NCBI GenBank assembly: GCA_000316135.1
Contig: JH994102.1
Span: forward strand, 1-36,027
Origin: Trachipleistophora hominis
Lineage: Eukaryota; Microsporidia; Pleistophoridae
Length of the DNA stretch: 36,027 nucleotides
Direction of reading: 5' to 3'
Part shown: in pieces, positions 1 to 36,027 of the stretch
Position numbering within the stretch: position 1 is the stretch's first letter
Layout: each line of letters starts with the position of its first letter
The notes under the pieces: model-generated
What the model saw: only the letters and a program-made list of their open reading frames with translations
Told to the model about the DNA's origin: nothing
Databases searched by the model: none
Program-made: the position numbers and the translations under genes

Positions 1-33
1 TAAATGTAATTAACATATCGCAGTCATCATTCT

Positions 34-66
34 AATGATTGGCAGGTTTTAGCCAAAATATCTATC
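34..66 (+). repeat. Possible degenerate copy of right-end repeat
   Basis: The sequence around GATTGGCAGGTTTTAGCCAA resembles the two segments at 35571-35635 and 35893-35955 (core GATTGGTCAGTTCG and AATTGGTTGGCTTG). The match is short and mostly differs by transitions, so it may be chance. It is recorded because all three lie near window ends. Confidence 0.3.
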
Positions 67-115
67 GAATAGCTCAAAGGGTTGTTGATCAAAAAACACC
101 TGCTGATTAAGTAAA

Positions 116-178
116 TCAAATACTACGTGATCCACTGGATAATACGAATGTTTTATTTGACTGTATATGATATTTATT
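116..178 (+). repeat. Left copy of 63-bp inverted repeat
   Basis: This segment, beginning TCAAATACTACGTGATCC, is the reverse complement of 35965-36027 at 62 of 63 positions; the only difference is C123. The exact core is 55 bp (124-178). Similarity stops abruptly after 178. On this side a further 115 bases lie outside the repeat, while on the right side the window ends inside it. It could be a dispersed or subtelomeric repeat at which the assembly broke. The two copies are far better conserved than any other repeat in the window. Confidence 0.95.
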
Positions 179-505
179 AGACCAATACATCTTGCAACAT
201 AAGAGTTATTTATTTTAGTTAGTAAATAGAGGAGGTTGGTTCCAGACTAACAACATACATCGTATTTTTATTGTTATAAAATGGTTATGGGTGTATATTC
301 CATGTATACGGCTATGAATGTAACCTAAAGAATAAAAAGGATTTAGTTTATAACTATAAGCCGGAAACCAGCATTCTTTATCGGATCTAACAGAGCAAAA
401 GGAAGTATTCGATCGAATAATATATGAAATGGAGGTAGCCAAACAGACTTTTTAAAACTCAAGTTGAAAAGAAATGGTATCAATTAATAACAATGTTTTA
501 ATAAG

Positions 506-1513
506 CTATGAAAAAGACCAGTTAAACTCTCTCATATTACTAAAAGTTACATCATTAAGTATATTATTTTCATCTATTTTTAAATGTGACATTAAATGAG
601 CTGGTAGCTTATGATCGGCATAGAAATACACTAAGAAAGTGTTTGGTGGGCATACTTTTGCACTACAATTGATACTGATTACATTTACGATCTTTTTGTC
701 TACCATTATAGTACCAAAAAAAGTAGGAAGTATAAACGGTTGTTTCAACAATAAAACTCGGAAATAAAAAGAAACGGGTGATACAACCTCATTAGCTTCG
801 CTTTTACGCTTTCTAAATGTTGCATTGCCATAAATACCGTTGATTTCATAGTGATCGTTTACTCGTGTACATTTCAAACTCTTATTTACGTAGAATGAAA
901 TATTTCTGAAGGACAGCACGCGTGAGAGTTGATCTGATATTTCTCTTTCGCCGTACATTGGATACGAAAATGGCGGCGTTCCGAATGACGACAAATAGTT
1001 TGGAATACAGTTTTCATATGTTAGAATGTTTAACGAACTGTTAAAAATTTGCAGCGATCTTTTGCTCATAGATGCTATGAAATCTTCGTATTTTATGCCG
1101 TTGTGTACGAAATAGAAATATGCGTTCTTCTCCTGTGCCTCCAGCCAGTTCGAATTTGCTATTTCGTAGTCAAAATAAGGCACTTTATATATGCACAAAT
1201 TTTCATCGATGTACAAATGGTCATAAATTTCGATAAAATCGATATTTAAGAGCAAGTCTAGTTCTTCAAGTTTTGACAGCAGGCGACCGTTCGTACGAAA
1301 TAGCTGTGGTTCTGTTTCTATCAAACATTTTGGTTCGGTCATTTTAATGGTTTGCACGTCTTTCACATATTTTGATGTTGGTAAGTCTAAAGGTGTGCTC
1401 GTAGTCCCATAAAAATCACTGTTGTCATAAACGATTGTATCCTTTTTTCTGATGTCAAATAGTTTTATGAGATCTTTAGCAGATGTTCCCTCGTAACCGT
1501 ACTCGAAATCCAT
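506..1513 (-). CDS. Rab GDP-dissociation inhibitor / Rab escort protein family
   Basis: This 335-aa protein belongs to the GDI/REP family, which extracts prenylated Rab GTPases from membranes (GDI) or presents new Rabs to geranylgeranyl transferase (REP). The N-terminus MDFEY matches the GDI start, residues 105-112 end in the KVP of the family's 'GKIYKVP' segment, and 178-210 (FGTPPFSYPMYGEREI onward) match the 'SPYLYPLYGLGELPQGF' region that forms the Rab-binding platform. I start at 1513, not at an upstream TTG, because five C residues (1516-1520 on the complement) lie two bases before this ATG. The protein is about 100 residues shorter than usual GDI, and the N-terminal dinucleotide-binding glycines are largely lost. 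The FGTPPF wording leans slightly towards REP. Family membership is firm; GDI versus REP is open. Confidence 0.85.
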   Translation of the reverse strand: MDFEYGYEGTSAKDLIKLFDIRKKDTIVYDNSDFYGTTSTPLDLPTSKYVKDVQTIKMTEPKCLIETEPQLFRTNGRLLSKLEELDLLLNIDFIEIYDHLYIDENLCIYKVPYFDYEIANSNWLEAQEKNAYFYFVHNGIKYEDFIASMSKRSLQIFNSSLNILTYENCIPNYLSSFGTPPFSYPMYGEREISDQLSRVLSFRNISFYVNKSLKCTRVNDHYEINGIYGNATFRKRKSEANEVVSPVSFYFRVLLLKQPFILPTFFGTIMVDKKIVNVISINCSAKVCPPNTFLVYFYADHKLPAHLMSHLKIDENNILNDVTFSNMREFNWSFS

Positions 1514-2017
1514 ATGGGGGTGCGAATTTAGATACAATGGTGAAACTGCTATGATTGAATAGCTGAAAGATCAATTACACGATGAAACTATTGTTTATTA
1601 AACATCAATATGAATGAATTGTTGTATTAGTAATAACACGCAAAAAAACATAATGAATAGGCGAAAATGTTTATTAGTATTTTACTATCTTGATCGTCTT
1701 AAAAATTTTTGGTTTAAAGGCCTAATATGAAAAAATATAAATTATCTAGTAGAATATAAAATGTGAACGTTAAGTGTGGATTTATTCCATTATTAACGAG
1801 CTGTTAAAATTTGTGTGGTGGTTATTTGAATTACAATAGTGTAAAAAGTTGTAATTTCAATTCTAGCATCGTTGGTATTATTAGAATAATACCAACACTC
1901 GTTTTGAAAACCAAAAGTGAACCAACGAAAGGTGTATAGTTAATCAAACGTAAGTTTATGAAATACGAATGAAGGTCCGATAATTGTTTTTATCGTTCAA
2001 AATTAGGAGTAGCCCTC
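1514..2017. other. Divergent intergenic region
   Basis: This is the shared upstream region of the GDI/REP gene (minus) and the MCM gene (plus). It is very AT-rich with no supported ORF. It contains a striking palindrome at 1871-1896 and the C-triplets next to both start codons. Confidence 0.7.
1871..1896. promoter_or_regulatory. Perfect 12-bp inverted repeat, 2-nt spacer
   Basis: GTTGGTATTATT (1871-1882) is followed after AG by its exact reverse complement (1885-1896). It lies about 120 bases upstream of the MCM start and 360 upstream of the GDI/REP start, in the divergent region. A binding site for a dimeric factor or an RNA hairpin are both possible; the function is unknown. Confidence 0.75.
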
Positions 2018-3660
2018 ATGATGGACGTGCCTTCCGACTTCTACTCGTACGCCGAAATAAACATGTTACAGTTGTGTCATAAGCATCCAATATTTGCCCA
2101 CAACTTTGTACAAAACAATCATCTTTTTTACGAAGCGATGGTGGATAAAAAGATCAAGAACGTCCCGCCATCGCTTCTTCTCAAAAGATTTCCTAGATGT
2201 GATAAAATTAACCATTTAGTGCTACTACGTGGAACTATCATAAAAGTAAATCCGATTCTACTGAAGGATGTGGAGCAATCTTACCGTTGTTTGTACTGCG
2301 ACCATAGTGAGATTGTGAAATCGGCTAATTACAAGAAGAAGAAAAAAATTGTATGTGAGAGATGCGGAAAGGACAATTTCAGAATTGATGAAGTGTTCAC
2401 AAAGGCGAAGAACTGTCAAGCAATACGCATACAGGACATAGGAAACCCTCAGACCATGTCCGACACCATCGAAATACTTATAACGGGGGAACAAGCAGGG
2501 AAATTCTTGCCGGGAGAAAACATCGAAGTGCTCGGAATTGTGCGGCTCAAATGGCCGTTGCTCAAAATAAACGAAAAATTATCGCCAGTGATTTATTTAC
2601 AGTCACATTCTATCAGGAGAACAGAGAAAACGGAGCCTTTGAAGTTTGAAGGCTTAGATGACTTTGTGGGAGTGGAGCACTTTGATAAACAACGCTTTTT
2701 GATAAAAACCTTCATGAATGAAATCGTGGGCTGTGAAAATGTAAAACTTGGCATTTTGCTTTCTGTGATCGGTAAAAGGGGAAAAGATAAAGAAACAAGA
2801 AACAACTCACACGTTCTGTTAGTGGGCACGCCAGGAACTGGTAAATCACATTTCCTTAAATCTGTTGCGCATCTGGCGCATTCCGTATCGATTAATGGAG
2901 TGGGAACATCTGAGGCAGGTTTAACGACGTGTGCCGTAAAACAGGGCAAAGAATGGCTTTTGGAGGCAGGTGCACTTATATTGGCGGATAACGGACTCTG
3001 TTGCATCGATTCGTTTGATGCGTTGCCATTGTACGATAAAAGAGGACTTTTGGAAGTAATGGAACAACAAACGTTGAGTGTCGCAAAGGCAGGCTTAGTA
3101 TCTACATTAAATGCACGGTGCTCGGTCATTGCAGCCTATAATATCAGCTATTACGATACAACCAAGTCTATTTGTGACAATCTTAAAATTACTTCCCCGT
3201 TGATCAGTCGATTCGATTTAATTTTCTTTTTGATGAAAAGTACGGGAATGACCGTTTGATAAGCCAAAAAGTGTTGAATAGAAGCGAAATAAAGCACAAA
3301 AAACAGCAATGGAACGTTTGCGCATTGAGGGATTACCTCGAAATGATACGAAATGACGAAAAGGATGCAACTATTGAAGCCACTGATCTAATCGATACAT
3401 ATTTTAAATGGCGCAAGGCACAGAAAACGGAAATGTTTACCATAAGAAATCTTGAGAGCATCCTTCGGCTATCAGAATCACACGCGAAGTTGTTGGGAAA
3501 AAATATTTTAGATGAGGACAGTGTCTTGATGGCTATATTTTTAGTTGAAAGCTCGTTGTGGGGAAGCAAAAGGATAGAATTCGATAAAAAACGAATATTC
3601 ATTGATGAGGAATATTTCAACGAAAAGAAAAAAGAAATGATAACGATAATAAGAAATTAA
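2018..3660 (+). CDS. MCM8/9-like AAA+ helicase, one-base frameshift
   Basis: This is an MCM-family helicase, closest in wording to MCM9, which works with MCM8 in homologous-recombination repair. The first frame (2018-3259) carries a Zn finger (C91, C94, C113, C116), Walker A GTPGTGKS (270-277), a Walker B region ending CCIDSF and the arginine finger SRFDL (R398). Reading then breaks; the adjacent frame, through 3660, supplies the C-terminal lid with LESILRLSESHAKL and VESSLWGS (MCM9: MESSMQGG). Adding one T to the run 3227-3231 would restore the conserved Asp after the sensor strand and join the parts into about 547 aa. The Walker B catalytic Glu is Ser (S332), so ATPase activity is doubtful. 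A C-triplet (2013-2015) precedes the ATG. The frameshift may be a homopolymer error. MCM family is certain; MCM9 is likely but not proven. Confidence 0.9.
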
Positions 3661-3743
3661 TGATAGAACAGATCGTAGTAAACAACGCTTATGATTTGTA
3701 CAGGCAATTTACGGAAGAACTAAAAACGAAATGGTCTAGTTGA
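3660..3743 (+). CDS. Short ORF abutting the MCM stop codon
   Basis: A 27-codon ORF starts at the last base of the MCM stop (TAATG overlap) and reads MIEQIVVNNAYDLYRQFTEE and a few residues more. Its composition is less AT-driven than the surrounding DNA. It may be a C-terminal piece of the MCM protein displaced by a second indel in the A-rich end of that gene, because MCM9 proteins continue with a charged helix here. It may equally be chance. There is no start signal of its own. Confidence 0.3.
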   Translation: MIEQIVVNNAYDLYRQFTEELKTKWSS

Positions 3744-4064
3744 GCAATGTAGAAAGAGAAAATGAAAGTATTGTTAGGAAGGATGCATTCAATATAACAA
3801 GAATTAAAATAACAACGTCTAATATACGCAGCATCGCCCTATCTCATCAACATTCATTGTTAAATGTTCTTATTGCAATGAAGCAAACTTAGTTAAAATA
3901 CTTTAATATTCTGCACTCGTTCCTTCTTACCACCCCAATCTAAAAAGTATCTCACGGCTTTGTAGACCCTTAATCACCTCATTGACGGTTGATCACGAAA
4001 ATTGTTATCATTGACCACAGAAACATCTTAAGACTCTTTAGAATAAAGATTAATTAAACGTACA
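3744..4064. other. Convergent intergenic region
   Basis: This lies between the 3' ends of the MCM gene and the minus-strand 377-aa gene. I see no ORF, strong hairpin or repeat in it. Confidence 0.6.
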
Positions 4065-5198
4065 TCAGTACAATTCGTTCACTTCTTCAATAACGAAGCC
4101 TTCGGCAGAAAACACAAAACCTTCGCTTTCTATTCGGTAGATTTTACCACCAACTGAGGAATACTCTCCCTCAACCAAATCAATACCGTTTAACCAATCC
4201 AGATAATTTTTCTTCTTCCCGAGAATATCAACAGGTTTGATAACATCATCCATCAACACAAATTCAACATTTTTCGCATCATCAGGTGTGCTATATATTC
4301 TCTTTGTCTTGTTGTGATGTTGAAACGATGAATTACACACAATTACTATTTTTTGTGTTTCAGTTTCGTAAATCTTGCACTCGCTACCTTTTATATTTTG
4401 TGATACCTGTTCGTACGCGTACAATTCAACAGCTTCTTTGTAATTTAGCTTTTTTACTTTTATGTCCGTAAATTTAGTAATTTTCAGATGTGATAGCTCC
4501 TTCACCGTAAAATTTGTGACAAAATTTTTGCTTCTTAGCTTGTTGTAAATCTGATCGGTAATGAAGATTGTGTTTTTATTGCTTATTAAACTGTTCGGGT
4601 ACTCAATAACCTTGCTCTTCTTAACATCAGTAATTTTAATATTTTTGTAGCTGTTCGCTGCACCAATTACGGAATGTTCATAGTTATCCTTTACTTTTCC
4701 AGTTTCTACCTCTACAAAACTGTTCTCATCAAAAAATAACTGAGCTTCTGAGATATACTGTGAAATCAGCGAATTGTAAATTCTTTTGAAAGGCATCGTT
4801 TTTTTCACGGTATTTCGGTAGTAGTTCAAATCATTCTTTAAATTATCAGACGGGTAAGAAATATCGTACTGGTTAAAATACGTGTGGTTCAGAAAAACTG
4901 TCTTAAACAAATGATTGTAATACGAAAGATCAGAAAACAGACGGTCTGAAGGGTCATTCGTCAAATTATACATTTTTGTTAAAATATCGCCTGTAACTAC
5001 ATTATCAACAGCATCATTATCATCGTGAGAACGGTATAAAACGTTGTTAAGATTGTTGCAGACGTATTTATTGTTGATAACATTATTGTCACCTTCCAAA
5101 TCATCCTCAAAATATCGTTTTGATTGTCTGTTACACTCTTTTTGCTTCTTTTTTATGTCTTGTCCATCTCTTTTATTTGTTCTATTGCTTGTAGTCAT
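4065..5198 (-). CDS. Hypothetical protein, 377 aa
   Basis: I do not recognise this protein. It is a long, clean ORF rich in Asn, Lys, Asp and Tyr. The N-terminal 45 residues are basic and polar (a possible nuclear-localisation stretch, KRDGQDIKKKQK), followed by an acidic segment and then a probable folded core from about residue 75. The last 60 residues (NYLDWLNGIDLVEGEYSSVGG onward) look like a small beta-rich domain. There is no signal peptide or membrane segment. A run of four C (complement of 5212-5215) lies about 13 bases upstream of the ATG, supporting this start. It is convergent with the MCM gene and divergent from the 49-aa ORF. It is probably a lineage-specific or fast-evolving protein. 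Confidence 0.85.
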   Translation of the reverse strand: MTTSNRTNKRDGQDIKKKQKECNRQSKRYFEDDLEGDNNVINNKYVCNNLNNVLYRSHDDNDAVDNVVTGDILTKMYNLTNDPSDRLFSDLSYYNHLFKTVFLNHTYFNQYDISYPSDNLKNDLNYYRNTVKKTMPFKRIYNSLISQYISEAQLFFDENSFVEVETGKVKDNYEHSVIGAANSYKNIKITDVKKSKVIEYPNSLISNKNTIFITDQIYNKLRSKNFVTNFTVKELSHLKITKFTDIKVKKLNYKEAVELYAYEQVSQNIKGSECKIYETETQKIVIVCNSSFQHHNKTKRIYSTPDDAKNVEFVLMDDVIKPVDILGKKKNYLDWLNGIDLVEGEYSSVGGKIYRIESEGFVFSAEGFVIEEVNELY

Positions 5199-5585
5199 CT
5201 ACAAAAGTACAGGGGTAGCCGCGTACCCCCTTATCGATTTTAAAGAAATCTGTTTAATTACTTTCACCACACACCTCACCCAAAAAACCTCATATTTACC
5301 AAGAAAATGCAAATTTTTCTCTAAATTAAACCATTTATTAATGATTTTCTAAAGCTCTTTTACATCATACAACGATCTACTGTATTTCGTCATAGATTTA
5401 ATTCAACATATTTTTGTGTCACGTGTTTATGATGTGAATCCAATCAAATATTCATCGCTCTTTATCAATGAAACATTAACAATTAAATTTATAGAATTTA
5501 ATTACACTTATTAACCACGTAATTAGCTTGCACGCAGTATTTTCTCCGAAATGTTTTTATCATTTCTTGTAAATCGCACCCTTGT
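5199..5585. other. Divergent intergenic region
   Basis: This lies between the starts of the 377-aa gene and the 49-aa ORF. It holds the C-rich start signals of both genes (5212-5215 on the complement, 5579-5581 on plus) and no other ORF I can support. Confidence 0.6.
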
Positions 5586-5735
5586 ATGTCCATCGACAAA
5601 GCATTTGAAGACCTTCTAGACGAAATTGATGAATGTGAGTTTGCACTCAGAGCCCTTGAAAGAAAGGCAAAGCCTTTAACACAGTTTGTGTATACTGCAG
5701 CCGCTGCTTACAAAGAAGAAGAACATGTTGAATAA
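5586..5735 (+). CDS. Small acidic helical protein, 49 aa
   Basis: The ORF begins MSIDKAFEDLLDEIDECEFA and ends in EEEHVE. Its first 30 residues have a heptad-like spacing of L, I, F and A, suggesting a short amphipathic helix or coiled coil, followed by an Ala-rich helix. Base composition is clearly less AT-rich than the flanks, and a CCC lies five bases before the ATG (5579-5581), so I regard it as a real small gene. I do not recognise the family; a small subunit of a larger complex would fit the size, but that is only inference. Confidence 0.65.
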   Translation: MSIDKAFEDLLDEIDECEFALRALERKAKPLTQFVYTAAAAYKEEEHVE

Positions 5736-6193
5736 AGAGCTATAATATTTATTTACTGTTTATTTTTGTATATTAGAGGTTGTTGAGCAGTGTTATTATT
5801 TTTTTTGTTTTATTATTATGATAAGTAACGTTTTTAGTCTCTAGGGGCTAACCAATAAAAAATAAGTAAAATTTGTTATTTTAAGTTCTCCGTTTTAATG
5901 TGATGTTGACAGCATCTGCGTTGATGTGTTAATGAAAGACTTTGTTAGTAAAGGAATTGATTATGCTGTTGAATAGCTCAACTTTAGCACTCGTCATATA
6001 TTAAAATATCAATTTTAGCTCTGTACCTTAAAATATCGGTAGTTACATGGTTAAATACAGATCTAATAGTGTGATTTGTCAATAATTAGATAGTAATCGT
6101 ACATAACATCGTATTTCTATTTGTAGTTTTTACGCACAAGTAATTCTTCCGTTTCAAAATTCATTTCTTCTTTGACTATAGGATTACCCTTAG
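5736..6193. other. Intergenic region upstream of the CDK gene
   Basis: AT-rich spacer with no supported ORF. The CCC start signal of the kinase gene is at 6187-6189. Confidence 0.6.
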
Positions 6194-7078
6194 ATGAGTT
6201 CAACAGATTCGTATCAAAGACTCGAAAAGATCGGTGAAGGAACCTACGGCATAGTATACAAAGCAAAAAATAAAAGCACTAACAAAATCGTTGCGCTGAA
6301 GAAAATACGTCCTGAGAATGAGGAGGAGGGCATCTCTACCACTACAATTCGCGAAATTTCGATCCTTAAAAATTTGAACAACAACAGAATAATCAAACTG
6401 ATGGACGTAATGTACAGCAATAGCAGCATATACATAGTTTATGAGTACTTAGAAACAGATTTGAGACGGTTCTTGGATGATTGTATATCACAGGGAACAA
6501 CGATTGATAAGGATGTAAGACGAGAAATGGCACGACAGATGGTAGAGGGAGTTGCGTTTTTACATTGCAACGGGATACTTCACAGAGATCTGAAACCACA
6601 GAACATTCTAATCGATGGAAACGGAAACATAAAGCTGGCAGATTTCGGATTGGGAAGGACTCTGCGTCTGCCAATTAAAACATTAACACATGATGTCATA
6701 ACGCTGTGGTATAGACCGCCTGAGATATTACTGGGATCAAAACACTATGCATCGAGTGTTGATGTGTGGAGTTTGGCATGTATTCTGGCTGAGCTGTTTA
6801 CGCTCAAGCCAATATTTCCTGGTGATTCAGAGATAGACCAGCTGTATAAAATATTTATGATATTGGGAACGCCTGACAATACGAACTGGAAGAATGTTAC
6901 GTATTTTCCGAATTACCAGGAATCGTTTCCGAAATGGGAACCGATTGACCTAAAGATTATTCTTAAAGACGGTCTTTTCACAGATTTAATCAAAAGCATG
7001 CTTCGTTATGATCCTTTGGACCGTGTATCTGCACTGCATGCAATTGATTCCCCTTATTTTACGAATATTGATGATTAA
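6194..7078 (+). CDS. CDK1: Cdk1/Cdc2-type cyclin-dependent kinase
   Basis: This 294-aa Ser/Thr kinase has the size and layout of Cdk1 (Cdc2/Cdc28), which drives the cell cycle when bound to a cyclin. The G-loop GEGTYG (14-19) keeps Thr17 and Tyr18, the inhibitory phosphosites. Catalytic Lys36 (VALKK), HRD at 130-132, DFG at 150-152 and the T-loop Thr165 in THDVITLWYR are all present. GDSEIDQL and the final DPLDRVSALHAIDSPYF also match Cdk1. The cyclin-binding PSTAIRE helix reads ISTTTIRE, and DFGLGR replaces DFGLAR. A CCC (6187-6189) lies just before the ATG. All residues needed for activity are intact. A Pho85/Cdk5-like role cannot be fully excluded. Confidence 0.93.
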   Translation: MSSTDSYQRLEKIGEGTYGIVYKAKNKSTNKIVALKKIRPENEEEGISTTTIREISILKNLNNNRIIKLMDVMYSNSSIYIVYEYLETDLRRFLDDCISQGTTIDKDVRREMARQMVEGVAFLHCNGILHRDLKPQNILIDGNGNIKLADFGLGRTLRLPIKTLTHDVITLWYRPPEILLGSKHYASSVDVWSLACILAELFTLKPIFPGDSEIDQLYKIFMILGTPDNTNWKNVTYFPNYQESFPKWEPIDLKIILKDGLFTDLIKSMLRYDPLDRVSALHAIDSPYFTNIDD

Positions 7079-8870
7079 AAAATTATTGTAATTTATTTTA
7101 GATGTTAAACTGCGTTTTTGTATGTTATATTTACTTTTCCATTCTTTTTATTACAAGGCGTGTTTAACACGGGGTTATAATTCAAGGAATAACGATGAAA
7201 AGAATTGAAGAAATCAAATACAAAGATAAATACGTACACGAATCCAAAGAAATGTATGAACGAGAACGCTTTTGAGCTATGCGAGACAAACGAAGAAAAT
7301 ATACCGTTGAAATCATTGTGAGGTGTAAATATATTTTTACTGTACATCTTAATTTTGTTCGTTAAGCTGATAACCATGACTGGTAAAGTTTTTTATGTTA
7401 ATTATTATACTTTTTTGATACATATGTAATATAATTATATTATTAAACCAGATTTATTTGAAGTACTACCAGAATATACCAAATGATTAGATATGACAAA
7501 TATTAACACGTGCTATATGTGAATAAAAGACTATTTTACACAAATTTATGTTTTTAACCAGACAATTTTACTAAAAAATCAGAATAGTAGAATGGGCCTG
7601 ATATGTGGACAATACTTTAATAAACTAACAACATTTCGCATTGAAAGTACGTATTGTGATACTAAAATAAATGTTAACACGTAGTATTAAACGTATTTAA
7701 ACCATAAAGAAATAGATTAACAATTCTCATCAGCTAAATCAAAAAACGATAAATATGGATGAGAAATCTTACTTTTTCATTGTATCTGTAAATATTAATG
7801 ATAAATTTGTATATTGCTGATCTATTAAACTTGAATACGTAAGTTAATCATCGCACGGACTAAAAAACTGTTATTTTAGATTTATCAATCTAATTTAAAA
7901 CTGTAAATGATGTTTTAATCGTTCTAATGAAAGTGATGGCATTTATACAGCAACATAATTGGAGGAAATATATTCAGTGGGATAAATTTTAAGTTTTAAA
8001 AGCTGGAAAATATACTGCTGACATACAATCAATGATTATATTTGTACAAGCTAATATTCATTCGCTCTACCACGTAGGTTTATATCGTTATAGCAAAGTG
8101 AGCTGTTAGTTTTAAGAATTTATCAAAGCTTGGAATGGTTTCTTGTGAGTTTTTCTTTTATTTCATTTACAAACACGTGACCCGTACATCTTGCACAATA
8201 AAGGCTTTTATTTTGTGTATATTCAATTAAAATCGCTACTAACACATTTATAATACATCGATGTAATACAATATTTAATTATTAATGTTTTTAAGCTTAG
8301 TATAAAAACAAAAGTTTTATACGTGTTATACAACCAATATTACATAAAAATTCATTTAGTAGACCAAAAACTTATGGTTATAGTATGTATCAATGGGTTA
8401 GAGAGCGTATTCCCTTATTTGTGGTGAACTGACGACCAATCAAAAATAAACATACTTACTGAAAAAAGATAAATACATACCTAGAATGATTCCTGTAGAG
8501 AGCTAAAATAGTGCGTAATAGTTGCAATAAATTATTTTAAGCCGTAGTTTATCTTAAATATTGTATTTTCGTTTTTTAAAGAGACAAAAACGTGTGTGTT
8601 AACCACAAATTGTATAATTAGATTTATCAAGAAAAACATTCAAATTTTAACGTAAATGCATGGTAAGGCATCAGTTTGTTTTCTAATTCTGACACTCTAT
8701 ACAGTATAAAACTACTTAAATCAATAAAAATTTATTTATACACGGTTTGTTATACAATTGGCATGGTTGAATGCGCAAATGAATCATTCAATGAGAAATA
8801 CATACAGGTGTTACCACTCAATGCATTTCTTCCTATTATAGTATTTTTTAGTTTTTAAAAATAAAAAATA
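7079..8870. other. Long AT-rich intergenic region
   Basis: No confident gene. Two overlapping plus-strand ORFs at 7195-7275 and 7256-7321 (26 and 21 codons) have a charged, coding-like composition and could be a small gene split by a frameshift. The F-rich minus-strand frame opposite them looks like their shadow. A 31-codon ORF at 8763-8858 ends in a hydrophobic tail. Nothing else stands out. Confidence 0.5.
7195..7321 (+). pseudogene. Possible small gene in two overlapping frames
   Basis: MKRIEEIKYKDKYVHESKEM (7195-7275) overlaps a second frame starting MNENAFELCETNEENIPLKS (7256-7321). Both are charged and lack the I/F/Y bias expected of random AT-rich DNA. A single indel near 7256 would join them. 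No C-triplet precedes the first ATG. I would not call it a gene without a homologue or a transcript. Confidence 0.25.
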
Positions 8871-9212
8871 ATGGAGAAAAAAGCGGATAGTATAGCCTAA
8901 TCGCGTAAAAGAACATTGAACGGCGTGATTTCACTCGAAGACGTCAAAATTTGAATATTATTATAAACTAAATTTAGGCATTTGACATGCCAAATCCGCA
9001 CACGTTTCCGTATACCACGTCAGAGTAATTAGAAAATTTTTTAATTCCAAAAGACCATTTTTGGACTCTTTTATGTTAAGAATGCTTTGATGACAGCTTC
9101 CGATTTCGGTCTAAAGCAATCAAAAAGTACAAAAAGTAAATCAACAAATAAACTGTATCAGGTACCGACGGCAATTACGCACAACATGTCTCTGGTACGT
9201 TTACAACACTGA
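8871..9212 (+). pseudogene. Decayed-looking coding patch
   Basis: Several short, GC-richer reading frames follow one another in different frames. One starts with an ATG at 8871 and is interrupted by an in-frame TAA before SRKRTLNGVISLEDV. One starts MPNPHTFPYTTSE at 8987. One runs from 9045 to 9212 through FYVKNALMTASDFGLKQS. The KRTLNGVISLEDV wording faintly recalls the end of a histone-fold domain (KRKTLNASDVL in POLE3-type proteins). This looks like a gene with several frameshifts and a stop, or two small genes. The function is unknown. Confidence 0.3.
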
Positions 9213-9254
9213 CCAACATGTTTAATTAGATCACAAAATAAGCTGAAGATGCCG

Positions 9255-9635
9255 TCAACATTTCTTATTCTCCTTCATTTTGTCAATCTCATCCTCAATC
9301 ATTTTAGACATAATTTTTCTAAACGAATGATAATAGTGGTAGTAGATATCGTTGGTCTTCTGGCCGCGTGTCTCCATCTTGTGCTCTGAAGTAACGTTCT
9401 TTGCTAAATATCCCCGTGGTCCCTTCACCAGCTCAAATTCACAAATCTGCTGTGGCAATAAATAAACCACCATTCCGGGCTGCGTAGAAATCGATGAGAA
9501 ATGGAAAAATACTGAAATTAAAAATAATAACTTACCGTCTTCGTTTATCTCCGGATCATGAGGTACAAGGAAGCCATAGCCCCGTTCATAACTGAAGAAC
9601 TTAATGGTACCTTTGTAACGTTTTTTTGCTCCCAT
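9255..9635 (-). CDS. Cold-shock-domain RNA-binding protein with mini-intron
   Basis: After removal of a 24-nt intron this gene encodes about 118 aa. Residues 6-70 form a cold-shock domain, a five-stranded OB-fold binding single-stranded RNA or DNA: KGTIKFFSYERGYGFL carries the RNP1 region and EDVFFHFSS, made at the splice junction, is RNP2 (EDVFVH in the family). The last 45 residues are basic and then charged, probably helical (KIMSKMIEDEIDKMKENKK). I start at the ATG before GAKKRYKG (9635). The longer form from 9683 would add a hydrophobic stretch not seen in this family, and a CCC (complement of 9648-9650) lies 12 bases before the chosen ATG. Translational or mRNA-stability roles are typical for the family. 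Confidence 0.85.
   Translation of the reverse strand: MGAKKRYKGTIKFFSYERGYGFLVPHDPEINEDGKLLFLISVFFHFSSISTQPGMVVYLLPQQICEFELVKGPRGYLAKNVTSEHKMETRGQKTNDIYYHYYHSFRKIMSKMIEDEIDKMKENKKC
9512..9535 (-). other. 24-nt spliceosomal intron in the cold-shock gene
   Basis: On the coding strand the segment starts GTAAGT and ends TTTTTAATTTCAG, a canonical 5' splice site and a merged branch-point/3' splice site as in other microsporidian mini-introns. Its length is a multiple of three and it has no in-frame stop, so simple ORF calling translates it as eight extra residues (GKLLFLIS). Splicing joins GAC-G to TA and recreates the conserved EDVFFH motif exactly. Confidence 0.9.
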
Positions 9636-9750
9636 AATAAAATGAATGGGTGATTTTAATAGTTTATCAGTAAAAAAGAACATGGAGATGTGTTATTAAA
9701 TTTAAATGAGATCATTTTAATTGTTGTCTGAGATTAGTAATAAATCAAGC

Positions 9751-9867
9751 ATGGCGGGTAATTCAGGTCCTCGAATTATGCTGTACGCTGCCGGCCAAAA
9801 AAAGCCGGAAAACGAGAAAGCGATAAAGAAGAAACTTGAGACGTTACGTCATCCGAAAGGGCAATAA
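9751..9867 (+). CDS. Small basic protein, 38 aa
   Basis: MAGNSGPRIMLYAAGQKKPE is followed by a Lys-rich helix ending RHPKGQ. The stretch is markedly richer in G and C than its flanks, which argues for coding. It is divergent from the cold-shock gene, 115 bases from that gene's ATG. No C-triplet precedes the ATG, and the frame is open for about ten codons upstream, so an upstream exon or another start is possible. I do not recognise the family; a small ribosome- or RNA-associated protein would fit, as inference only. Confidence 0.5.
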   Translation: MAGNSGPRIMLYAAGQKKPENEKAIKKKLETLRHPKGQ

Positions 9868-12508
9868 AAATGAAAATAGGCGCGAACGTTTTGGATGGTC
9901 TGTTTACGATGTGTCACATCATTTAAAATACGAATTATTGTTTCTTTGCATTTGAGGACTCGGAATGAGAACAACTGTGGATTAAACATGGAAATTAATC
10001 GGTAAAAATGGTTAAAGAGGCGGTTAACAGGCTTTTTAATGTAATAAAAACATTTTAATTAATACAAAATGCTTAGTACCAAAAGGAATATTCCTTTGTG
10101 TATTTTCTTTCCATCTTCAGATAATCACAGAAAGAGAAGGAAACAGATTTAAATTAAAATGATCGTCAACCACGTCAAAAAAAGATGTTAACAGCATGGA
10201 TTGATAATATTGACAGTATGAACGGGCAACACACTGAAAATTTGGAACGCGTCGTTTAACGCTAGAATTGTGAGAGCAAACAAGCAAGTCAGAAACCTCA
10301 TAGGAAAGGTGTAAACATATGGGTGCGTATGTTGCTTTTTAGGCCATGGTGCATACACGAACATTTTACGAATTCCAAAATAAATTTTCTTCCTAGAAAG
10401 GATATCTTAGTATTTGCGTCATGTGAAATTATTTAGTTTCTGTGTTTCTGCGGATTAATTAGTGTCGTACAGAGACCTCGTGTACAAACAATTATTTATC
10501 TGTGATAGGCCGCTAACTCTATACCACTCGTAATTAGGATTTGGCTCTGTGTAGGCAGGTGTTATGAACTCATACAATATAAAACAATTTTATTTGGTTT
10601 AAATAAAAAGCAAGCACTATTAAAAGTACTTGTTGTTGAACATTTTTTTCTTATAAACATAAAAATAGTACGTAAATATCTATGTTTAAATCTAAGAGCA
10701 CAAATTCTTTAGTGTTTAAATCCTTAAATATGGTGTGTTTTTGTGCTTCTATTAGATTCATTAGTACTCAAATCATTATATAGGATGTTCCAATTACCAT
10801 TTTTTTCGTGAATATTATAGTTAATTAACTCATTCAACGTTCTATCAACATTTGTTAAATATAATTTTTCTGATGTTTTAGCATCTACCGTTACTTGCTC
10901 AGTCTTTAGTCTCGGACATAATAACCAATCATACAATACGGAGTATAGTAAAGATTGTACCTACCACTATATTAAACGTTTTGATTAATATACAATTGAT
11001 AAATACTTAGTGGTCAGCTAGTCTAGAAGATTGGAAATTTCTCTTTTTGAACACAATTTGCCTTTAAATACTACGAGAAAGAGATATTGGGCACAAATAA
11101 AATTCGTTGTTTATGAAATTCTGCAAATCAACGAGTGTATATGAGTGAGAAGTAAATGGATATGATTATGATGTACGTAATGACGAAGCAAACCAATCGA
11201 GTAACTCGCAAAATACAACGATATCAGTACGAGCGAACACTTCATTAACTAATTTTGTTTGTAACCACGAATTTGATACGATATATAACACCGTGGTGTC
11301 AAAGTGCAGATAATAAGTGGCGTGTAAAATACTGCTGAGTAGGTTTTTTTGTTCCACATTGGTTAAAATTGTAAATACTAACACATATCATAAATACAAA
11401 ATAAATCGTTTATCGCTTTTACCGCTAATTTTATTTGGTAAAATTACTTAAAATGAACCTTTTTCAAAAAAATCAGGTTGTATTAATTTATTTATATTGA
11501 TAAATTAAGCAATATAACACCACATCGTAATATTTTAAATCTGTTTTTCTAACATTTTGTGTTTGTAAACAAGCTTTGTCTGCAATTTACATTAATTGCT
11601 GTTAAGCAATATTTAATAGTGTAAATGGATCTAATATCACATTATAAGTGATGATATGGTGCAAGTATTCATTTAAACCATTTCAAAGACTTAAAATAAA
11701 GTGAACGTTTATGGTAATCTAGAAATAAATAATTTTTCAGGATACAACATATCGCATCGCCCTGTCATAATCAAAAAAATACGCGGTAAAATCGTGGTTA
11801 TACGACTATTATAGAAGTATTATTTAACAAAAGGTAGTTATAAACTATCTTATAGTACTCTTTTCACTGTATCGTATACTATTCAATATCATTATTCAAA
11901 TTACATACTTGGGTAGGTATTTATGAGTGTGAATAGCGATTTAACCATAATGAAATATTGTAATTAACACCATTCATTACCAGCAGAACTACCTGATCCC
12001 TATAATAACGCTCTAAACTGAAACACATAAACATTTTGTACGTGGTTTATTATCACAGGATATGTCTGATTAAACGTATAAATGTTTTATAAGAGTTATA
12101 AACTATAACGTACATCCTTTCCATTGCATTTAACAACGGATATGACACGTGTAGATGGAGAGTATTACTTTTAATAATTATGTAAATACGATATAATCAC
12201 TGAATACGAAAAGATTATACTTTAACACATTTATATTGATTACTAATATCATTGGTACAGCAACTATTATTTCTTCAACCACAGATAGGTTTACTATTTA
12301 CACGATGCCACGAATATCTTAAAATATGGTATCACAAACATAAATGCACCCATAAAGATAAAACCTACGTATAACAAACGTCTTTACGATCAAAAACGAG
12401 CGATAAAAGAATAATATTTGCTGTTTTAATGACACACTATTTATAACTCTCCTTCAAGAACGAATCATCAAATTTTTACAAGATTTTTATTTATTGAGCG
12501 CCCATACG
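9868..12508. other. Long intergenic region with short coding-like ORFs
   Basis: No confident gene. Short ORFs with somewhat non-random composition occur at 10069-10152 (27 codons, ending in a basic cluster) and about 10220-10315. Two minus-strand open frames without an ATG lie at 10724-10936 and 11166-11384. They may be gene relics or chance. The rest is AT-rich and featureless to me. Confidence 0.45.
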
Positions 12509-12909
12509 ATGGAAAGGCAAATAAAACAAAAATAAATTTGCTCGATGCATTGATAAAGAAAATGGAAAACAAACAGAAAATTTCTTTGATAAAGATCCTC
12601 AAAGACGAGGTAGCAAAGTTAAAAGAGCTCAACCAAGAATACAAAAGAATGATAAACGAGAAGAAGGTTGTACATGAGGAGCAAAGCAAAGGTAAAACAA
12701 GGTATTACTTGTGTGATGGTTCAACGTATGTAGTGAGTGCTGATAAGAAGTACAGGTACTTGTACGATGCAAAATCTCGTATTATTACGTATGAGTTTGA
12801 TAATGGACAGGTGGAAAGGACCTTTCCTAATGGCTTGAAAGAGATCAGGTACAGCGATGGCAGTATTGCAGTGCGAAATGGTAATAAAGAATACGATTAT
12901 ATAAAATAA
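12509..12909 (+). CDS. Coiled-coil protein with TCP10/SAS-4 G-box
   Basis: The C-terminal 70 residues are a T-complex-10 (G-box) domain, a solvent-exposed single beta-sheet of repeated hairpins. It reads GKTRYYLCDGSTYVVSA, then EFDNGQVERTFPNGLKEIRY and DGSIAVRNGNKEYDY, with the recurring DG/NG turns of the family. In animals this domain terminates CPAP/SAS-4 and recruits STIL/Ana2 in centriole assembly. A charged coiled coil precedes it. The first in-frame ATG is 12562 (115 aa). However, the ATG at 12509 has a CCC five bases upstream and reads MERQIK before a stop; one extra A in the A-run at 12523-12526 would join it in frame to the coiled coil (about 133 aa). I therefore extend to 12509 and suspect a homopolymer error. 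Microsporidia have spindle plaques and no centrioles. Confidence 0.75.
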
Positions 12910-13443
12910 ACGTTGGTTTATCTGTTAATTAAAAAGATATGCAGTGGTAAAATACATAATTTTTATTTATAATTGCTCTAAACAATAATTCAGTGGTTAA
13001 TCAGAATGATATTACAGGCTGCGTAATAAACTGAGAGTGGTATTGGAATGAAGTACTTAGCGTATGTAAATAGCATTTTCTATGAAGATCGGATTTTTAG
13101 ATTATTGTGTAGTGTTAACTCCTGCTGTATCAGAAAATATGTTAATAGGCGGGTTTTTATTTGCTTGGTGTAGCAGGCTCTGATTAGGTAGTGTGTATGA
13201 AGGAGGTAATTAAATTGCCTTTTAGTTACAAAAATTGGTGTGACAGGATACGGGAAAATTAGAAATTAGAAGTAAATCAATATTTTATATACGATGTTGA
13301 CGGTCTCATTCTTGAATATACAACGAAGAAATTTTTATAAACGTTATTTACTACAATATGACGTTGAACGTACTAAACTATCCGTGCATTTAAACATTAT
13401 ACGTATTTTTGCGGCACTGGCAGATTAAAGTAACCGCATTTGA

Positions 13444-13503
13444 AAATTGAATGTTCTTTGCATAAATTAAACGTTCTTTACACAAATTGAATGCTCTTTA
13501 CAT
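13444..13503 (+). repeat. Three tandem 20-bp repeats
   Basis: The copies are AAATTGAATGTTCTTTGCAT, AAATTAAACGTTCTTTACAC and AAATTGAATGCTCTTTACAT, contiguous and without gaps, differing at a few positions mainly by transitions. This is a short minisatellite in intergenic DNA. Confidence 0.85.
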
Positions 13504-13550
13504 TTATAAAAATACTTTATTGTTCACAAACACCATTTTTGAAACTTAAA

Positions 13551-13631
13551 CTATTTATTTCTTTTCATACACCTCACATCACACACTTTCTAGTTTGTTG
13601 AGATCGCCATGTCTAACGGCCTTTGATTCGT
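13551..13631 (-). repeat. Dispersed intergenic element, copy D
   Basis: A diverged copy of the family described under 21874-21967. On the complement it reads ACGAATCAAAGGCCG, then a central ACATGGCGATC, then AGAAAGTGTGTGATGTGAGG, followed by a possible short intron-like GTGTATG...AATAG. Alignment to the other copies needs one deletion. Confidence 0.6.
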
Positions 13632-15751
13632 GATCTTGTGATTGATTAACCACGGCTCATTTTTCCTTTTAGCATTTACTTGATCAAAATCAGATATTCA
13701 AAGTAAAAAACAACAATTTCGATATATTTACGATCAAATATTTAACTTTGATGAATAACTTCGTGTTTTATAATTTAATTAACACAAACTTGTCTTTATT
13801 GCATATAAATGCGTACAAAGACTTAGTTCCGTTGTCGAAAGGCATGATCAGTACTTGATAAAGGATATACTTCCATTCATGAATAACGCCTGTCGTTAAG
13901 TATGTCGAATACCACAATTGTAATTATCATTCGTCATAGTAATATTCAATAACGAATATTTTTTAAATTATAGCAACTGTTAAAGAGACATATTCTGTAT
14001 CTGTACTTAATAAGTTATTTTCTGATAGCGATTCCATAACTGTAGAGCTAGTCTAATTGTGTTTCTGCCTAAAAATGTTTCAAATAAAATGTGAATGAAC
14101 ATTCGTATGAAAGCATTTAGACTAACATCTTTAATAAAATTATTTTAACTGCGCAGATTATAGTATGTTTACAATATCACTATCACGTTAAATGCTATGA
14201 ATATCTTGGTTCCTACGTTATGTATAGATAAAAACATACGTACGACATGTAGAATTCATTTATATGATATATTCATCGCTCTTCGTTATGTAAAATCCTC
14301 TTTTTTAATAAAAAATGATTTATTTTAAAAGCTAACAGCACGTGTTCTACTTCTACAATTCATTCAGAGTTCTTTCCACAGACAAAAAATAATGTAAAGT
14401 TGTATTTCATGATAATTATTAGATAAAAGTTTCGTTGTGCTATCCTTATGCGTGGTAAGTCTTGAATAGAAGCGTCCTTAATACCATTCGTACGCATCTA
14501 GACTTTAAGTTATTTTTTTGTTCCAACATTGGCATATTATTTTCAGCGTTGGCCAATATTAAGTCTCAATAGACCTAAACGTGTGTTTCAAGATATATAG
14601 GATGATAATTAAAGCACTTTTGTACAAAACGATTGTAATTTCAAGCAATATGTTTAACGTAGAATTTATATCAATTATTATCAATAACAATTACTATCAT
14701 GTTACTTTCTATAACAATGAATAAGTTAGCTCTTTTGAAAACATAAAATGTTAATAAGCGTTTTCTACATGAAAGAAAGTATAATATGTATGAGCAACTG
14801 TATAAAAGTTTTTTTTAACCTGATTTATGGTTTATCGCTTAATATTTTAATTCTTGTATGGTAACTACGATTTACCTGGACTTAACAATTTTTTTATGAG
14901 AAACGTATTCAGTAAGTAAAATAAAGGTTCAAGAAAGACGTGTATTTGAGAAGGAATTGGCAATATAAACGTTGCATGAACTATTTCTAAGTTCGTACTT
15001 AGCGATTTTTTATCGATAATAAAACATAAAATGTAGTCTATTCAGTTGAATAGCTTGTAAATATTTTTGAAATGGTTGCAATTTTACTTTTTTAATCTTT
15101 ATAACATAAATATAATCAGTTCTAATTAACAAAACACTAATAATGGATGTGAATTGTTATCTTTTTATGTTAAATCTGTACTTTCTCATCATTTACAATG
15201 TTTTACATACCAAGCATTCTAAAATTTCACATTAGCGTAAATAATATAAATAACGCAGTGATAAACATTATCATATAATATTATTCGGTCGATAGTTATA
15301 GCATTTATCTGAAACGTAGCATTATTTACATTCTGGCCCTATGCAGGTGTTGTTTAGGTAGATGTTTATATTACACGGCGCATATGGATAGTCATAGAGA
15401 GTGTGTACAACGACAGTTGTATTAATTTATTCTTGTTTTCAGTATAATCACCAGAAAGTTCTTTTTATGGCAATTTTTTACCGCAAGAATAACCTTTTAA
15501 TTAACAACGTTCTGTTCGTGTAGGATGCTGTCCTTTATATGAGAATCTGGTGACTGTCGTATAATTAATATAATTAACTAAATCAGATATTTAGCTGTAG
15601 ATTTGAAAGTGTTCAAACCAAATAAAAGACAAATTATAGAAAATTTAATATCATTCAAATAAATTAGAATAGGATAACACACTTCACAGTTTTTGTTTAC
15701 GTTTGAATTGTTTGTTTTTGAAGTATAAATTACTTTGTTTATTATTTTCTT

Positions 15752-16423
15752 ATGTTTCTATTCGTATTCAAATACGTCATCGCCAGCTACAATTTCGATG
15801 ACTTTTACGACGACTACTATGATAACTATCTCTATGATTACAGAGATTTTAACGATTACTATCCATTTGTTTACGAGTACCCGGAGTATCCTCAAATTGC
15901 TGGTAATTACGTTGAGAGCGCGAAAGAAGTCGTTCAAGAGCGTGTTCAACCAACGGTAGCAGAGATTAAAGAGAGCCTACTGCCGGTGATACCCGAAGTA
16001 AAAAGCAAAACGATAAGTCCTGCAATCACCGTTCCTAGTAAGAATGAGTTGAAGAAGATGGTCGAAAAACGACCTGTAACCGATACAGAGAATAAGGCCA
16101 AAGAAACAAAATCGTCTGGCAAACAAAATAAGAAACGAAGTGCGAAAAAATCAACGGTAAAAAAGCCGAAAAAAGAAGAGAAGCTAGAAAAGGGGAAATT
16201 TGACAACAAAAAGTATCAGCTAGACCACGAACTTCTAAAATATATTTTTATATCAATAGCTGTAATTATAATATTAGTGGGCGGGGGCTACTTGTTAGCA
16301 ATGTATATTCGCCATCGAGTAATGGGGAAAACAGAAATGGAGTATTATAGATCGTTGACACGGCCAAGAATTGAACCAGACAACGAGGCATCGCAACGCC
16401 GTTATGCTATACGTTATGGTTGA
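15752..16423 (+). CDS. Tyr/Asp-rich single-pass membrane protein
   Basis: This 223-aa protein is not recognised. It starts with a short hydrophobic segment (residues 1-12), a likely signal peptide, followed by a strongly Tyr/Asp-rich stretch (14-48: FDDFYDDYYDNYLYDYRDF and on). A Pro/Val/Glu linker with possible short helices (52-100) and a Lys-rich region (100-154, KKRSAKKSTVKKPKKEEK) come next. One clear transmembrane helix (163-186, with a GGG motif) and a basic 37-residue tail follow. The predicted topology is extracellular or lumenal N-terminus and cytosolic C-terminus. Surface and spore-wall or polar-tube proteins of microsporidia often have such biased composition, but no specific role can be read. 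No C-triplet precedes the ATG. Confidence 0.8.
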   Translation: MFLFVFKYVIASYNFDDFYDDYYDNYLYDYRDFNDYYPFVYEYPEYPQIAGNYVESAKEVVQERVQPTVAEIKESLLPVIPEVKSKTISPAITVPSKNELKKMVEKRPVTDTENKAKETKSSGKQNKKRSAKKSTVKKPKKEEKLEKGKFDNKKYQLDHELLKYIFISIAVIIILVGGGYLLAMYIRHRVMGKTEMEYYRSLTRPRIEPDNEASQRRYAIRYG

Positions 16424-17249
16424 GTGTCCGAAATCTTTTTAAACCGTATGAGGTCGTATAAATTTAGGAAAACTAAGGCCATCTAAACGATTCTTCTATT
16501 TTTGTTTTATTAAAGACATTGCTCAAACCTTTACAACATCAAAATGTTCCTTAATTCACCATACAAAGCCTATTTTATAATAATATGCAGATTTACATGC
16601 TATAAATCATTTTGTTGTCAACCATTACTCTACAAAACACGAAATGATATAACAAGGAGGAATTATCAAGCCTTTATTGCAAACCTAACTATTCAAAAAG
16701 CATGTGATATATGATACTGTAGAAAACACCGGAATTACCGTTAATAGTTGCTCTCAAAGAGTAAAGTCTTTTCCTAATTAAAACTCTCATTCTCACCTAA
16801 AAAATTGCAGTTACATGCAAATAACATCAATCGCAGATTTAATTAATCACTCTACATCCATTACAGTTTTAATAGCTCTACATTCTTTACCAAATATTAT
16901 CATATTAATNNNNNNNNNNNNNNNNNNNNNNNNNNNNNNNNNNNNNNNNNNNNNNNNNNNNNNNNNNNNNNNNNNNNNNNNNNNNNNNNNNNNNNNNNNN
17001 NNNNNNNNNNNNNNNNNNNNNNNNNNNNNNNNNNNNNNNNNNNNNNNNNNNNNNNNNNNNNNNNNNNNNNNNNNNNNNNNNNNNNNNNNNNNNNNNNNNN
17101 NNNNNNNNNNNNNNNNNNNNNNNNNNNNNNNNNNNNNNNNNNNNNNNNNNNNNNNNNNNNNGTATTTCATAATAATCCTGCGTTAAACCATAAAATGCTC
17201 TGATCCGATCCACCCTACGATAAATTCTCAAATTTTTTTACCCTGTAAA
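16424..17249. other. Intergenic region containing an assembly gap
   Basis: AT-rich DNA without a supported gene, interrupted by 252 N. The CCT3 start signal CCC is at 17241-17243. Confidence 0.7.
16910..17161. other. Assembly gap (252 N)
   Basis: A run of N marks unsequenced bases, so the window is a scaffold. Open frames crossing it are artefacts. Confidence 1.
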
Positions 17250-18812
17250 ATGCAAAGCGTCCCTAAGAGTTTAAACTGCATTCTGCTGGTGAAAGACAAG
17301 TCAATACAGGTGCAATGTGATAACATAGAGGCAGTCAATACAATATCTAGCATTTTAACCACGTGCTTAGGACCACGTTCCATGCAAAAAATGATATTAA
17401 CTCGTATCGGCACGATTCAAATTACAAACGATGGAAATGCCATACTAAGGGAATTAGACATTACGCATCCTGCAGCCAAGCAGATCGTTGAGCTTGCCCG
17501 TACTCAAGACAATGAGGTGGGAGACGGCACTACAACGGTCATTCTGTTGGCTGCGAAGTTGTTGGAGGAGATGGGCGTATTGCTAAGGGACAAGATACAT
17601 CCTGTACACATTTGCAAAATTCTTAAGGAGGCACTCGGAGAGTGCCTGAGTTACTTAGAGGAGGTTTCGTATCCTTTCAAAGGGAGTGAAGACGAAAAGA
17701 TTGGCATCGTGAGACACTCAGTGGCGAACAAGCTATGCACGATGTTGAAGGTAGACTTAGCATCGCTGGCGTATAAAGCGGCCAATATCGCCAAAAATTG
17801 TGACATTAAAACGTTTGTAAAAATAGAAAAAATATCGGCCGCGGATTTCTCCGGTTGCGATGTCCTGGACGGCGTAATCGTGAACAAATCGTTGATACAC
17901 TCAGAGATGAGAAGAGAGATAAGAGACCCGCGTGTGATAATCCTAGACACGCCGATTGAATACAAAAAGGGCGAGAGCAAAACATCGTACGAGTTGAAGA
18001 ACCAGGCTGAATACACGAGAGCACTGGAAATTGAGGAGGAACAGGTGCAGGAGGTTGTTGACCATATATTGGCACTTAATCCTGATATTGTAATCACTGA
18101 GAAGGGAATATGCGATTCGGCGCTTTCAATGTTCCAGAAGAAAAACGTTACGGCGTTGAGACGGTTCAAGAAGACGGATACTTTGAGAATAGCGGCGGTT
18201 ACCGGGGCAACTATCGTATCGCGGGCTGAAGACCTCGAAGAAAAACACGTTGGAAGGAATTGCCGTCTCTTCAAGGTTACACGGCTCGGCAACGAGGACT
18301 ACGTCAATTTCGTGGAGTGTGTTGATCCAAAGGCGTGTTCAGTGGTGCTTCGTGGGCCTTCACGTGATATTTTAAACGAGTTTGAGCGCAACTTTGAAGA
18401 CGCGATAAAAGTCGCAAGAAATTTGAGAATGAGTGACAGGTTGTGTGCGGGCGGAGGCGCAACAGAAATGAATCTGTGCAAATTCTTGCTTAGAAGCAGC
18501 GAGACAACAGAAAATACGCGCAATTCAACCCTTCGAAAAAGGGTCTATGATGGAATAGCAAATGCCCTACGGATGATACCACTGACCCTGGCAAAGAACA
18601 GCGGATGCGATGATCCGCTTGGTCTGATAGCAGAGCTTGAGAGCACGAACGATGTTTACATGGGAATTGACGGTGTTAATGGGAAAGTTGTGGATGTAAG
18701 AAATTTGGTTATGGAGCCTATAGCGGTCAAAAGACAGGCCCTTAAGAGTGCGTTTGAGGCCGTTGCATTGCTTCTGAGAGTTGACGGTGTCATACAAAGC
18801 AAGAAGAAGTGA
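17250..18812 (+). CDS. CCT3: CCT/TRiC chaperonin subunit gamma
   Basis: This 520-aa group II chaperonin subunit is one of eight in the cytosolic CCT ring that folds actin and tubulin. LTTCLGPRSMQKM (36-48), TNDGNAILRELDITHPAAK (59-77) and GDGTT (91-95) form the nucleotide site, with Asp396 before GGGATE (401-406) as the catalytic-loop Asp. Gamma identity comes from ILDTPIEYKKGESKT, PDIVITEKGICD and the last 50 residues, which follow CCT3 closely. The length is near that of other CCT subunits, without the longer mammalian tail. CCC (17241-17243) precedes the ATG, and all key residues are present. Confidence 0.97.
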   Translation: MQSVPKSLNCILLVKDKSIQVQCDNIEAVNTISSILTTCLGPRSMQKMILTRIGTIQITNDGNAILRELDITHPAAKQIVELARTQDNEVGDGTTTVILLAAKLLEEMGVLLRDKIHPVHICKILKEALGECLSYLEEVSYPFKGSEDEKIGIVRHSVANKLCTMLKVDLASLAYKAANIAKNCDIKTFVKIEKISAADFSGCDVLDGVIVNKSLIHSEMRREIRDPRVIILDTPIEYKKGESKTSYELKNQAEYTRALEIEEEQVQEVVDHILALNPDIVITEKGICDSALSMFQKKNVTALRRFKKTDTLRIAAVTGATIVSRAEDLEEKHVGRNCRLFKVTRLGNEDYVNFVECVDPKACSVVLRGPSRDILNEFERNFEDAIKVARNLRMSDRLCAGGGATEMNLCKFLLRSSETTENTRNSTLRKRVYDGIANALRMIPLTLAKNSGCDDPLGLIAELESTNDVYMGIDGVNGKVVDVRNLVMEPIAVKRQALKSAFEAVALLLRVDGVIQSKKK

Positions 18813-18853
18813 TTCGTAGGTTCAATAAAATTATGCCGTCCTATACGCCGTAC

Positions 18854-18904
18854 GGCCAACAATAAATCCTTTGTTGGTCATACCCGCCGAGTGTTATCTA
18901 ACAC
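18854..18904 (+). other. Two hairpins downstream of CCT3
   Basis: GGCCAACAA (18854-18862) pairs with TTGTTGGTC (18871-18879) over an 8-nt loop, with one G-T pair. Twelve bases later GTGTTA-TC-TAACAC (18891-18904) is a second perfect inverted repeat. They begin 42 bases after the stop codon and so could lie in the 3' UTR or affect 3' end formation. Confidence 0.5.
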
Positions 18905-19966
18905 GCATTTTCTATTCTCTTATCTTCAGTTACTAAGAAAGTACGTGCATTTACCACACTCTCCTTTCCAACGTTGTTCTCTGAATCGTTCATATTCTTC
19001 TTTTTTATTGTTTTGTATCGCAGTTCAACGTTTTATACCCGTTGCATTGCGGTAATGTTCTATACGGCATTGAAATAAATGCAGATACGTTCACAGTCTG
19101 GTGTTGAGTAGAACGTGTGATTAATAATTAAATAATTTTCTGCAAAAAAACGTTTACAATTTAAAGATTCTTGTCTTCCCTCAGAACACGTTGAAAATAA
19201 ATATTTTGCTATTCTACATGATGAACGTTTATAACATTAATTGGTGATTATTCACCCATTTTTGCGCTGCTTGTCTATTTCTTTAATTTATGAAATAAAA
19301 GATCGTAATTGTAAAGATTACGTACGCCTAATCTCACATCCAAGTAAAAAGGACGTTTAATAACGATTAAAATGAATGGTTTACTGTTACGTACAGGAAC
19401 AGTGCCTTAACTAAAACAACTTTATTTTCATTATTACGTTACGTATGACTCTGCAACGGAGTTTAAACAACGTTTACTCCTTAAATTTCTAATATCAACT
19501 CGTGTTGCTATACCTTTGCAATCTCTTTTTTAGATTGAAGGAGCTTTACTTAAAAAATCGGTGAATACTTTGCAATCTTTAATACTGAATTGAATCTTTG
19601 GTTGTTTTTCGATTTTATTACGTGTTTTAATCAATGTTAAACGGATAAAAGGTTTTTTGGATCAAAGAAATGACGATTATGTGCTATTTTGGCTGATACT
19701 GGAAGAAATTCTTTGATTGAATGTTAAGATCTTGAAAATTGAATTTAAATGAAAATTTTTGGAGAAGTTCTCTAGGATGCATCTGAGAACATCCTTGAAT
19801 CTCGGTCAGTCTTAAGGGACCATAAGAGGTGTAGAAATGTGGTAAGAAAACACTAATTAAACGTGCTTTGAATAAAAAACCTTTCATCGAGCTACGGCCC
19901 ACGCGTTAATCACTTTTGCAGTGGCAGCATATTTTTCTGCTGTTCAGATAACAAATGCTGTCTTTC

Positions 19967-20030
19967 ATGAACCAAAGATAAACGATCAGTCTAGCGAAAA
20001 GTGTTTACGGTGTGATAAAGAGTGTTAATG
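19967..20030 (+). repeat. Dispersed intergenic element, copy E (partial)
   Basis: ATGAACCAAAGATAAACGATC followed by GAAAAGTGTTTACGGTGTG resembles copy D with an internal deletion. It is the weakest member of the family and may be a remnant. Confidence 0.35.
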
Positions 20031-20705
20031 AACAAATTTTTTAAAAAATACATTTTTAATTTACAAGGTGAATTATAAAAAGAATCTAAGTGAGAATTGC
20101 TTTGCTGGTATAATTTGAAATTATAAGAATTTAAAGTGCTACAATAGTATTTTAGATCGTATACTAACGGTGAGAAAATGAATATCTACGTGAATAGTTA
20201 TCAGATGAAGGTTATTAGATAAACGCAAACAAGTGAAAAGATAAAAAGGATAATGTTAATATGTTTGATAATCATTAAAGAAAATACACTCACATTATAT
20301 TTAGGAATACAGTCGTTTATTTACACCGGTAGAGCATTCCTCGTTTTTTAAATTAAAGAATTGATCGTTAAAATATTATTGAACAAAAGGGTTTTATACA
20401 CCTGATTTTGTTTGAAAATAGCTTTTGTTAATTAAACAAGTGATTACTAAGAGTGCTATCCCGTGTATGATCCAAAAAACAAAAGTTTTGTAGAAATACA
20501 AATGATTTGTAAAAACGAACCATAGCTAAGCATAAAATACAATTCGCGTATTTGGTAAAAAAGGACCATAACAATACAAACACGTGTTAAATATTGATAT
20601 CTCCTTTTCGCATATATTAAACAAAAAATGTTAACTTTAATACTTTTTAGTGTTTGGTAATCTGTCTAAAAGAACGTAACTATTCCTTTATTTTACATTA
20701 TTAGA

Positions 20706-20840
20706 ATGAATGACTGTTTCACTACGGTTACAGTCCAATTCTTGATTTTGTGTTTAGCTGTAGAAAAATGGATGGTTTATATTACAAAATTAGTTTTATT
20801 TCTGTTATTAACTATTTACATCAGCTCTTACATCGTATGA
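20706..20840 (+). CDS. Possible small two-segment membrane protein, 44 aa
   Basis: MNDCFTTVTVQFLILCLAVE leads into a second hydrophobic segment (KLVLFLLLTIYIS). Hydrophobic ORFs arise easily in AT-rich DNA and there is no C-triplet, so it is only a candidate. It lies 130 bases before the next gene on the same strand. Confidence 0.25.
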   Translation: MNDCFTTVTVQFLILCLAVEKWMVYITKLVLFLLLTIYISSYIV

Positions 20841-20969
20841 TAAGAAATCGTATTACTTAGTAATACACATGCCTATACGAACTATAATACATGAACAGTG
20901 TCTCGGTGCACATGTCTGTATCTAATCAGAACAATTTTATTGATCATTTCAAATTCTTGTGAGCCCTGT

Positions 20970-21338
20970 ATGGCCGATCAATTCAACAAGATTTTTTTCA
21001 AAAAATTGGCGCACATTTTCGACAAATACAAGAACAAAGACGATACATTCGATGAAGGCATCGATATTATAAACTGCAATTCATCAGAACTTGATGAAAT
21101 GTGCGGGGTAAAAACGCTCCAAAAGAACAACAAGCACGAATTGTATACTTCAGCGAAAAAAACTGCTAATGAGTATGAATTTGCACAGGATTACGAGGAT
21201 ATACACTTTTCAAGGATTAACAGGCGAATAGGGAAGGTTATCGTGAGAGAGAAGGCGTGTAGCTTTAGCAATGTGTATGAAAGACGATGTGTGAACAACT
21301 TTGATGATGTTTTTAATTCAGTTTTCAGAAAATTATGA
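20970..21338 (+). CDS. Hypothetical protein, 122 aa
   Basis: I do not recognise this family. The protein starts MADQFNKIFFKKLAHIFDKY, is rich in charged residues, and is probably mixed helical with no membrane segment or signal peptide. The C-terminal third (RINRRIGKVIVREKACSF and on) is basic and could bind nucleic acid or a partner. The ATG at 20970 is chosen over an upstream GTG because CCC (20964-20966) lies directly before it. Its neighbours give no functional hint. Confidence 0.75.
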   Translation: MADQFNKIFFKKLAHIFDKYKNKDDTFDEGIDIINCNSSELDEMCGVKTLQKNNKHELYTSAKKTANEYEFAQDYEDIHFSRINRRIGKVIVREKACSFSNVYERRCVNNFDDVFNSVFRKL

Positions 21339-22555
21339 GTACTTATGGCAGATATGGTTGTATAAATCAGATTGTTAGAAGAGAACGCTTAGTACGAAAC
21401 GGTTGCTCATAATAACGACGGGCAGTTCGTACATTACAACACGTCTCTTATCTGCTAAAGAAGGTTTGAACGAAAAACATTATTTGCCAAGTAAAATAAC
21501 AATTTAATTAAATTACAAATTCTTAGAATAGATACTGCTGAGCAATAACATATAAAAAGTGCTATTTAAGCATAGTGATGCAAGCAAAACTGTTTTTAGA
21601 CACGTTTGTTGCGAAAGATGGCCTTATTGGTTGTTTTCTTAAAGATTCGTGGTTTAGTAGTTTTTATTCAAAGTGCGATTAATTAAGTGTGGGCTGGTAA
21701 TTAAACGGCGTCATACTGAAAAGCGTCTTTTTCATTATTTTATCGTTTACAATTTTAACCACACTCGTTAAATTGACTGTAATAGCTCATCTAAAAGTAG
21801 AACCGGCATTTTAAATTGAACGACCTTCTGTTAAGAAAATACTCAACCGAAAAAAAGAGCAAATATATTTTTTCTTAAAAGTTAATTTAATCATTACCTC
21901 ACACAACAACATTAAAACACACTCTTCTGGTCTACTGGGACTGCCATGGCATCAGCTTTTGGTTCATGTGAAGCAAATGTAAATACATTGTATAGACCAT
22001 TTACGATACATTTTCTACTAGATTGTTCATTTAAAGTTCTCAGCACTACTCAGATATAGATTAGTTATGGTTTATTGTTTGCTGACCAAAAAATATGAAA
22101 ACAAGAATTAAATTTTTAAAAATGCTCTTCTTTACAAAAAAATTGTTCACTGAATGCCGGTCCAGCGTTTTTATCAGCCGTCAAATACCAGCACTAAAAT
22201 TATTATTAAACTACTGTTGACAGACAACTCGTATACAGGAGTTAATCACCGTTTTACGTAGTTTAGTATTTACTAGCAGTAATATTAAATATAGTGGTTA
22301 TTAAAGCAGTTACGAGAGGAGTTTTTTCATTTAATGTGGTCAGTACAACCATAATTAATGAATCGTTTGTTACAGCTCTACATTGAACTCATAGAGCCGC
22401 GTAATTAAACACTGAAAACGGAAAGAAAATTTATTGGCGACAGAGAAACATTCTTGAAAGCATTTTACTTAACATTGTAGAGTATAAAGTGTTTGTATCA
22501 CGGCAGCCGCGTAGAATAGAAGATAATGAACACAAGCGGTACATACAAAAAACTT
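21339..22555. other. Convergent intergenic region
   Basis: This lies between the 122-aa gene and the end of the cyclase-like gene. It contains copy A of the dispersed element (21874-21967). I see nothing else. Confidence 0.6.
21874..21967 (-). repeat. Dispersed intergenic element, copy A
   Basis: On the complement it starts ATGAACCAAAAGC, has a central palindrome TGCCATGGCA, continues CAGAAGAGTGTGTTT and ATGTTGTTGTGTGAGG, and ends in a segment GTAATG...TTAACTTTTAAG that looks like a short intron. Copy B (32504-32608) matches along its full length. The centre in B is GACCATGGTC, so the flanks of CCATGG differ in a compensatory way. Confidence 0.85.
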
Positions 22556-23425
22556 TTAATAATCGCTAAACATATATTTACAGATATCGTTTACGCAAAT
22601 CTTTTCGATTCGAAGACTGGAGCGCACTTTTGAGCCAGGATATTTGATATGCCGGTTATAAACATAATCGCTGACCGTTATCACTTCACTCTTGGCATTA
22701 TCACATAATACATACGCCTCTGCTATCGTCCTTCCAACTATTGAAACACCATAGGGCATCATGACCATGTCCAACCTGCCCTGGTGTATGAGGCAGCGAA
22801 GCCGGAGATTCTCATTCCCTGTAATAAAATTTTTTTGTGAAAACTTTTCCAGCTCGTTGCCAAAGCTCACCGCATCCTGAAAATCTGTAAAGAGGCACAC
22901 CAGAGAGTCTCCCTCAACAGCCACGAGATAACCTCTAAATTGCCGTAACAAACGCTCTGCCTGCCGGAAATGCTTCTTCAGCGCGTTTTTCATTCCACGC
23001 CCGTAATGCCTCATGTAATACGTGCTCTTGACAATGTCCGTCATGAGTATGAAATTGCCCGGATTGAAGTACTTGGCATCCTGCGGAGAAATCGTAAAAT
23101 CAAAGCCAAGCGGCGATGTTATATTGAACGGCTCATTTTGCGCAACTTCTTCGTCCCGCTCGTCTCTTTCTTTTCCCTTCTCACGCGCGTACACTTGGTA
23201 AATAATAAAGCCGAGCCTGCACACCGCGTACACGTAGAACAACCCAAGGAGTGCCACAAGCAGCATGTTGTACAGTAGAGAACACACCACAACCGACAAA
23301 TCACTTGACTTGATGTATCTCAGCAGCCTGCGGCATCTGCCCGTCGCCGTACAAACGCTTGTCCTAAGCACACCTCCCTGTGCAACAGTTTCTTCCCTTA
23401 CTTGCTCATTTTCTTCCCTAGACAT
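22556..23425 (-). CDS. Membrane-anchored class III nucleotide-cyclase-like protein
   Basis: This 289-aa protein has a basic cytosolic N-terminus, a long hydrophobic segment (about 45-78, one or two passes) and a class III adenylate/guanylate cyclase domain (121-289). NFILMTDIVKST (124-135) supplies the first metal Asp (D130) and VEGDSLVCLF (170-179) the second (D173). CLIHQGRLDMV and GRTIAEAYVL (231-240) match the 'GxxVNxAARL' region, but the transition-state Asn and Arg positions are Ala235 and Val239, so cyclase activity may be lost. One domain per chain means a dimer would be needed. A GC-rich CCCC (complement of 23434-23437) precedes the ATG, and the coding region is richer in GC than its neighbours. 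The fold assignment is solid; activity is doubtful. Confidence 0.8.
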   Translation of the reverse strand: MSREENEQVREETVAQGGVLRTSVCTATGRCRRLLRYIKSSDLSVVVCSLLYNMLLVALLGLFYVYAVCRLGFIIYQVYAREKGKERDERDEEVAQNEPFNITSPLGFDFTISPQDAKYFNPGNFILMTDIVKSTYYMRHYGRGMKNALKKHFRQAERLLRQFRGYLVAVEGDSLVCLFTDFQDAVSFGNELEKFSQKNFITGNENLRLRCLIHQGRLDMVMMPYGVSIVGRTIAEAYVLCDNAKSEVITVSDYVYNRHIKYPGSKVRSSLRIEKICVNDICKYMFSDY

Positions 23426-23540
23426 GATAACGCGGGGCGGCCTGTCGTAAATTTATTATAAGCGATTAATTTACCACAAATTCGTAATTTGCTTTGATTT
23501 GGAATTTTTACATACTCGGAAACTTTACACATAACAACAC

Positions 23541-23776
23541 TTAGAAAAGGCAAGTGCCGTGTATGAGCGCTAATGCACTGCTCGACACTTCGTAGAACGC
23601 CTTTCTATCGTAAAATTTGCGAATGTCAAAATCTAGTTTGATAGCAGAGCTACTGATTGGAAGTGAAACGACCGTAAAACATGACAAATCGGTATGTAAT
23701 AAGAATGGACGTGTTATTTGCACAGAGAACAGCGTTTTAAAATCTTAATGCCGCAATTGCAGGGCAGTACACTCAT
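23541..23776 (-). pseudogene. Possible small gene with one-base frameshift
   Basis: From the ATG at 23776 the frame reads MSVLPCNCGIKI and stops after CSLCK. An adjacent frame without an ATG continues with well-composed sequence (LFSVQITRPFLLHTDLSCF ... DIRKFYDRKAFYEVSSS) to a stop at 23541. One added A near the ATTAAGATT junction would give a single protein of about 78 aa. I do not recognise it, and no C-triplet is present. Confidence 0.35.
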
Positions 23777-23844
23777 TTAATGAAAAATATTATCCATATG
23801 AGTTGCTATTCGGTAACTCTGCAGACAAAGCAGCAAATAATGAT

Positions 23845-24081
23845 TTACACACCATGTTGTCTACAAAAACGCGCAATCGGCCCTTTAAAGCGTTTGCCGC
23901 GTGTTTTTGCGCCAATTTTACCGCACCATGTTTTCACGTCTTGTAGTGATATGGCGATGACATTTGTATCAAAAAAATAAATGACAGATAGAAAAGCTAC
24001 TAAAGACAAAATAATGGCTAAGGAACAAAATGATCTTGCCTGTTGAGAATTTGCGTATTTATTGTAAAAGAATTTCTGCAT
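23845..24081 (-). CDS. Small membrane protein, 78 aa
   Basis: MQKFFYNKYANSQQARSF is followed by one clear hydrophobic helix (about residues 17-37) and a basic tail with two Cys (DVKTWCGKIGAKTRGKRF ... ARFCRQHGV). It could be a signal-anchored or type II protein. It starts with a true ATG and has non-random composition, but no C-triplet and no recognised family. Confidence 0.45.
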   Translation of the reverse strand: MQKFFYNKYANSQQARSFCSLAIILSLVAFLSVIYFFDTNVIAISLQDVKTWCGKIGAKTRGKRFKGPIARFCRQHGV

Positions 24082-25047
24082 TTGTGATCGTAAAAAGCGT
24101 ATAATGGCACTTCAAACAGAGCAGTTAATTCTTGTATTTTCTGTAAGAATGTTGTGGTGGTGTTGGGACTGCGCCAGTGAAGCAAATTTTTTATTTTTAA
24201 AATTTGTATCGTTACTACGCATTTTTATTGAACGTATGAAATCGTTTTGGGATATTCTAACCAGTCTTTGGATAATGATCCTCTCCCATTCGAGATAAAT
24301 ATACGCATGCATGGCGCAGTACAACTCACCCGTCAAAAATTTATTTTTCGTGCACTTTTCACCACTATAAACCAATTTTCCTTTTTTGTACGGTTGAACT
24401 TCAGAGCAAATTGGCAGATACTACAGCAATCTGCGTGTAAAATACTTTTTATTGTGCGTGAACATGTACAAAGGCTGTTAGTAGTGTATACATAATGTAA
24501 CTTGTAGCTGCACATGAATAAACATGCATTATGACAATAAGTTTGGCCTACACTCCTAAGTAATATATTCTTGACTAAAAATATTTATCATTGGTCATTT
24601 CGGGCACAAAGAGATTCTCAGGCTTTATTAAGTAAATGATCCACAGAAAACATGTTTATTAACCACATCACCAACGCAGCGCGTACTTTTATCAACTAAA
24701 TTATCAATTTAACACATACTTTTATACATTACGTAAATATTTTGAGAAACTTCCTTTAAGTGATTAAAAAAATCAAAAATTATCATAAACTGAAAATATT
24801 TGCAGACTTAAGAAACATGTTATTAAACGCAGCAGGTTGTTTTATATACAATTCTTTGAAATTGGTTGATATCTGTGTGATATGCTTCTGGAATGTGTCG
24901 CTATCTCGATTTTTAATTTACTTTTTGTGCTAAAAATCTTTAATCAGAGATGAGAAGTATCTAAAGTGACATATAATCAATATTTTGCTGTAAAATTTTA
25001 TTTATTTATTTGCATTCTCCTCTTTACTTTTACATTGTCTGCGATTT

Positions 25048-25233
25048 ATGGTGCTTATTAATACAGAATCATTGCAAGACACCAGTTATTTTGCCCATTT
25101 TGCTTATTACATGGTTATAATTACGTTTTGTATTATTTATTTCTCTCTTATTCTATCCAGAACATCAGTTGAGCACTGCATTCTAAATACGTTCCTTATT
25201 TTAGTATTAATATGCTTATTAGAGATATTATGA
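25048..25233 (+). CDS. Candidate two-pass membrane protein, 61 aa
   Basis: MVLINTESLQDTSYFAHFAY is followed by two hydrophobic helices (about 20-37 and 45-60) separated by a polar turn SRTSVEHC. The size and shape resemble small ER or V-ATPase assembly subunits, but no motif supports a name. It has a true ATG but no C-triplet. In AT-rich DNA such ORFs can be chance. Confidence 0.4.
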   Translation: MVLINTESLQDTSYFAHFAYYMVIITFCIIYFSLILSRTSVEHCILNTFLILVLICLLEIL

Positions 25234-26682
25234 TGCAATCACACTACCAGTAACATATCACAGCACAACTTCATGTTCACAGCCCGACATCAGCTATTTT
25301 ATCGATACTTATTTTTATGAATTACTTTGTTGTGAAAACTCTTTGGTCGTTTTGGATAAGATCATACCATAACTATAATTTACATCTAATTTGTGGCACT
25401 TAAAAGTTATTGTGAAGCGGTGCATAGATTTAAAGGTACCAGCTTGTGATGTTAAGGTTCAAATACGTATCTAGCTTTGAAAATTTAGAAAAATAATTAT
25501 AACAAATGAGAAACTATCTCAATTTTTTGCGCAGCACAATGCTGTCTAACAATATATGAAAATGGTACATTCTTATGTTTGATATAAATGACAGTACATG
25601 TGGTGTTTTGTACGTGTTATACGAATTAAGACGATTTTATTGTACGGAAAATTAGTTCTTGTTTACTTTTTGGCTTCTAAAGGTATGTATTTACTAATTA
25701 TAGATAAACCAAGTATTTATTATCGTAGTGAAGTAAGGACTTTCTTTCTTCATTGTAATATGCATATTTATCAAATTTAGATCCATATTTTAATGTGATA
25801 CAGCCTGATGTTTATTGTATGGCAACCAATCTTGTTATGGTAAGGACAAACTTTGTAGATAATGGTATTTTTGGCCGGAAAATTCTGTCAAAATTGTTCT
25901 ATGTAGATATTTTTTTGACTTTAAAGTTGCTTTTCTATCTGTGAAGACTTTGATGCGCAAGACTTGTCTGTTTAGCGGTATTGATCACGATATGAATCTA
26001 AGAACCAGTATCATTCGTAAAAAAGATAAAAATAGAATACAAACAGAGATATTTACTTACTAACCGTGCAGTTTAAATTTATAATTGCTATAACATTGTT
26101 TTACTCATGGTTTCCTTTATCACACTTTGATAGTTTATTCCAGCCCAGGTAGTTTAGTGTTTGTTTTTACAGTAATCGCTGAATCATTTATGTATAAACA
26201 ACCATATCTTACATGCTTCATCGGTAGAAAATTAAACGTAAGGTTTGTTTTCAACATTTTTATTTTAAAAATTTTTGTAGAAACTTCTAGATTCACCGAA
26301 TTACATTAAACACGTTTCTAACGGAAGAATATGCCTTTTTTCATTTGGATGCAAAAATATTTGCGTAATACTATGGTGTTCGTTGTGGATTAAGAAATCT
26401 ACCAAATCTACAGTACAAAAAATATTATGACCACAGCTCAACAAGTTTGCACATTTAGACCGTCCATTATCATTCGTATTTTATGATCATATTTTGTATC
26501 TACCATTGATAACTTTATATTGACGTAGTAACTTTAGAAAAATATGCTTTCCAGTTTTTATCATACAAATTGAAACGAACAAAGTTTTTAAAAGTTTTAC
26601 ATGCTCGTTTGACTGGACAATGTGCAGCTCTGGTAATTAAACAAATTTTTAGTTAAAAAATGGGCATATTCTACGGACATGT

Positions 26683-26698
26683 TTTATCCCGGGATAAA
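26683..26698. promoter_or_regulatory. 16-bp perfect palindrome TTTATCCCGGGATAAA
   Basis: A GC core in an AT-rich region, with perfect dyad symmetry and no spacer, about 150 bases upstream of the RPC34 start. Such a site suits a dimeric DNA-binding protein; the function is unknown. Confidence 0.5.
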
Positions 26699-26845
26699 TA
26701 CAATATAAACACGATTAGTGTTATAATCTTATATTAGGAATCGTTTGGTTGCTTTTTGGTAAGTTTAACTTTAGAAAAACGATGGAATGCTTAATACGAC
26801 CTTTTTTATGATTTTGACATTAAATGTACACCCACGGTCACCACG

Positions 26846-27553
26846 ATGTCAGTCATAAAACAAGTTTTTGATTTCATACAGGCACAACCAGATGGTGTTA
26901 CGGAAGAGGACATTCTAAAGCGATTTCCCGACCTGTCAAAGGATCAACTGCTCACCGAGCTAACCAAATGGCACTTAGAGAACCGGATCAAAAAAGATAA
27001 GAAAAACAAAATAATGTACGTTAGAAACACAGAGGACGATGAGAAAAGTGTACTGGACGTTCTTAAAAAATCGAAAGGCCAAGGCTGCACAATACGTGAT
27101 ATAAGATTGACCACCAAACTGTCGCAAAACCTGATAACCAAAATTCTAAGAAAGATGCAGGATATGAAGATGGTTAAAGCGGTTAAAGGACAGAAAAACA
27201 GACAAAACATTTTTATGGTCTTTGAGGAAACACCAGATGACGAAGTAACCGGCGGAATATGGTTTAACAACGGTGATGTGGATGTAGAATTTACGAATCA
27301 GCTTATCAAACTGATCTACACGTTTGTGAGAAACAAAACGCGGGATTTAATTTCGTATGACCACAATCCCACGATTGAAGATATAAAATCGTTCATAACA
27401 GAATCAAATGTGCTCTCGATCAATATTAGCATGGCAGACTTGAGAAAAATAATTGACGTGATGGTGTACGGGCAGATATTGTTAGAACTTCGCGACGGTG
27501 ACCGGATAATGTACCGGGCACTGCGCTCACATGAAAATGAGATCTTAAGCTGA
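26846..27553 (+). CDS. RPC34: RNA polymerase III subunit RPC34/RPC6
   Basis: This 235-aa protein is the C34/RPC6 subunit of the Pol III-specific heterotrimer that helps recruit TFIIIB and open promoters. Residues 1-60 and 65-127 form two winged-helix domains (TEEDILKRFPDLSKDQLL; GCTIRDIRLTTKLSQNLI). Residues 134-140, VTGGIWF, followed by EFTNQLIKLIY, are the family signature (VTGGxWYxDxxxDxEF). A third winged helix fills the C-terminus. It is about 80 residues shorter than yeast and animal proteins, and the Cys-rich C-terminal extension that holds an iron-sulfur cluster is missing. CCC (26831-26833) lies upstream of the ATG. Confidence 0.93.
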   Translation: MSVIKQVFDFIQAQPDGVTEEDILKRFPDLSKDQLLTELTKWHLENRIKKDKKNKIMYVRNTEDDEKSVLDVLKKSKGQGCTIRDIRLTTKLSQNLITKILRKMQDMKMVKAVKGQKNRQNIFMVFEETPDDEVTGGIWFNNGDVDVEFTNQLIKLIYTFVRNKTRDLISYDHNPTIEDIKSFITESNVLSINISMADLRKIIDVMVYGQILLELRDGDRIMYRALRSHENEILS

Positions 27554-28371
27554 AAACATCATTTTGACACGATAAAATGGTTGATACGAGTTGTTAGCAT
27601 AAAATGATTTTCAGTTATTTTTTACATAGCGTAGCAGCGGATGTTATTTTCTGGTACTGTACGAATATTTTCGTCCAATTGCGCGTCGTTAAATATTATT
27701 TTGTGATTTATTTCCTATTAAACATGAATGATTGCCGTTCCCCGTCACCAATAATGAATTGTTGCTACGTTCTGCACCCCACAAGTCTTCTTTACACACT
27801 ATAACCATCAAATACAACAATTTACCGCATTTATAACGTTTATACATCGTTTATATACACATGTATCCTAAAAAGTATTTTTTAACTCTTTTACTACGCT
27901 ATATTACCTTAAGAGGTTGACCGTAGACACGGCCAACCTCTCACAGCATCGATATGATTGCAATCAAACCATAACAATATAAAAATAAACGGCCCAACTT
28001 TGTTTGTTACAATAATTTAAATTTTTACCAATTATTAAAAAATTATTCTTCAAATATATTCTCTGTTTCAGAGAGTTTAGCATGAAGCAAGCACTCGTAT
28101 TAAACACCAACGATAAATATCTACTATTCGTCCAGGATATAGCATAAGCACTTAAATGATAAATCATGTTGTTATGCCCTGTCATATTTTATACGTGTTA
28201 TATTCTCCTTTTTTGGGGTTCCTATAAATAGGCCTTGAAGAACCAGTCACATCACAGGAGAACGTCCAATATTGTCTATTTAATCTCTTCTTCCCATTTC
28301 TAAACATTCCGTTTCACGGTGAAATAAATTTGTTTTAGCTCTTTATTAAAAAAATACTTTTCTTAGCACCC
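27554..28371. other. Intergenic region with a strong hairpin
   Basis: There is no confident gene. Short ORFs at 27604-27804 (plus, 66 codons) and 27964-28185 (minus, 73 codons) start with ATG but lack other support. A strong hairpin lies at 27912-27941, and a TATAAATA box at 28223-28230, about 140 bases before the acyltransferase ATG. A CCC abuts that ATG (28369-28371). Confidence 0.5.
27912..27941. other. Strong 12-bp hairpin
   Basis: AGAGGTTGACCG, loop TAGACA, then CGGCCAACCTCT. Eleven of twelve positions pair, with one A-C mismatch. The GC-rich stem is unusual for this AT-rich spacer. It is about 360 bases past RPC34 and 430 bases before the acyltransferase gene. It may be part of a small RNA or a regulatory element. 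Confidence 0.65.
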
Positions 28372-29790
28372 ATGAGACGATCCTTTCTGAACGATGCGGC
28401 AGACTTGGTCAGCTTGGGCACCAGGTCCATCAACGCAGACTCTTTTACCAAGTGTTTCTCACCAATATCAGCGCTAGAAATGCATCATTCGGGTGTTTTG
28501 TACATATTTTCTATTCTCATCCGCTATCTTCTGTTATTTCCTCTGCGATTTACGTTTTTTATCGCCGGCACGCTCGTTTTTGCGTTCTTTTTTCTCGTTG
28601 GGGTCATTTTCAAGAGCGATCGGATAATCGCGTTCTCCTTCTGGCTCTATTGCAACGTGTTCTGCATGTCCTTTGGAGCACGGATCAGGAATCATGGAAA
28701 CAAAAAGTGGCTCAACGTGCCGCATGTATACGTGGCGAACCACACCTCATTTCTTGATTTCATAGTTCTCAGCTCGCACAAGTTCTGCCACGCGAGTCTT
28801 GCCGAGAACCATGGCGGTCTTTTCGGATTTTTCTTCAAAAATCTGCTCCTAAGAAATGGGAGCCTTTACTTCAAGCGGTGCGAGAAAAACGACAAGAGTA
28901 TTGTCAAGGAGAGGATCAAACAGCACATACAGAGCATGAAGACGCCCATGCTGATATTTCCGGAGGGCACGTGCGTCAATAACAAGTACACGGTTATGTT
29001 TCAGAAAAGCGTTTTTGAAATTGATGCTACGATTTGTCCTGTGGCCATAAAATACAAAAGAACGCTTTTTGACCCGTACTGGAACAGAAGAAGGCACACG
29101 TTCACCGAGCACCTGCTGTATCTCATGTCTCGGTGGTGCATAGATGTTGACGTGTACTGGATGGACCCTGTGAATAGAGGAAAGAAGGAAAGTGTATTTG
29201 ATTTTATGAATCGTGTGAAGACTGCCATAAGTGCGAAGGGCGGCCTTGTATCGCTGAAGTGGAACGGGTACATGAAAAACAGGATAATTGTGAAGGACAT
29301 AGAAATACTGCGCGCAGCGTTTCGGCAAACGTATTTGGATGTGATTGGTGAGCGTGCGCACGAGAATAAGCAGGTGGTGTCAGAAGACGTGATATGCAAG
29401 AATTTCAGTATGAACGATTTGGACAATGTTGGCGAGAAAACGAACGGACAGATCGTTAAGAGTACAAAAAATGGAAAACACAACGTGATTTACTTCCGGC
29501 AGGACAAGAGTGCGCCGTCGTCATCCGCAGGTGTTCACAGCGAACAGAACACCACGAATAGAAAGCAGGGAGGACGAAGTGCCCGTAGAAAGGAGCTGTA
29601 TGTGTGCGAAAATCCTGAGTTAATTTATTTCGATACTACAAATTATGACACGTTTATAAAAACAGTCTTGAACCGGTATTCGTTGATAAAATACCAGAGA
29701 TGCGATGTAAAGTGCGATTTTGATAATTTTCTTGTCAAAACGATGAAGGTGGGATGTTCGTGCAACAACAAAAAATTTTTAAAAAAATGA
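28372..29790 (+). CDS. GPAT3/4-like ER glycerol-3-phosphate acyltransferase
   Basis: This is a 472-aa PlsC-family acyltransferase that would transfer an acyl-CoA chain to glycerol-3-phosphate (or lysophosphatidate). Two membrane segments (about 40-62 and 63-84) precede motif I NHTSFLDF (H124, D129), the GPAT3/4-specific HGGLFGFFFK, motif III FPEGTCVNN (195-204) and motif IV CPVAIKY (222-228). The block YWMDPVNR ... FMNRVKTAISAKGGLVSLKWNG also follows GPAT3/4. All catalytic residues are intact. A low-complexity Ser/Lys-rich linker (about 350-405) and a Cys-containing tail extend the C-terminus. CCC directly abuts the ATG. The next two genes on this strand are also lipid genes. Confidence 0.92.
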   Translation: MRRSFLNDAADLVSLGTRSINADSFTKCFSPISALEMHHSGVLYIFSILIRYLLLFPLRFTFFIAGTLVFAFFFLVGVIFKSDRIIAFSFWLYCNVFCMSFGARIRNHGNKKWLNVPHVYVANHTSFLDFIVLSSHKFCHASLAENHGGLFGFFFKNLLLRNGSLYFKRCEKNDKSIVKERIKQHIQSMKTPMLIFPEGTCVNNKYTVMFQKSVFEIDATICPVAIKYKRTLFDPYWNRRRHTFTEHLLYLMSRWCIDVDVYWMDPVNRGKKESVFDFMNRVKTAISAKGGLVSLKWNGYMKNRIIVKDIEILRAAFRQTYLDVIGERAHENKQVVSEDVICKNFSMNDLDNVGEKTNGQIVKSTKNGKHNVIYFRQDKSAPSSSAGVHSEQNTTNRKQGGRSARRKELYVCENPELIYFDTTNYDTFIKTVLNRYSLIKYQRCDVKCDFDNFLVKTMKVGCSCNNKKFLKK

Positions 29791-31175
29791 AATTTGTTAC
29801 GGGGATGTGTAGGAAAGAAGCGAATTAAGATTCATTTAATGAATAAAACATAGACTTACATTTAAAATTCTACCGTACAAGCAGAGAGTGTTGTTACAAA
29901 ACATTTACTTGCTCTAATGTACTATTTCTCTTATTTCCTGGTAAGAAACAATTCTTCAGCTAGAGTTACGCTATTCCTTAGTTATGCTATCGCATTAACA
30001 CCTACACACGCCTTCCTAATCAAATGAGATTGGTTTTTAGATTTTTCGTGTTTATATGGCTGACAACAGCCCAGCTCTCTTTCTTAACTAAAAACGTTTT
30101 TGTTTACTCACCTCTTACAGCAATACACTCTTCTGGTTCGGTAGAATCGATCACGGTTACCCGTATTTGGTTTATGGCGCTCATTTCTCAAACTAAAATA
30201 ATTTGAGTACAAAGACGTACCAATTTGTTATTACGGCAGAGAATGACCAACGTTTGGCGGTAATCTTACTATCCTGTATAAATTAGATGTGATTTGCAAA
30301 ATAATCGTAATATGGCCCGTATAAGGAGAAACAACGTGTTAATGTTTGATGTTTTTTAAAAAAAAAGTTTGCTTGTTGCTATGAAAGGGGTGTATTAATT
30401 AAAAAATTTTTGGAAACGATCGTAGTTTCCCCAGGCATGGGGTTGATTTAATTTAAGAAACAAAGAATTTTGAGGTGATTTTAATTTGCTTTGGTAATTA
30501 AGCAGAAGGTTATTCATTTTTACGCACTAAATGAAGACCAAAGGTTTTAATGGCCTTGAATAAAGAGCGTAGAAATGATACGTATTGGTGAGATACTTTT
30601 AGCTTCTGATATACTAGTCTAATATTCATCTGATGTATGCGAAGAGGTGTAAATAAATAAAATTTGCCTGTTAAGGATTATTATCTTATATTTATGTTAT
30701 TGGCTTACACCGATCCACTTAAATAATTTATTGTTCAATTTTCGAACAACGAATGTGAAAATTGAGAAAAAGAAAGCTTTGGCTAAAATATTATGATAAA
30801 CGGTAGATGGTGATTCATAAAACATGATCAGCGATAATACCCGTGAATAAATCTTTTCAAGTTTTAATTTCTTTTAGATGAATGAATGTAATCCTCAAAA
30901 AAATTGGGCGGTAACAACTGTCAAGGTTATTAATTGATCTCAGTAGAGCAGAAGAACATTTTGTACGATTTAATACGGTGAGTGTAAATAAAGATGCTTT
31001 TAATAAAAAGGATAAACCATCCAGATTTTTAAAACGCATATCGATCAAACTATTTGCTGATAATTTCTAAATTGATAGTTTATTGCCAATCATACAATTA
31101 ATTTACTGATGCAGGTGTAATTCATCGGTAATATTACCGATGTTTATTTAAAAATTAATTTTTGTGGAGAGGGCC
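29791..31175. other. Intergenic region with dispersed element
   Basis: Between the two acyltransferase genes. It holds copy F of the dispersed element (30020-30184), which is open on both strands; see that entry. The rest is AT-rich without a supported ORF. Confidence 0.55.
30020..30184 (-). repeat. Dispersed element copy F, possibly coding on either strand
   Basis: On the complement an ATG at 30184 opens MSAINQIRVTVIDSTEPEEC. The frame ends at a GTGAGT site; removing a 24-nt segment (30088-30111, GTGAGT to TTTTTAG) joins it in frame to KKESWAVVSHIN and on, to a stop at 30020 (46 aa). On the plus strand an ATG at 30024 gives a 60-codon ORF with a signal-peptide-like start, MRLVFRFFVFIWLTTAQ. 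The DNA is homologous to copies A-D. Which strand, if either, is expressed cannot be decided from sequence. Confidence 0.5.
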
Positions 31176-32333
31176 ATGAACAATACAAAGGATCACAGTG
31201 GAATCGTAAACGTTTTATCTTTGCTGCTCGCGCTGTTTTTAATCAAAGAGTACTACGCAATGTTTGACGTGCGGAATGTTAAAAATGTTTACAGCTTGCT
31301 GCAGATTCGTAACCCGCCGTTTCTCTGCGCAATTCTTATCCTGGTGGGTGCACGATCGGTGCTACAATTCGCTAAGGCGAACGTAGCGTGCCTCATAGTG
31401 AGCGAAATCCTCATTTACTACTTGATTTATACACGGACCTACGGTATTGTATCTTGCAATACGGCCCTGCTTTCCATGATAAATTTTATGAAATTATACT
31501 CGTACATTGCCGAAACAAGGAAAAATGATGCTGTGACACGAAATGAACCGCCTATAAAAGAGAATAATACGAACACCTGTGCAAATGTTCACCAACACGA
31601 ACGAATTACTGAAGACCGGCGTAACGATGTTCCTGCGCCTGAATTTACGTACTTCATCAGATTTTTATTTCTGCCCACGCTCTGTTTTTTAGATGCAACC
31701 AGATACAGAAAAAGGAGCGTGTCTGCCCTATTCTACAACCTTATAATGGCCAGTCTTTTATTTTCACTCGTCAATTTTCTTGTTGCATTCTACATCATAC
31801 CACTCCTCGAATGCTATACAATAAGAGATTTTGTAACCGATCTGACCGTCTTCGTGCGAATATCTGCAACGTCCTTCGTCATTTGGGTCGCGATGTTTTT
31901 GTTCTTTTTCAAATATTACCTTTCATTTCTGGCTGAATGCACCAATTACGAAAACAAGATCTTTGGTGATTGGTGGAACGCCCGCTATTTTAGAGATTTT
32001 TGGAGGCTTTGGAATATACCGACACACGAATGGCTCAGAAGATACGTTTTTTTCCCGTGTTATCGTGTGATTGAATCAAAATGGACGTGCACGTTGATAG
32101 TATTCGTTATTTCAAGTATTTTGCACGAAATCGTTTACATTTTAACCTTTAAAAAGGTGGGTGTAGTGGTATTTATGAGCATATTATCACAATTCGTTTT
32201 CATATACTTAGAGCAGGTGCTGTTCAGCCCAGGAAATCTACTATTCTGGTTTGTATTTTGTTTTATTGGGCAGCCCGTATTTTTATTGTCTATAAGAAAG
32301 AGGTTCTTAGAAATTGTGTTAATAAAAGCCTGA
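31176..32333 (+). CDS. DGAT1/ARE-like MBOAT acyltransferase
   Basis: This 385-aa polytopic ER enzyme is of the DGAT1/SOAT (yeast Are1/Are2) group, which esterifies diacylglycerol or sterol with acyl-CoA for storage. Roughly eight hydrophobic helices surround the hallmark motifs: FGDWWN (263-268), RDFWRLWNIPTHEWLRRYVF and the catalytic His317 in SSILHEIV. WNIPTHEW is close to the WNIPVHKW of DGAT1, favouring diacylglycerol as substrate. The family's long polar N-terminus is short here; a polar insert (115-155) separates the helix groups. The true ATG at 31176 is preferred to an upstream GTG, and GGGCC abuts it. It lies 1.4 kb after the GPAT gene on the same strand. Confidence 0.9.
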   Translation: MNNTKDHSGIVNVLSLLLALFLIKEYYAMFDVRNVKNVYSLLQIRNPPFLCAILILVGARSVLQFAKANVACLIVSEILIYYLIYTRTYGIVSCNTALLSMINFMKLYSYIAETRKNDAVTRNEPPIKENNTNTCANVHQHERITEDRRNDVPAPEFTYFIRFLFLPTLCFLDATRYRKRSVSALFYNLIMASLLFSLVNFLVAFYIIPLLECYTIRDFVTDLTVFVRISATSFVIWVAMFLFFFKYYLSFLAECTNYENKIFGDWWNARYFRDFWRLWNIPTHEWLRRYVFFPCYRVIESKWTCTLIVFVISSILHEIVYILTFKKVGVVVFMSILSQFVFIYLEQVLFSPGNLLFWFVFCFIGQPVFLLSIRKRFLEIVLIKA

Positions 32334-33144
32334 GGGATAGCATTCGAAATAAATGTCCTTTATTAGCCCTATAAATCGTATTATGTCTTTAGAGTACTAC
32401 ACAATCATTTTATATTACCTTTTCTTTTTTTTAAAAAAAGATCTTTTAATCCTTCGTACACATCTTTTCTTCCTAAACGTATTTTGTCTATTCTACGCAC
32501 CCTATGTCAATGAACCAAAAGCCGGTGACCATGGTCGGTCCCAGCGGATCAGAAGAGTATGTTTGGTCGGATGTTGTTGTGTGAGGTAATAATTAAACAG
32601 ACTTTTAGTAAAAAATTACGCACCTTACAGCGTAATATTTTTATACCGCCTTATATTTTAATTTATTTAAAATTTTCAGGTCTTTATACAAAAATACGTT
32701 TTAACAGTCCTTTTAGACCCATTCTTAGGCATCAACAACGTTATTTTAAAACACCTAAAACGTGTTTTTATAGCGAATCAAAGGCGGTTATACTTAATTT
32801 ACTTAAATATACGACTATAATTTAATTAAGCCTAAAACAAAATTAATACGTAAATAACCCTCTGTTCATCAAATGCTGCTCAATGTTACGCCAATAAACA
32901 ATTTTATGATAAAACCACATCATATGCTTTTTCTTTACTATCCGCGAACAATTTACTATTAATCCATGTTTATACGAGCATGTTGCCATCTAAATACGGA
33001 AAATATAACAATGTAGATATAATAAACAACAAATTAACTGCGTATAAAACACTTAACGCCGTTTATATTTCATTTGGCAGCATTTTCTATCACAAAATGC
33101 CTGTGAACGGGTACCAAAGATTTGCGTAAACATTCGCAACCCCT
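32334..33144. other. Intergenic region with dispersed element
   Basis: It holds copy B of the dispersed element (32504-32608). ORFs at 32353-32589 and 32559-32825 overlap that element, have AT-driven composition and are not called. The CCCC start signal of the next gene is at 33140-33143. Confidence 0.55.
32504..32608 (+). repeat. Dispersed intergenic element, copy B
   Basis: ATGTCAATGAACCAAAAGCC, the central palindrome GACCATGGTC, CAGAAGAGTATGTTTGG, GATGTTGTTGTGTGAGG and an intron-like end GTAATAATT...ACTTTTAG align with copy A (opposite orientation) over about 95 bases. The short ORF from 32504 (MSMNQKPVTMVGPSGSEEYV) shares the NQxxVT...EE pattern with copy F but stops at the intron-like boundary. 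Confidence 0.85.
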
Positions 33145-35043
33145 ATGGACCATGTCGTGATAGCCTTACGGATACTCAACGATGACATCAGTTTCATGAT
33201 GAAACTGGTCAAGGAGAAATACGTGTCGCCCATATTTGGAACTGTTGGCGAGCACCTCGTGTATCTGCGAAGAATTGATCTCTTAAAGAGCCTATGTGCA
33301 TCTCTAGAGGACGAGAAAGTAACAGAGGAGGAGAATATGAACGCTTACCTTTTGAAACGAGAGAGTGATGATTGTATAGTAGAGAAGAACAGCGCTATAA
33401 ACGAGTTTATAGCGTCTTTCTTGCCGCTCTCTAAGAAACTAAACTATCCGGAAATAACTTTGTATTTTGATAGCAGCTCAATCCGTTCTCCCGTACGCGC
33501 AGGCCTGCTGCAGAAATACACGAACATCATCAACAGGTACCAGACCAGGTACGTGACCTTGTACGACGATTTCTTCTCATATTACAAAATAAGAGAGGGA
33601 AAAAAGTTCTTACGCAAGAAGCTGTCGTTGAATACGATACGAGGAATAAAGCTGAGCAGGAGGAGGCTGATAATCAGCACATATGATGATAAAATAGTGT
33701 TTACTTCGACACTTCAGGACCTCATGGAGTGGTACAAGGTCATTGATGATTTGATCAAGAGAATGAATGACCGTGAGTTTTACGTGAACAACTACGTTTT
33801 TAAGCTCCTGTATTACCTGTGTGAGAAGGAGGCACGAAAGGAAATGCTGAAGATTGACCATCTCTCACTTTATATCAAAGACAAGGGCGTTCAGGCCGTT
33901 GCATCGGAGAGTAACGCGGCGCAGCCTCCTGTGACCGTTCCACAGGTATATGAAGCAGCAAAAACGAACGAAGTGCAAGTGAGCAGTCCATCAGAGTCTC
34001 CTCAACTAGAAGAGTTTGAATCTGCCACTGAGAACAACAGCAGCGAGACGTTCTACGACTTTGAGGAAAACGGCGAACTAACAAACGTGGCACATTTGGT
34101 GGACAGTCTGGTCAAAAGTGCTAAAAGGCTTGCGCCAGCCCTTCTGCCGGTTTCTTTGCTAGAGCCACAAAGCACACTGCAAAGAATGGCTGAGGGCGCT
34201 CTGCTATTCAAAAACATACGGAGAAATGATTCACTGTCAGAACAGCATGCGGTTGTTCTGGTCGCTGTTTACATCGTTGGTCTCATGAATTTGCAGTTGG
34301 ACAGGAAATTTGCCTTTGAAAGCCTTGCTGGTGAGACGTTCTTTGCTGAGCATGAGAATACGAAAATATACTGCGAGAAAACGCTGAGAGCATCGATAGT
34401 ACATGCTGTGGATGACTTATTCACGTTGACAGCTGTTATAGATTTGGCGTACGACAAGAGAAATAAAAAGATTGTCGTGTATAATAAGAGCAAGTGCACA
34501 CTCAAAATTAGCGATAAAACGATCAATTTTGGTCTTCCGAATGTCCGGATAAGAAGAAAATTGGAGTTTTGCGGTGAATGCATGGTAGAAAGTGAAGGGG
34601 AACAGGCTAAGCTACTCGTTCGTGACAATAACGTTACGTTTTCGTATAGAAATGGTGATAAACGATGGCAGATCGTTGGTCCTGTGACTAACATAACCGT
34701 TTTTTGTAATGAACGAATTACTGCAAATTTTAGTTCGAATGATTTCAAAAAAATGAAAATTGAGGACTATGAGGATGTTCACGAATATATGCCAAGCGAC
34801 AGCCGCGGACGTGCTGATATACAGGCATTACAAGAAGGACGTGTGCAGGATGTTAATGTACATCGGCAGAAAATGAAAGACCAGACCAAATTGAAAGGAT
34901 CACCTGAAATGAAATACTTTGATTTGATCGATAAAAAGTATGTCCTGAAAAAGGGAGATGGTGGACGAAAGGATGACGATGAAAGAGAAGATGATGATGA
35001 TGATGGTGGAAGAAAGGATGATGATGGAAAGATGCCGAAATGA
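33145..35043 (+). CDS. OSBP-related lipid-transfer protein (PH + ORD)
   Basis: This 632-aa protein has the layout of long OSBP-related proteins, which move sterol or phospholipid between ER and other membranes. Residues 116-207 form a PH domain (RAGLLQKYTNIINRYQTRYV to WYKVIDDLIKRM). A linker holds an acidic, FFAT-like VAP-binding motif TFYDFEE (302-308). The ligand domain starts with LLEPQSTLQRMAEG (338-351), has FAFESLAGETFF (389-400, family KPFNPLLGETFE) and ends with the PSDSRGRAD segment (550-558, family PTDSRxRPD). The EQVSHHPP fingerprint is replaced by CEKTLRASIVHA (410-421), so PI4P binding through the His pair is lost. The tail is Asp-rich low complexity. CCCC lies just before the ATG. 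It is the third lipid gene in a row. Confidence 0.85.
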   Translation: MDHVVIALRILNDDISFMMKLVKEKYVSPIFGTVGEHLVYLRRIDLLKSLCASLEDEKVTEEENMNAYLLKRESDDCIVEKNSAINEFIASFLPLSKKLNYPEITLYFDSSSIRSPVRAGLLQKYTNIINRYQTRYVTLYDDFFSYYKIREGKKFLRKKLSLNTIRGIKLSRRRLIISTYDDKIVFTSTLQDLMEWYKVIDDLIKRMNDREFYVNNYVFKLLYYLCEKEARKEMLKIDHLSLYIKDKGVQAVASESNAAQPPVTVPQVYEAAKTNEVQVSSPSESPQLEEFESATENNSSETFYDFEENGELTNVAHLVDSLVKSAKRLAPALLPVSLLEPQSTLQRMAEGALLFKNIRRNDSLSEQHAVVLVAVYIVGLMNLQLDRKFAFESLAGETFFAEHENTKIYCEKTLRASIVHAVDDLFTLTAVIDLAYDKRNKKIVVYNKSKCTLKISDKTINFGLPNVRIRRKLEFCGECMVESEGEQAKLLVRDNNVTFSYRNGDKRWQIVGPVTNITVFCNERITANFSSNDFKKMKIEDYEDVHEYMPSDSRGRADIQALQEGRVQDVNVHRQKMKDQTKLKGSPEMKYFDLIDKKYVLKKGDGGRKDDDEREDDDDDGGRKDDDGKMPK

Positions 35044-35403
35044 TTTGAGAATCATAACGGTTAATAAAGTACATAATACTTAACATAGCAGCTTTATAAT
35101 CTTTAAAATAATCAGTACGCCAGTTATGTGCTCTTTTCATAGAATGTGGTGTAAATTTGTTTTTCTACGCATCAGTACAACATTCCGTTTAATACGTAAA
35201 CGATGTGAATGAACCGTTTCAATTGTGATAAATAATATGATTTGTAAGTTATTTCTGCCATAAATAGTAAATTTATGATAACGTAACGATTTTACCATCA
35301 CATTGTTGTATTTGTTTGGTAAACACTATGATCAACGCTGATCAATCATTTGTATGAATTGTTATATATTAATTAACGATTATCCCCTTACGACAGACAA
35401 GTC

Positions 35404-35499
35404 TTACAATTAGTAATTTAACATTTCATCCAACATCTATTTAACATACTCTCCCCGGTGCATTAGCACCCATCATGGCCTATTCAGCCTTTGGTTCAT
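35404..35499 (-). repeat. Dispersed intergenic element, copy C
   Basis: On the complement: ATGAACCAAAGGCTG, a central GGCCATGATGG, GGAGAGTATGTTAAATAGATG and a tail through GTTAAATTACTAATTGTAAG. It aligns with copies A and B with small gaps. Confidence 0.7.
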
Positions 35500-35570
35500 G
35501 GTGTAAAATGATATCGCCATAGCTTTGTAGTTCTCACCAAGAGGGAATATCATCACCATTCATTCATTAT

Positions 35571-35955
35571 AATAAAAAGACAATTTGCAAGCTGATTGGT
35601 CAGTTCGCAAAAAAATCAAAAAATATTATTTCATCTTTTCATTGTTATTGATAAGTTACATATTGTTATGAGATTTCGGGTTCCTAAATTCAGTGAGTAG
35701 TCATTTACGATCGATGTTTGAATTAATTGTTGATGTTGGCAATAAATTAATTTTCTTAACCCTTGATGAGGAATTCGAATGACGAGAAAATGGTCGATTT
35801 AAAGTGAAATAGGGACAAAAAAGACAACTTCTATCGTTGTTGTGCTAATTTAAACCTTCCGTTTTATAAACGGAATAGCGCAGCTAGTCAATATATTAAA
35901 AGGATAACTCATAAGCTAATTGGTTGGCTTGTGAAGAAATAAACGAATTATATGG
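35571..35955 (+). repeat. Two degenerate direct repeats
   Basis: The segments 35571-35635 (AAGCTGATTGGTCAGTTCG) and 35893-35955 (AAGCTAATTGGTTGGCTTG) align over about 60 bases, roughly two thirds identical, with many of the differences being transitions. They are about 320 bases apart, just inside the terminal inverted repeat. Confidence 0.5.
35857..35875. other. 8-bp perfect hairpin
   Basis: TTCCGTTT-TAT-AAACGGAA is a perfect inverted repeat with a 3-nt loop, between the two degenerate direct repeats. The function is unknown. Confidence 0.5.
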
Positions 35956-35964
35956 CGATTGAAC

Positions 35965-36027
35965 AATAAATATCATATACAGTCAAATAAAACATTCGTA
36001 TTATCCAGTGGATCACGTAATATTTGA
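35965..36027 (-). repeat. Right copy of 63-bp inverted repeat
   Basis: The reverse complement matches 116-178 at 62 of 63 positions. The window ends within this repeat, so its true length is unknown and it may be longer. Confidence 0.95.

What the first reader, a model, noticed from the sequence alone, without database searches (positions are those of the whole stretch)
21874..35499. Family of dispersed intergenic elements, six copies in one contig
Six segments (A 21874-21967, B 32504-32608, C 35404-35499, D 13551-13631, E 19967-20030, F 30020-30184) share the order ATGAACCAAA, a central CCATGG-like palindrome, AGAAGAGTRTG, and in A, B, D and F a GAGGT(A/G) that opens a 22-24 nt intron-like tail. 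They occur in both orientations and only between genes. A and B match over about 95 bases. The palindrome flanks change in a compensatory way (TGCCATGGCA in A, GACCATGGTC in B), hinting at structure or a dimer-binding site. Substitutions between B and F are not third-position biased, so simple coding constraint does not explain the similarity. It could be a non-coding RNA family, a short mobile element or relics of a multigene family.
Basis: partly seen in the sequence, partly recalled or inferred. Interest (0 to 1): 0.85.

Follow-up and report, generated by a model that had tools for sequence, protein, structure and literature searches.

The report
SINE-like retroposons copied from a LINE tail
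The look-alike intergenic pieces are old copies of a roughly 105-base mobile element that consists only of the folded 3' tail of a parasitic gene (a LINE retrotransposon), scattered at an estimated thousand or so places through the genome of a microsporidian parasite.

Summary
The family is real and larger than reported. With the window's own copies left out of the profile, the window holds 12 hits of at least 10 bits; in 40 dinucleotide-shuffled windows the best is 7.7. A, B, C, D and F are members; E is borderline. A 22-base core occurs 120 times in the assembly, 0 in the control.

The element is a retroposon: about 105 nt, 3' poly(A), target-site duplications in 19 of 39 LINE-free near-full-length copies against 7 of 1482 mismatched flank pairs. 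Its whole length equals the 3'UTR of a degenerate LINE, from 5-8 nt after the stop codon, and its 5' end is sharply fixed. Head-to-tail pairs suggest template jumping.

Most likely a structured, polyadenylated tail RNA is copied in trans by the LINE reverse transcriptase. How the fixed 5' end arises is open: no canonical Pol III boxes. The host is inferred to be Trachipleistophora hominis.

The parts
32508..32614 (+). Copy B: near-complete short element (CAATGAACC ... TTTTAGTAAAAA), main subfamily
   Evidence: 103.2 bits with the window-free profile; R1 119.9 bits; query (42 matches)
32494..32504 (+). 5' target-site duplication of copy B, TACGCACCCTA
   Evidence: position read; 10 of 11 bases repeated downstream
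32617..32627 (+). 3' target-site duplication of copy B, TACGCACCTTA, after the A-run
   Evidence: position read
21869..21969 (-). Copy A: near-complete short element, main subfamily; weak flanking duplication TACATTTGCT/TATATTTGCT
   Evidence: 61.4 bits, R1 82.8 bits; duplication score 7, below the threshold of 8 used for the count
35402..35501 (-). Copy C: second subfamily (hairpin GGTGC-TAAT-GCACC); by eye its 3' part runs into another sequence and no A-run is seen
   Evidence: 31.9 bits, R1 49.2 bits; its type has 20 genome matches including itself
30082..30177 (-). Copy F: diverged copy, no convincing target-site duplication
   Evidence: 27.0 bits, R1 56.4 bits; duplication score 3
13537..13633 (-). 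Copy D: diverged copy
   Evidence: 19.8 bits, R1 34.9 bits
19965..20050 (+). Copy E: borderline, aligned with a gap over the middle hairpin
   Evidence: R1 29.1 bits, E 0.006; not found by the profile
354..455 (+). Further diverged copy
   Evidence: 16.6 bits
5239..5287 (-). Further fragment, 3' half; weakest of the 12
   Evidence: 10.0 bits
8362..8466 (+). Further diverged copy
   Evidence: 11.6 bits, R1 34.8 bits
13179..13229 (+). Further copy, 3' half
   Evidence: 17.6 bits
19804..19878 (+). Further copy, matched from profile position 26
   Evidence: 18.4 bits
26605..26658 (+). Further copy, 3' half
   Evidence: 12.0 bits
30934..31009 (+). Further copy
   Evidence: 14.4 bits, R1 37.8 bits over 30907-31009

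Best explanation
The segments are old insertions of a non-autonomous, SINE-like retroposon. Each complete copy is the roughly 105-nt 3'UTR of a resident non-LTR retrotransposon (LINE) and nothing else: CC-ATGAACC..., four helices (ACCA/UGGU enclosing GGCC/GGCC; GGUCC-CAGC-GGACC; a long terminal helix whose 3' strand is UAAUUAAAC..CUUUU), then poly(A). Shown here: copy number, poly(A), target-site duplications, identity with LINE 3' ends, a fixed 5' end, covarying structure, head-to-tail pairs. Inferred: the folded tail is what the LINE reverse transcriptase recognises; it copies short tail RNAs in trans by target-primed reverse transcription and sometimes jumps from one RNA to the poly(A) of the next. 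Not settled: how RNAs with the fixed 5' end arise. My preferred guess (about 0.6) is a discrete short RNA (own transcript, or a decay or processing fragment protected by the fold) rather than repeated stalling of the enzyme. The confidence given is for the LINE-tail retroposon, whichever way the 5' end is made.
For: 42 genome matches to B at E<=0.001, 40 of 71 candidates scored; 120 core matches against 0 in the reversed-pattern control (these include LINE tails). Of 39 LINE-free near-full-length copies, 19 have duplications scoring >=8 and 9 score >=10, against 7 and 0 of 1482 mismatched flank pairs; an earlier, looser alignment gave a mean of 9.1 against 6.4. 24 places match the 70 nt that precede the element in the LINE; fetched long copies run from a frame that stops at GCGCACTAA straight into the element; reverse-transcriptase matches lie upstream on the same strand at C111 and C21. 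LINE homology upstream of ATGAACC is 0-3 nt in 37 of 65 near-full-length copies (two of these are LINE tails hidden by an indel), 7-15 nt with low scores in 5, and >=26 nt in 23. Structure: 87.3% of cells paired, shuffled 85.7, slid 21.8-48.6; 41 double-change cells against 20.0 (sd 4.0) shuffled. 10 adjacent same-strand pairs within 60 nt against 1 opposite-strand among 119 hits. 0 of 12 window copies has LINE sequence in its 5' flank.
Against: No canonical Pol III A+B boxes: 1 of 65 rows with at most one mismatch per box, 6.2 on average in shuffles, so how a short RNA would be made is unexplained. 20 of the 39 tested copies show no duplication at the threshold (age is a likely reason). The tree mixes LINE tails and short copies (11 label changes, at least 3 forced by starred branches, shuffled mean 19.5), which fits repeated derivation from LINEs better than one independent SINE lineage. 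In the fetched sequence 28 of 119 hits, and 27 of 66 near-full-length ones, are LINE-linked, though LINE ends were fetched on purpose. No LINE endonuclease domain was found with PF14529 or PF03372 at E<=1. The window's copy B folds hardly better than its shuffles (z -0.71). Sampling began from B, so subfamily proportions and the copy estimate are rough.
Confidence: 0.9

Rival explanations
1. A variant within the LINE-tail reading (so not exclusive of it): the short copies are 5'-truncated LINE insertions that stop at one place because of a barrier to the reverse transcriptase, such as a hairpin at the end of the LINE frame or a terminating ribosome. No separate short RNA exists.
For: The whole short element is LINE sequence; short and LINE-tail copies intermix in the tree; folding of 25 LINE tails shows that the end of the frame around GGCGCAC is often paired; the LINE stop codon lies only 5-8 nt upstream.
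Against: The boundary is within about 3 nt in most copies, while GCGCAC ends some 11 nt before ATGAACC, and a ribosome with the stop codon in its A site should cover about 10 nt beyond it (recalled). Short copies seem far more numerous than LINE tails: 0 of 12 window copies is LINE-linked; 24 LINE ends in the genome against 120 core matches, LINE tails included.
Confidence: 0.3
2. A conserved non-coding RNA gene family with a cellular role, unrelated to transposition.
For: Covarying structure, many copies.
Against: Target-site duplications, poly(A), median 18.7% divergence of the 65 rows from their mixed consensus, fusion to LINE frames; no Rfam match at the gathering threshold in the window.
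Confidence: 0.03
3. Relics of a multigene family with a 22-24 nt intron.
For: An ATG-initiated frame and a GT..AG-like tail in B (read directly).
Against: GT..AG kept in 8 of 65; ATG in place in 39 of 65, median 18 codons to the first stop.
Confidence: 0.01
4. A MITE (miniature DNA transposon).
For: Short, dispersed, both orientations.
Against: By eye no terminal inverted repeats in the aligned copies; asymmetric ends with 3' poly(A); duplications of 8-17 bases.
Confidence: 0.01

Closest known systems
SINE/LINE pairs with a shared 3' tail (UnaSINE/UnaL2, recalled; zebrafish ZfL2-1 and ZfL2-2 in PMC4176376, abstract seen)
   Same: Short element and LINE share a 3' tail with stem-loops; in zebrafish the LINE protein recognises the stem-loop of its own tail.
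   Different: Here the whole short element is the tail: no tRNA-, 7SL- or 5S-like head was found. Recognition by the LINE protein is not shown here.
Entamoeba EhSINE1/EhLINE1 (PMC2996970, passages seen)
   Same: Protist SINE thought to use a LINE whose known copies are broken; no precursor small RNA known; only limited similarity to A and B boxes; target-site duplications.
   Different: EhSINE1 shares only about 70 bp at the 3' end with its LINE and is mostly 500-600 bp long; here the shared part is the whole roughly 105 nt.
R2 SIDEs of Drosophila (PMC3414825, abstract and passages seen)
   Same: Non-autonomous derivatives that keep the structured 3'UTR of a non-LTR element; template jumps are reported; R2/R1 hybrids have 14 bp duplications.
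   Different: SIDEs keep a 5' self-cleaving ribozyme and sit at fixed rDNA sites; here relaxed Rfam scans of two copies show no ribozyme and copies are dispersed.
Trypanosomatid ingi/RIME and L1Tc/NARTc pairs (as described in PMC2996970)
   Same: The short element resembles its LINE partner along its whole length.
   Different: [quoted passage not shown] here only the 3' end is kept.
Trachipleistophora hominis non-LTR elements (PMC3486916, section 8 and passages)
   Same: Probably the autonomous partner: expanded, frameshifted non-LTR elements in what I infer is the same species.
   Different: 'sine' does not occur in that paper's main text; its supplements could not be read here.

Membership tests
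SINE | Short, non-coding, non-autonomous, many dispersed copies | tested here: met
   About 105 nt; 120 core matches; no conserved frame
SINE | Target-site duplications and 3' A-rich tail (target-primed reverse transcription) | tested here: met
   19 of 39 against 7 of 1482; A-runs
SINE | 3' end shared with a partner LINE | tested here: met
SINE | Head derived from tRNA, 7SL or 5S RNA with an internal Pol III promoter | tested here: not met
   No A+B boxes above shuffled level; no Rfam or ARAGORN match in the window, none relevant in relaxed scans of two copies
SINE | Transcribed as a discrete short RNA | not testable with these tools
   No RNA reads available
Ordinary 5'-truncated LINE copies | Variable 5' truncation points | tested here: not met
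   37 of 65 have 0-3 nt of LINE homology before one site
R2-type SIDE | 5' self-cleaving ribozyme plus 3'UTR | tested here: not met
   Relaxed Rfam scans of B and of L009 show no ribozyme family
MITE | Terminal inverted repeats and fixed-length target duplication | tested here: not met
   Asymmetric ends by eye; duplication lengths 8-17

The most novel reading that the evidence does not exclude
A head-less, tail-only retroposon: the LINE's folded 3'UTR persists as a discrete polyadenylated RNA (for example a fragment left by 5'-to-3' decay that is blocked by the fold beginning some 6-8 nt downstream of the end, as in viral exonuclease-resistant RNAs, recalled), and this RNA alone founds a family of about a thousand insertions, repeatedly and separately for several LINE subfamilies. 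It would be a SINE made by RNA decay, needing no promoter of its own.
Probability: 0.25. Interest if true: 0.75.

Novelty: new variant of a known kind. Interest (0 to 1): 0.58.

Why it matters
Microsporidia are the standard example of genome reduction, yet this genome seems to carry on the order of a thousand short retroposons in its intergenic DNA. In what I could search, I saw no microsporidian SINE family described with its structure and partner: 'sine' occurs 0 times in the main texts of PMC3486916, PMC4202319, PMC12558613, PMC4435813, PMC4654818 and PMC4405373; searches gave 6, 0, 0, 12 and 32 papers (12 of the 32 listed), of which I looked inside a few only. One automated repeat table does list SINE at 0.18% of Nosema bombycis (PMC3614468), so a claim to be first would be wrong. 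A family that is nothing but a LINE's 3' tail is a natural record of what its enzyme needs in a template, and its fixed 5' end poses a clear, testable question about how template RNAs arise.

Tried and rejected
7SL, HDV-like ribozyme or tRNA origin of the element: suggested by short shared words, not supported, because Rfam at gathering and relaxed and ARAGORN found nothing relevant. Intron, coding frame and Pol III boxes. RNAalifold on the mixed alignment predicted only part of the middle hairpin; the full fold came from single-sequence folding of one well-preserved copy, L012, and was then counted on all 65 rows, so it favours that copy's pairs. Stalling at an upstream hairpin was examined by folding 25 LINE tails: the end of the frame is often paired, but its position fits the boundary poorly. 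Endonuclease searches PF14529 and PF03372 found nothing at E<=1, which may be a lack of sensitivity. The class of the LINE is left open: the best PDB match of a 117-aa piece is R2 (E 3.7e-11), then L1 (2.6e-8).

Selection to keep in mind: the 39 copies in the duplication test are the LINE-free near-full-length ones of 91; 25 LINE-linked and 27 incomplete copies were not tested. The tree used 61 copies. The 65 rows of alignment A1 include LINE tails. Of 19 C-type places outside the window, 4 were read: three small stretches and one inside L014. Copies were reached with B as first query.

Full report
Setting. The window is contig C118 of a 5.5 Mb, 119-contig assembly. Its CCT-gamma is 93% identical to that of Vavraia culicis. 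I infer Trachipleistophora hominis.

Observation. Copy B finds 42 places in the assembly at E<=0.001, with 40 of 71 candidates scored. A 22-base core with up to 3 mismatches occurs 64 times forward and 56 times reverse, against 0 and 0 for the pattern read backwards. A profile without any window copy gives 12 window hits of at least 10 bits, among them A, B, C, D and F; the best hit in 40 dinucleotide-shuffled windows is 7.7 bits. E is found only by the covariance model, weakly. Outside the window, 43 further hits that were not targets of the two DNA searches lie in 216 kb of fetched sequence. Together 55 hits in about 252 kb would mean very roughly 1,200 in 5.5 Mb; that sequence was chosen around known copies and LINE remains, and tandem partners count twice, so the figure is biased upwards.

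What a copy looks like. Aligned copies mostly start at CCATGAACC and end in ACTTTTA(A/G)(T)AAAA. Flanks are unrelated, apart from short direct repeats: 19 of 39 LINE-free near-full-length copies score 8 or more, against 7 of 1482 mismatched pairs; the clearest are 13-15 bases without a mismatch. B itself has TACGCACCCTA/TACGCACCTTA (for positions); A scores 7, just under the threshold; F scores 3.

The partner. Eleven of the first loci shared sequence upstream of the element. It is the end of an open frame that stops at GCGCACTAA, followed by TTTCC(T)CC and the element (seen directly; frames). The assembly holds 24 matches to these 70 bases. There are 9 reverse-transcriptase matches by Pfam, at least one of them (C108) in an LTR-type element by eye, and 8 matches to a LINE piece; at C111 and C21 reverse transcriptase and tail lie in order on one strand. 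The frames carry stops and shifts, as Heinz et al. reported for T. hominis non-LTR elements (PMC3486916, section 8). So the short element equals the LINE's 3'UTR.

A fixed 5' end. Of 65 near-full-length copies, 37 show 0-3 bases of LINE homology upstream of ATGAACC, 5 show 7-15 with scores of 5-7, and 23 show 26 or more. Two of the 37 are LINE tails whose indel hides the match. Ordinary truncation would spread these ends. A few copies begin at profile positions 18-22 (6 of 82 hits of at least 20 bits that reach the 3' end), within the first hairpin; four of the ten adjacent downstream units begin at positions 20-22. Copies truncated further inside are under-represented because B was the query.

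Structure. One well-preserved copy folds into ACCA..UGGU around GGCC..GGCC, then GGUCC-CAGC-GGACC, then a long helix whose 3' strand holds UAAUUAAAC and CUUUU (L012, z -2.54; L024 -3.37; L002 -1.88; L080 -1.36; window B -0.71). Over 65 rows 87.3% of cells pair (shuffled 85.7, slid 21.8-48.6), with 41 double-change cells against 20.0 (sd 4.0) in shuffles, and 17 pairs with such a change against 12.4, reached by 7 of 500 shuffles. The middle hairpin differs between subfamilies in a compensating way: GGTCC/GGACC, GGTGC/GCACC, GGCGC/GCGCC. Many rows are decaying insertions, and the structure was taken from one of them, so the counts lean towards it; the subfamily-level changes are the stronger evidence.

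Descent. In a tree of 61 copies the labels LINE-tail and short change 11 times (shuffled mean 19.5, 0 of 500 as low) and starred branches force at least 3. Short copies therefore cluster, but belong to several LINE subfamilies; many forks are unresolved. Copies also sit head to tail: 10 same-strand pairs within 60 bases and 1 opposite-strand pair among 119 hits; in three clear cases (C95, C107, C63) the A-run of one unit abuts a 5'-truncated second unit, by eye of another subfamily in at least one. This is what template jumping would leave, as described for R2 (PMC3414825).

Mechanism. Shown: retroposition marks, LINE tail identity, fixed end, fold. Inferred: recognition of the folded tail by the LINE enzyme, by analogy with zebrafish LINEs (PMC4176376, abstract), and action in trans. 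Open: the source of the fixed 5' end. An own Pol III promoter is not visible. A decay-protected fragment would explain an end 6-8 bases before the first helix and needs no promoter; stalling of the enzyme would explain the mixing in the tree but places the end less well. I put a discrete short RNA ahead of stalling, without decisive evidence.

Known or new. It works like a SINE and meets three of the five SINE features listed; one, the small-RNA head with Pol III promoter, is not met and one could not be tested. So I file it as a LINE-tail, SINE-like retroposon and not as a classical SINE. Closest are EhSINE1, R2 SIDEs and the ingi/RIME pairs; none of these, as far as read here, consists of the tail alone. 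I saw no description of such a family in microsporidia (searches, mostly listings; passages), but one automated table lists 0.18% SINE in Nosema bombycis, and supplements could not be opened.

Noticed in passing
window 35384-35409 (-) and L034 near 2530-2570: After copy C the minus strand continues into TGTAAGACTTGTCTGTCGTAA..., and nearly the same words occur 5' of another copy in L034: perhaps a second, unrelated repeat family.
   Followed up: no
L075 (C12:124646-127924) and L076 (C111:5567-8842): Long open frames that look leucine-rich by eye lie next to LINE remains at two loci; they may belong to the T. hominis LRR family mentioned in PMC3486916.
   Followed up: no
L070 (C108:48307-51780): An LTR-type retroelement with reverse transcriptase, RNase H-like and integrase-like frames (judged by eye), separate from the LINE.
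   Followed up: no
window 16910-17161: A stretch of 252 N.
   Followed up: no
L079 (C93:6560-6760): A C-type short copy appears to be inserted in antisense into a LINE fragment (LINE-like words on both sides, by eye).
   Followed up: partly
L024 1431-1536 (-), L005 35-141 (+), L034 3672-3778 (+), L023 1720-1826 (-): A third subfamily with hairpin GGCGC/GCGCC; one member (C95:41484, in L024) has a perfect 15-base target duplication.
   Followed up: partly
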